From the IMG/VR virus record IMGVR_UViG_3300042562_000386, positions 1 to 36,271 of that record: a DNA stretch of 36,271 nucleotides. The stretch is one strand, 5' to 3'. Origin of the DNA: a virus. Within the stretch, counting starts at the first letter, position 1; each line of letters starts with the position of its first letter. A program made the translations under genes and the position numbers. Shown here one piece after another: positions 1 through 36,271 of the stretch. The notes beneath the pieces were generated by a model, which was not told the origin of the DNA, did not search any database, and saw only the letters and a program-made list of their open reading frames with translations.

Positions 1-111
1 CATTAGATGCTTATTTTACTGCATTGGCAGTACCAGCTACAACCCTTGCAGTCACCGATAGATTAGCACTAAGAGTATTTGTAAATACATCGGGCAGAAC
101 TATTGAACTAC
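1..111. repeat. Terminal direct repeat, left copy (assembly overlap)
   Basis: These 111 bases are identical to 36161-36271. The reading frame of the tail-fibre gene passes through the repeat without interruption, so joining the ends restores one gene. This is what a circular or circularly permuted molecule looks like after assembly. A real short terminal repeat on packaged DNA cannot be excluded from sequence alone, but a repeat in mid-gene is more simply an assembly overlap. Confidence 0.95.
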
Positions 112-881
112 ATACTGAGAATGGTCATTTATGTCAAGTTATTACAACATTCTCAACTGGTCTTAACTCATTAAACGGCTTAACTGCTCAAGTGCAGAAC
201 TTAGCAGTTGGAATAGCAGGCACTGACTTTGCGATTAACTCCACAAGTGCGACTCATACCTTTAACCTACCAACTGCAAGTGCTGCCAACAGAGGAGCAT
301 TAAGTGTTGCTGACTTCACAACTTTTGCGGCCAAGCAGGATGCTCTGGTTAGCGGCACAAACATCAAGACAATCAACTCGACTTCATTGCTTGGCAGTGG
401 CAACATAACCATTGCATCATTGGGAGTATACAAGAGCACAACCGATGGAGCTGCATCGAGTGGAACTGCAAACACATTAAGTCAATCATTCCTTGTTACT
501 GGCAACTCGGTTGTCGCAGGCAACATCCTAGAGTTTAAGCTTAGAGGACGAAAGACGGGAGCAGCTAATATATACACCATTAGAATATACGCAAACTCTG
601 CAAACAACTTAACTGGTGCAGTTTTGCTTGGCGTTTATTCGGGTAATCAAACGGGAGCATTCGGTCAGCAAATGGTAAGAACTGCGGCGGTTAAAAATGC
701 AACAACCAACACAGAGATGATGTCTGTTGCAGTTACCAATGTCGCAACTGACTTTCAAAATACTACATTCTCAGCAATCGCTGTTGATTGGACAACCGAC
801 AAGTACATAATCGGAGCAGTTCAGAATGGCTCTGCAACAGACTCATCTGTAATCTCACTAATATCAATGACAATTATATGA
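1..881 (+). CDS. Tail fibre protein, C-terminal part (continues from 34498)
   Basis: This is the 3' part of the gene that starts at 34498. The frame is open from base 3 and no start codon is needed; a TTG at 24 is not a real start. Joined to 34498-36160 it gives 847 residues. This part holds a second fibre-type motif (ALSVADFTTFAAKQDAL) followed by SLLGSGNI, phrases that recur in Bacteroidota phage fibres. The C-terminal ~200 residues are rich in T, N, A and S and look beta-stranded, so they are likely to be the receptor-binding end. It uses GGC, AGC and AAC codons more than most neighbours, consistent with module exchange. The stop overlaps the next ATG (ATGA at 878). Confidence 0.85.
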   Translation, partial: LDAYFTALAVPATTLAVTDRLALRVFVNTSGRTIELHTENGHLCQVITTFSTGLNSLNGLTAQVQNLAVGIAGTDFAINSTSATHTFNLPTASAANRGALSVADFTTFAAKQDALVSGTNIKTINSTSLLGSGNITIASLGVYKSTTDGAASSGTANTLSQSFLVTGNSVVAGNILEFKLRGRKTGAANIYTIRIYANSANNLTGAVLLGVYSGNQTGAFGQQMVRTAAVKNATTNTEMMSVAVTNVATDFQNTTFSAIAVDWTTDKYIIGAVQNGSATDSSVISLISMTII

Positions 882-1096
882 TAGACATAACTCTTGAAGG
901 CGGCTACGTGACCTTCTATTCATCGGTAATAGGTGCGATTGCATCTAATGTGGAATCTGTTGAGGTGGTAGATGATATGTGCGTTCACTTAGGAACTAAT
1001 GTAGGTGTGTTCTTAATCAATGTAAATCAGTTTACCTTTAATGGCATCAAGTTCACCGATTCAACTAAAGCATATACATACATAACTAATAACTAA
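878..1096 (+). CDS. Small fibre-associated hypothetical protein (72 aa)
   Basis: The start is the ATG at 878, which overlaps the fibre stop as ATGA. An earlier in-frame ATG at 788 would bury 90 bases in the fibre gene and is less likely. The product (MIDITLEGGYVTFYSSVIG...) has alternating hydrophobic and polar residues, suggesting short beta strands, and no membrane segment or catalytic motif. Its position right after the fibre suggests an accessory or chaperone of fibre assembly, but I do not recognise a family. Confidence 0.6.
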   Translation: MIDITLEGGYVTFYSSVIGAIASNVESVEVVDDMCVHLGTNVGVFLINVNQFTFNGIKFTDSTKAYTYITNN

Positions 1097-1100
1097 ACAA

Positions 1101-1619
1101 ATGGCTGGAGTAAAAATTACCGACTTAGAAACATTACTTGAAGCAGCAAGTGATGACTTGCTTTATATTGTGGATGTCAATGATAATACAGAAAGTCCAC
1201 AAGGAACATCTAAAAAGATTCAAGTTCAAAACATCGCTACTGCTATTGGATTGGAAAGTGGAAGCTACACTCCGACAATTAGCGGATATGTGAATGGCAT
1301 TGGTGCAAGTTTAAACGCTGCAACATATATTCGAGTTGGAAACGTGGCAACCGTTTCTGTACAATTGGAGATAACAATGGATTTTGGTGAAACAACTGGC
1401 GCATTTGAAATTGAACTTCCAGTTGCATCTAACTTTACAACTATTAAGCAATGTTTCGGCTTAATGCAATGGTCATATAATGGCACATTGGCAGAGATTG
1501 TAGGGCTATCAATTGGTGCAGAAACGACAAACAACACTTGCCTTGTTGATATTACAACTGCAAATGCTGAAGCAGCAATGCCTTACTGCACAATCCAATT
1601 CCAATATGAAATCCTCTAA
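1101..1619 (+). CDS. Small tail-fibre-like structural protein (172 aa)
   Basis: The N-terminus (MAGVKITDLETLLEAASDDL, then LYIVDV and a TSKKI stretch) is a common opening of phage structural proteins in Bacteroidota phages: a short lead, a D-rich 'value' phrase and then a fibre shaft. The rest is beta-rich with GSYTPTISG near residue 54. No enzyme motif is visible. It sits between fibre and endolysin genes and ends in TAATG, coupling it to the endolysin. A short tail fibre or fibre-tip protein is the best guess. Confidence 0.6.
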   Translation: MAGVKITDLETLLEAASDDLLYIVDVNDNTESPQGTSKKIQVQNIATAIGLESGSYTPTISGYVNGIGASLNAATYIRVGNVATVSVQLEITMDFGETTGAFEIELPVASNFTTIKQCFGLMQWSYNGTLAEIVGLSIGAETTNNTCLVDITTANAEAAMPYCTIQFQYEIL

Positions 1620-2077
1620 TGAACATAAGTAAGACTGGTATTCAGTTGGTCAAAGACTTTGAAGGTCTTAGGCTGAATGCATATAGGTGTTCAGCCAATG
1701 TGCCTACAATTGGCTATGGTTCGTGCTTTTATCCCGACAAATCAAATGTCAAAATGGGAGATGTATTGCGTGACAAAGAAGAGGCTGAGATATTATTGAT
1801 TAATACCCTTGAAGACTACGATATTTACGTAAGTAAGTACACCAAGTCAGTCAAGTTAACCCAATATCAGTTTGATGCATTGGTATCATTTGCCTTTAAT
1901 GTTGGTTTAGGCAATCTCAGTAAGTCTACATTACTCAAGATGGTACTTAGTAACCCAAATGACCCTAAGATAGCAGCAGAGTTCTTGAAATGGAATCGTG
2001 GTGGTGGTGTAGTGTTGAAAGGTTTGACCAAAAGAAGGCAAAAAGAAGCAGAACTATATTTCAAGAAGGTCGTATAG
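1619..2077 (+). CDS. Endolysin, GH24 (T4-type) lysozyme
   Basis: This is a muramidase that cuts the glycan strands of peptidoglycan at the end of infection. At 152 residues it has the usual length of a single-domain phage lysozyme. The catalytic pattern E-x8-D/C-x5-T is present as E15 (in FEGLRLNAY), C24 and T30 (in PTIGYG). C24 takes the position of T4 Asp20; an E-C-T triad is known in P1 Lyz. Later family phrases are visible: QFDALVSFAFNVG (about 83-95) and a C-terminal GLTKRRQKEAELY. There is no signal peptide or SAR segment, so export should need a holin, and the next gene is a candidate. The start is set by the TAATG overlap with the previous stop. Confidence 0.93.
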   Translation: MNISKTGIQLVKDFEGLRLNAYRCSANVPTIGYGSCFYPDKSNVKMGDVLRDKEEAEILLINTLEDYDIYVSKYTKSVKLTQYQFDALVSFAFNVGLGNLSKSTLLKMVLSNPNDPKIAAEFLKWNRGGGVVLKGLTKRRQKEAELYFKKVV

Positions 2078-2083
2078 TAGTTT

Positions 2084-2293
2084 ATGGCTATCGACCCTAA
2101 GAAATTCAAACAAATAGCTGACTTACTTATGGTGTATTGGCACTTGACTATTGGTTCACTCATATCTGTGGTTGGTTTTTGGCTATTCTTTACTAAGAAG
2201 ATAGACAAGGAGTCATTTGCATATATCATTGGTGCAGTAGTGACCTTAAAATGGGTGTGGAAACCATCTGAGAAAGGAGGTTCAGATGTTTGA
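2084..2293 (+). CDS. Small membrane protein, holin candidate (69 aa)
   Basis: Two hydrophobic segments are visible, at about residues 20-36 (HLTIGSLISVVGFWLFF) and 45-59 (FAYIIGAVVTLKWVW), separated by a charged turn (TKKIDKES), with a short charged C-terminus. Two membrane helices, small size and a place just after the endolysin are the usual signs of a class II-like holin, which would form holes that release the endolysin. No family-specific motif was recognised, so function rests on topology and position. Confidence 0.6.
   Translation: MAIDPKKFKQIADLLMVYWHLTIGSLISVVGFWLFFTKKIDKESFAYIIGAVVTLKWVWKPSEKGGSDV
2273..2280 (+). promoter_or_regulatory. Shine-Dalgarno sequence before the 2286 gene
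   Basis: AAAGGAGG lies 5 bases before the ATG at 2286. A perfect Shine-Dalgarno is striking here because other starts in the window are preceded by A/T-rich sequence without one. It also encodes the end of the holin candidate (EKGG), so it may be partly fortuitous. Confidence 0.5.
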
Positions 2294-2774
2294 AGCAGTT
2301 AAGGACACCATCCATTCACAATTTAAGGTAACTTATGACACAAGTTACACTATAAATCGTAAGGAAGTCAAGCAACCTGAACCATTTATGTTCATCAATC
2401 ACTATATGGGTGACACATCGATGTACATTTACAAAAATCAATGGGGTGAGACACTATATGTTGATAAAGAAATCACTAAATTTGAAGCGAAAGAAGAGGT
2501 AGAAGTTGAGCCAATACCAGTAATACCATTTAGAGCATCAGATACCATACAACCTTGTGATGCTAAGTGGTTAATTAAGGGTAAAAAGTTAGAACTAAAA
2601 CCTTATTCTATACAAAAATGTAATAATAAGATGGTTCAAGACTACTTATATAGTGATTTATCTAACTCAATTGTAATGATGTTGATGTTACTTGCTACCT
2701 CAATTTGGTTATATAGGTCTACATTCTACTGGTTAGATATGATTCGTAAGATTAACAAGATAGTTAAGAGTTAA
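2286..2774 (+). CDS. Hypothetical protein with C-terminal membrane segment (162 aa)
   Basis: I do not recognise this protein. It has a soluble, proline- and acid-rich N-terminal ~125 residues, including a run EAKEEVEVEPIPVIP (about 63-77), and one strong hydrophobic segment near 129-148 (IVMMLMLLATSIWLYRSTF) followed by a basic tail. It overlaps the holin candidate by 8 bases. Its place in the lysis cluster suggests an envelope-located accessory lysis protein, but the sequence does not prove this. Confidence 0.6.
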   Translation: MFEAVKDTIHSQFKVTYDTSYTINRKEVKQPEPFMFINHYMGDTSMYIYKNQWGETLYVDKEITKFEAKEEVEVEPIPVIPFRASDTIQPCDAKWLIKGKKLELKPYSIQKCNNKMVQDYLYSDLSNSIVMMLMLLATSIWLYRSTFYWLDMIRKINKIVKS

Positions 2775-2777
2775 TCA

Positions 2778-3347
2778 ATGTCAGCAATATACATCTTAGC
2801 CAATTCTATTGACTTGTTGTATGTAGTTTCTGACTATGAGGGTAAGATAGTTAGTTCTAATGACCTCTTCAAAGAGTATTCATCTCACATCAAACCTAAG
2901 AAGGTAAGTGATATCATAACAGATGATACTGAGTTAGATGATTATGTACAATCTGTTAAGAGAGCCATTGAGATTACACCTAACCCAGTAAGAATATATG
3001 CACGAACTAAGCAGAAAAATAGTGGGTTAAGGTGGGTGTTGTGGAACTGCTACGCTATACTTGGTTCACTACACTTTATTGGTTTTCAAATAACAGATGT
3101 GACATCAATCACCAGCCACGAACACGAGAAGCAAAAGCAGTTACTTGAGGAGTTTAGATTTATGCTATCTCACGAACTAAGGCAGCCTTTAACATCAGTT
3201 GCTGGAGTGGTTAAGTTGCTGCTTGATAAAGAGGGTAAGATGGAAGATTTAGAGCAGACTGAACTACTCAAGATGGTTGATGATTCAATGAAAAGACTTG
3301 ATGAATCAATATACGCATTAGTTAAGAAAGCAACAAGGCAATTATGA
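2778..3347 (+). CDS. PAS domain plus histidine phosphotransfer (DHp/HisKA) protein without ATPase domain
   Basis: Residues ~5-112 read as a PAS domain: DLLYVVSDYEGKIVSSND at the start and WNCYAILGSLHFIGFQITDV as the final strands. A short linker helix (HEHEKQKQLLEEF) leads into a clear HisKA H-box, FMLSHELRQPLTSVAGVVKL, with H132 the phospho-acceptor and the usual E-L-R/x-P-L after it. A second helix (about 162-187) completes the two-helix dimerisation domain, and the protein then stops at 189. The N, G1, F and G2 boxes of the HATPase domain are absent, so it cannot autophosphorylate alone. By family knowledge it could form dimers with host kinases, accept or drain phosphate, or block signalling. 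No membrane segment is seen. It overlaps the next gene by ATGA. Confidence 0.85.
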   Translation: MSAIYILANSIDLLYVVSDYEGKIVSSNDLFKEYSSHIKPKKVSDIITDDTELDDYVQSVKRAIEITPNPVRIYARTKQKNSGLRWVLWNCYAILGSLHFIGFQITDVTSITSHEHEKQKQLLEEFRFMLSHELRQPLTSVAGVVKLLLDKEGKMEDLEQTELLKMVDDSMKRLDESIYALVKKATRQL

Positions 3348-3544
3348 GAGAATGTACTTTACCAATGGATGAAGAAGAAGCAGATGAAAGACTGCTAATT
3401 GTGGTGAAGCATTATGTGACTGAGAGAGAAATGCCAATCTATGTAGCTAAGAATGTATTGAGGTCAAACCTAAGAGATAAGTCATGCTTTGAATTAAAGT
3501 GGGAAAAGTTCATTAAGTTAATTGGTGGTTATGGTATCAAATAA
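3344..3544 (+). CDS. Hypothetical small protein (66 aa)
   Basis: A charged protein starting with an acidic patch (MDEEEADE) and carrying a helical middle. No motif was recognised. The ATG overlaps the stop of the PAS-DHp gene as ATGA, so the two are probably translated together. It is about the size of a receiver-interacting or phosphotransfer accessory, but it has no conserved Asp/Lys receiver pattern, so no function is assigned. Confidence 0.5.
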   Translation: MRECTLPMDEEEADERLLIVVKHYVTEREMPIYVAKNVLRSNLRDKSCFELKWEKFIKLIGGYGIK

Positions 3545-4208
3545 ATTTGATTCAATTGATAAGGTGTTGATGATTGTTGGTGGTATGGTTATGCTGCTTA
3601 TCTTCATTCATACTTGTGGAATGAATGGTCAACTTACTATTGACTATCGTAAGATGAAAGAAGAGGTGCAGAATTATAAGGTGCAGCACATGGCAGACTC
3701 AAGTAAGTTGATTAGTCAGGCGGTCAACTATCAATCTGAAATTGATTCAAGAGATATGGCAATTAAGTTGTTAGCCATTCGCAATCCTAAAGAGGTAGTC
3801 AAGATTAAGTATAAGACCATCGTTAAAACCAAGATTCAACTTGCTGAACCTATCACAATTGATTCAAGCAATTACATTAAGCTACCACTTGAATTCTCAG
3901 ATTATAATGAGTGGTATTCGATTGATGGAAAAATTGACTCTATAGGAAGCCTTGTAATAGACTCAATTATATCAAGTGGTACTTTGAGCTATTCGGTAGG
4001 AGATACGTTAAGAGATGGTTTATTTAATAGGTTACTGAGAAAAAAGGATAGTGTAGTTAGATTGCACATTGATAATCCTACTATGTCAATCACTAACCTT
4101 TCCAATATCTACGTTAAGAAAGAAACCAAGTGGTATGAATCTACTGCATTTAAGATAGGTGTTGGTGTTTTATTGGGTATTGGATTGAGTAGCCAACTAA
4201 TCAAATAG
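3531..4208 (+). CDS. Envelope protein with N- and C-terminal hydrophobic segments, spanin-like candidate (225 aa)
   Basis: I chose the ATG at 3531; an upstream TTG at 3522 only adds three residues. Layout: one strong membrane segment at about 12-30 (VLMIVGGMVMLLIFIHTCG), a coiled-coil-like stretch (about 37-75, RKMKEEVQNYKVQHMADS), a beta-rich middle and a glycine-rich hydrophobic end (FKIGVGVLLGIGLSSQLI). This resembles the widespread Bacteroidota phage protein with N-terminal anchor, coiled coil and terminal hydrophobic helix next to lysins. An inner-membrane spanin role is plausible; homology is not shown. It is the last gene before the 4209-4361 promoter region. Confidence 0.6.
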   Translation: MVSNKFDSIDKVLMIVGGMVMLLIFIHTCGMNGQLTIDYRKMKEEVQNYKVQHMADSSKLISQAVNYQSEIDSRDMAIKLLAIRNPKEVVKIKYKTIVKTKIQLAEPITIDSSNYIKLPLEFSDYNEWYSIDGKIDSIGSLVIDSIISSGTLSYSVGDTLRDGLFNRLLRKKDSVVRLHIDNPTMSITNLSNIYVKKETKWYESTAFKIGVGVLLGIGLSSQLIK

Positions 4209-4267
4209 TAAAGTTTTGTATTTCATTATCAATCAGTTACGCAATGTAAGTAAAAATAATCGTGTTT

Positions 4268-4312
4268 ATTTTGATTGAGGTATTGCAGAATCAAAATATA
4301 GTTTTACATTTG
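4268..4312 (+). promoter_or_regulatory. Promoter with overlapping 9-bp inverted repeat (early promoter 1)
   Basis: A -33 TTG at 4283-4285 and a -7 TACATTTG at 4305-4312 are separated by 19 bases, matching flavobacterial TTG-N17-23-TAnnTTTG. ATTTTGATT (4268-4276) and AATCAAAAT (4289-4297) form a perfect 9-bp inverted repeat that brackets the -33 box, as an operator for a dimeric regulator would. The whole block is closely repeated at 11580-11619 and in part at 31494-31512. It should drive 4362 onward. Confidence 0.75.
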
Positions 4313-4361
4313 CCCTACCAATCAATCACAAAACATTTACTCACTCACTAAATCAAACATT

Positions 4362-4505
4362 ATGAACATAGAACAATACATCACAGAACAAGTTGAAAAA
4401 GGCTTCATTGCAATGGTAAAAATTGAAATGCTTTTAAGTGGCAAATCATTTGAAGAAAGCAAGAAACTTGTAAAACAAGCATTAAAAGAACAAGGATTAA
4501 TCTAA
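4362..4505 (+). CDS. Small helical protein (47 aa), first gene after early promoter
   Basis: ATG at 4362, stop TAA at 4503-4505. The product begins MNIEQYITEQVEKGFIAMVK and continues as a lysine- and glutamate-rich amphipathic protein ending ALKEQGLI. It is the first reading frame after the strong promoter at 4283-4312 and is followed by a hairpin, which supports it as a real early protein despite its size. No family was recognised. Early small phage proteins of this kind often target host functions, but nothing in the sequence identifies a target. Confidence 0.6.
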   Translation: MNIEQYITEQVEKGFIAMVKIEMLLSGKSFEESKKLVKQALKEQGLI

Positions 4506-4512
4506 CCTAATC

Positions 4513-4540
4513 AGGGAGGCTAAGGTCTCCCTATATTTTC
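4513..4540 (+). terminator. Hairpin, weak terminator or processing site
   Basis: AGGGAG (4513-4518) pairs with CTCCCT (4527-4532) across an 8-base loop, followed by ATATTTTC. The stem is 6 bp and the T-tract is interrupted, so it is probably a partial terminator or RNA-stability element rather than a strong stop. Confidence 0.5.
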
Positions 4541-4581
4541 ATTTCTAAATTTCTAATCAATCAATCTATAATTCATAAACT

Positions 4582-4875
4582 ATGAACACATCAACTATTT
4601 TCAAACTTGTAGAGGGTAACACCTATTTTCACTATGACCATCTTAATGGTTCAATGGTTTCAATTGTAAACGATGGATGCTATAGCGGAATCTTTACCCG
4701 ATGCGATTCTAATTGTGCGGTAATGGCTCGTCAGTTCCACAAAGAAGAGTATCACAATGTACCTCTTATCTATCGTGACTATGTTGCAGTATCTAATGAT
4801 GAATATATTTTAGCATTTGATAAGGCAATGGCTAAGTTAGAAGAGGCTGCACACATCATGTTTAAATCACTTTAA
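4582..4875 (+). CDS. Hypothetical protein (97 aa)
   Basis: Starts MNTSTIFKLVEGNTYFHYDH, with a mixed alpha/beta pattern and a C-terminal helix (DKAMAKLEEAAHIMF). Three cysteines (in NDGCYS and RCDSNC) do not form a recognisable zinc site. It lies between the early promoter and the SSB-like gene, with a 27-base gap to the latter, so it is early by position. No function can be assigned. Confidence 0.6.
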   Translation: MNTSTIFKLVEGNTYFHYDHLNGSMVSIVNDGCYSGIFTRCDSNCAVMARQFHKEEYHNVPLIYRDYVAVSNDEYILAFDKAMAKLEEAAHIMFKSL

Positions 4876-4902
4876 TTTTTAATCAATAAATCCAAATCAG
4901 TT

Positions 4903-5601
4903 ATGTTACCAACTTTAAATGCTCCCATCGGTGGAGACTCAAATTACTCAAACAAGATAGCCCCAGTAGGAATGCATCTTGCACGTATCTACCAAATCAT
5001 TGACTTAGGAACTACAGAGCAAACTGGTCAGTTTGGTGGTAAGAAGAGAAAGGTACAAGTCCTTTTTGAACTACCATTAGAGACGGCAATCTTTGACCCT
5101 AACAAGGGTGAGCAGCCATTCTACGCACGTAATATGTACACCTTATCAATGCATGAGAAAAGCACCCTAAGAAAAGATGTTCACTCAATTGAGGGTAAGA
5201 CATTGAGTGAAGACGAGGCTAAGAAGTACAATGTATTTAGTTTAATTGGTAGAGAATGCATGGTCAACATCATTCATAAACAAAGTGGAGATAAGACATT
5301 TGCCAACATTCAAACTATTACACCATTACCTAAAGGTATGGTATGCCCACCAGCAGTTAATCCACCACTTGTATTCTCAACTCAACAACCTGACATGGTT
5401 GTGTTCAGAAGCCTACCTGAATTTGTTCAAGATAAGATTAAACTTAGTGATGAATTTATAGCTTACATGAATGCTGAGATGTCTGCTACTTATCCTAAGA
5501 TTGAAGCACTACCTACATTCAGTATTGAAAAGCCAGTTAACCCAAGTGATTTTGACTGGATGCAAGGTGACCAAGAAGACCCAACCAAACTACCATTTTA
5601 A
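4903..5601 (+). CDS. Single-stranded DNA-binding-like protein (232 aa)
   Basis: The first half has the phage SSB/DUF669-like pattern: IAPVGMHLARIYQIIDLGT, then a GGKKRKVQVLFELP strand pair, then a loop with YTLSMHEKSTLRKD. This OB-like layout is common in phage recombination clusters. The C-terminus is acidic and ends DPTKLPF, very like the DDDIPF tip by which SSBs recruit partners. It probably coats single-stranded DNA during replication and recombination. It lies directly before the recombination partner and RecE-like exonuclease genes, which fits. A strong hairpin follows at 5614-5634. Confidence 0.72.
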   Translation: MLPTLNAPIGGDSNYSNKIAPVGMHLARIYQIIDLGTTEQTGQFGGKKRKVQVLFELPLETAIFDPNKGEQPFYARNMYTLSMHEKSTLRKDVHSIEGKTLSEDEAKKYNVFSLIGRECMVNIIHKQSGDKTFANIQTITPLPKGMVCPPAVNPPLVFSTQQPDMVVFRSLPEFVQDKIKLSDEFIAYMNAEMSATYPKIEALPTFSIEKPVNPSDFDWMQGDQEDPTKLPF

Positions 5602-5613
5602 TTAATTAAATAC

Positions 5614-5634
5614 GTGGGGACGATTTGTCCCCAC
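5614..5634 (+). terminator. Perfect 8-bp hairpin after SSB-like gene
   Basis: GTGGGGAC (5614-5621) and GTCCCCAC (5627-5634) form a perfect stem with loop GATTT. There is no T-tract (TTAATAAA follows), and the ATG of the next gene is 14 bases downstream. It could slow translation of that gene, protect the upstream mRNA end, or pause RNA polymerase. Confidence 0.6.
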
Positions 5635-5648
5635 TTAATAAACTCACT

Positions 5649-6299
5649 ATGAAAGCAGAAATAACACTCAAGGTTGATTCACTCTATGAAGTGATAAATA
5701 ATCAAACAACATTAAAGACTCAGCAACTAATCAATGATGCACCATCTAAGGTAGAAGATAAACTATCTTATGACATTGTAGAGCATACTATTAAATTAGC
5801 AAATGATGTCGTTAAATCGATTGAATCGAGCCGTAAAACGATTACCGCACCATTGGATGCCTACAAGAAGCAGATAATGGAATTGGAGAAAGAAGCAACT
5901 GAACCACTCAAGAATTACATTGAATCTGCTAAGACTAAGATGTTAGCCTACAATGAAGAATTAGAAAAGGTGCAACGTGAGGCAAACGAAAAACTAAGAA
6001 TTGAATCAGAGAAAGCATTAGAAGATGCACCCATTGATGTATTCAATACATTAGCTGGTTACTTTGTTGACCAAGCAATTAGTATCAATACTGAGCAACC
6101 TAAGAACATTAGAGTGACTAAGAAAGCACGTATCTGTGGTGAAGTAAATTGGTCAATGGTACTTAATGTATTGTTTGCTGCTGAGTGTTTAGACTACCAA
6201 GAACTGCTAACACCATTAGCAAAAGCTATGGAAAAGTGCGGTGTAGTAAAGATAGATGGTATTGAAATTTACGACCATAAAACACAAGTAATTCGTTAG
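5649..6299 (+). CDS. Coiled-coil recombination-associated protein (DUF1351-like pattern, 216 aa)
   Basis: The start is the ATG at 5649, after the hairpin; a TTG at 5625 lies inside the hairpin and is rejected. Residues ~50-130 are a long helical region with the phrase ESSRKTITAPLDAYKKQI followed by EKEATEPLKNYIESAKTKM and an E/K-rich coiled coil. This resembles DUF1351-type proteins that sit beside phage recombinases and exonucleases. The C-terminal part has a TKKARICGEVNWSMV segment similar to the family's 'VP' end. It is 2 bases from the exonuclease gene and probably works with it. No annealase motif is evident. Confidence 0.6.
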   Translation: MKAEITLKVDSLYEVINNQTTLKTQQLINDAPSKVEDKLSYDIVEHTIKLANDVVKSIESSRKTITAPLDAYKKQIMELEKEATEPLKNYIESAKTKMLAYNEELEKVQREANEKLRIESEKALEDAPIDVFNTLAGYFVDQAISINTEQPKNIRVTKKARICGEVNWSMVLNVLFAAECLDYQELLTPLAKAMEKCGVVKIDGIEIYDHKTQVIR

Positions 6300-6301
6300 T
6301 T

Positions 6302-6919
6302 ATGACAAGAGACCAATTCGTTTACTTTCCAGCATTATCTTGTTCAAGAATCAAGAAACACTATACTGGTGACATCAGCTATGCAAAAGTAGCCTTAGAG
6401 TTAGGTGTTAGCCTACATCATCAGTTACTTGATTTGAAACCTGAACAGATGAACCTTGAAGCATACAATGTACACAAGGCAATATCTAACCATCCAGTAG
6501 CTAAAAGAATCATGGATGGTGCAATCAATGAGCATCCAATGATTAAAGATGTTCAAATTGGTAGACATACAATAGAAGGTAAAGCAATGTTTGATATCTA
6601 CAATCAGCAGTTAAATGTGATAGCTGATATAAAAACAACATCAGCAAAAACATTAGATGTATTTGGTTCAGATATGGTTAAGCACTATAATCACATTCAA
6701 GCAGTATGGTATTCATTAATAGCTGGAATTGACCCTAAGAACTTCTACTATATTGGAGTTACTGCAAGGTCAAAGAGAAGTGGCAGCACATCAGATAGCA
6801 TCTTAGTATATCGTCACAATGACCACGAGATAGCAGATGCATACAAGCTAATTACTGGGTATCTTGACACGAACATCAATGAACTCAAATCACATTTTAA
6901 TTCATCTTATAAATCTTGA
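6302..6919 (+). CDS. RecE-like / PD-(D/E)XK exonuclease (205 aa)
   Basis: This protein shows the PDDEXK layout of exonuclease VIII-like phage nucleases: GVSLHHQLLDL near residues 35-45 (the conserved G-x-x-x-H motif), GKAMFDI near 93-99 (first acidic residue) and IADIKTTS near 104-111 (the D-x-K core). A later helix with HYNHIQAVWYSLIAG matches the QxxxYxxL helix of the family. It is shorter than full RecE and corresponds to the nuclease domain alone. Expected role: resecting double-stranded ends for phage recombination with the SSB-like and coiled-coil neighbours. Confidence 0.8.
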   Translation: MTRDQFVYFPALSCSRIKKHYTGDISYAKVALELGVSLHHQLLDLKPEQMNLEAYNVHKAISNHPVAKRIMDGAINEHPMIKDVQIGRHTIEGKAMFDIYNQQLNVIADIKTTSAKTLDVFGSDMVKHYNHIQAVWYSLIAGIDPKNFYYIGVTARSKRSGSTSDSILVYRHNDHEIADAYKLITGYLDTNINELKSHFNSSYKS

Positions 6920-6923
6920 AGAA

Positions 6924-7163
6924 ATGAAAAAAGAAACATCAATACAAATAATACTTAGACTACTTAGTGTACACCATAAGTTAAACAAAGAATGTCCTGA
7001 AGTAATAGAAGTCATTGAAAACTATTTAGAGATTGAAAAGATGAATATATCATCTGCTTGGAATAATGGATACTTGTTAGGTAGAAATGGATTTATTCTT
7101 GAAAACTATAGCACTGGCAAAGAGTATGTTGAACAAATTTATAAGGTGACCAATGAAGGCTGA
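6924..7163 (+). CDS. Hypothetical small protein (79 aa)
   Basis: The start is taken as the ATG at 6924 (MKKETSIQIILRLLSVHHKL), 5 bases after the exonuclease stop; an upstream ATG at 6864 would overlap the exonuclease by 56 bases. The product is helical with a central NISSAWNNGYLLGRNG phrase. No family was recognised. The 3' end overlaps the next ATG by 11 bases. Confidence 0.55.
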   Translation: MKKETSIQIILRLLSVHHKLNKECPEVIEVIENYLEIEKMNISSAWNNGYLLGRNGFILENYSTGKEYVEQIYKVTNEG

Positions 7164-7590
7164 AATAATTGAACACATCGAATACTTGACTGATAAGTCA
7201 ATGAGATTTAAAGAGATTGAAGAGAGGTACACAATAGCAGTCAATAGATGGTTCTTATGTGGTGGTGAGTTACCATCTTTACAGATTGCAAATTACCTTG
7301 ACATTAATCATAACAAGTTAACTTTACTAATTCAAAAACAGATGTCTAAGATTACTGGTGTTGACATTAAAGACCAAGCACCAAAGGTTGATGTCACATA
7401 TTCAGAGAAAGAGTTAGAAAGACTCTACCCTAAGTCATACAGATTTGAATGGATGCCAGTATATGAACTCAACTACTATCTTTACCTTGCCAACAATTCA
7501 AGAAGTCAACTAATCCACAACTACAAACTTTTTCTCAATGAGTCAAGAAGCAGAGATATACAAGGTCATAGCAAGGTATCTAACCATTAA
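7153..7590 (+). CDS. Hypothetical protein (145 aa)
   Basis: A mostly helical protein beginning MKAEIIEHIEYLTDKSMRFK. Residues ~40-60 (LPSLQIANYLDINHNKLTLL) could be a helix-turn-helix, since 'IANYLDIN...KL' resembles a recognition unit, but the spacing is not decisive. Its last 53 bases overlap the VRR-NUC gene in another frame, giving a C-terminus rich in S, R and N. Its place between nuclease genes suggests DNA metabolism. Confidence 0.55.
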   Translation: MKAEIIEHIEYLTDKSMRFKEIEERYTIAVNRWFLCGGELPSLQIANYLDINHNKLTLLIQKQMSKITGVDIKDQAPKVDVTYSEKELERLYPKSYRFEWMPVYELNYYLYLANNSRSQLIHNYKLFLNESRSRDIQGHSKVSNH

Positions 7591-7921
7591 GTATCCTAAG
7601 TTAATCTTTAGGTTTGATTTTGCTGCTGGACTCTACCTGAGTCCTTATATGGCAAATAAGCATAGGTCTCAGAATCCAATCAAAGGTTATCCTGATTTAT
7701 TCATTGCCTTACCACGTGGTAACTTTGCTGGTCTATTTATAGAGATTAAGACTGAGAAAGCTAACCCATTTAAGAAAGATGGTACATTGAAAGCTAATGA
7801 GCATTTAGAACGTCAAGCAGAGGTCTTAAAAGCATTGAATGAATTAGGTTATGCTGCACTATTTTCTACTGGAGTAGACGAAACAATAAAAGTGATTGAA
7901 TCATATTTAAATCAAGAATAA
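7538..7921 (+). CDS. VRR-NUC domain nuclease (127 aa)
   Basis: A stand-alone VRR-NUC domain, a PD-(D/E)XK nuclease found in many phages and, in eukaryotes, in FAN1. Visible motifs are IKGYPDLFIALPRGNFAG (catalytic D in GYPDL) and LFIEIKTE (E-x-K), followed by a final helix-strand HLERQAEVLKALNELGYAAL. Known members resolve branched or flap DNA structures, so this one may process recombination or replication intermediates before packaging. It overlaps the next ATG by one base (TAATG). Confidence 0.88.
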   Translation: MSQEAEIYKVIARYLTIKYPKLIFRFDFAAGLYLSPYMANKHRSQNPIKGYPDLFIALPRGNFAGLFIEIKTEKANPFKKDGTLKANEHLERQAEVLKALNELGYAALFSTGVDETIKVIESYLNQE

Positions 7922-8181
7922 TGGAATTTAAAGAGATTAAAGACAAAGAAAAATACTTAAAGAAAAACTACCCATTTGAAGGTGTACCAAAACTAACTGA
8001 GATAAAGCATTGTATTCATTGTGGACAAAACTTTTTAGTTGGAGATTATAAAGTACATCTTGAGTATAATTATTTGGCTAAGAAAAAAATAGAATATATT
8101 GTATGTCCTTATGCACCTGATTGTAGTGGTAGTGTTATTGATTGGTTTAGTGTAGAAGAAGAAGATATTGATATTGAATAA
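7921..8181 (+). CDS. Small zinc-ribbon-like protein (86 aa)
   Basis: Two Cys pairs, CIHCGQNF (about 31-38) and VCPYAPDCSG (about 61-70), are spaced as in a zinc ribbon, with an acidic C-terminus (EEEDIDIE). It may bind nucleic acid or protein as an adaptor. It follows the VRR-NUC gene and precedes two hairpins that end this transcription block. Confidence 0.6.
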   Translation: MEFKEIKDKEKYLKKNYPFEGVPKLTEIKHCIHCGQNFLVGDYKVHLEYNYLAKKKIEYIVCPYAPDCSGSVIDWFSVEEEDIDIE

Positions 8182-8185
8182 TGAT

Positions 8186-8202
8186 ATTGACACGATGTCA
8201 AT
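8186..8202. promoter_or_regulatory. Perfect 6-bp palindromic hairpin or operator
   Basis: ATTGAC (8186-8191) and GTCAAT (8197-8202) flank a 5-base centre. The site lies in the noncoding gap between 8181 and 8290, just before a larger terminator. It could be a dimer-binding site or a small RNA hairpin. Confidence 0.4.
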
Positions 8203-8205
8203 GGG

Positions 8206-8266
8206 GTGGGCGGTTGTTAGAAATACAAAATAATTTAAGGGACTAATTGAACTGCCCACTTTTTTT
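8206..8266 (+). terminator. Rho-independent terminator with long loop
   Basis: GTGGGCGGTT (8206-8215) pairs with AACTGCCCAC (8250-8259) as 10 bp with one G-U, and is followed by seven T (8260-8266). The loop is unusually long (34 bases) and A-rich. It separates the nuclease block from the helicase gene starting 23 bases later. Confidence 0.7.
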
Positions 8267-8289
8267 AACTTACAAAAAAACAAACTACT

Positions 8290-9657
8290 ATGAACGAATA
8301 CGAGAAATTTTTAGAACAGAAAAAACATTCAATAGGTAATTTTGGATTTGATGCAAATTATATTCCTGACATTGCATTTGACTTTCAAAAATTTATTATT
8401 GAGAAAGCAATTAAAAAAGGTAGAATAGCAATATTCGCTGATACTGGATTAGGTAAAACATTAATTCAATTATCAATTGCAAATAACATTATAAGAGAAA
8501 CAAATAAGAAAGTATTAATCTTAACACCATTAGCAGTAGCATTTCAATTTATTTTAGAAGCAGAAAAGTTAGGCATTGATGATATTGAATATTCAAAGGA
8601 TGGTAAGCATACTAAGAAAATAGTAATATGTAACTATGAAAGATTACATTACTTTAATTCTAATGATTTTGTTGGTGTTATATTAGATGAAAGTTCAATC
8701 TTAAAGAACTTTGATGGTGCAATTAAAAATCAGGTTACATCATTTGTAAAAAAGATTCCTTATAGATTCTTATCTACTGCTACACCATCACCTAATGACT
8801 TTATTGAATTAGGTACAAGTAGTGAAGCATTAGGATACATGGGTTATATGGATATGTTAGGTAAGTTTTTTAAAAACAATCAAAACTCAGTTGATTCTAA
8901 TAATAGAAATATTGGTGAAAAGTTTTATTTAAAGCCACACGCTGAAAAGGATTTCTTTGCTTGGGTTAATCAATGGTCAATTATGGTTAAGATGCCATCT
9001 GACATAGGATTTTCAAATGAAAGATATAATCTACCTGAATTGATAGTTAATAAACACATTGTAGAGAATCAATCAATGATTGATGCTTATGGTCAAATAC
9101 AATTATTTACACCAGTGGCAAAGTCAATGACTGAGGTAAGACACGAACAAAAGAAAACAGAGTCAATTAGATGTGAGAAAGCAATTGAATTAGCGAATGG
9201 TAAAACAAGTGTATACTGGTGCAATACTAATAATGAAAGCAGCATCTTAAAACATTCAGATAAGGAAGCAGTAGAGATTATAGGCAGTCAATCAATAGAA
9301 CGTAAAGAAGAGATTCTATTAGCATTTGCAAATGGTGAAATTAAAAGACTAATAACTAAAGCAAAGATGACATCTATGGGTCTTAACTGGCAGCATTGTA
9401 ATCACTCTGTATTTTTTCCAACATGGTCTTATGAGCAATATTATCAAGCTATAAGAAGATTTTGGAGATTTGGTCAAAAGAATGATGTTACTATTGACAT
9501 GGTTATATCAGATGGTCAAACAAGGGTAATTGAAGCACTACAACAAAAAACACAAAAAGCAATTCAACTACACGAGAATCTAACAAAAAATGTAAATAGT
9601 ACATTTACTAACATAACAAAAGAGTTTAACAAAGAAATAATCAAACCTAAATTTTAA
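8290..9657 (+). CDS. SNF2-type DEAD/DEAH helicase/ATPase (455 aa)
   Basis: Superfamily 2 motifs appear in order: Walker A DTGLGKT (51-57), motif Ia-like ILTPLAVAFQF (about 77-87), Walker B-type LDESSILKN (132-140, DESS rather than DEAH), motif III TATPSPND (about 163-170), then motif V-VI KAMTSMGLNW-like region and QAIRRFWRFGQ with the arginine finger. This is the phage SNF2-like family, often without nuclease domains, that moves on double-stranded DNA. It is followed 5 bases later by a DNA methyltransferase, a pairing seen repeatedly in phages. Possible roles are replication start, protein displacement or coupling to methylation. The gene is more AT-rich in codon choice than the tail genes. 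Confidence 0.88.
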   Translation: MNEYEKFLEQKKHSIGNFGFDANYIPDIAFDFQKFIIEKAIKKGRIAIFADTGLGKTLIQLSIANNIIRETNKKVLILTPLAVAFQFILEAEKLGIDDIEYSKDGKHTKKIVICNYERLHYFNSNDFVGVILDESSILKNFDGAIKNQVTSFVKKIPYRFLSTATPSPNDFIELGTSSEALGYMGYMDMLGKFFKNNQNSVDSNNRNIGEKFYLKPHAEKDFFAWVNQWSIMVKMPSDIGFSNERYNLPELIVNKHIVENQSMIDAYGQIQLFTPVAKSMTEVRHEQKKTESIRCEKAIELANGKTSVYWCNTNNESSILKHSDKEAVEIIGSQSIERKEEILLAFANGEIKRLITKAKMTSMGLNWQHCNHSVFFPTWSYEQYYQAIRRFWRFGQKNDVTIDMVISDGQTRVIEALQQKTQKAIQLHENLTKNVNSTFTNITKEFNKEIIKPKF

Positions 9658-9662
9658 TAACT

Positions 9663-10676
9663 ATGAACAACAAAGTAAAAGACCAAATTGTAACAGACAG
9701 ATATGCTATCTATAATAGCGATTGTATGTTAGTAATGCCAACTATTGAAGATGAATCAATAGACCTTAGTGTATATAGTCCTCCATTTGCTGGATTATAT
9801 AATTACTCAAGTTCAGAGAATGACTTTAGTAATTGTGAAAGCAAAGAACAATTCTTAGAACAGTATGAATTTTTAATTAAAGAAGTTGCAAGGGTAACTA
9901 AGAAAGGTAGAATAACTGCCGTTCATTGTACCGATGTATTTGATAATACTTGTAGACTTTGGGACTTTCCAAATGAAATTATTAGACTTCATACTAAGTA
10001 TGGTTTTGAATATCGTAATAGAATTACTATTTGGAAAGAACCACTAAAAGTTAGAATGCGTACAATGGTTCAATCATTAATGCATAAATTCATTGTAGAA
10101 GATAGTACCAAGTGTTTTACTGCTATGCCTGACTATGTATTAATATTTACTAAGAAAGGAGATAATGAAGTACCAGTAACTCACGAATTTGGAATTAATC
10201 ATTATGCTGGTGAAATTCCAATACTACCAAATATTCTAAGAGCATGGAATAATGCTAATAAATCAGATTTGAATGAAGAGCAACTATGGGTACATCTCAA
10301 TAATATTAATGAAGATGGTAAGATTACAAAGTTGAATCATTACATATGGCAGCGTTACGCATCAAGTGTATGGGATGATATTAGAATTGATAATGTATTA
10401 CCATTTAGAGACTCTAAAGAAGAGGATGATGAAAAGCACGTACACCCACTTCAATTAGATGTTATTGATAGGATAGTTGAATTATACTCTAACCCTAATG
10501 AAGTGGTACTAACTCCTTTTATGGGTGTAGGTAGTGAGGTGTTCAGTCCAGTTTCAATGGGTCGTAAGGCTATTGGTATTGAGTTAAAGGATTCATACTT
10601 TAAACAAGCTAAGTTAAACTTGCAAGAAGCAGATAATAGATTCAAAAAAGAAAGTAAATTTTTGAAACTATTTTAG
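9663..10676 (+). CDS. DNA methyltransferase, N4/N6 beta class (337 aa)
   Basis: Catalytic motif IV is SPPF (39-42) and precedes the SAM-binding motif I TPFMGVGS (284-291), the order of beta-class amino-methyltransferases (N6_N4_Mtase). SPP[Y/F] is typical of N4-cytosine enzymes, DPPY of N6-adenine, so m4C is favoured without proof. A long insert with FCF-type and W-rich segments between the motifs may be the target-recognition region. No partner restriction enzyme is nearby, so it probably protects or marks phage DNA. The last residues lie just before the structured RNA at 10688. Confidence 0.9.
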   Translation: MNNKVKDQIVTDRYAIYNSDCMLVMPTIEDESIDLSVYSPPFAGLYNYSSSENDFSNCESKEQFLEQYEFLIKEVARVTKKGRITAVHCTDVFDNTCRLWDFPNEIIRLHTKYGFEYRNRITIWKEPLKVRMRTMVQSLMHKFIVEDSTKCFTAMPDYVLIFTKKGDNEVPVTHEFGINHYAGEIPILPNILRAWNNANKSDLNEEQLWVHLNNINEDGKITKLNHYIWQRYASSVWDDIRIDNVLPFRDSKEEDDEKHVHPLQLDVIDRIVELYSNPNEVVLTPFMGVGSEVFSPVSMGRKAIGIELKDSYFKQAKLNLQEADNRFKKESKFLKLF

Positions 10677-10687
10677 TAACTTAGCAC

Positions 10688-10801
10688 CATTCAGAGGTCG
10701 AATCCTGAATGAATTGTAAAACATTGTCACCCTATGGTGACTGCGAGGTAAGGAGTAAAATCTGAGCCGATTCGACCGCAGTCCTCATAGGGTATTTTTT
10801 T
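10688..10801 (+). ncRNA. Structured RNA with two hairpins, loop-loop pseudoknot and terminator
   Basis: Hairpin 1: CATTCAG (10688-10694) pairs with CTGAATG (10705-10711), loop of 10. Hairpin 2: ACCCTATG (10729-10736) pairs with CATAGGGT (10786-10793), then after a 2x2 internal loop GACTGCG (10739-10745) pairs with CGCAGTC (10777-10783). The first loop contains GGTCGAATC (10696-10704), the exact complement of GATTCGACC (10769-10777) at the top of hairpin 2, so a 9-bp tertiary helix is possible (one base, C10777, is shared). A competing hairpin GTCACC/GGTGAC (10726-10741) is exclusive with hairpin 2. Seven T (10795-10801) follow, as in an intrinsic terminator, only 3 bases before the next ATG. 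It could be a cis attenuator or riboswitch-like element for the initiator gene or a free small RNA. I do not recognise a known family. Confidence 0.72.
10709..10765 (+). CDS. Possible 18-aa leader peptide inside the structured RNA
   Basis: ATG at 10709 opens an 18-codon frame (MNCKTLSPYGDCEVRSKI) ending TGA at 10763-10765. It crosses the competing hairpin and the 5' half of the terminator stem, so a ribosome on it would change which structure forms, as in attenuation. It could also be chance; no start-site signal supports it. Confidence 0.2.
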   Translation: MNCKTLSPYGDCEVRSKI

Positions 10802-10804
10802 ATT

Positions 10805-11548
10805 ATGAAACGTAAAAAAGCATTTCTATTATACCACGATTCTTATGATACAATAAGATTTTTGGACGATGAACAATTAGGTAAGCTAACAAGATTAATC
10901 TTTGAGTATAAGTTGTATGGTACATTCCCTGACCCATCTAATATGCTATTCTTTGTATTTAATCCTATCAAACTACAATTAGATAGAGACAATGAAAGTT
11001 ATTTAGAATCAATAGAAGCAAAGAGTAAGGCTGGTAAAAAGTCAGCAGAAATCAAAGCATTAAAACAACTTCAACAGAGTTTAACAGAATCAACACGTGT
11101 TGAAAGTGTTGATGTGTGTTCAACAGAATCAACTGATAATGATAATGTAAATGATAATGTAAATGATAATGAAAGAGAAATAGTTAAAGTAAAGAATAAC
11201 AAAGAGCCAAAATCTATAAGTGATTTTGTCAAGTTGATGGATTCAGAGAAATACTTAGGAACTGATGAAATTCTTAATAAGACATTTATCAACTTTATTG
11301 AAATGAGAATAAGTATCAAAAAGACACCTACTAAGAATGCAGTTGTGTTACTTGTTAAGACTCTTAAAGAACTATCTAAGGCAAATAAAGATATTGCTAT
11401 TAAGATACTTGAAAAGTCTATACAAAATAATTGGCAAGACCTTTATGAACTCAAGACTAATAACATTACCAACTTTGTCAAGTCAGCACCAGTAGTCTTT
11501 AATCGTTCATCACAAGGTCAACACTATGTAGGTGACGATGTAAAATAG
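10805..11548 (+). CDS. Replication initiator-like protein (DUF6291/DnaD-like, 247 aa)
   Basis: The N-terminal ~75 residues follow the DUF6291 pattern: KKAFLLYHDSYDTIRFLDDE, QLGKLTRLIFEYKLYG, then a PF...FNPIKLQLDRDNESYLE helix. A low-complexity linker (about 85-130) follows, with S/T/V and D/N repeats. The C-terminal helical domain (about 140-225, including KTLKELSKANKDIAIKILEK) fits a DnaD-like helicase-loading part. It lies upstream of the DnaB gene, as phage initiator or loader genes often do. The linker is encoded by DNA full of repeats (11070-11171), a candidate origin. The ATG follows the RNA terminator by 3 bases, so expression may depend on that RNA. Confidence 0.68.
   Translation: MKRKKAFLLYHDSYDTIRFLDDEQLGKLTRLIFEYKLYGTFPDPSNMLFFVFNPIKLQLDRDNESYLESIEAKSKAGKKSAEIKALKQLQQSLTESTRVESVDVCSTESTDNDNVNDNVNDNEREIVKVKNNKEPKSISDFVKLMDSEKYLGTDEILNKTFINFIEMRISIKKTPTKNAVVLLVKTLKELSKANKDIAIKILEKSIQNNWQDLYELKTNNITNFVKSAPVVFNRSSQGQHYVGDDVK
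11070..11171. repeat. Iteron-like repeat cluster, candidate replication origin
   Basis: Three copies of TT(C/T)AACAGA (11070-11078, 11080-11088, 11119-11127), a 12-bp direct repeat AACAGAATCAAC (11083-11094 and 11122-11133), a perfect 14-bp palindrome centred on CACGTG (11090-11103) and a 12-bp tandem repeat GATAATGTAAAT (11141-11152 and 11153-11164, with partial copies each side) are packed into about 100 bases. The last part is AT-rich, as an unwinding region would be. It lies inside the putative initiator gene, where phage lambda also keeps its origin. Confidence 0.5.
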
Positions 11549-11579
11549 TTGTACGTACAAAAAATAATTAAAAATAATT

Positions 11580-11619
11580 TGATTGATGTATTGCGTATTC
11601 AAAATATTGTGTATATTTG
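11580..11619 (+). promoter_or_regulatory. Promoter, close copy of early promoter 1
   Basis: TTG at 11591-11593 and TATATTTG at 11612-11619 are 18 bases apart. The surrounding block aligns almost base for base with 4268-4312, including TTTGATTGA, TATTGC and TCAAAATAT, followed by TTTGCC. The inverted repeat is weaker here (TTTGA/TCAAA). It should start the transcript for 11657 onward, including DnaB. Confidence 0.72.
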
Positions 11620-11656
11620 CCTATCAATAATTCAAACACTTACTAAATCAATCCTT

Positions 11657-11866
11657 ATGAACACAGAAAAAATTACACTAAGAATTTACACATCACGTAG
11701 AGATGCAGTCCTTGACATTGTTACAATGGAAACAATTGAAGATGCAAAAATTGTCTATATTAATTTAGGTGAAACAATGAGAGCATTTACTATTGGAAAT
11801 CTTACGATGGCTGAACTTATAGATATGTTTGACAAAAATTGTCAAGACAAAAACATCAACATCTAA
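11657..11866 (+). CDS. Hypothetical small protein after second early promoter (69 aa)
   Basis: The start is the ATG at 11657, 38 bases after the -7 box; the longer frame from 11549 runs through the promoter and is rejected. The product (MNTEKITLRIYTSRRDAVLD...) alternates strands and helices and has a KIVYINLGE strand. No family is recognised. Like the 47-aa protein at 4362, it is the first gene behind a copy of the same promoter and is followed by a small hairpin. Confidence 0.6.
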   Translation: MNTEKITLRIYTSRRDAVLDIVTMETIEDAKIVYINLGETMRAFTIGNLTMAELIDMFDKNCQDKNINI

Positions 11867-11873
11867 AAATCAA

Positions 11874-11892
11874 GGGTGGCTAATTACCACCC
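11874..11892 (+). terminator. 6-bp hairpin after small early gene
   Basis: GGGTGG (11874-11879) pairs with CCACCC (11887-11892), loop CTAATTA, followed by ATTTTACTT. The T-run is short, so this is a weak terminator at best. The arrangement (promoter, small gene, GC hairpin, next gene) repeats that at 4283-4532. Confidence 0.5.
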
Positions 11893-11909
11893 ATTTTACT
11901 TACTCAATT

Positions 11910-12182
11910 ATGAAACTTACTAAAGACGAATGCCGAATATTATTTGCTTGTATCTATGATAACAAGTATAATTTAGTCAATGATTTAACTAAAGAAGATG
12001 CTATTAAAACTATTGAAGCATTGACAGACCTTGAACGTAGATTGAATAAAAGTTGTGAAGATGGTAGAAGAAATGGTAGAACATCGCAAAATTCATTTAA
12101 TGATACGTTAAAAAGGTTTGTAAAATCTATATCAAATGACCAACCCACAACAAGCACTTATAGGTATCTTAATGACTGGTGA
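11910..12182 (+). CDS. Hypothetical helical protein (90 aa)
   Basis: The start is the ATG at 11910; the frame is open upstream but would pass through the hairpin. Helical N-terminus (MKLTKDECRILFACIYDNK) and a basic, asparagine-rich second half. It overlaps the DnaB start by 47 bases in another frame. No family recognised. Possibly a helicase-associated protein by position only. Confidence 0.5.
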   Translation: MKLTKDECRILFACIYDNKYNLVNDLTKEDAIKTIEALTDLERRLNKSCEDGRRNGRTSQNSFNDTLKRFVKSISNDQPTTSTYRYLNDW

Positions 12183-13521
12183 AACACATCAGGAACTAAT
12201 GCCTCAATTAGGTGAGCATCTCTTCAATGAGGTGCTTACCTCACGATGTTATGGAGTAATTAAGAAAACGATTGACAAAGGACTTACTCCTAACTTGGTC
12301 AACTTTTTTATGACTGCCAATGAACTTGATAAGTTCACACCTAAAGAAACATCTGAGATAGTTACTTGGTCAAACAACTTGACCTACAACGAACCAGTTA
12401 ACGAATACATTGCTATCCTAAAAGATAACCACATCAAGCGGTCAATAGCATCAATAGTAACTGAACAATCATTAGGACTTCTTAATAACGATGGTTACAC
12501 AACTGCTACTGAAATAATCAAGTCATTGACCAACCTACTTGATACTGGTAGTAGTTCAGATAATATCATTAACCTATCTGACCTTACCAATGATGAACGT
12601 GAGGCATATTATAGAAGAGCAGCACTAACACTATCGGGTAAAACTACTGGTCTTGAAACTGGTCTTAACTCACTCAACAAATTTACTGGTGGATTCCATC
12701 CCGAATTTATAATCATTGCTGGTAGACCATCGATGGGTAAAACTGCATTAGCATTATTTCATGGTATGAAAAGTGGTGAGGCTGGTATATACTTTAACCT
12801 TGAAATGAATAAGAGTCAACTATGTCAAAGGTTAATTTTACAAGAGGCTGGTGACTCAATCCATTCATCAAGATTACGTGATGGTAACCTAAGTCAATCT
12901 GAGTTACATTCATTTGAAAAGACTATTGGAAGTATCGAGAAACAACCTTTCTTAATCTACGATAAAGCAAGATGTGGTGTCCATGAGGCAATAAGAGTAA
13001 TGAAGAAAGAACATCGTAAGGGAAGATGCAAGTGGGCAATCATTGACTACTTACAATTGATGACCATAGAAGGCTTTAAAGGTGGTAACAGAGAGGCAGA
13101 GGTAGCTGAGATAAGTAGAACATTAAAAGCAGCACAAAAAGAACTTGGCATACCAATCATAGCACTTGCTCAGTTGAGCAGAGAAGTTGAAAAGAGACCT
13201 GATAAGAAACCAATCCTATCTGACTTGAGAGAATCAGGTTCATTAGAGCAAGATGCTGACTCAGTTGCTTTTGTTTGGAGACCATCATACTATGGATTGA
13301 ATGATGAAAATGATACACCATACACCAATCATATCTTTTATCTATTTGAAAAACATCGTCAAGGTGCTACTGGTGTGGTTGAGTTTAGACATTCACCTAA
13401 CATGACCAACTTTACTGATGTTGTTACACATGATATTGGCAGTAGTTACTTACCTCAACCTAAAGACTTAAGACATTATGCAGATAAAGACTGGGATAAA
13501 GACACCAACCAACCTTTCTGA
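12136..13521 (+). CDS. dnaB: Replicative DNA helicase, DnaB family (461 aa)
   Basis: An N-terminal helical domain (PQQALIGILMTGETHQEL...) is followed by the RecA-like core: Walker A GRPSMGKT (196-203), the DnaB-typical FNLEMNKSQLCQRL, Walker B-region WAIIDYLQLM, then IIALAQLSREVEKRPDKKP and the SGSLEQDADSVAFVWRP arginine-finger region. Length matches bacterial DnaB. It unwinds DNA at the phage fork and probably takes over host primase and polymerase, since no phage polymerase or primase gene is present. The start at 12136 gives the expected short DnaB N-terminus. Confidence 0.96.
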   Translation: MTNPQQALIGILMTGETHQELMPQLGEHLFNEVLTSRCYGVIKKTIDKGLTPNLVNFFMTANELDKFTPKETSEIVTWSNNLTYNEPVNEYIAILKDNHIKRSIASIVTEQSLGLLNNDGYTTATEIIKSLTNLLDTGSSSDNIINLSDLTNDEREAYYRRAALTLSGKTTGLETGLNSLNKFTGGFHPEFIIIAGRPSMGKTALALFHGMKSGEAGIYFNLEMNKSQLCQRLILQEAGDSIHSSRLRDGNLSQSELHSFEKTIGSIEKQPFLIYDKARCGVHEAIRVMKKEHRKGRCKWAIIDYLQLMTIEGFKGGNREAEVAEISRTLKAAQKELGIPIIALAQLSREVEKRPDKKPILSDLRESGSLEQDADSVAFVWRPSYYGLNDENDTPYTNHIFYLFEKHRQGATGVVEFRHSPNMTNFTDVVTHDIGSSYLPQPKDLRHYADKDWDKDTNQPF

Positions 13522-13627
13522 ACCATTACCTTGTGAGTTCAACTACTACGAAATAAGAGGTGGTAAGTGCGAATTTGCAAAGGTGTATCATGGTAAGATA
13601 TTTTGTAGTAATAAAAAATGTAAATGA
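13478..13627 (+). CDS. Small Cys4 protein (49 aa) overlapping dnaB
   Basis: ATG at 13478, stop TGA at 13625-13627. The product contains PCEFNYYEIRGGKCEF then FCSNKKCK: four cysteines placed as for one zinc ion. It overlaps the dnaB end by 44 bases and the next start by ATGA, which fills an otherwise empty gap and argues that it is real. It is short but gene-like; the function is unknown. Confidence 0.6.
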   Translation: MQIKTGIKTPTNLSEPLPCEFNYYEIRGGKCEFAKVYHGKIFCSNKKCK

Positions 13628-13821
13628 TGGAAGTAAATAAGAATAAATATTTTTCAATTCATAGTGTAAATGCATTAGAGAAAAAAGAGTTTAGTATTGT
13701 TGTAGCTAATATTGATAATACAATTGAAAAAAATGAATTAGCAAGAAAAATATACCCAATTGAAGATTGGCACATTGAATACCATAACTACAAAATAGAT
13801 ATGCGTGTTACAATAAAGTAA
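13624..13821 (+). CDS. Hypothetical small protein (65 aa)
   Basis: Begins MMEVNKNKYFSIHSVNALEK; the second Met (13627) could also be the start. Beta-alpha pattern with IEDWHIEYHNYKIDMRVTIK at the end. No motif recognised. It overlaps the Cys4 gene by 4 bases. The following 32-base gap holds a TATATTTG (13841-13848) with no suitable TTG upstream. Confidence 0.5.
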   Translation: MMEVNKNKYFSIHSVNALEKKEFSIVVANIDNTIEKNELARKIYPIEDWHIEYHNYKIDMRVTIK

Positions 13822-13853
13822 AACGTAATCATATAAACACTATATTTGTTGAC

Positions 13854-14063
13854 ATGGAACTAAAAAAGAAAGATAACAGAGGTGGTAAGAGGATAGGTGC
13901 TGGTCATCCCTTTAAGTATGGTGAACGCACGATTAACATCACATTTCGCATACCAACATCGCACAAAGAACTAATTAAGGTAATGGTCAAAGAATACCTT
14001 GATAAGGTTAGTAATGAATATAAATCAAGTAAACCAACTAAATCTGAACACTATGGCTGCTGA
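13854..14063 (+). CDS. Ribbon-helix-helix-like DNA-binding protein (69 aa)
   Basis: The N-terminus carries GGKRIGAGHPFKYGE (10-24), a variant of the GGxRxGAGRPxK basic arm common in small phage DNA-binding proteins. It is followed by a strand (RTINITFRIP, about 25-34) and two helices (SHKELIKVMVKEYLDKV), the ribbon-helix-helix order. Such proteins act as dimers on inverted repeats. It is the best candidate in this window for a regulator of the 4268-4297 type operators, but no link is shown. Confidence 0.6.
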   Translation: MELKKKDNRGGKRIGAGHPFKYGERTINITFRIPTSHKELIKVMVKEYLDKVSNEYKSSKPTKSEHYGC

Positions 14064-14271
14064 ACAATCTGTTATTGAATTAATCTTTGAAAGACAAAAC
14101 GAAATGAACATTGATGATTTTATTCAATGGCTCAATACCAACTATGAAGAGTTAAAGTCCCAGCATAAGATGGAAGTAATGGGTGCTTATGAATGTGGAC
14201 TTGAAGATAGTGAGACTGAAAGGTATGCACCAAAAGCATCATTAGACTTTTATAATCAGTTTTATGGCTAA
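14053..14271 (+). CDS. Hypothetical protein (72 aa), possible paralogue of the next gene
   Basis: ATG at 14053 (MAAEQSVIELIFERQNEMNI). The core FIQWLNTNYEELKSQHKMEV, the G-containing turn and the ending LDFYNQFYG resemble the next protein (VEWLYSEL..., ending EQYYNETYG). It overlaps the previous gene by 11 bases and the next by 8. Function unknown. Confidence 0.55.
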   Translation: MAAEQSVIELIFERQNEMNIDDFIQWLNTNYEELKSQHKMEVMGAYECGLEDSETERYAPKASLDFYNQFYG

Positions 14272-14509
14272 AAAGCAAACAGCAGTTGAGTGGTTATATA
14301 GTGAGTTACACAAAAATAACATCTCAAATGATTCGATAAAAAGTAGAATTTATAAAGAATCAGAAATTTGGAAACAAGCCAAAGCAATGGAAAAAGAGCA
14401 GATGGATAAGGTAAGTGAAGATTGGTTTGTTGAAGGATGTAGCCACATGAAGGACAACAAAAGAATCTACCAATCATTTGAACAATACTACAACGAAACC
14501 TATGGATAG
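14264..14509 (+). CDS. Hypothetical phage protein with AVEWLxxEL...YYNETYG pattern (81 aa)
   Basis: Opening KKQTAVEWLYSELHKNN, middle QAKAMEKEQMDKV and ending EQYYNETYG form a pattern I know from small proteins of Bacteroidota phages, whose function is unknown. It is helical and charged. It overlaps its neighbours by a few bases on each side. Confidence 0.62.
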   Translation: MAKKQTAVEWLYSELHKNNISNDSIKSRIYKESEIWKQAKAMEKEQMDKVSEDWFVEGCSHMKDNKRIYQSFEQYYNETYG

Positions 14510-14885
14510 TAACCTACTACTTATACCTTGTGCAATTGAATCAGTTGCTACAAGACGAGATAAGACCTTAAAGGTAGTGATTGGTACACAAGAACTTTCT
14601 CCAGCAAAGGCTGCTGAACTATTCAACCAATGGACATCAGGTGTAGGTGTAATGGCATTCAAAGGTGAGGCATTTAATTACAATGATGAAGAGTTACTCA
14701 AGTCAATCAAGATAGATGCAGAGGAGATGGGTTCTAAGACACCAAGTCAAAGATTAAGGTCTTGCCTATACGTATTGTTTGAGCGCAATCCTGAGGGCTT
14801 TAATGACTTCAACACCTACTATGCATCAATGATGGATAAGTTCATTGATATGGTCAAGAAACGAATTGATACCTACCAGTTATGA
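14502..14885 (+). CDS. Hypothetical phage protein (127 aa)
   Basis: The start is the ATG at 14502, overlapping the previous stop by 8 bases; a TTG at 14478 is also in frame. Residues ~75-127 (SKTPSQRLRSCLYVLFERN... NTYYASMMDKFIDMVKKRID) match a phrase common in Bacteroidota phage proteins located just before terminase genes. No catalytic motif is visible; it may be an accessory in DNA handling. Confidence 0.6.
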   Translation: MDSNLLLIPCAIESVATRRDKTLKVVIGTQELSPAKAAELFNQWTSGVGVMAFKGEAFNYNDEELLKSIKIDAEEMGSKTPSQRLRSCLYVLFERNPEGFNDFNTYYASMMDKFIDMVKKRIDTYQL

Positions 14886-15268
14886 ATAAGACCCACACCA
14901 TACAAGATTCAAGTGGTAATAAGTTAATTGCCTCTCATAAGGATTCAATCATCAATCTATCATTGCTACTTGCTGATGGTAAGAAGAGAGCCATAGGTCA
15001 GATTGATAAAGCAACAAGAACTCTAAGACTGGTAAGGTCAAGGTCAAAGCATCTTATGAGAGTCAATAACTCTTATGGCATCAACTACTACCTGATTGAG
15101 AATGGTGTGACATTTGACAAAGTTGAGATAGTAGATGAACAAAGTAGATGGTTAATACCTAAAGACTATCTTATGGAACATTGCACAACAATGAACTTTA
15201 AGGCTCAAGGATTTGAACTACAGAAGTTCATTTCACTTGACAAACTAAATTCTTATGTAACTTTGTAG
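14882..15268 (+). CDS. Hypothetical protein preceding terminase (128 aa)
   Basis: ATGA overlap with the gene before. Basic, mixed strand/helix protein (for example GQIDKATRTLRLVRSRSKHL) with a NNSYGINYYLIENG strand pair. No family recognised. Its last bases contain a promoter-like pair (15237-15265) for the terminase gene. Confidence 0.6.
   Translation: MNKTHTIQDSSGNKLIASHKDSIINLSLLLADGKKRAIGQIDKATRTLRLVRSRSKHLMRVNNSYGINYYLIENGVTFDKVEIVDEQSRWLIPKDYLMEHCTTMNFKAQGFELQKFISLDKLNSYVTL
15237..15265 (+). promoter_or_regulatory. Promoter-like TTG-N18-TAACTTTG before terminase
   Basis: TTG at 15237-15239 and TAACTTTG at 15258-15265, 18 bases apart, match the flavobacterial consensus. It lies inside the end of the preceding gene, and a start point about 5-7 bases after the -7 box would fall at or next to the ATG at 15271, implying a leaderless mRNA. 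That makes it less certain. Confidence 0.4.
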
Positions 15269-15270
15269 TT

Positions 15271-15717
15271 ATGGAAGCACAAGACGAACCAAACAAGGGA
15301 GGTAGACCAACTAAGTACAAGGAGGCATTCAATGACCAAGTCTTTGAAATGGCTCTTCTTGGTTTATCAGATAGCCAAATGGCAAACATCTTAGGTATAA
15401 CTGAACAAACATTAAACAATTGGAAAACCGAACACCCAATGTTTTTTGAGTCATTAACGCAAGGGAAAGAGAATGCTGATGGCAAAGTGGCTAAGGCAAT
15501 GTACAAACGTGCATTAGGTTTAACCATCATTGAAGAGGCACTAACTAAGGATGGTCAGATAGTACAACTAAGAAAAGAGTTACCACCTGATACTCCAGCA
15601 GCAAAGCATTGGTTAGCTAATCGACAAAGGAAACTTTGGGCAAACAATGGTGAAAGCACGATGTACACAACTGAGCCACTAATCATCATAAGGACTGAGG
15701 GAGACAAAGATGAATGA
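15271..15717 (+). CDS. terS: Terminase small subunit (148 aa)
   Basis: N-terminal GGRPTKYKEAFNDQVFEMAL followed by a helix-turn-helix (LGLSDSQMANILGITEQTLNNW, about 29-50, where 'NNW' begins the recognition end) and a central oligomerisation region ending LPPDTPAAKHWLANRQRKLW. This is the usual layout of TerS: DNA recognition, ring core and C-terminal TerL contact. It starts packaging by binding the pac or cos site. It overlaps TerL by ATGA. Confidence 0.88.
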   Translation: MEAQDEPNKGGRPTKYKEAFNDQVFEMALLGLSDSQMANILGITEQTLNNWKTEHPMFFESLTQGKENADGKVAKAMYKRALGLTIIEEALTKDGQIVQLRKELPPDTPAAKHWLANRQRKLWANNGESTMYTTEPLIIIRTEGDKDE

Positions 15718-16994
15718 GTTTCAAATTAACCAAACGTCAAACAACTGCATACGACCTTGCAGTTAATGGTGTTAAGAAAGTAATAGTCTTTGGTGGCGCA
15801 ATTCGAGGTGGTAAGACCTACTGGTTACTACTAACTCTATCATCACTCTGTTTACTCTACCCACGTTCAAGATGGGTAATCATTCGTAAGACCTTACCTG
15901 ATTTAAAACGTACTACCTTTCCATCATTCAGTTCAATACTTAACGATGGGTTAAATCAATACATTAGTTCATGGAATCGTGAGACCAATGTTGTTACGTT
16001 CACCAATGGTAGTGAACTAATCTTCATGGCTGAATCATATGATGATGATAAAGACTTGAATAGGTTCAGAGGGTTAGAAGTGAATGGTGCTGGTCTTGAC
16101 GAAGTAAACGAACTACAAGAAGCAACATTCTACAAGGTGCAAGAACGTATAGGTAGTTGGAATAAAGCTATAGGTCAAGCACCAATAGTATGTTTGGCTA
16201 CTTGCAACCCAGCTAACAATTGGGTTAAGTCAGTTATCTATGAAAGGTGGAGAAACAATACACTACCTGATAAGTGGTGCTACATCAACTCACGCATCAC
16301 AGATAACCCATACATAAGTCAAGACTATCTTGAGTCACTTAAAGAACTACCACCAATTCAATATGCACGATTCGTAGAAGGTGACTGGGATGTAATGGAT
16401 GAAGTAAACAATCCATTCTTGTATGCATGGAATGATGATTTACACATAGACGATTCACTTACTATTAATCCTAACCTACCAGTATTTATCTCAGTCGATT
16501 TCAACATTAACCCATTGTCAGCATTAATTATTCAGCAACACACCACTAAAGGTTGTTCAGTAGTTGGTGAAATAAACATAGACAAGGGTAGTATAGATGC
16601 CTTCTGTGATTATGTTGAAAGTCTTAATGTACCACGTGGTCTACTTAGGATAACTGGGGATGCAATGGGCAATGGTAGAAGTATTCAGCAACGTGATAAT
16701 AGTTCAGCCTACACCCAAATCAAAAGAAGGTTGCACCTTGCAGATAGTCAGATAATCATACCAGCTAATCCTACCCACTACAATAGTAGAATAGACTGCA
16801 ATAACGCACTAACACGACTTGACATTAAAGTTAACTCTGTTAGGTGTAAAGGTTTTGTGTATGATGCTAAACAAGTACAATGTAATGCTGATGGTGGTAT
16901 CATTAAATCAAATAGAAAAAACCTATCTGAACGTGCTGACTTTTTAGATTGTTTTCGTTACTTTGTCAATTCAATTTTAAAAAGATATCTATGA
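15714..16994 (+). CDS. terL: Terminase large subunit (426 aa)
   Basis: ATPase domain: Walker A GGAIRGGKT (27-35), a Walker B region GAGLDEV (125-131) with catalytic E130, and motif III CLATCNPAN near 165. Nuclease domain: VDFNINP (about 262), TGDAMGNG (about 313) and ERADFLDCFRY near the C-terminus provide the acidic metal-binding residues. This is a full-length TerL motor. Its type (headful or cos) cannot be set from motifs alone; the circular assembly agrees with a permuted genome but does not prove it. Confidence 0.95.
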   Translation: MSFKLTKRQTTAYDLAVNGVKKVIVFGGAIRGGKTYWLLLTLSSLCLLYPRSRWVIIRKTLPDLKRTTFPSFSSILNDGLNQYISSWNRETNVVTFTNGSELIFMAESYDDDKDLNRFRGLEVNGAGLDEVNELQEATFYKVQERIGSWNKAIGQAPIVCLATCNPANNWVKSVIYERWRNNTLPDKWCYINSRITDNPYISQDYLESLKELPPIQYARFVEGDWDVMDEVNNPFLYAWNDDLHIDDSLTINPNLPVFISVDFNINPLSALIIQQHTTKGCSVVGEINIDKGSIDAFCDYVESLNVPRGLLRITGDAMGNGRSIQQRDNSSAYTQIKRRLHLADSQIIIPANPTHYNSRIDCNNALTRLDIKVNSVRCKGFVYDAKQVQCNADGGIIKSNRKNLSERADFLDCFRYFVNSILKRYL

Positions 16995-17338
16995 GCATTT
17001 GTTCACCTTGTTACGACTCAGGTAGTTATGTAGATGTATGTGCTACTGGTCTTACATTCGGGGTTGCTGAACCTGATACATCTTACCTTGTGTGCATCCA
17101 GTATAAGGCTACTGGTCGTATTCAGACCTTTGTTAGTGTTAGTGATGAGTTTGGTAACATTACAATTGAAGGAGTATTGATTGACCCATTACAAGGATAT
17201 ACCTTATGGATAACAACTGATACACCTAATGGCACAAGACAAGACTTGACTATAGGTGCTGACACCTATACTTGCATTGACTTTAGTATTGCAGTTAGTG
17301 ATAGTGAACCATCAATAGTTAACCTGACCAATGAGTAA
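16991..17338 (+). CDS. Hypothetical beta-rich protein after TerL (115 aa)
   Basis: ATGA overlap with the TerL stop fixes the ATG at 16991 (MSICSPCYDSGSYVDVCATG). The protein looks like a single beta-sandwich (GLTFGVAEPDTSYLVCIQYK, FGNITIEGVLIDPLQGYTLW). Its length and location suggest a small virion or decoration protein, but I recognise no family. Confidence 0.6.
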   Translation: MSICSPCYDSGSYVDVCATGLTFGVAEPDTSYLVCIQYKATGRIQTFVSVSDEFGNITIEGVLIDPLQGYTLWITTDTPNGTRQDLTIGADTYTCIDFSIAVSDSEPSIVNLTNE

Positions 17339-17537
17339 GCTATCTGCAATCATTAGAGGGTGGTATTACTACCTAACTGCTAACAAGAAGTCAAGGGAAC
17401 TAAGCAAGGGTAGAACTGCAATATGTAACAACTGCCAACATAGGTATAAGAGATTAAACCTTTGTAATGCTTGTGGTTGCTTTCTCCCAGCTAAGACAAG
17501 GGTAGAAGATGCACAATGCCCACATGAATACTGGTGA
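17331..17537 (+). CDS. Small zinc-ribbon protein (68 aa, DUF6171-like pattern)
   Basis: Cys pattern CNNCQHRY...LCNACGCFLPAKT...QCPHEYW is the small phage zinc protein with 'C..C...C..CGC...K...CP..W'. It probably binds one or two zinc ions. It occurs beside terminase genes in related phages; its role is unknown. Confidence 0.68.
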   Translation: MSKLSAIIRGWYYYLTANKKSRELSKGRTAICNNCQHRYKRLNLCNACGCFLPAKTRVEDAQCPHEYW

Positions 17538-17540
17538 GAT

Positions 17541-17801
17541 ATGGCAAACTTTATCATCTTACAATCGACCCTAATAGAATACAATAAGAGTATAGAAGAT
17601 GAAGAGTTACAAGAACTATCAGCAATTGATTTAGGTGACTGCAAGGTGCTGGTCAATGTCAATGAGATAATGATGGTTGTAGAGAATCAAGGCACTACAT
17701 TACTAACCTTAACCAACTTAGATAGGTTGGTTAGCAACAACACAATAGATGAAGTTATTCAGAAAATTAATGCCTCACAAGTTGTGGCATCGATTCAATA
17801 G
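17541..17801 (+). CDS. Hypothetical small protein, FlbD-like fold guess (86 aa)
   Basis: Strands around VLVNVNEIMMVVENQGTTLLTL and the final helix TIDEVIQKI resemble the small FlbD-type fold. This is a pattern impression only. It overlaps the tail chaperone gene by up to 53 bases. Confidence 0.5.
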   Translation: MANFIILQSTLIEYNKSIEDEELQELSAIDLGDCKVLVNVNEIMMVVENQGTTLLTLTNLDRLVSNNTIDEVIQKINASQVVASIQ

Positions 17802-18399
17802 ATGGAATAAGAAACAAACCAGTTACAATCTTGTTAAGGTATTCACTCAAGATGGGTATAACTATCTTAGATTCCCTAAAGAGACCAATATGCCACTTGA
17901 AAGATTCTCAATGTCTATGGCATTACTTGAAAGATTGAGTTCAGGTATAAGTGGTAGTGAGATGGAAGGTATCTTAGAAGGTATGGAGAAAGCATTGGCT
18001 GCTGGTCTATCCAATCCTAAGAATGCAGCATTGGTTGCTACCTACATTCACATCATACGTGAACGTCAAGACACCATCATACATCGTGACTTGTTACTTA
18101 ACATTGCAGCCACTTGGATAATAAGAGATGATGAAGACCCTACCATTATCAACAACGATATTCACAAAGAGAAACTTGATGTGTTTGAAAAGATGTGCAT
18201 GGAGGGTTCACACGATTTTTTTACACGGCTGGGTATAGAGCCGCTAATACCCTTAATGTCTATGTCTCCCGAAGATATGCAGAAATTATGGGAATACAAC
18301 GTGGAGGCACAACGCAACCTAATCAAAGCATTGACCCACTTAGATTCTCTCCACGATACAGAGCGAGTGAAACGACCACGAGAATTAAAAGTCAAGTAA
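17749..18399 (+). CDS. Tail assembly chaperone, zero-frame product (G-like, 216 aa)
   Basis: The gene lies immediately before the tape measure, where siphophages carry the two overlapping G/GT chaperone products. The protein is mostly helical (MSMALLERLSSGISGSEMEG, ALAAGLSNPKNAALVATYIH). ATG at 17749 overlaps the previous gene by 53 bases; ATG at 17770 is an alternative (209 aa). At residue 158 a slippery run allows -1 shifting to the frame that ends at 18509. After the shift point the zero frame uses codons (CGA, CGC, CCC, CTC) that are otherwise rare here, consistent with two overlapping frames. Confidence 0.72.
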   Translation: MKLFRKLMPHKLWHRFNRWNKKQTSYNLVKVFTQDGYNYLRFPKETNMPLERFSMSMALLERLSSGISGSEMEGILEGMEKALAAGLSNPKNAALVATYIHIIRERQDTIIHRDLLLNIAATWIIRDDEDPTIINNDIHKEKLDVFEKMCMEGSHDFFTRLGIEPLIPLMSMSPEDMQKLWEYNVEAQRNLIKALTHLDSLHDTERVKRPRELKVK

Positions 18400-18509
18400 T
18401 GACAATAGTTGAGGGAGATGTGGTTGCATACAATCAACTAATGCATAGTGATGTTGATTTATTTATTACTAAATTTGAATCGTTCATAAAATCTCAGAAT
18501 CGTGGCTAA
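17749..18509 (+). CDS. Tail assembly chaperone, -1 frameshift product (GT-like, about 253 aa)
   Basis: Reading 17749-18222, then stepping back one base, continues from 18222 as YTAGYRAANTLNVYVSRRYA... to TAA at 18507-18509, adding 95 residues. This matches lambda gpG/gpGT, where a minor long product with a T domain recruits the major tail protein to the tape measure. The frame overlaps the tape-measure GTG start (18502) by 8 bases. The same frame could instead yield only a 36-aa protein from the ATG at 18399 (TAATG), but it is open for another 200 bases upstream. Confidence 0.65.
18216..18252 (+). promoter_or_regulatory. -1 ribosomal frameshift site: T TTT TTT plus pseudoknot
   Basis: Seven T (18216-18222) are in exact phase as T TTT TTT. 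Three bases later CGGCT (18226-18230) pairs with AGCCG (18239-18243), and GGGTAT (18231-18236) with ATACCC (18247-18252), forming a compact H-type pseudoknot. The 3-base spacer is shorter than the usual 5-9. Confidence 0.75.
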
Positions 18510-21500
18510 AGTTATTATTGAGTATGAAGCACAAGCAGCATCATTAAAGGCAGTAACAGATACTATTATCAATGCCAATAAGCAGATTGGAGATAGTGCT
18601 GAAGCAGCAGCCAAAGAAGGTGCTGATGCTTACAAAGCAATGGGTAAGTCCATGAGTGCAGCCTTTAGTTCACAAGAGGTATCTAAGGCAATCAATAGTA
18701 ACATAGCAAACATCAATAAGAATCGTGATGCACTTAATAAGCTAACTGGTGAATCAATAAAGTTTAGTAAGGCTGCAATCTCATTAGGTAAAGTTGTTAA
18801 AGAGAATGCAGCAGAAACACTAAAAGCAAAAGAAGCATTAGCCAATTACCAAAAGACATTAACCAATACATCCAATGGTACTGATGCAACGGGTAAGAAA
18901 ACACAATCACTCAAAAGTAGATTAAGAGAATTAAAAGAAGAGTTAGCAGCACTTGAGACTGCTGGTCAAGATGGTACATTAGCATTTCAAAAGCTATCAG
19001 TTGAGGCTGGTAAGTTACAAGACCAAATAGGAGATACACAAGAAAGGGTTAAGGTACTCGCATCTGACACATTCAAGTTCGATGCAGCATTAGGTGCGGT
19101 AAAAGGTTTGGCTGCTGGTTTTGCAGTTGCTCAAGGTGCTGCTGCTGCATTTGGTGTAGATAGTGAAGAACTTAATAAAACAATTGCAAGAACTCAGGGT
19201 GCATTAGCATTACTAACTGGGCTGCAAGAGATAGCTAACTTAGTAACTGGTCAAGGTGCGACCAAGATAGCATTACAGAATATCTTCTTAAAAGAAAAGG
19301 TAGTAGTGACTGGTGCTGCTGCTACTGCCACTACAACATTAGCAACGGCTGAAGAAGGTGCAGCGGTAGCAACATTAGCAACCAAGAAAAGTCTTGACTT
19401 ATTAAAGGTAGCAATAGCTGGTACTGGTATTGGTGCATTGGTTCTTGTACTTGGTGCATTGTATCAAGTTTATCAACAGAATGCAGCAGCATCAAAGAAG
19501 TTCAATGACTTGATTGCTGAACAAGAAAAACTTAACAAGGCTGCTACTGATGAAATAAAAAAACAAGTAGCAGAAAGAGAAGACCTAAATGATAAGATAT
19601 TAGTGAGTCAAAATAAGTTGACCCAAGCAGCAGCAGATACAAGAAAGATACAACGTGACACCCAAGCAGAAATCAAAGCACAATTATTACCACAGATTAC
19701 TCAAAGGGAAAAGTTAATAGAACAAGAAAAACAATTGACTTTACAGATTGAGGCAAAACAAAGAGCAATTGATGTTGCCAGTAAATCTGCTAATGACAAT
19801 GCAGCACTTTCAATTAAGACTAACCAAAATGCTATTAAAGATTTGGAGGTGCAGAAAGCAACAACCATCAAGTCATTAGGTGAGGTTAATGCAAACATTA
19901 CTAATATAAAAACTAATGTATCTGAGACTGCTAATACATCAATCAATTTAATTGATGCTGAAGCAGCCAAAGAGAATGCAGAAAAACTTAAAGACATCAA
20001 TGATAAGTTGATTCAAGATAGGTTAACTGCTGAACTCAATGGATTAAAAAGATTGGAGATAATAGATGGTGAATCAACTCAAAATAAGATTGACCAAGCT
20101 AACAAACAAGCAGAGATAGATAAGGCTGATGCCAAAGCAAGTATTGAGAATGCAAAGTTAAGAGCATCGACCATTGCACTTATTGATGCACAATTAGCAG
20201 AGAGTGTTGCACAGATACGACTTGATGCAACAAACAAAGCAATTGAAGACGAGGTTAAGATACTGGAGGTGAAAAGAATTAATGGAACTGCAACCATTGA
20301 AGAAGAAATTAAGATAGCAGATAAAACATTCACGATTGAAAAGAATAAGTTACAAGCACTCATTGATGCTAACAAAGCATCATTTGCTGACCTTGAGATA
20401 TTGAATGCCAATCACGAAAAGAAAGTAACTGACATCAAGAACAAAGGTATTCAAGAACAATACAACCTAAGAGTTCAGGCATTTGAACTGCAAAAGATGT
20501 TAGGTGTAACAACCCTTGAAGATGAACTATCATTAATACGTGCAAGGGGTGAAGCAGAATTGAATGCTAACAAAGATTCTAATAAGTCATTAGAACAGAA
20601 AGAAGCAGATAGAAAAGCAATCATAGCTAAGACTGATGCTGACATTACTCAAGCAAAAGTAGTAGAGGCAAACAAACGTATTGATATTGATAATGCTGAA
20701 GCACAAGCAGCAGTAACATTAGGTAAGTCAACATATGACCAACGTGTTAAGTTGATTGAAGATGAGGGTATAAAAGCTAAGAACGCACTTGATAAGAAAC
20801 TATTAAGTGAAGAAGAGTATAATGCAAAAGTTTTACAAATCAATGCAAATACTACTGCTGCACTTCAGGGTGAACAAGATAAGCGAATTGAAGAAGCATT
20901 CAAGTATGCCAATGCAGTAGTTAGTGTATTTACAAGTATTAATGATATATCTAAACAAGCATCTGAGCAAAGAGTAGCAGATATAACTGCACAAAGTGAA
21001 ACAGAATTAAAAGCAATTGATGACTCAAGTGCATTAGAATCAGATAAGATTAAACAACGTGCTGCACTTGAAAAAAGAACACAAGCAGCAATAGCAAAAG
21101 AAAAAACAAGACAAGCAGAAAATGATAAGGCATTAGCAATCTTTCAAGCAGTTGTATCTACTGCACGTGCGGTGGCAGAAGCATTACCAAACATTCCATT
21201 ATCAATTATAGTAGGTGCTGCTGGTGCAATTCAAATAGCAGCCATTGCCAGTCAACCGATACCTAAATTTGAAAAAGGTGGTGTAGTTGGTGGCAAAAGA
21301 CATAGTCAAGGTGGCACTATATTAGAAGCGGAGGAAGGAGAGTACATCGTTAATAGAAAGCAATCAAGCACCCACAGAAGAGAATTGAATGCATTAAATC
21401 AATCCTCAGATGCCTTTAAGAAGCTAATCAATGAACGATATGTTAGACCAGCATTGATGAACTATATGCTTAACTCAAAATCAAAAGAGATGGGTGTTAA

Positions 21501-21621
21501 TGTAAATGCTACTTTAAACTCTAAAACTATGGAGTCTGAACTAAAAGGATTGAGGAAAGACCTAAGACAATCTAAAACAAGATTTAGTAATCCAGTTGAT
21601 TCACGTTACCAATGGCAGTAG
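18502..21621 (+). CDS. Tape measure protein (1039 aa)
   Basis: The largest gene, starting with GTG that overlaps the chaperone frame. The sequence is long, Ala/Lys/Glu-rich and helical throughout, with hydrophobic regions at about 195-260 (LAAGFAVAQGAAAAFG) and 300-326 (VAIAGTGIGALVLVLGALYQ) and many coiled-coil stretches (for example IDKADAKASIENAKLRASTI). A glycine-rich segment near 930 (KFEKGGVVGGKRHSQGG) resembles a common tape-measure end. It sets tail length; at about 0.15 nm per residue the tail would be near 150 nm. Identification rests on size, composition and position after the chaperone. Confidence 0.92.
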   Translation: MAKVIIEYEAQAASLKAVTDTIINANKQIGDSAEAAAKEGADAYKAMGKSMSAAFSSQEVSKAINSNIANINKNRDALNKLTGESIKFSKAAISLGKVVKENAAETLKAKEALANYQKTLTNTSNGTDATGKKTQSLKSRLRELKEELAALETAGQDGTLAFQKLSVEAGKLQDQIGDTQERVKVLASDTFKFDAALGAVKGLAAGFAVAQGAAAAFGVDSEELNKTIARTQGALALLTGLQEIANLVTGQGATKIALQNIFLKEKVVVTGAAATATTTLATAEEGAAVATLATKKSLDLLKVAIAGTGIGALVLVLGALYQVYQQNAAASKKFNDLIAEQEKLNKAATDEIKKQVAEREDLNDKILVSQNKLTQAAADTRKIQRDTQAEIKAQLLPQITQREKLIEQEKQLTLQIEAKQRAIDVASKSANDNAALSIKTNQNAIKDLEVQKATTIKSLGEVNANITNIKTNVSETANTSINLIDAEAAKENAEKLKDINDKLIQDRLTAELNGLKRLEIIDGESTQNKIDQANKQAEIDKADAKASIENAKLRASTIALIDAQLAESVAQIRLDATNKAIEDEVKILEVKRINGTATIEEEIKIADKTFTIEKNKLQALIDANKASFADLEILNANHEKKVTDIKNKGIQEQYNLRVQAFELQKMLGVTTLEDELSLIRARGEAELNANKDSNKSLEQKEADRKAIIAKTDADITQAKVVEANKRIDIDNAEAQAAVTLGKSTYDQRVKLIEDEGIKAKNALDKKLLSEEEYNAKVLQINANTTAALQGEQDKRIEEAFKYANAVVSVFTSINDISKQASEQRVADITAQSETELKAIDDSSALESDKIKQRAALEKRTQAAIAKEKTRQAENDKALAIFQAVVSTARAVAEALPNIPLSIIVGAAGAIQIAAIASQPIPKFEKGGVVGGKRHSQGGTILEAEEGEYIVNRKQSSTHRRELNALNQSSDAFKKLINERYVRPALMNYMLNSKSKEMGVNVNATLNSKTMESELKGLRKDLRQSKTRFSNPVDSRYQWQ

Positions 21622-23612
21622 ATATACGATTCTTAATAGATGGACAAGATAGAGGTCAGCCAACTAATGCTGGTGATTTTGGTTTTACGATATCAGAAGA
21701 AGCATCTATTAATGCACGTATTGTTTCATTCAATAATGATTTAATATTCATTGGTCAAACATTTGAATATCTTATTGAGAAACTTGATGATAGTGGATTT
21801 TGTAATCTGATTAATGTAGAAGTCCAGTATAGATGTCAAGGTGTATTTAAACAATTGGTAAAAGGGTATTTCATTTTATCTGAGTGTAATTTTAACCTTG
21901 ATAGATGTCAAGTTAAGACTAAGCTATATGATGAAAGTTTCAGCACGAAAATAAATAACAATAAAAACATTCCATTCTCAATGCTCAATGCATTGACAAA
22001 AAACTTGCAACCAGTTACACCACCAACAATTATTAATGGTCAGTTGTTTAATCCAGCAGATGGTGTGTATGAATCCAATATCATAGGATATCAAATATTT
22101 GATGTGTTTAAGCATCTTGTTAGTTGTATGAGTGATAACCTTATTGACTTTGCAAGTAATCTTTTTGAGTTTGATATTAATACAGATGGTGACCTTTACA
22201 TTGTAACTAATGGTGAGGCAATAAGAAGTAGGTTGACTGGTGAGGTAGTTGTTAGTTTTGAGAAGTTATTCAATGCTATGCATAGGAAGTTAAACTTGTG
22301 CATAGTATTTGAAAAACAAACTAATGGTAGACCATTACTAAGAATTGAAGAGGCTGCATATATCAATCAGCAAAATGCAGTAGTAAACTTATATGACCAG
22401 CCAAATATCAACCTTACATTTGATAGAGATAGATTATACTCAGCGGTAAGTTTTGGTTCATCCCCAATGTTAGAAGCAGAGAATTGTACCGATGGTACTT
22501 GTTCATTCACTCAGACACCATTTAGAGGATTTCGTGAAGAGACATTTGGATTTACTGGTGAATGTAACACAAGTAAAGTTCTTGACTTAAATTCAAGTGA
22601 TATAATCTTTGACACTAATATCATTGAGGATGTATTTAGATTTAATGCAGAAGATAGAAAACTTGATACGTTCGTAATTGAATCAACATATAGTGCTACT
22701 ACTAACTTGTACTACGCATTAAAATTTGACCCGTATAACATTGGTCAAGATGTTTATAATGGTGGATTTAGAAATATAAACGTATCAAGTAATTGGATTG
22801 GTGGATATCCTAATAGTTTATTCAGTTTTCTTAACATACCACCTAACTATCAACTTGCTGACTTAACTGCATTTGGTGACTATCCAATTGCTGGTCAACC
22901 ATTCTTTACTGCTGATGATGGAGCATTCAATGACTTTGAATCAGATAATGGATTCCCAATACCATTTACTAATGTACAATATGATACGGGTAATAACTTT
23001 GACAATTACATTTATACTGCACCATTCTTAGGTAATTATAATATAAATTCTTATGTGATTTTATCGGGTATATTTATTACTGGTAGTAAGTTTTCTTTCA
23101 TATCAATTATTCATATGAATTCAGCTAATGTTGTGATTCAAACTTATGATGGAGCGATATTACAGAAACAATCAATTAACCTAACTATTTGCAACAAGCA
23201 AATAAATATATTGATGAATGCTGGTGACAAGATTAAGGTTAATGTTTCAACTAAGATAGGTACTGCTGGACCACCAGTAAATCAAGCAATACAAACTCAA
23301 GGAGTTGAAGATGGAATATTATATAGTACATATTTAATTATTAATGGACTTCCACTATTAGCAACCAACCCACCAAGTGAGTTAGAACCAGTGAACATAG
23401 AAGATGTAAGAGCATATCTATATAACTTTGAAAGACCATTGACAATGAATGAGATTGAGTTAATACTTGATAACACATCAAAACCAATATCATTTGGTAG
23501 AAATGAAGACCCACTTAGAGTTATTAAAGGCTATATAAAGAAGGTTGATGTTAAAAGCATCATTGAACAAGAAGCATCATTTGAACTAAAATCTAATAAG
23601 ATACTAAGATGA
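21612..23612 (+). CDS. Distal tail / baseplate structural protein (666 aa)
   Basis: It follows the tape measure with a 10-base overlap, the place of distal-tail (Dit) or tail-tip genes. The N-terminal ~120 residues (VDIRFLIDGQDRGQPTNAGD, ... GYFILSECNFNLDRCQVKTK) are beta-rich like Dit/gp27-type collars. A later region (about 440-640) is rich in N, S and T, possibly carbohydrate-binding. No enzyme motif is seen. Homology not proven. Confidence 0.65.
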   Translation: MAVDIRFLIDGQDRGQPTNAGDFGFTISEEASINARIVSFNNDLIFIGQTFEYLIEKLDDSGFCNLINVEVQYRCQGVFKQLVKGYFILSECNFNLDRCQVKTKLYDESFSTKINNNKNIPFSMLNALTKNLQPVTPPTIINGQLFNPADGVYESNIIGYQIFDVFKHLVSCMSDNLIDFASNLFEFDINTDGDLYIVTNGEAIRSRLTGEVVVSFEKLFNAMHRKLNLCIVFEKQTNGRPLLRIEEAAYINQQNAVVNLYDQPNINLTFDRDRLYSAVSFGSSPMLEAENCTDGTCSFTQTPFRGFREETFGFTGECNTSKVLDLNSSDIIFDTNIIEDVFRFNAEDRKLDTFVIESTYSATTNLYYALKFDPYNIGQDVYNGGFRNINVSSNWIGGYPNSLFSFLNIPPNYQLADLTAFGDYPIAGQPFFTADDGAFNDFESDNGFPIPFTNVQYDTGNNFDNYIYTAPFLGNYNINSYVILSGIFITGSKFSFISIIHMNSANVVIQTYDGAILQKQSINLTICNKQINILMNAGDKIKVNVSTKIGTAGPPVNQAIQTQGVEDGILYSTYLIINGLPLLATNPPSELEPVNIEDVRAYLYNFERPLTMNEIELILDNTSKPISFGRNEDPLRVIKGYIKKVDVKSIIEQEASFELKSNKILR

Positions 23613-25282
23613 GTTTTACATCTATACCTAATCAGCCTATTATCTTTCATCCAAAAGAAGATATACTCACACCTTGTGAAGAGTGTGGAAGTTCAGACTA
23701 CAAACAATTGGTAGACTTCAATGACCAAATATTTTATCAAGTTGATACAACCTATTGTGACAATTCAGGTCTTACAATATATGATTCAGAATTTGCTGGT
23801 TGGGGTTTGAATTCTATTGATGGTAAAGTATGTAGCACTAATGTTTTAGAATTTGGATTCTATGCACTTTATTTTAGGACTAATTACATTTTTCAGCTAT
23901 ATCAAATAACATTAACATTCCCATCAATTGAACAAGGTACAATTAGAGTATCTATGTTTGGTTCATCAACTTATGATATTACTATAGCTGGTACTTATAA
24001 TCTTTACTTTGCCAATCCAACATTGACTGGTAATAGTCTATCACTTTTAATATTTACACCTGAAGGGACTGGTTGGCAAGGTTGCTTAGATATTGATATT
24101 AGAGGCTATGGTTTACCATCAAGCAATCAAATGAAAGTTGGTATTGTTGATTCTGAAACATTAGAATTTATTGATGTAATTCAGCCAATTTATACTCTTA
24201 AAGATAACAAGATTACAACTGCATTTAGTTTAACTAATGTTGATGTAAATGCTGGATGTTATCGTTTAGCAATGACTGACTTCTGCACTAATACTTGTGG
24301 TCAGAGTTATATATACAATGGTGTATTTAGAAGTTCACCACGAATACTTGTTGATGGGTGGATTACAAGCGGAACTGGTACTATTGTATTAAGTGAGAGT
24401 CAAGTTATATTTGAACTTATTGGGTTTAATGTAGATGCAACATTGACACAATCTATAAGCAATAACCTATGCAATGGATTAACATACAATGTAAGTGTTA
24501 ATATAATAAGCAGATTTCTTACTCGTGCATTTGTTCAAATTGGTGGTGAACAAGTTGAATTAATAGGCACTGGATTGCAAACAATTCAAATAACTGCAGA
24601 TGGTAACAACCCATTAAGTTTATATGTTATTCAAGATACATTAAGTTCAGTTACACTATGTGAATTTATTATTTCAAGCATTAGCATCTCAATTATAGAT
24701 GAAGATATACAATGGGATATGTATAGTGATGTACTTACAATTGGTGACTATAACGATTCTTGTAAGTATTATAAGATAGAAGGTTGTAACGCACAAGACC
24801 AATTCAATTTTGCATTTGGTGGTAGTTCATTCTTACCAATGATAAGATTAGAAGGTAAAAGGTCTAAGGCACAATATGTGACAAATGCTAACACCTTTAG
24901 GTATGCATCAGGTAAGTGGACTGCTAACTATGTCAATAGAGTAAAACAATGGACTTATCACTTTGGTAGATTGCCTGAATATGTTCTTGACTTTCTTTCT
25001 ACCATCTTCTACTATGACAATTGCTATGTCAATGGTGTGTTGATGTTTCCACAAGATAATGCATTTCCTACCATTGATTGGTCAGATGCTGATACCTACT
25101 TAGGTTCATTTAATATTGACTTAGTTGAGAAACAAAATAATGTTTTAAAGGTTCAATGTACTGAAGCAGATGCTGATTGCTTACCATCAATACTTGATAA
25201 CTCACAAGAACCATTCTTACTAACTCAGGAATTGAATAGAATCACTACTCAAGATTCTGTTAACTTGTATTACGAAAATTAA
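23609..25282 (+). CDS. Tail tip / baseplate protein (557 aa)
   Basis: ATGA overlap with the previous gene. Opens with ten cysteine- and proline-containing residues (FHPKEDILTPCEECGSS) and then a long beta-rich body with paired domains (about 50-170 and 230-350, each with a GTxIxVS-like end), which may be carbohydrate-binding modules. The C-terminal part (RFASGKWTANY-like stretch, TYHFGRLPEYVLDFLSTIFY) resembles a conserved tail-tip end. It probably contacts host glycans; the assignment rests on position and composition. Confidence 0.6.
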   Translation: MSFTSIPNQPIIFHPKEDILTPCEECGSSDYKQLVDFNDQIFYQVDTTYCDNSGLTIYDSEFAGWGLNSIDGKVCSTNVLEFGFYALYFRTNYIFQLYQITLTFPSIEQGTIRVSMFGSSTYDITIAGTYNLYFANPTLTGNSLSLLIFTPEGTGWQGCLDIDIRGYGLPSSNQMKVGIVDSETLEFIDVIQPIYTLKDNKITTAFSLTNVDVNAGCYRLAMTDFCTNTCGQSYIYNGVFRSSPRILVDGWITSGTGTIVLSESQVIFELIGFNVDATLTQSISNNLCNGLTYNVSVNIISRFLTRAFVQIGGEQVELIGTGLQTIQITADGNNPLSLYVIQDTLSSVTLCEFIISSISISIIDEDIQWDMYSDVLTIGDYNDSCKYYKIEGCNAQDQFNFAFGGSSFLPMIRLEGKRSKAQYVTNANTFRYASGKWTANYVNRVKQWTYHFGRLPEYVLDFLSTIFYYDNCYVNGVLMFPQDNAFPTIDWSDADTYLGSFNIDLVEKQNNVLKVQCTEADADCLPSILDNSQEPFLLTQELNRITTQDSVNLYYEN

Positions 25283-25291
25283 TTATATTTG
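25265..25291 (+). promoter_or_regulatory. Promoter for the probable major tail gene
   Basis: TATATTTG at 25284-25291 matches the -7 box exactly, with a TTG at 25265-25267, 16 bases upstream, one short of the usual 17-23. It is followed by the leader shared with the capsid gene. Confidence 0.6.
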
Positions 25292-25309
25292 TATATCTTT
25301 TTGCGCCCC

Positions 25310-25367
25310 GTAGGTTTAAATAGCACGACCTTAAATAGTGTTATCAATAACTTTAAATCTATATACA
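25310..25367 (+). promoter_or_regulatory. 5' leader homologous to the capsid leader
   Basis: GTAGGT, ATAGCAC, ACCTT, AGTGTTA, ACTTTAAATC and ACAATG occur in the same order and nearly the same spacing as at 31650-31709. AGGT (25312-25315) can pair with ACCT (25328-25331), and ATAGCAC (25320-25326) with GTGTTAT (25338-25344), giving a possible H-type pseudoknot. Confidence 0.7.
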
Positions 25368-25907
25368 ATGGGCTGTGCCTCATATTGCGAATCAGGACTT
25401 GAGCCTCACGATTTAGTATCGTGCGGTGAATATAAATTAGGTGGCGTGTCTGCTATCGTTATCGGTTCTTGTGCATCTGTATTAGCTGACCCTACAAGTG
25501 GTGAAGAGATTCTTGCTGCTATTAGTTCAGGTGATGCAGTATTAGTTGAAGATATTCGTTTTGCCTTACCAGCTGGTTCACCTATTACGGTTGATTCACC
25601 AGTAGGTTGTGGTACTACAATACGTATCAATGAAGACAGAACTGCTACTCTTTACGATGCTAACGTAACTGACCAAAACAACGCATTTTATAATTCATTA
25701 AACCAACAAAAAGTAGGTTGGATAATGGCTTATCTATGTGACTCAGGAAAGGTTATTTACATCGACCCACCAGTAGGTATTACTACATCAGCTAACTTTA
25801 TTATTCCTGAACAGAATAATGAATTACAACGCTATGAAGTAACTTTCTCTTGGAGAGAAAAAAACATTCCAACTCAATTTGCAGCACCAGCTGGTATCTT
25901 CGGGTAA
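25368..25907 (+). CDS. Probable major tail protein (179 aa)
   Basis: The start is the ATG at 25368, fixed by the shared leader that ends in ACAATG; a GTG at 25338 lies in the leader and is rejected. The product is beta-rich (VSAIVIGSCASVLADPTSGE, TIRINEDRTATLYDANVTD) with a C-terminal ELQRYEVTFSWREKNIPTQF strand-loop typical of tail-tube subunits. Its own promoter and a leader homologous to that of the capsid gene point to very high expression. Its place after, not before, the tape measure is unusual. Confidence 0.68.
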   Translation: MGCASYCESGLEPHDLVSCGEYKLGGVSAIVIGSCASVLADPTSGEEILAAISSGDAVLVEDIRFALPAGSPITVDSPVGCGTTIRINEDRTATLYDANVTDQNNAFYNSLNQQKVGWIMAYLCDSGKVIYIDPPVGITTSANFIIPEQNNELQRYEVTFSWREKNIPTQFAAPAGIFG

Positions 25908-26863
25908 TGGAATTGGAATTAAACACTAACGATATTGCCACACCTTCTACGGAGGGTGTGGTACTATTTGCATTTGGCAAAGTTGGCTACTACCAAGCAG
26001 CATATAACTTAGCCTATTCAATTAAATACCATTCACCTAATGTTAAGATTGCACTCTTTGTTGATGACATAGGTAAATGTAATGGCTCAACTGGTGACAT
26101 TAACAAATATGTTGATTCAATAAATCAAATAGAAAATTCCGACCTATACGTAGATGGTAAATTTGACCCAGCTATGTTGAAGGTTTCTCTATATAAATAT
26201 TTGCCTTTTAAAAATAACCTATATCTCGATGTTGATGCTATATGTTTGAAAGACATTCAACCACTCATTGATGATTTAGTTAGCACTAAAAGACATTACA
26301 TCAGTCATTGTGTGGGGTATCATACTATTGATTTAGGTCGTGATATCCCCTCAATGCAATGGGCATGGGCTGATGATATTTGGGAGCATTTCAAGTTAGA
26401 TAATGATTCCATCCTACCAGCTATCAATAGCAGCCTTCAATTCATCAAGGTTTGTAAAGAGTCCAAAGATTTATTTGGTGTTGTTAGAATCCTTTATACG
26501 ACTAATCAACTACCAACTAATAGACTTAGAATGAAGTGGGGTAATGGTCAACCCGATGAACTATATATGAATGTTGCATTGGCAATGACATCTTATGACC
26601 CATCATATAAAAATGATGGATTGGTTGGAGGTAATAATAAATCAGAGACTGGTTTTATTCACTTTGCATCTGTTCGTGGTTTGTCATTTCAAGAGGTAAC
26701 AGAAAACTATTACTTTCAGTCTTATTATGGAGGTCGTAACTTTACATCACGATTCTATACTGAATGGCTTGATAGGTTAATGAAGGTAATGATGAGGTCA
26801 CAAAATAAAATACATCAATTCCATATTGATAGAATCATAGGGCAAAAATACGTTAACAAATAA
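25907..26863 (+). CDS. Glycosyltransferase, GT-A / GT8-like (318 aa)
   Basis: TAATG overlap with the tail gene fixes the ATG at 25907. Near residue 20 EGVVLFAFGKVGYYQAAYNLAY is the usual opening of a nucleotide-sugar binding fold, followed by KIALFVDDIG and the metal-binding DxD in LYLDVDAICLKDI (D108, D110). Later WGNGQPDELYMNVAL is a common acceptor/donor-site phrase. It should transfer a sugar from a nucleotide donor. No signal sequence is present, so it probably works in the cytoplasm, on phage structural protein, DNA or a glycan. The context suggests virion-protein glycosylation. Confidence 0.8.
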   Translation: MELELNTNDIATPSTEGVVLFAFGKVGYYQAAYNLAYSIKYHSPNVKIALFVDDIGKCNGSTGDINKYVDSINQIENSDLYVDGKFDPAMLKVSLYKYLPFKNNLYLDVDAICLKDIQPLIDDLVSTKRHYISHCVGYHTIDLGRDIPSMQWAWADDIWEHFKLDNDSILPAINSSLQFIKVCKESKDLFGVVRILYTTNQLPTNRLRMKWGNGQPDELYMNVALAMTSYDPSYKNDGLVGGNNKSETGFIHFASVRGLSFQEVTENYYFQSYYGGRNFTSRFYTEWLDRLMKVMMRSQNKIHQFHIDRIIGQKYVNK

Positions 26864-26866
26864 CTT

Positions 26867-26902
26867 ATGTATAAGCCAACTAAAAAGAAACCTAAGAAAT
26901 GA
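26867..26902 (+). CDS. Possible 11-aa micro-ORF between glycosyltransferase and methyltransferase
   Basis: ATG at 26867 encodes MYKPTKKKPKK, with a stop overlapping the methyltransferase ATG (ATGA at 26899). The very basic peptide may serve only to couple translation of the next gene. Low confidence. Confidence 0.25.
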   Translation: MYKPTKKKPKK

Positions 26903-27489
26903 AAGATATATCTACCAATAAACCGAAAGTAAAAACTAAAAAAATAGAAACAGATATTGTTACTACAGAAACATTTACAGAAGTTGCAAGACATGACTGG
27001 AACTCAGAAGATGAGGTAGGTAAATTCTTGGCATCATTAGTCAGAATGTCAAAGTATAAGACCATTCTTGAAATTGGTGTCTTTGAAGGTGAAACAACAC
27101 AGCATCTTATCAAGGCACTACCTAAAGGTGGTCAATATGTTGGTATTGATATTAATGATTATAGAACTGATGCAACCAAGTTATATATGGCAGAGGGTGG
27201 TAAGTCAATTGATTTTATCTTAGGTAACTCACACAATGAATTAAGTAAGTTACCACCAAACCACTTTGACTTAATCTTTGTTGATGGTGACCATTCTTGG
27301 GCATCAATCCTACCTGAATTCAAGTTGGTTGAAAAGTTGGTAGCACGTGGTGGTGTAATAGCATATCACGATACCATCCATTTAGAAGACCCTAAGAGAC
27401 TTGTTGAATATGCTGCTTTCTATAAGTACAATACAACAACTTTAAACACACCTGAAGGTCGTGGTATATCTTTAATCTCTAAATACTAA
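26899..27489 (+). CDS. Class I SAM-dependent methyltransferase (Methyltransf_24-like, 196 aa)
   Basis: SAM-binding motif I is LEIGVFEGETTQHL (about 57-70), followed by VGIDIND (acidic residue at the end of strand 2) and LIFVDGDHSWASILPEF, the Methyltransf_24 signature, and then GGVIAYHDT. This family is common in sugar- and glycan-modification clusters. Next to a glycosyltransferase it probably methylates the sugar added by that enzyme, or the same protein. A lysine-rich N-terminus (KPKVKTKKIE) may contact a partner. Confidence 0.85.
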   Translation: MKDISTNKPKVKTKKIETDIVTTETFTEVARHDWNSEDEVGKFLASLVRMSKYKTILEIGVFEGETTQHLIKALPKGGQYVGIDINDYRTDATKLYMAEGGKSIDFILGNSHNELSKLPPNHFDLIFVDGDHSWASILPEFKLVEKLVARGGVIAYHDTIHLEDPKRLVEYAAFYKYNTTTLNTPEGRGISLISKY

Positions 27490-27493
27490 AACT

Positions 27494-27574
27494 ATGAAAG
27501 TTCTATTTTGTCGTTCTAAGTCTTGTGGCTCACACATAATTAACTCAACAACATCTACTAAAATCGTAGCATAA
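27494..27574 (+). CDS. Possible 26-aa peptide upstream of the portal
   Basis: ATG at 27494 encodes MKVLFCRSKSCGSHIINSTT followed by six more residues; its stop overlaps the portal ATG (TAATG). It fills the gap exactly, as other coupled genes here do, and carries two cysteines. It may be a real small protein or a translational coupler. Confidence 0.4.
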   Translation: MKVLFCRSKSCGSHIINSTTSTKIVA

Positions 27575-29484
27575 TGGCACTCTCTATAGAAGAGGTAAAT
27601 AAGATTGTTAGAAAGTTTGCCTACAAACACAAGGCATTCGATAATGACAAGTCAAGGTCAATGACCAATCCTATATCAAAACGTAGGGTAGGAATGTATC
27701 AATATCCTGAATATTGGGATGGTTACAATTTCTCTGCAATGATGTATGATTCTATTTTACCTCACGCACGTGCTGATGTCTACCCTGAGCATCTTCTATC
27801 TGTTAGAAGTCCTAACCAAACAGAGGCACAATATGAGTACATCAAGGCTAACTACAAGGCTACTACTCTTAATGTCTTTGAAGATTTCAAAGCTACTATT
27901 AGTCGTGCATTTGCAGACCAAAACTGGTCAATAAATGTTAGACCTGAGATAGATGAACGATTTGGTGAAGATACATTCAGCAGATTCATTAATGAAGAGA
28001 TTGAAAAGTTTGGTAGTGTTGAGGCATTTGTCAAGTCAATGCTACCTACTCTTAAGTTGATTGACCCTAATGGTATCATAGCCATTGAACCTGAAGACTT
28101 TGATATTGAAAGTAATGATAATGGTGAAGAGGTATTGATGGGTAACAACCTAATTAAACCAATGCCTTCATACTACAATTGTAAAAGAATCGTAGGTCAA
28201 GAATATGGTAGATGGTACTTGGTAATTGATGAAGATAATAGTTCTGTTAAAGTAGGTAGCAAGACTGAAGAAAGTGGAATCATACTTGAGTTATTTGACG
28301 ACGTTAACATTTGGAGAATTGAGCAAGTTGGTAAGAAGTCTGACCTAACCTTTGGTGAACCAGTTTTATATTTTAATCACGACTTAGGCTATGTACCTTG
28401 TCGTAAGTTAATGGGTACACCATTGTTAGTGAATAATGAATTGGTGTTTCAATCTCCATTCATCACAGCAGTACCATTACTTGACCAAGTGGTATTAGAT
28501 GAATCATACTTACAGATGTCTAAGGCTACAAGTGCATTTCCATTTATGGTTGCACTTGGTGAGATATGTGAGTTCGTAGATAGGGAAGGAAACCGATGTG
28601 ACAATGGTCAGATATTTGACCCTATTGGTGGTGGCTATCGTACTTGTGGAAGTTGTAGTGGTGCTGGAGTTAAAAGTCGTTTCTCACCTACTGGTATGTT
28701 GTTAGTTAAACCTAAGACATCAATGAGTGAAGGTGACTCAGGATTAAGTGGAGACTACATGAAGTTTGTTAGTCCTCCAATGGACACGTTAACATTTCTA
28801 AGAACTGAGATTAATACTCAGATGGATAAGTCAAGGAATGTACTTCATTTACCATCAAGTGACCAAGCGGGAACGATAGGTGAGGCATCAACTGCTACTG
28901 GTTCACTTAATAAAATGAGAGCATTGTATGCATTTGTTAAACCTATCTCTGACCAACTCTTTGGAATGTATGAATTTATGCTCAACACTATTGGTCAGAT
29001 GCGTTATGGCGAATACTTTGGGGGTGTTACTTTGGTATATCCTACTTCGTTTGACATCTCTACTCCAAGTGATTACCTTGCAGTTATATCAGAGGGTATT
29101 GCGGCTGGTGTACCTCCAGCGGTAACTTATGCTAATGTATACAACTACATTAAAGCCATCAACTATACAGATGATGAAAGTGCAGCAGTCTATGAATTAA
29201 TTATGAATGCTGATGAACTTCTATTGATGGGTCAAGCAGATATAGTAGCAAGACTTGGATTAGGTACTATAGAGAAATGGCAAGATGTTTTACACCAATC
29301 AGCACCTCAACTTGTGATGGAATTGATACGTACATTTGTACCTAATGCAGAATATGAAAACTTCTTAGACCAACCTATGCAAGAACAAATAGTACAACTA
29401 CGTGATGCAGCAGTAGGTAAGGTAAGAGAAGTATTAGACCCAATCCAATTAGCACAACAAAATCTATTGAGTGGCATCGCTTAG
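27574..29484 (+). CDS. Portal protein (636 aa) with Cys4 insert
   Basis: A portal-size protein placed directly before the Mu-F-like minor head gene. Motifs familiar from portals of Bacteroidota siphophages appear: VFEDFKATISRAFADQNW (about 100), DLGYVPCRKLMGTP (about 270) and a helical C-terminal region with LLMGQADIVARLGLGTIEKW (about 550). A small zinc-knuckle insert with C332, C342, C358 and C361 (CGSCSGAG) lies mid-protein. It forms the dodecameric DNA entry ring at one capsid vertex. Confidence 0.82.
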   Translation: MALSIEEVNKIVRKFAYKHKAFDNDKSRSMTNPISKRRVGMYQYPEYWDGYNFSAMMYDSILPHARADVYPEHLLSVRSPNQTEAQYEYIKANYKATTLNVFEDFKATISRAFADQNWSINVRPEIDERFGEDTFSRFINEEIEKFGSVEAFVKSMLPTLKLIDPNGIIAIEPEDFDIESNDNGEEVLMGNNLIKPMPSYYNCKRIVGQEYGRWYLVIDEDNSSVKVGSKTEESGIILELFDDVNIWRIEQVGKKSDLTFGEPVLYFNHDLGYVPCRKLMGTPLLVNNELVFQSPFITAVPLLDQVVLDESYLQMSKATSAFPFMVALGEICEFVDREGNRCDNGQIFDPIGGGYRTCGSCSGAGVKSRFSPTGMLLVKPKTSMSEGDSGLSGDYMKFVSPPMDTLTFLRTEINTQMDKSRNVLHLPSSDQAGTIGEASTATGSLNKMRALYAFVKPISDQLFGMYEFMLNTIGQMRYGEYFGGVTLVYPTSFDISTPSDYLAVISEGIAAGVPPAVTYANVYNYIKAINYTDDESAAVYELIMNADELLLMGQADIVARLGLGTIEKWQDVLHQSAPQLVMELIRTFVPNAEYENFLDQPMQEQIVQLRDAAVGKVREVLDPIQLAQQNLLSGIA

Positions 29485-30385
29485 TGACATCGTCAAAGAA
29501 AAGATTAAACTTTTTGATAGCACACCTGATAAGATGGGTACTGCTACAGAGAAGGTGCAGTTCAAGATATGGAAAGAACTACTACCAGTTATCAATGACT
29601 TAGAAGTAGATTCTACTGGTAACATCATACAGAGTGATAACAACGTAGCACGTATTGGAATCATAGCAGATAAGTTAAATGAGGCATTAGCTGGTAAAGA
29701 ATACCAAGCAGTTATCAAGACCTTTCTTAACTCTATTGATGAAGGTGTTATATTGAGTAATGAAGTGGCTCAGAAATTTGACCCAGCATTTGAACCAACT
29801 GCTGCACAAACTAAGCTACTACAAATATCTAAGACCAATGCAATAGATACATTCATTGGTAGTGGTTTAAAGAACAATGTCACTCAACCATTTGTTGAAC
29901 AATTGGTGACTAATATATCAGCACGTGCGCCACTAAGAGATACTATTAATGCACTACAAGGTGTGATACTTGGTACTGATGCTAATGATGGTTTCTTACT
30001 AAGGCACATTAAGACTAATGCATTAACGGCTCAAGCGGTTGCTGATAGGTCTTATTCAGCAGCGGTAAATGAAACCATTGGTGCTACCTACTTTGAATAT
30101 CTTGGTGGTGAGATACCAACCACAAGACCATTCTGCCAACATCGTGAAGGTGGGGTATTTCATAAGGGTGAGATTGAACAATGGGGTAGAGGTATTAACT
30201 CTGCTGGTATTGATGATATTGAAGATGGTACATGGGCTGGTCGTATTGAAGGTACTGATGCTAAGTCAATATTTACCTTTGTTGGTGGTTGGAATTGCAG
30301 ACATTACTTAGTGCCAATAGAAGAAGAGTTTGTAGATGATTCTGTAAAGGCAAGAGCAAAAGCAGAAGGTTTCACACCAATATAA
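29471..30385 (+). CDS. Minor head protein, phage Mu F / SPP1 gp7-like (304 aa)
   Basis: GTG start at 29471, overlapping the portal stop by 14 bases. The C-terminal ~100 residues match the Phage_Mu_F pattern: TRPFCQHREGGVFHKGEIEQ, then WAGR and GGWNCRHYLVPI. The helical N-terminal half is variable in this family. Known members bind the portal and enter the procapsid at low copy. The order portal-MuF-scaffold-capsid is kept here. Confidence 0.85.
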   Translation: MASLSDIVKEKIKLFDSTPDKMGTATEKVQFKIWKELLPVINDLEVDSTGNIIQSDNNVARIGIIADKLNEALAGKEYQAVIKTFLNSIDEGVILSNEVAQKFDPAFEPTAAQTKLLQISKTNAIDTFIGSGLKNNVTQPFVEQLVTNISARAPLRDTINALQGVILGTDANDGFLLRHIKTNALTAQAVADRSYSAAVNETIGATYFEYLGGEIPTTRPFCQHREGGVFHKGEIEQWGRGINSAGIDDIEDGTWAGRIEGTDAKSIFTFVGGWNCRHYLVPIEEEFVDDSVKARAKAEGFTPI

Positions 30386-30414
30386 CACAATCAAAAAATT
30401 ATTATCTTTACCAA

Positions 30415-30645
30415 ATGAACGTAATAGTAATGCCTGAAGGAGAGATAAAAAAAGTCTCTAATATGGTTGCTGAACTACTGATACTTAATGGTGGTCGCAG
30501 ATTAGAACTTAAACCAATTGAACTAAATACAAATAACAATGAAAGAAGCAGAAGCATTGGAACTGGTGAAGTTCCTAAACTTAGAAAGCGCAGAATCAAT
30601 AGAGGAAGCGAAGGAAAAATTTACAGCACAATGGATAAAAAGTGA
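30415..30645 (+). CDS. Hypothetical small protein overlapping the scaffold gene (76 aa)
   Basis: ATG at 30415 (MNVIVMPEGEIKKVSNMVAE). The first 40 residues look like real coding sequence with hydrophobic/charged alternation; the last 35 overlap the scaffold start in another frame and are K/R/N/S-rich. A TATCTTTA (30403-30410) stands just upstream without a -33 TTG. Probably a small head-associated protein. Confidence 0.5.
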   Translation: MNVIVMPEGEIKKVSNMVAELLILNGGRRLELKPIELNTNNNERSRSIGTGEVPKLRKRRINRGSEGKIYSTMDKK

Positions 30646-31354
30646 GGAACTATCATCTAAGATAGGTCGTGTTACTGGTAGTATTACCAACGTAGCACGT
30701 AAGGCATTTGAACCATTTGGCATCGTACTAACAGAAGATGACTTTAAAGATAAGAAAGTAGAAGAGGTACTTAGGAGCGCATCAGAGAGAGCCAAAGAAT
30801 CATTTGAGGCACAACGTGAAGAATGGGAAAAGAGAGCATCAGGTAACGGCTCAGAGACCTTAATCAAAGAATGGGAGTCAAAGTATAAGTCACTTGAAAA
30901 GAAGCACAATGATGTAGATTCTGCACGTCAAGATGTAATGACTCAGTTTGACAAGTACAAAGAGAAAGTAAAAGAAGAGACTAAGATTAGTTCTATCAAT
31001 TCCATCTTTGAGAAAGAACTAACTGCTATTAAGATTGACCCATCAGTTAGTGATATTACATTACGTGGTTTTAAATCAGTCATAGCAGAAAAGTATGTGA
31101 TAGACCTTGAAGAAGATGGTAATGCAATTGTGAAAGATAAGAAGAGTGGTGAAAGATTAAAGTCAACTGCTAAGGCTGGTTCATTTTTAGGTATCTCAGA
31201 TGTGTTATTGAAAGAAGCAACAGATGCTGGAATCATACAGAAAAATGTTCATCAAGGTAAACCAATCAATCAAAGAGGTGCATATATTCCAGCAATCGAA
31301 CCAGTTCAAACTAACAAAACAAAATCAGTCAACCCACGTTTTTTAGGTATGTAA
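30539..31354 (+). CDS. Scaffold-like head protein (271 aa)
   Basis: A highly charged, coiled-coil protein directly before the major capsid gene: AEALELVKFLNLESAESIEE and a long E/K helix (about 95-150, EWESKYKSLEKKHNDVDSAR). The C-terminal half is more compact (SSINSIFEKELTAIKIDPSV, ... PRFLGM). No protease motif is seen. This is the usual composition and place of a scaffolding protein (GP20/gp6-like), which would guide procapsid assembly and then leave. Confidence 0.7.
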   Translation: MKEAEALELVKFLNLESAESIEEAKEKFTAQWIKSEELSSKIGRVTGSITNVARKAFEPFGIVLTEDDFKDKKVEEVLRSASERAKESFEAQREEWEKRASGNGSETLIKEWESKYKSLEKKHNDVDSARQDVMTQFDKYKEKVKEETKISSINSIFEKELTAIKIDPSVSDITLRGFKSVIAEKYVIDLEEDGNAIVKDKKSGERLKSTAKAGSFLGISDVLLKEATDAGIIQKNVHQGKPINQRGAYIPAIEPVQTNKTKSVNPRFLGM

Positions 31355-31358
31355 TTTA

Positions 31359-31444
31359 GTATCTTTGAGTGTTCATAGTGGTTTACTTTTTATGCGAAGA
31401 TTAAGTAAATGGGGAAAGGGTAGCAGAAATGTTACCCTTTTTTT
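31359..31444 (+). ncRNA. Possible small RNA: promoter box, hairpin, terminator
   Basis: TATCTTTG (31359-31366) is an exact -7 box (no clear -33 TTG). Downstream TTTACTT/AAGTAAA (31382-31388 and 31403-31409) forms a 7-bp hairpin and the terminator at 31415-31444 ends the unit. A short RNA of about 70 bases could be made, but these could equally be the 3' end of the scaffold mRNA. Confidence 0.3.
31415..31444 (+). terminator. Strong intrinsic terminator before the capsid gene
   Basis: AAAGGGTA (31415-31422) pairs with TACCCTTT (31433-31440), extended inward by G-U and C-G to 10 bp with loop AGAAAT, followed by four more T. It ends transcripts that enter from the scaffold side and makes the capsid gene depend on its own promoter. 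Confidence 0.85.
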
Positions 31445-31649
31445 GTGTTTGTAATTGATTGATTATCAGGCAAAAGTATTATCTTTTTAAAAAGGTATTG
31501 CAGTATCAAAAACTAATTGAGTGCGTTAAATCGCATATTTGATGCCTTAAAAACGATTTGATAAAAACAAATAATATCTAAAATATTTTTGTAAATTTAC
31601 CACGCAAAAAGACAAAGTAGTCAGTCTTGACTTTAATAAGACAAAAAAA
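31445..31649 (+). promoter_or_regulatory. Capsid promoter region with partial copy of the early-promoter motif
   Basis: This noncoding stretch lies in the 352-base gap before the capsid gene. GGTATTGCAGTATCAAAA (31494-31511) matches the core of the early promoter blocks, but no TAnnTTTG stands at the right distance, so it may be an operator or a decayed promoter. The best capsid promoter is TTG 31558-31560 with TATTTTTG 31584-31591 (23 bases apart). Confidence 0.6.
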
Positions 31650-31706
31650 GTAGGTGTATAGCACAACCTTGAATTAGTGTTAATCTAACTTTTAAATCGA
31701 CTAACA
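31650..31706 (+). promoter_or_regulatory. 5' leader of the capsid gene, homologous to 25310-25367
   Basis: Same order of words as the major tail leader: GTAGGT, ATAGCAC, ACCTT, AGTGTTA, ACTTTTAAATC, ACAATG. AGGT (31652-31655) pairs with ACCT (31666-31669) and TAGCAC (31659-31664) with GTGTTA (31677-31682, one G-U), so the same pseudoknot is possible in both. Confidence 0.72.
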
Positions 31707-32753
31707 ATGTCAATTTCTCGTATACTATCCGAATGTCCAAACATTCAAATGCCACTTGGTCAACTCTTCATTGAAGTTGGTCAACGTGAGTCACTACCTT
31801 TTCTTGAGTATCTTAACTCACCTGAAAATGTTAAATTAATTCGTCAAGAAGTTTCTACTGGAAACGGAAAACTAAGAACCGTTGAAGCACGATGGATTCA
31901 ACGTCTACCCGAAACTGAAGTAGAAGAGGGTGCAGAAATTATGAATTGTACTGCTACTAATGTATATGGTGACACTACAACAACTTACACCTTAGAGACT
32001 ACTGATACTTATCAAGCATCCCAATTAATTTCAGGTGCTGATATTGCTCGTCATTGTCAAGACAATAGTGTATACTTTCTTGAATCAGTTATGCGCCTAA
32101 TGGATGTAATTGATAGAAAAGTTGCATCTGTTGCTGCTACACAATCAGTTGCTGCTATTGGTAATTGGGGTACTGATGTTGAAGGTTTTTATACCGTTAC
32201 TGGTGACTGCTTAGTAGTAAATACTATCAATGATAGTACAAATGATGTTAACCCATTTGCACTTGCTGATATTACTCAAGCTACTGCAATGGCTAACTAC
32301 CCATCAGCACCGATTGCATTTGGTGGTGCAGCAATGCAACGCTACGCAAATGCAGTTAAGGCTGGATGTTGCTCTCAGAGTGGTATTGATATCTTAGCAA
32401 TCTCTCAACAAAATGGATTCGGTTTTGCTTATGATGCTCGTGTTGCAACTGCTCAAGGTGGTCAAACTAAAGCATTAGTAACTACTGCTGGTGCTATCCA
32501 ATGGTTGTCTTACAATTTGGCTGAGTGGAATTCAAACTTTACACCATCTGTTGGTGCTGGTTACTCACGCACAATTGCATTCACACCCGCTGGTGTACCA
32601 GTTGACCTTACCCTTAAAGATGATTGTGGTAACTTATCTGTTATCGTAACTGCTACTGGTAAGATTGTTACATTGCCAACTGACATCTATGAGGCTGGAG
32701 ATAAGTTTGCTGGTGTTAACTATGTGAATTGTGTTTCTATTGTAAACCCATAG
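31707..32753 (+). CDS. Major capsid protein (348 aa)
   Basis: The gene follows the scaffold, has its own terminator-bounded transcription unit and the strongest leader in the window. The protein is alpha/beta mixed with an N-terminal helix (MSISRILSECPNIQMPLGQL), an extended loop-like EEGAEIMNCTATNVYGDTTT, a spine-type helix (DNSVYFLESVMRLMDVIDRK) and a beta-rich C-terminal half. It has no obvious HK97 protease region, as is common in Bacteroidota phages. Its last three codons include A AAC CCA TAG, a possible -1 shift site. Confidence 0.85.
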   Translation: MSISRILSECPNIQMPLGQLFIEVGQRESLPFLEYLNSPENVKLIRQEVSTGNGKLRTVEARWIQRLPETEVEEGAEIMNCTATNVYGDTTTTYTLETTDTYQASQLISGADIARHCQDNSVYFLESVMRLMDVIDRKVASVAATQSVAAIGNWGTDVEGFYTVTGDCLVVNTINDSTNDVNPFALADITQATAMANYPSAPIAFGGAAMQRYANAVKAGCCSQSGIDILAISQQNGFGFAYDARVATAQGGQTKALVTTAGAIQWLSYNLAEWNSNFTPSVGAGYSRTIAFTPAGVPVDLTLKDDCGNLSVIVTATGKIVTLPTDIYEAGDKFAGVNYVNCVSIVNP

Positions 32754-32830
32754 ATAGCCCACAATTTCTACTGAGTGAAAACTTAGATGAATTGTTGGGT
32801 CAAGATGGTGACAATTTACTATCAGAATAA
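32744..32830 (+). promoter_or_regulatory. Possible -1 frameshift site giving a 26-aa capsid extension
   Basis: A AAC CCA (32744-32750) is a slippery-type heptamer in phase directly before the capsid stop. After a 7-base spacer, CCCACAATT (32758-32766) pairs with AATTGTTGGG (32790-32799), 9 bp with one bulged T. The -1 frame stays open to TAA at 32828 and encodes IDSPQFLLSENLDELLGQDG plus DNLLSE. Confidence 0.45.
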
Positions 32831-32834
32831 ATTG

Positions 32835-32866
32835 AGGGGTGGGTGTTTAAATGCCCACCCTTTTTT
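32835..32866 (+). terminator. Strong terminator after the capsid gene
   Basis: GGGTGGG (32837-32843) pairs with CCCACCC (32854-32860), extendable to 9 bp with G36-T61 and A35-T62, followed by T to 32866. It lies 19 bases before the next ATG (32889) and isolates the capsid mRNA. Confidence 0.88.
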
Positions 32867-32888
32867 ATAACTTTGAAAAAACTAAAAT

Positions 32889-33902
32889 ATGTGCTTTGAA
32901 AAACTATTAGGTTTGAAAGGCTGCCAAATCTCAGAACCATCTACTGGTTTATACATTGACGATTTAGGCATTAACACGACTCTGTTAGGTCAATTAATAA
33001 CTGACCAATACAATACTGGTGTAGAATTGTTTGAGGCTAAGAGAGCCTTTGCTTGGAGAAAGTTAAGTAGTGATATGCTCACACGACTACAAGCAACAAT
33101 GAAAGCAGATACCATCATTGAAAATAAACGAATTGGTCAGGTATTAACTAATGCATCTAATGTTGACCTTGCACTTGGTGCTGGTAAATATGCTGGTATT
33201 CGTGTTAAGATTGACCCAAATAATACATCATTCTTAAACTTTTACTTATCTCAATTACAGATTGACATTTACACAATGGCTACACCAGTAGAGATATTGG
33301 TATTTGATATGGCAACGCTAAAGTTAATTGATACATTCGATTATCAGAGCGAAGCAGTAGAAGAGTTTATAGGTAAGACGTTCAAAGCAAAACGTAGAAA
33401 GTTAGATTTGGCTTTTGTCTATGAGTCACTCTATGATACCACTAAAATGATTACCAAGAAAGGTGCTTGTACTGATTGTGGTGGACGATTAAAAGAAGCA
33501 CATATATGTCCATTCGTAGATGCCATAGGTATTGAACTAACTACTGATGGATTCAATGTTCTTTCATCGACATCTAAAAAGTATACTCAAGGAATGTCCT
33601 TTGTGTATAATGTCAACTGCGATAGAGAAAGTTGGTTGTGTTCAATTGGTGGATTGATGGCAATGCCACTTGCATATTCTACTGCAATTGAGATATATGA
33701 TTATGCTCTTACAATTGCACCAACAAGAAGAGTTAACACATCTGTATCAATAAATGTTGAAGGTATAACACAAGCACGTGATATTGCAGCAACAAGATAC
33801 AATGAAGAGTTAAGTGCAATGTTGACTAACATGAGATTGCCCGATGATAGACATTGTTTCGACTGCAACAAGAACTATAAATACGTAACTGCACTACCCT
33901 GA
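32889..33902 (+). CDS. Head/neck structural protein (337 aa)
   Basis: It starts MCFEKLLGLKGCQISEPSTG right after the capsid terminator. Beta-rich N-terminal part (GLYIDDLGINTTLLGQLI) and a Cys4 site mid-protein (CTDCGGRLKEAHICPF, near 195-210), then a long beta region and another CFDCNK near the end. Zinc or disulphide stabilisation of a virion protein is possible. Its place between capsid and neck genes fits a head-completion or decoration protein; no family recognised. Confidence 0.6.
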   Translation: MCFEKLLGLKGCQISEPSTGLYIDDLGINTTLLGQLITDQYNTGVELFEAKRAFAWRKLSSDMLTRLQATMKADTIIENKRIGQVLTNASNVDLALGAGKYAGIRVKIDPNNTSFLNFYLSQLQIDIYTMATPVEILVFDMATLKLIDTFDYQSEAVEEFIGKTFKAKRRKLDLAFVYESLYDTTKMITKKGACTDCGGRLKEAHICPFVDAIGIELTTDGFNVLSSTSKKYTQGMSFVYNVNCDRESWLCSIGGLMAMPLAYSTAIEIYDYALTIAPTRRVNTSVSINVEGITQARDIAATRYNEELSAMLTNMRLPDDRHCFDCNKNYKYVTALP

Positions 33903-34501
33903 TGCCTACGATTAAGGAAATCAATCTACAATTAGATGCTCTCAACAAAGAGTGGTTGACGAATTTTAAGCCACTCTATCGTGCTGGTACAAACTTAAAA
34001 AGAGTTATGTACAAACGTATCTTTGGTACTGGTAATAAAGGTGGTTTTAATACTGCAATGGATAGCCTACCTACATTTCCTTATTCAAGTACACCTATTT
34101 ATGTTGACCCTAAGTCAGTAAGAAATGCACCAGCATCATTTAAGTTTGGTAAACCAAGAATAGATTCAAAGGGAAAGACTAAGAAAGGTAAGCCAATTAA
34201 ATCACTTTACTTTCAAGGTGGTTATGCTGAACTAAAGACTAAGACATCTGCTACATTGCCATTGCAATTAACTGGTAATCTTAAAGGTGGTTTTTTGCAG
34301 TCAGAGGTAATCAAAGATGGTCTATCAGTATCGGTAACACTACCCGATTCAGAGGTGGATAAGGCTGATGGATTGCAATTTGGAAATAGGAACTTTAAAG
34401 GTTATGGAGTTATCTTTCAACCTACAGATATGGAGCAAGAAGAGTTCCTATTAAAACATGGTCAATATCTTGCTGATGTCATAAATGAATTATTGAAATG
34501 A
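33902..34501 (+). CDS. Head-tail connector / neck protein (199 aa)
   Basis: The pattern RIFGTGNKGGFNTAMDSLPT, SLYFQGGYAELKTKTSATLP and NFKGYGVIFQPTDMEQEEF resembles the 'virion morphogenesis' tail-completion proteins (gpG/HK97 gp10-like) that link neck and tail. It starts one base inside the previous stop and ends in ATGA with the fibre gene. Confidence 0.66.
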   Translation: MPTIKEINLQLDALNKEWLTNFKPLYRAGTNLKRVMYKRIFGTGNKGGFNTAMDSLPTFPYSSTPIYVDPKSVRNAPASFKFGKPRIDSKGKTKKGKPIKSLYFQGGYAELKTKTSATLPLQLTGNLKGGFLQSEVIKDGLSVSVTLPDSEVDKADGLQFGNRNFKGYGVIFQPTDMEQEEFLLKHGQYLADVINELLK

Positions 34502-36271
34502 ACCTACTTAAAACCATAATAGAGAGATTAAACCAACGTGTTGAGGTAGCTAATATCTTTGACCAAATCTACCCACTATGTGAACTCAATGCCAATGGTA
34601 ATGAGAAAGCATGGGTTCATTATATTGGTAATGGTCAAGCAGAGGTAGTGACTAATTTCGATGCTAAACAAGGAACTCTATTTTGGGCAAAACGTGGTAA
34701 GGTATCAGTTACTAAAACTGAATCATTAAAGGTTAGTGGTTGCAAGACTTTATATCTAACTACATTTCCATTAACGGCTTATGCAGTTGTAAGAAAGTCA
34801 CACCTACCTTGTGATAGTGAAGATTCTCAAGACTGGATAGCATCAAGAATCTATAGATTGATTAGTGGTACTGACCCTGATTTCAAAGTATCTATAGGTG
34901 TAATCCAATATGAGGTAATACCTAATGGATATGTCAATGAAATTAAATCTTTGACTGCTAACTATGAGTGGGCTTGTGTTGCAGTAGATGTTGATGTATC
35001 AGTAGTTAGTGCAAGTGAAGATGGTTGTTATGATGTATGCGCTACGGGTGACATTCCATTACCAGACTTTCAACCATGTACACCATGTCTTACAGAGGTA
35101 TCAGTAGATGGTGTGACCATCATTGGTAATGGTACAACGGCTGACCCATTGGTGGCAGTTGGAGGAGAAGGCGGTGGTTTAAAAACTGCCATTGCATTCT
35201 CAACTGACCATCTTACCTCAACTGGTAATCAATACCAAATAGGTAATGTAGTATGGTACAATGGAAATATCTACAGATGCATTGCTAACAATGATTCATT
35301 ATTACCTACTAATACTACCTACTGGGTTAATCTTGGCGCAGGATTCCAAACTATTGAAAGGCCTGCCGATTGGAATGCAACAAGCGGCAACAATCAGATA
35401 TTAAACAAGCCAACTATTCCAGAGCTTCCTGCGACCATTGTTGAATCGGTAAGCGGCACAGCACCCATTGCATCAAGCGGAGGAGCAAATCCAGATATCA
35501 GCATCACTCAAGCCGATGGCAGCACTGACGGATACTTGACCTCAACCGATTGGAACACGTTCGATGGGAAGTTTAATGTGCCAACAGGCACCAACACCGA
35601 CTACCTTGATGGCACAGGAACACCGACTGCATTCCCTCCAATACCAACGGGCACTGTTACATCGGTTGACCTTACGATGCCTACTGCATTCTCTGTTACT
35701 GGTAATCCAATTACAACAAGTGGTACATTAGCGGTAAGTGCAAATGGTTTATCAACTCAGTACATTCGTGGAGATGGTCAACTTGCAAACTTCCCTACAT
35801 CAAGTGGTGGTGGGTCATCTGTAAGTTACTATTTAAATGGTTCAGTTAATCAAGGTACTTTTGGTGGTTCTGCTTATGAGCAAATGAGCAAGTCTCCAGT
35901 CTTGGGAGGTGGTACTACATTTACAAGAACCAATGCTCAAGGCAATGGATTGATTGCACAATTTATCACAGATGCAAATGACCCAAGCGTATTATCAATA
36001 CCAGCTGGTAATTGGAATTTAGAACTATTCTTTAAGGCATTATCAAATGGTGGCAGTCCATCATATTATGTTGAATTGCTAAAGTATGATACCATTGGTC
36101 TTACATTTACATCTATTGCAACTGACTCAGCAACACCTGAAGGCATTACAAACGGCACTACATTAGATGCTTATTTTACTGCATTGGCAGTACCAGCTAC
36201 AACCCTTGCAGTCACCGATAGATTAGCACTAAGAGTATTTGTAAATACATCGGGCAGAACTATTGAACTAC
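34498..36271 (+). CDS. Tail fibre protein, N-terminal part with neck-type domain and carbohydrate-binding module
   Basis: ATGA overlap with the neck gene fixes the ATG. No stop occurs before the window end; the gene finishes at 881 (847 aa in all). Residues ~1-190 (MNLLKTIIERLNQRVEVANI, ... EKAWVHYIGNGQAEVVTNFD) do not look like fibre but like a tail-terminator or neck protein. Residues 249-281 (NVVWYNGNIYRCIANNDSLL) match the CBM5/12 carbohydrate-binding fold. Fibre shaft follows with GYLTSTDWNTFDGKF near 343. The region from about 35340 has more G/C and AGC/GGC codons than the N-terminal part, suggesting recombination of the fibre end. Confidence 0.8.
   Translation, partial: MNLLKTIIERLNQRVEVANIFDQIYPLCELNANGNEKAWVHYIGNGQAEVVTNFDAKQGTLFWAKRGKVSVTKTESLKVSGCKTLYLTTFPLTAYAVVRKSHLPCDSEDSQDWIASRIYRLISGTDPDFKVSIGVIQYEVIPNGYVNEIKSLTANYEWACVAVDVDVSVVSASEDGCYDVCATGDIPLPDFQPCTPCLTEVSVDGVTIIGNGTTADPLVAVGGEGGGLKTAIAFSTDHLTSTGNQYQIGNVVWYNGNIYRCIANNDSLLPTNTTYWVNLGAGFQTIERPADWNATSGNNQILNKPTIPELPATIVESVSGTAPIASSGGANPDISITQADGSTDGYLTSTDWNTFDGKFNVPTGTNTDYLDGTGTPTAFPPIPTGTVTSVDLTMPTAFSVTGNPITTSGTLAVSANGLSTQYIRGDGQLANFPTSSGGGSSVSYYLNGSVNQGTFGGSAYEQMSKSPVLGGGTTFTRTNAQGNGLIAQFITDANDPSVLSIPAGNWNLELFFKALSNGGSPSYYVELLKYDTIGLTFTSIATDSATPEGITNGTTLDAYFTALAVPATTLAVTDRLALRVFVNTSGRTIEL
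36161..36271. repeat. Terminal direct repeat, right copy
   Basis: Identical to 1-111. It encodes the same fibre residues in the same frame and marks the overlap by which the assembly closes into a circle. Confidence 0.95.

Follow-up and report, generated by a model that had tools for sequence, protein, structure and literature searches.

The phage DNA analysed here (36,271 nucleotides, hereafter the window) encodes a 189-residue protein in which a PAS sensor domain is followed by the complete DHp hairpin of a histidine kinase, and which ends there without an ATPase domain. Its gene belongs to the core of the lysis cassette: a group of environmental phages keeps this signalling half-enzyme as strictly as the endolysin, and at a fixed place among the lysis genes. 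With slightly less than even confidence, we propose from the sequence that the protein acts as a PAS-gated, stand-alone phosphoacceptor or phosphotransfer module, which would work in trans with two-component proteins of the host. A few unrelated proteins are known through which phages control the two-component signalling of their hosts; if the PAS-DHp protein exchanges phosphate with host proteins, the bacterial sensory network would be an input to late infection. The features of the window are collected in Table 1.

Table 1. Coordinates of the features discussed in the window.
Feature	Position	Strand	Basis and remarks
Endolysin (phage lysozyme), first conserved cassette gene	1619..2077	+	PF00959 Phage_lysozyme, E = 6e-38; synteny
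Small membrane protein, putatively holin-like	2084..2293	+	69 aa, hydrophobic segment
o162, fast-evolving, C-terminal hydrophobic segment	2286..2774	+	KD segment at 125; dN/dS 0.28
PAS-DHp protein, histidine-kinase half without ATPase domain	2778..3347	+	189 aa; ORF, HisKA match, AF2 model, relatives, dN/dS
PAS domain, residues 13-105, then DVTSI (DIT-like) motif, 107-111	2814..3092	+	Model secondary structure, VIA, tblastn, ThkA alignment
DHp helical hairpin, residues 113-188	3114..3341	+	HisKA match and model
Phosphoacceptor H132 and kinase-specific E133 of H-box SHELRQPL	3171..3176	+	H 78/78, E 78/78 in family
o66, small soluble protein	3344..3544	+	Start overlaps PAS-DHp stop (ATGA) in window
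o228, last conserved cassette gene, N- and C-terminal hydrophobic segments	3531..4208	+	KD segments at 9, 203; synteny
Terminase large subunit homologue	15714-16994		No insert

Domain composition and predicted structure

The open reading frame begins with ATG and ends with TGA. A Pfam scan of its product returned a single domain above the cut-off, HisKA (PF00512), at residues 129-178 (E = 2e-9; 37.8 bits against a curated cut-off of 26.9), and the same profile is matched by 78 of 78 relatives. The phosphoacceptor, H132, lies within SHELRQPLTS and is encoded by codon 3171-3173. No HATPase domain was found by the scan in the 189-aa frame; the protein is not a complete sensor histidine kinase, which would carry HATPase_c in cis.

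The PAS domain went undetected by Pfam in the window protein, and PAS_9 was matched in only two of the 78 relatives (best E = 0.03). This half of the assignment therefore needed structural evidence. An AlphaFold2 model built on a 78-sequence alignment (mean pLDDT 78, pTM 0.53) contains a PAS fold at residues 13-105 and a complete DHp hairpin, with helix 1 at 113-150 and helix 2 at 157-188, while the orientation of the domains in the model is uncertain at this pTM. An earlier prediction from 24 close sequences was poor (pLDDT 49) and was discarded. The PAS elements of the model (strands 13-18, 23-27, 71-78, 84-94 and 97-105; helices 29-34, 43-46 and 50-65) make up a five-stranded PAS fold with helices between strands 2 and 3. 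VIA-align gave a Z of 14.5 over 93 residues, at 1.9 Å, to PAS-B domains, ARNT PAS-B among them, and the best solved match in Foldseek was the chimeric LOV-histidine kinase 8a52 (E = 2.9e-7). Cellulophaga phage phi19:1 appeared as a weak match in the structural library.

At the sequence level, PAS-HisKA proteins encoded on plasmids align over residues 6-189 (tblastn), and the phage profile aligns with the end of the PAS domain and the DHp of ThkA (3a0r), running through the DVT motif. The earlier note had described a PAS sensor and a complete H-box DHp domain that end cleanly without HATPase; the HisKA match, the AlphaFold2 model and the absence of HATPase from the frame bear this out, and the structure prediction that it had proposed as a check yielded both folds (AlphaFold2, Foldseek, VIA). 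Since the protein has no strongly hydrophobic segment, it is probably cytosolic. We take it to be soluble and probably dimeric.

Conservation of the family and its place in the lysis cassette

Relatives of the PAS-DHp protein were confirmed by tblastn on at least 295 contigs of IMG/VR, and 175 loci, some of them on the same contigs, were read, yielding 95 distinct sequences that are about 51-97% identical. Their lengths are 183, 188 or 189 residues, and every intact copy read ends at the same point, with TGA or TAA as the stop codon, a shared domain end of the kind that the earlier note had suggested looking for in relatives; the shorter copies examined (L022, L036 and L038) run off the end of their contig. 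A HATPase domain just downstream in close relatives, which would have spoken against that note, was not encountered, the open frame past the stop extending for at most 67 aa and mostly for less than 25. Recent truncation or frameshift is ruled out by the end that all intact copies share.

Within the close clade, the dN/dS of PAS-DHp is 0.077, compared with 0.105 for the endolysin and 0.28 for o162, values that are rough because dS is high. The same-length relatives, the shared end point and the dN/dS of 0.077 set the protein far from chance. These observations also bear on the idea that a kinase gene was captured and that this is its remnant, recent or neutral, an idea that has the missing catalytic domain as its sole point in favour: it is contradicted by the common end, by the dN/dS and by the presence of the gene in 19 of 19 near-complete contigs, and can scarcely be credited.

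The family overlaps two PHROG entries, phrog_10912 ('kinase'), whose HMM match spans DHp and PAS in 21 of 21 members, and phrog_857 (unknown), which matches over the DHp in 19 of the 21. Both profiles are much longer, the PAS-DHp matches covering only part of them. In the divergent copies L166 and L175 the H-box reads SHELLSPLSS, with H, E and P retained and R and Q lost, and six residues are deleted where DHp helix 2 begins. A direct family search for hosts or prophages found no PAS-DHp relatives on genome contigs, and among GenBank phage records the matches were limited to weak, local HisKA similarity in records of Listeria phages and of a single faecal phage. No description of the phage family was found in a literature search whose coverage left out most subscription journals and preprints.

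The gene order in the relatives examined is endolysin, holin-like, o162-like, PAS-DHp, usually o66, and o228. The holin-like gene sits between endolysin and PAS-DHp in most relatives, and some carry extra genes inserted between those two; o228 is possibly spanin-like. In close relatives that carry o66, the PAS-DHp gene is always just upstream of it. Nineteen contigs longer than 33 kb that had been chosen by their terminase (8 previously known carriers and 11 new) each hold exactly one PAS-DHp copy. The gene also occurs in five phages without a recognisable homologue of the window terminase (G007, G008 and G010-G012), and in the two of these that were read (L039 and L040) the cassette is identical in layout. 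With regard to lysis, to which the earlier note had linked the protein, the neighbourhood is real and the position conserved; the link is supported as conserved gene position and not as function.

A fixed place of this kind would suit a sensor or scaffold of lysis, in which the PAS domain would respond to a cytoplasmic signal and the DHp would be no more than a dimer stalk, binding the holin, o66 or o228 so as to time lysis. The place is kept in all lineages examined, including the phages without a recognisable window-terminase homologue, and the stop codon of PAS-DHp overlaps the start of o66, both of which agree with such a role. It leaves the invariant phosphoacceptor and kinase-specific residues unexplained, however, and PAS-DHp is kept in L380 and L381, where o66 is not recognisable and o228 follows directly. 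We regard this explanation as decidedly unlikely, and o66 as an obligate partner is rejected by the same two loci.

Other genes of these phages gave observations of their own. The dN/dS of o162 stands against 0.05-0.12 for its neighbours, yet its cassette position is constant. Terminase genes of seven relatives (L328, L332, L334, L336, L361, L363 and L369), otherwise 86-97% identical to that of the window, carry a 41-nt insert at about locus positions 294-334. It splits the Walker A codons (A-I-R^G-G-K-T), is not a multiple of three, contains an in-frame stop and folds into a hairpin of 9 bp that has a GAAA loop and shows compensatory changes (CCCCTTGCA/TGTAAGGGG, CCCCTCATA/TGTGAGGGG). It was found in two of 40 whole records searched, once in each. 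The insert has features of a translational-bypass element, and other causes are possible. On the L028 contig (IMGVR_UViG_3300037493_001386; 62,297 bp) the terminase gene is present as two homologues, which share 93% and 76% identity with that of the window; this suggests two joined phages or a misassembly.

Active-site residues, partners and the proposed mechanism

Across the 78 relatives, H132, E133, P137, L138, S140 and G143 are invariant, and R135 and T139 are each kept in 76. The core of DHp helix 1 (residues 122-145) is the most constrained part of the protein, at 0.22 bits against 0.97 for the PAS domain and 1.25 for helix 2. At H+4 the residue is Gln in 75 sequences, Ser in two and His in one, and never Thr or Asn. 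For HisKA proteins, Willett and Kirby reported that kinase activity, but not phosphatase activity, requires the acidic residue at H+1, that phosphatase activity, but not kinase activity, requires Thr or Asn at H+4, and that N375Q in CrdS abolishes phosphatase activity, with none measurable (PMC3510030). That E133 is retained thus suggests that the protein is phosphorylated by a catalytic domain acting in trans, and the loss of Thr/Asn at H+4, mostly in favour of Gln, argues against dephosphorylation of partners. The phage protein is not a bifunctional, phosphatase-competent HisKA protein, which has Thr or Asn at that position. Read in this light, the conservation of H132 and E133, both invariant, and of the Gln at H+4 makes for specific and simple predictions: the phage DHp would be a phosphoacceptor, served in trans by a catalytic domain, and would have no phosphatase activity.

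The same residues weigh on the suggestion in the earlier note that the protein dephosphorylates its partners, which is now disfavoured. A phosphatase or phosphate sink would strip phosphate from host response regulators; the DHp is indeed the phosphatase unit of bifunctional kinases, and a free half-kinase can be a phosphatase, as in CheA3 (PMC3591291), but the H+4 residues of the family and the inactive CrdS N375Q (PMC3510030) make it very unlikely that the phage protein works in this manner. A sink through reverse transfer to H132 is possible.

HATPase_c and Response_reg were both absent from 29 near-complete phage records of 32-62 kb, the window included, while all 14 control genomes were positive for each. 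Both a catalytic domain on a separate phage protein and a phage-encoded response regulator are thereby rejected as candidates. As each phage of this set has one clear HisKA gene, the partners would have to be host proteins. Action in trans on host two-component proteins is the most economical reading and agrees with the sequence. The host is probably a member of the Bacteroidota, an assignment that we hold weakly: the only matches of the portal protein are to Polaribacter phages (22.8% identity), the top-listed phage match of the terminase is a Bacteroides phage, and the only genome match of the terminase family is in a Fibrisoma montanum contig (30%).

The lack of a catalytic domain in the 29 phages searched would also fit a dominant-negative decoy, whose DHp would bind the response regulator of a host kinase or pair up with one of its protomers, and so block signalling without any phosphate chemistry. 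A phage precedent exists in PIT4 of LSL4, which binds kinase domains, although it is an unrelated protein of 131 aa without a conserved domain (PMC10714779). A decoy needs interface residues and not H132 or E133, however, and both of these are kept in 78 of 78 sequences, whereas the loop and large parts of helix 2 are variable; we therefore consider a decoy rather unlikely.

Under the phosphotransfer reading that we prefer, PAS-DHp would supply, in trans, one half of a split kinase or of a phosphorelay. The catalytic domain of a host histidine kinase, through a heterodimer or a transient contact, or else a phosphorylated host receiver, would phosphorylate H132, and the phosphoryl group would then pass to a host receiver protein, or be withdrawn from one, presumably late in infection, a timing that we assume solely from where the gene lies. 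How readily this exchange happens would depend on the PAS domain or on its ligand. Least certain is the net effect, which may be to couple the state of the host to late events, lysis timing among them, or, alternatively, to silence a stress or envelope response of the host while lysis proceeds. The more specific scheme of a virus-host split kinase, in which the phage PAS sensor decides via host two-component signalling when the late or lysis programme proceeds, we hold to be unlikely.

Relation to cellular DHp proteins and known systems

A DHp without a catalytic domain has cellular precedents. In SMART, 3.66% of HisKA proteins are without HATPase, and the HATPase and HisKA of EnvZ stay active as separate polypeptides (PMC3591291); the architecture itself is therefore not new to biology.

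The phage profile found weak matches in 328 of 395 Bacteroidota genomes. Among the best 33 Bacteroidota loci, from two samplings, 13 encode proteins that end 4-20 aa after the DHp and have no catalytic domain, whereas none of the 30 strongest HisKA proteins in two such genomes did so, a control that is biased to strong HisKA matches. By Pfam, their architectures include REC-PAS-HisKA and MASE11-PAS, and HATPase was confined to full kinases encoded next to them. Immediately upstream of three loci (L232, L234 and L235) there is a full kinase, that of L235 being judged by eye from sequence, and three (L232, L236 and L257) adjoin receiver-like genes, likewise judged by eye. These neighbours suggest that the cellular class may carry out phosphotransfer, and the REC-PAS-DHp and PAS-DHp proteins without a catalytic domain are apparently a little-described, though common, class of Bacteroidota phosphorelay proteins, to which the phage protein draws attention.

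The phage protein shares the architecture of these proteins (L228, L229, L232, L234-L237, L244, L245, L247, L254, L257, L258, L263 and L264), namely a C-terminal DHp, usually after a PAS domain, directly after which the protein ends; many of them also have a similar LDxVI..V.KK/NKA ending. They differ in often carrying a REC or other N-terminal domain and in often missing the acidic H+1, retained in seven of 16, whereas the phage protein is minimal, retains the HE pair and is encoded in a lysis cassette. Because the acidic residue is often missing, the cellular relatives may work differently from the phage protein. In a free DHp tree the phage family forms one group, placed with the proteins that lack a catalytic domain (support 80/70); in a restricted tree with AU tests on trimmed columns, the alternatives had p = 0.60 and 0.66, so that common descent with these proteins is no more than a possibility. 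Proteins of the cellular type were not found in viral contigs with one motif pattern, which is weak evidence of absence.

Spo0B is a dimeric DHp-type hairpin that serves as a phosphotransfer intermediate. Spo0B and ChpT lack a PAS domain and still carry, C-terminally, a degenerate catalytic-like domain; Pfam and the model give no such C-terminal domain for the phage protein. The proposed role would liken the phage protein to these histidine phosphotransferases, since in ChpT, too, the intermediate of phosphotransfer is a dimeric hairpin of the DHp type (PMC3433190).

The CheA3/CheA4 split kinase of Rhodobacter has its phosphoacceptor and catalytic domain on separate proteins, as would the phage protein together with a host partner, but the phosphoacceptor of CheA3 is a P1 domain and not HisKA, and both proteins are encoded by one genome (PMC3591291). 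PIT4 of the Pseudomonas phage LSL4 disturbs several two-component systems; it is the product of an early gene and has no known homologues in related phages (PMC10714779). What the PAS-DHp protein may have in common with PIT4, in our proposal, is that a phage protein is directed at the two-component kinases of its host.

Follow-up and report, generated by a model that had tools for sequence, protein, structure and literature searches.

A structured leader RNA precedes the DUF6291 gene

The window, i.e. the whole stretch of 36,271 nt corresponding to IMG/VR record IMGVR_UViG_3300042562_000386, contains a DUF6291 protein gene followed by a gene for a DnaB-type helicase. Directly upstream of the former lies an element specifying a predicted leader RNA of about 110 nt (Table 1). 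Two hairpins, P1 and P2, are joined by an A-rich linker, and a strand in the P1 loop is exactly complementary to a strand inside P2. This 9-mer occurs twice in the whole window, namely as the two strands of the kissing helix, compared to 0.04 occurrences expected by chance. The folding energy of the element was -39.5 compared to -27.7 in shuffled sequences (z -3.6, none of 200 shuffles as good), the pseudoknot not being counted; as a free duplex the kissing helix amounts to -13 kcal/mol.

Table 1. Positions of the leader RNA features and neighboring genes in the window.
Feature	Position	Strand	Details
Promoter -7 box	10677-10684	+	TAACTTAG; 3 nt upstream of P1
P1, 5' hairpin	10688-10711	+	7 bp; CATTCAG (10688-10694) pairs with CTGAATG (10705-10711)
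Kissing (pseudoknot) helix, loop strand	10696-10704	+	GGTCGAATC; in the P1 loop
A-rich linker	10712-10728	+	joins P1 and P2
Alternative hairpin	10726-10741	+	GTCACC-CTAT-GGTGAC; mutually exclusive with P2; role uncertain
P2, terminator hairpin	10729-10793	+	8-bp outer helix (10729-10736 with 10786-10793), 2x2 internal loop, 6-bp inner helix (10739-10744 with 10778-10783)
P3, small hairpin	10747-10768	+	3-4 bp (10747-10749 with 10766-10768); inserted in the P2 loop
Kissing (pseudoknot) helix, partner strand	10769-10777	+	GATTCGACC; exact complement of GGTCGAATC; flush on the inner P2 helix
Terminator U-run	10795-10801	+	7 T
DUF6291 protein gene	10805-11548	+	downstream of the element; PF19808, E 3e-21
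DnaB-type helicase gene	12136-13521		next after the DUF6291 gene; DnaB_C, E 7e-74

All parts named in the original prediction were found in place: the two hairpins, the loop complementarity, the competing hairpin, the seven T, the ATG of the DUF6291 gene at 10805 and an 18-codon ATG frame beginning at 10709 within the element. Its description of the second hairpin as 8+7 bp held for the outer helix and was slightly generous for the inner one. No match to Rfam 15 was obtained at the gathering threshold for the whole window or for six related loci, in agreement with the earlier statement that no family was recognized. With permissive thresholds the best sub-threshold match was a microRNA model (20.3 bits compared to a threshold of 100). 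A tRNA search detected none, and the idea of a tRNA mimic was dropped because the T-arm-like sequence GGTCGAATCC is merely one of ten loop forms found among homologues. Comparison of the DNA with phage records gave no real match to the RNA. Scanning a genome collection with the core pattern returned 3 matches in unrelated organisms, which were judged to be chance; none scored with the family model, and the single match inspected by eye did not have P1. A replication origin was rejected as well, as there is no GC-skew turn near 10.7 kb.

Covariation supports the kissing helix in a family of homologues

Homologues were collected from relatives of the downstream protein and by two pattern scans of IMG/VR. 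The family element is carried by 48 loci, and 38 distinct sequences entered alignment A1. Including the pseudoknot, 97.8% of the cells in A1 were paired, compared to 88.6% in shuffles and 29-43% after sliding of the partner strand, and 117 cells showed double-sided changes compared to 38.7 in shuffles. In the kissing helix 98.8% of the cells were paired and four of the nine pairs carried exact double-sided changes, having changed 2, 5, 6 and 5 times on a tree built excluding these columns. Ten allelic forms of the kissing loop exist, and the partner strand matches all of them save for one terminal A-C pair in one form. This sole mismatch, present in four sequences, is situated at the pair adjoining a single-nucleotide loop, a position at which strain is expected. 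Variable and invariant pairs alternate along the helix (A1 columns 18-26), pairs 2, 4, 6 and 8 covarying exactly and pairs 3, 5, 7 and 9 being invariant.

P1 was paired in 97.7% of the cells with double-sided changes at 4 pairs, P2 in 99.8% with such changes at 3 pairs, and P3 in 88.8%, with a compensatory exchange of GGC/GCC for GAC/GTC. As G-U cells (29) far outnumber A-C cells (6), the structure acts as plus-strand RNA and a minus-strand RNA was rejected; weak matches of the model on the minus strand arise because P2 is palindromic. The U-run comprises 5 to 8 T in 32 of 36 distinct family homologues and is broken after 3 T in the remaining 4, and some unpaired bases are conserved inside the close family.

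Altogether, the comparative support for the family structure is decisive. The proposed 9-bp loop-to-hairpin interaction is thus real, being both an exact complement and covarying in the 38 homologues. Lack of covariation had been named beforehand as the result that would speak against it, and double-sided changes are clearly present. The original observation is confirmed and is stronger than first stated, and its interpretation is supported in part, as detailed below.

Whole-record searches detected one family copy per phage, except for a 62-kb contig (IMGVR_UViG_3300037493_001386; loci L044 and L078) which has two copies with differing kissing sequences at 5464 and 43823. This contig possibly represents two phages joined in assembly.

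The element follows a Bacteroidota-type promoter box in variable gene contexts

The box TAACTTAG is of the TAnnTTTG type with a T to A change at position 7. TAnnTTTG has been described as the -7 box consensus in Bacteroides and Flavobacterium johnsoniae (PMC7366714). The -33 box of the element is weak and poorly defined. At the 48 family loci the upstream genes are of at least six unrelated kinds and the downstream genes of at least six kinds, including three kinds of DUF6291 protein, small unknown proteins (57-109 aa) and a methylase. TAnnTT(T/A)G is kept at the same place in homologues with unrelated upstream genes (e.g. TATCTTTG in L050 and TATATTTG in L063 and L067) and, ending few nt before P1, is the sole upstream feature common to these contexts. 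Concerning the other end, the distance from the stem end to the ATG is 9-20 nt in all 48 loci.

At one locus (L064:9685-9809) an RNA of the window type follows an 86-aa gene resembling the pre-helicase gene of the window and precedes a DNA methylase gene. Its presence in another slot here implies movement of the RNA from one intergenic position to another.

Since the -7 box is of the Bacteroidota type, and considering the relatives, the host of the virus is probably a member of the Bacteroidota; the methylase gene shares 82% DNA identity with its counterpart in Flavobacterium phages.

In the window itself, a plain terminator-like hairpin (GTGGGC...GCCCAC, 8195-8275) followed by seven T and devoid of a partner loop is located about 35 nt before a helicase ATG (8290). 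In related phages this pre-helicase slot is occupied by a kissing-loop leader.

The same architecture recurs in unrelated sequences

Weak model matches revealed two further leaders, one in locus L022 and one preceding the helicase gene in Flavobacterium phages hattifnatt and snusmum, which share the layout of the window element without useful sequence similarity to the family. The collected loci (1.94 Mb) were then searched by anatomy, requiring a 5' hairpin, a complement of its loop inside a second hairpin, a T-run and an upstream -7 box. Some of these loci overlap or are fragments, and duplicates were merged by sequence. The search gave 71 matches, 36 of them in the family; when a quarter of the loci were shuffled, the counts were 4 and 1. 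A stricter version yielded 60 matches (32 in the family) compared to about 5.6 expected. When anchored at the promoter, an element was found after 3.3% of 2,138 TA[TAC][ACT]TTTG boxes and after 0.2-0.5% of the occurrences of three control motifs; the 51 non-family matches formed 41 clusters, of which about 35 were judged convincing by eye. The anatomy descriptor was composed after the first examples were known, whereas a loop-swap control is independent of that knowledge. For this control, 68 promoter-hairpin-terminator arrays were picked irrespective of their loops, the family being entered once. Loop complementarity of at least 6 nt was present in 29 of them, compared to a mean of 1.9 and a maximum of 6 in 500 trials with swapped loops.

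Members of this class consist of a -7 box, a 5' hairpin, an A-rich linker and a terminator hairpin carrying the complement of the first loop in its inner loop. The kissing helix measures 6-10 bp (9 bp in the window), and in many elements the partner strand constitutes the entire loop of the inner P2 helix; an example is locus L167 with GAATC[GTGCAG]GATTC and GGA[CTGCAC]TCC. Outside the family the kissing strands covary as well: the near-identical RNAs of L031 and L034 contain GTGAGACG/CGTCTCAC and GTGGAACG/CGTTCCAC, respectively. Linkers range from 10 to 42 nt, mostly 15-22 nt, with 51% A. Both in the window (10712-10728) and in other class members they often read AAAACATT or AAAATATT, even between unrelated elements. 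The A-rich linker may sit in the helix groove or bind a factor.

Region 10677-10801 of the window combines loop complementarity beyond chance with a -7 box before P1 and a U-run after P2. By these features the window RNA is a member of a class extending beyond a single sequence family. Such membership in a large class of kissing-loop leaders could not be seen from the window alone and, because structure alone is conserved, sequence-based family searches would miss the class. It is most plainly described as an intramolecular kissing loop, of which the window element is a version with P3 added; the sequences fit pairing in cis or in trans alike.

Among the non-family elements 46 of 51 are intergenic, with a median of 19 nt to the next start; for about a quarter there is no start codon within 40 nt. 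Recognizable downstream genes encode DEAD/ResIII helicases, DnaB, DUF3987, Lin1244_N and DUF6291 proteins and HNH endonucleases and belong mostly to the replication module, a bias to which the collection itself contributed, as the helicase gene served to fetch many of the loci.

A putative attenuator leader and its alternatives

Our preferred reading, which we hold with about even confidence, is a promoter-proximal attenuator leader acting in cis, with a terminator locked by the intramolecular kissing loop. Transcription would start at the foot of P1, which would fold first. As P2 emerges, its loop strand would pair with the P1 loop, the kissing helix locking the two hairpins with the A-rich linker spanning the joint. 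This helix is proposed to favor or time the closure of P2, either by holding it closed or by setting when it closes. Most transcripts would then stop at the U-run, giving a compact RNA whose two ends are tied, and expression of the downstream gene would rely on read-through, its level depending on how well the kissing terminator closes and perhaps being altered during infection. What the sequences display directly is the structure, its covariation, the order of promoter, terminator and ATG, and the recurrence before replication genes, whereas termination in vivo, regulated read-through and a regulating factor are inferred.

The arrangement itself is that of an attenuator leader in the broad sense, as promoter, terminator and gene start succeed each other with no second promoter between. 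Because the 9-20 nt to the ATG fit no promoter and transcripts from upstream would also enter P2, expression of the downstream gene would have to rely on read-through, which is attenuator logic.

The main rival to the attenuator reading is an independent gene, with its own promoter and terminator, for a stable small RNA. The kissing loop would hold both ends of this RNA together, it would function in trans in the course of infection, and its proximity to an ATG would merely reflect tight gene packing. Promoter and terminator indeed bracket the folded RNA exactly, the family RNA moves among different upstream and downstream genes, and intra-operonic small RNAs extending from a transcription start site to a terminator have been validated in Bacteroides (PMC7366714). 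However, class elements lie a median of 12-19 nt before the next start, compared to 124 nt in the case of the loci's plain terminators, the unpaired parts share no target-binding sequence across the class beyond the A-rich linker, and several phages carry two or three elements each with differing loops. We regard this explanation as possible but doubtful. An attenuated mRNA and a free small RNA may also both be made.

It is unlikely that the element operates chiefly as a 5'-UTR device in which P1 at the 5'-end blocks decay and P2 near the AUG limits ribosome entry, termination being minor. The location of P1 at the predicted 5'-end, the 9-20 nt between P2 and the AUG and the poor quality of some U-runs are compatible with this idea, but most elements possess a good U-run, which would be needless for control of translation or stability.

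The original prediction had described the element as having the form of a riboswitch, attenuator or regulatory RNA with a switchable terminator. A structured plus-strand leader RNA with a terminator-like end stands, whereas a ligand riboswitch does not: about 27 class representatives share the structure and have no conserved unpaired core able to form a binding pocket. We consider it very unlikely that a metabolite, or translation of the 18-codon frame, controls hairpin 10726-10741 as an antiterminator. This hairpin is intact in 99.5% of the close-family cells and forms first when growing transcripts are folded, but it shows zero double-sided changes. As it has -7.4 kcal/mol compared to -30 for P2, no compensatory change and no counterpart above chance in the class, we do not base the proposed mechanism on it. 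In 27 representatives no class-wide antiterminator hairpin exceeded shuffles (mean p 0.51; 6 of 27 at p<=0.1), so that a bistable switch is unsupported as a general mechanism. Likewise, the frame proved not to be conserved, since it varies from 5 to more than 30 codons and 8 of 36 RNAs lack an ATG frame of 10 codons; leader-peptide attenuation was rejected on these grounds.

Intermolecular loop pairing into dimers or rings, as in phi29 packaging RNA, would suit two mutually complementary loops per RNA whose sequence is free if matched, but appears highly improbable given that the 15-22 nt linker seems roughly suited to a joint in cis, that several elements per phage are possible, each preceding a gene, and that the Rfam library, which presumably includes the phi29 pRNA family, gave no match.

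Relation to known RNAs

In cobalamin riboswitches a kissing loop (L5-L13) forms between the aptamer and the expression hairpin. The window class resembles these in that a kissing loop links an upstream hairpin to a hairpin deciding on expression, and differs by the absence of a ligand-binding core, of class-wide sequence conservation and of an Rfam match. Phi29 packaging RNA and ColE1 RNA I/RNA II, like the window class, have hairpin loops that are fully complementary and vary in sequence. Their pairing, however, is intermolecular and functions in packaging or in the control of plasmid copy number, roles without support in the window class. The STAXI motif is a repeated pseudoknot near SSB, topoisomerase, antirestriction and integrase genes (PMC2864571). 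Both it and the window class are pseudoknot RNAs without known function near DNA-handling genes; however, STAXI is a tandem pseudoknot repeat, while the window class has one P1-P2 pair, accompanied by a promoter and a terminator, and no Rfam match. Bacteroides intra-operonic and 5'-UTR small RNAs share a transcription start site and an intrinsic terminator inside a Bacteroidota operon, and a kissing-loop architecture is not among the features described in the parts of that report cited here (PMC7366714).

Both kissing loops acting on expression hairpins and pseudoknots close to genes for DNA handling are thus already known in other forms. The kissing-loop leader layout before replication genes suggests a gene-control device that is as yet undescribed. 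Our literature search found no account of leaders with a pseudoknot or kissing loop in such phages, and an automated or supplementary listing elsewhere is possible. Gene timing in Bacteroidota phages is little understood, and a shared layer of RNA control is suggested by the repeated occurrence of the promoter-kissing-loop-terminator module ahead of helicase, DnaB, primase-like and initiator-like genes. A bolder proposal, which we consider rather unlikely, goes further than plain attenuation: a large, undescribed phage RNA class defined by this architecture alone would be a general control device in Bacteroidota, operating either via promoter-proximal RNAs altering RNA polymerase or host factors in trans, or via a trans-acting competitor of the kissing loop that opens all replication-gene leaders together.

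Cultured examples comprise hattifnatt9-1 with three elements at 9372, 13312 and 14346 of MN812207, filifjonk9-1, snusmum and the Olleya phage Harreka_1, and F. psychrophilum phage 6H probably also carries a class element. The occurrence in cultured virulent Flavobacterium phages and an Olleya phage makes the module directly testable.

Follow-up and report, generated by a model that had tools for sequence, protein, structure and literature searches.

A covarying pseudoknot in the leaders of a putative tail-tube gene and a candidate capsid gene: a possible translational switch

Genes and leaders of the locus

The window, that is, the whole stretch of 36,271 bases of virus record that was analyzed, carries a putative tail-tube gene (major tail protein, MTP), a portal gene at 27574 (PHROG portal match), and a candidate for the major capsid protein (MCP) gene. 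The structural model of the 25368 product is moderate (pLDDT 62), and its PDB matches are almost all tail-tube/Hcp folds (best Z 7.4, a Z under 8 alone not being decisive), suggesting a tail-tube protein. The capsid assignment rests on gene order by analogy: the window reads MTP-portal-x-x-candidate, and B40-8-like phages read TerL-MTP-portal-x-capsid associated-MCP, so that the 31707 product is probably, as a candidate, the capsid protein. Family and structure searches with this protein gave no match, its own model being of low confidence and too poor for a fold search. We detected no homology between the capsid candidate and the B40-8-like MCP or between the tail protein and the B40-8-like MTP; INPHARED yielded no relatives of either protein, and a search of bacterial genomes for relatives, as a clue to the host, found none. 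Among the relatives, the distance from the tail-tube start to the capsid start ranges from 6.05 to 8.9 kb. Two open reading frames lie between the tail-tube and portal genes (25850-27489): one has a DVDA motif and looks glycosyltransferase-like by eye, its sole match being a PHROG of unknown function, and the other is O-methyltransferase-like (Pfam Methyltransf_24/Methyltransf_3).

The genes and leader structures of the window are as follows.

25312..25344, + strand: H-type pseudoknot of the tail-tube leader, from pairings and covariation in relatives
25312-25315/25328-25331, + strand: its S1, AGGT/ACCT
25320-25326/25338-25344, + strand: its S2, ATAGCAC/GTGTTAT (TAGCAC/GTGTTA core, 25321-25326/25338-25343)
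25332-25337, + strand: its L3, TAAATA
25368..25907, + strand: putative tail-tube (MTP) gene, 179 aa, start ATG 25368, from a tail-tube-fold model
31619..31642, + strand: upstream tandem pseudoknot of the capsid leader, S1 31619-31622/31629-31632, AGTC/GACT
31624-31628/31638-31642, + strand: its S2, GTCTT/AAGAC
31652..31682, + strand: downstream pseudoknot of the capsid leader, from pairings
31652-31655/31666-31669, + strand: its S1, AGGT/ACCT
31659-31664/31677-31682, + strand: its S2, TAGCAC/GTGTTA
31670-31676, + strand: its L3, TGAATTA
31707..32753, + strand: MCP candidate, 348 aa, assigned by gene order only

ATG 25368 is kept as the tail-tube start in relatives. The mechanical list of open reading frames opens this frame within the pseudoknot, at the GTG of its S2' strand (25338); conservation favors ATG 25368.

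Aligned locally, 25283-25367 and 31591-31706 reach a score of 67; 2,000 dinucleotide shuffles average 29.1 (sd 4.9) and peak at 49. Neither leader has a further match above background anywhere in the window. A sequence-only reading of this DNA had described homologous leaders at 25310-25367 and 31650-31706 before unrelated coding sequences, with six common words in the same order and with AGGT/ACCT and TAGCAC/GTGTTA pairings in both. Its coordinates are correct and its description of the window stands, the second pairing including one G-U pair. The words fare differently as the conserved feature: relatives keep both genes and the base pairs and change the words, the very outcome that this reading had named as counting against it. 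Indeed, the window holds the most alike MCP/MTP leader pair (67) of the 78 distinct loci with both genes, in which such pairs score 31.8 on average within a genome and 28.7 (sd 6.4) between genomes. Literal word identity is therefore an outlier of the window and no family trait. Since the two leaders of the window carry identical S2 helices, one of them may recently have been copied onto the other, chance being the alternative. The earlier leader model was thus right about a common structure and wrong about conserved words, and it missed the tandem pseudoknot at 31619-31642 and a helix at the start codon.

A pseudoknot that covaries in relatives

Four scans of viral contigs, using both proteins or divergent relatives, provided 176 distinct leaders, 96 of capsid candidates and 80 of tail-tube genes; a fifth, alignment-based scan returned the same loci. 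All 176 leaders parse as (U)AGGN, L1, S2, 0-3 nt, NCCU, L3, and S2', and 171 of them exceed the S2 threshold. The same descriptor matches 19 of 2,029 leaders of other open reading frames in the same loci, and at least 2 of these matches are in fact copies of the element. Accordingly, an H-type pseudoknot precedes both genes in the relatives and is limited to them in the loci examined. Scanned with the descriptor, the window and the loci of the relatives show no recurrent site other than both leaders and the tandem copy lying upstream.

Few bases are invariant: the AGG/CCU of S1, the U before S1, and an AA in L3, the last being found in 34/34 representatives listed. The 5' strand of S1 reads AGGC, AGGT, AGGA, or AGGG, each with its matching partner, and at the fourth pair each of the 34 representatives examined has T-A, C-G, or A-T. 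S2 remains paired across 74 different 5' strands, some helices retaining an A-A/A-G mismatch (CAGAAGC/GCGACTG and AGGAAGC/GCGACCT). Because the S2 register is chosen per sequence, ordinary column shuffles flatter S2; these biased shuffles were replaced by a swap test and by a fixed-geometry subset. MAFFT misplaced S2 on mixed geometries, and its alignment was left out of the pair counts. In the swap test, performed on 39 representatives under 80% identity, S2 strands score 12.79 with their own partners versus 8.87 (sd 0.35) with those of other leaders (z = 11.2). In the fixed-geometry subset (14 gapless sequences of one geometry), 94.2% of cells are paired versus 72.1% after shuffling, and the covariation score is 0.573 versus 0.148 (sd 0.035), slid registers giving 0.05-0.10. 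Covariation in relatives, the check that had been proposed for the pairings, is thus strongly borne out, with compensatory changes beyond the shuffled, slid, and swapped controls. What the leaders share is a structure and not words, its shape being kept while its letters change. Compensatory changes and a consistent position in the leaders of specific genes are the marks of a conserved structured cis-regulatory RNA.

A second, upstream pseudoknot is found by strict match in 61 of the 96 capsid leaders. Its S1 is AGTC/GACT, AGTG/CACT, AGTT/AACT, or AGGC/GCCT, and each copy has its own S2. S1 of the upstream copy is shorter in several of the remaining capsid leaders; one clade is single-copy.

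At gathering score, no Rfam family, the preQ1 and SAM-II riboswitches included, has a match in the window or in 11 relative loci, and a permissive Rfam scan of the two window leaders returned chance matches only. The literature that we searched, mostly without subscription papers, contains no report of such a shared leader pseudoknot. We therefore regard the element as a candidate RNA family absent from Rfam.

Promoters, spacing, and pairing at the start codon

The following elements of the window bear on transcription and on the start regions.

25284..25291, + strand: -7 promoter box TATATTTG of the tail-tube gene, matching TAnnTTTG
25353..25362, + strand: tail-tube anti-strand TTAAATCTAT, pairing with GTAGGTTTAA (25310-25319) and then excluding S1
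31409..31446, + strand: intrinsic terminator upstream of the capsid-candidate promoter
31584-31591, + strand: alternative box TATTTTTG before the capsid candidate
31592..31600, + strand: promoter-like box TAAATTTAC (TATCTTTAC, TACCTTTG, and TATCTTTG in relatives)
31688..31703, + strand: capsid start-proximal anti-strand, ACTTTT (31688-31693) with AAAAGT (31646-31651)
31699-31703, + strand: second capsid anti-start pairing, GACTA with TAGTC (31618-31622)

TAnnTTTG is the promoter consensus of Bacteroidota (PMC6847099). In 56/56 tail-tube leaders examined, such a box lies 10-24 nt, mostly 17-24 nt, upstream of (G)TAGG, and in capsid leaders TAnnTTTG or TAnnTTTAC precedes the first pseudoknot. 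Transcripts starting downstream of the structure thus appear disfavored, given the upstream position of the predicted boxes in all 56 tail-tube leaders. The suggestion of a host that makes little use of Shine-Dalgarno (SD) sequences agrees with a host of the Bacteroidota type, as judged from these promoters and from Bacteroidota-phage relatives of the portal protein; the viruses with the shared leader form a large uncultured group that probably has Bacteroidota hosts. The end of the pseudoknot lies 19-32 nt (24.5, sd 3.1) from the AUG. An A occupies -3 in 94% of MCP and 82% of MTP leaders, and positions -12 to -14 are A-rich; both features resemble initiation regions of Bacteroidota, as described in F. 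johnsoniae (PMC6847099).

In most representatives, the minimum free energy (MFE) fold computed without pseudoknots pairs the 5' strand of S1 with bases that flank or cover the AUG; the S2 hairpin is enclosed by this helix and carries S1' in its loop. For the tail-tube leader of the window, the anti-strand was delineated by such a fold and a helix search. Across the class, the complementarity of the 5' strand to its own start region exceeds that to other leaders' partners (z = 7.0; MTP 3.5, MCP 5.7), whereas controls against coding positions +6..+32 and +32..+58 gave z = 1.9, 1.1, and 0.1 and z = 1.5, 1.7, and -0.9, respectively. The best anti-start helix overlaps the 5' strand of S1 in 30/39 representatives. 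That of the window's capsid leader is weak (5-6 bp); relatives have stronger ones, e.g., 11 bp in TATGGTAGTCG/CGACTATCATG, further examples being GATGTAATGTAG/TTACATTATGTC and GCCGTAGGA/TTCTATGGC. With the pseudoknot masked, positions -20..+9 have a mean unpaired probability of 0.67 instead of 0.50. By a rough energy estimate with one flat pseudoknot penalty, the two states of the tail-tube leaders are 2.6 (sd 3.5) kcal/mol apart.

The sequence-only reading had suggested a common translation enhancer or a virion-protein binding site; the added pairing with the start codon points to a regulated on/off switch in preference to a plain enhancer. On balance we lean, with appreciable doubt, toward the leaders being a new cis-acting RNA family through which the tail-tube and capsid-candidate genes are translated in a bistable manner. 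Transcripts would start a few nucleotides ahead of an H-type pseudoknot or, for many capsid mRNAs, ahead of a tandem pair. One state would have (G)UAGGN paired with the NCCU(A) that the S2 hairpin carries in its loop, which would form the pseudoknot and leave the A-rich region before the AUG more open; in the other, the same 5' strand would pair beside or over the AUG and close the initiation region, the S2 hairpin persisting inside. Since the strands of the pseudoknot are transcribed ahead of the anti-strand, a fresh transcript would fold into the open state first. From there, either a protein that recognizes the conserved elements ((U)AGG, CCU, and the A-containing loop) or plain refolding would fix a joint level for the two genes. 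We infer translational control, the pseudoknot as the ON state, and the existence of an effector. The ON assignment is not general, because some tail-tube leaders (those of loci L093, L104, L106, and L133) build the start-codon helix from bases lying 5' of S1, so that helix and pseudoknot could form together. A more specific version, in which a single phage factor acting in trans (a virion protein, perhaps) recognizes the same pseudoknot on both mRNAs and flips the start-codon switch to make the two proteins in ratio, is tentative, and we would not expect it to hold in full.

The same fold, with its invariant AGG/CCU, U before S1, and AA in L3, precedes two unrelated genes, as it would if it were an operator bound by a capsid, tail-tube, or other phage protein that represses or activates both, much like gp32 on the T4 gene 32 mRNA, the anti-start pairing being secondary. 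Cooperative binding would suit the tandem copies on many capsid mRNAs. However, S2 varies freely in sequence, so that recognition would rest on few bases, and such an operator does not need a covarying anti-start helix; we consider it unlikely, if worth keeping in view. The position of the structure soon after the predicted transcription start, together with the tandem copies, would also fit a stabilizer, a 5'-proximal pseudoknot that blocks 5'-end-dependent decay and gives long-lived mRNAs for the two most abundant proteins. Such a role is improbable, as it requires neither a fixed distance to the AUG nor pairing with the start codon.

That fixed distance corresponds to the upstream edge of an initiating ribosome and, with the A-rich region, the A at -3, and the SD-poor host type, it is what one would expect of a plain enhancer or stand-off element that docks at the ribosome platform or keeps the A-rich region unstructured without switching. 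Yet the pseudoknot-free folds close the start region and the complementarity that closes it covaries, and we hold this explanation to be quite improbable. A DNA operator or put-like antiterminator beside late promoters, with no RNA role at the start codon, would account for an element directly behind promoters but is very hard to credit, as pairing maintained across 74 different 5' strands of S2, together with a constant spacing to the AUG, favors an RNA acting at the start codon.

Precedents and parallel elements in Bacteroidota phages

The leaders of gene 32 in phages T4, T2, and RB69 contain a pseudoknot that is the translational operator of gp32 (PMC535899, PMC3014915), and the E. coli rpsO operator also contains a pseudoknot (PMC3014915). 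By analogy, the T4 gene 32 operator is the nearest precedent for the bistable leaders proposed here. Both are phage mRNA leaders with an H-type pseudoknot at the 5' end and an A/U-rich unstructured stretch up to the AUG, and in both the sequence varies while the fold is kept. The T4 element serves one DNA-binding-protein gene in an SD-using host, its pseudoknot lying ~67 nt upstream, whereas here the element serves two virion genes, is often in tandem, lies 19-32 nt before the AUG, and is accompanied by a covarying anti-start pairing and a Bacteroidota-type promoter. As for membership in the gene 32-type operators, the pseudoknot is present, but a tail-tube fold and a capsid candidate are found downstream in place of an SSB gene.

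The rpsO (S15) leader of E. coli is a bistable entrapment switch in which a pseudoknot competes with alternative hairpins near the start codon; there, the gene is a host gene, the pseudoknot overlaps the ribosome site, and the effector is S15. Competing structures near the start codon are likewise proposed here, albeit with the pseudoknot upstream. In the preQ1 and SAM-II riboswitches, too, a compact H-type pseudoknot whose loop is A-rich precedes a start codon. They differ from the present element, which precedes virion and not metabolic genes and has no Rfam match in the two window leaders.

In B40-8-like phages, the tail gene is preceded by a different hairpin, which several of them also carry ahead of the capsid gene. 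It lies at the following positions.

L261:1853-1869 and 5933-5949: hairpin of B40-8-like phages
L262, L263, L266, L267, L268, and L270, at matching places: the same hairpin

The hosts of these cultured phages are Bacteroides, Parabacteroides, Alistipes, Elizabethkingia, and Flavobacterium. The stem varies (GGGC/GCCC, TCAC/GTGA, TTGC/GCAA, and GGGT/ACCC), and the loop keeps AAGGG or AGGG; in nine sequences picked by eye, 33/36 pairs are kept versus 25.5 (sd 2.2) after partner swapping. As in the relatives of the window, one RNA element is thus common to the tail-tube and capsid leaders of Bacteroidota phages, but it is a single AAGGG-loop hairpin with no pseudoknot seen, before genes whose proteins have no detectable similarity to those studied here. 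By eye, the pseudoknot of the window was not seen in B40-8-like or Polaribacter phages. This parallel suggests that a common leader on tail-tube and capsid genes may be a recurrent solution in Bacteroidota phages. As a side observation, the capsid gene of Croceibacter phage P2559S (L259:9716-9737) is annotated from 9737; an in-frame ATG at 9716 (ATGAGTTTGATT) fits the capsid start of its relatives, so that the annotation seems to lack the first seven codons.

If the tentative version with a single trans-acting factor is true, these viruses would have a two-gene phage RNA regulon that balances the two most abundant virion proteins in a host hardly using Shine-Dalgarno, and their leaders would be a rare case, besides T4 gene 32, of a viral pseudoknot in translational feedback. 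How capsid and tail-tube proteins are balanced in tailed phages and how SD-free translation is tuned in Bacteroidota phages are the wider questions at stake. A covarying RNA limited to two genes provides a testable handle on both, short enough for simple reporters.
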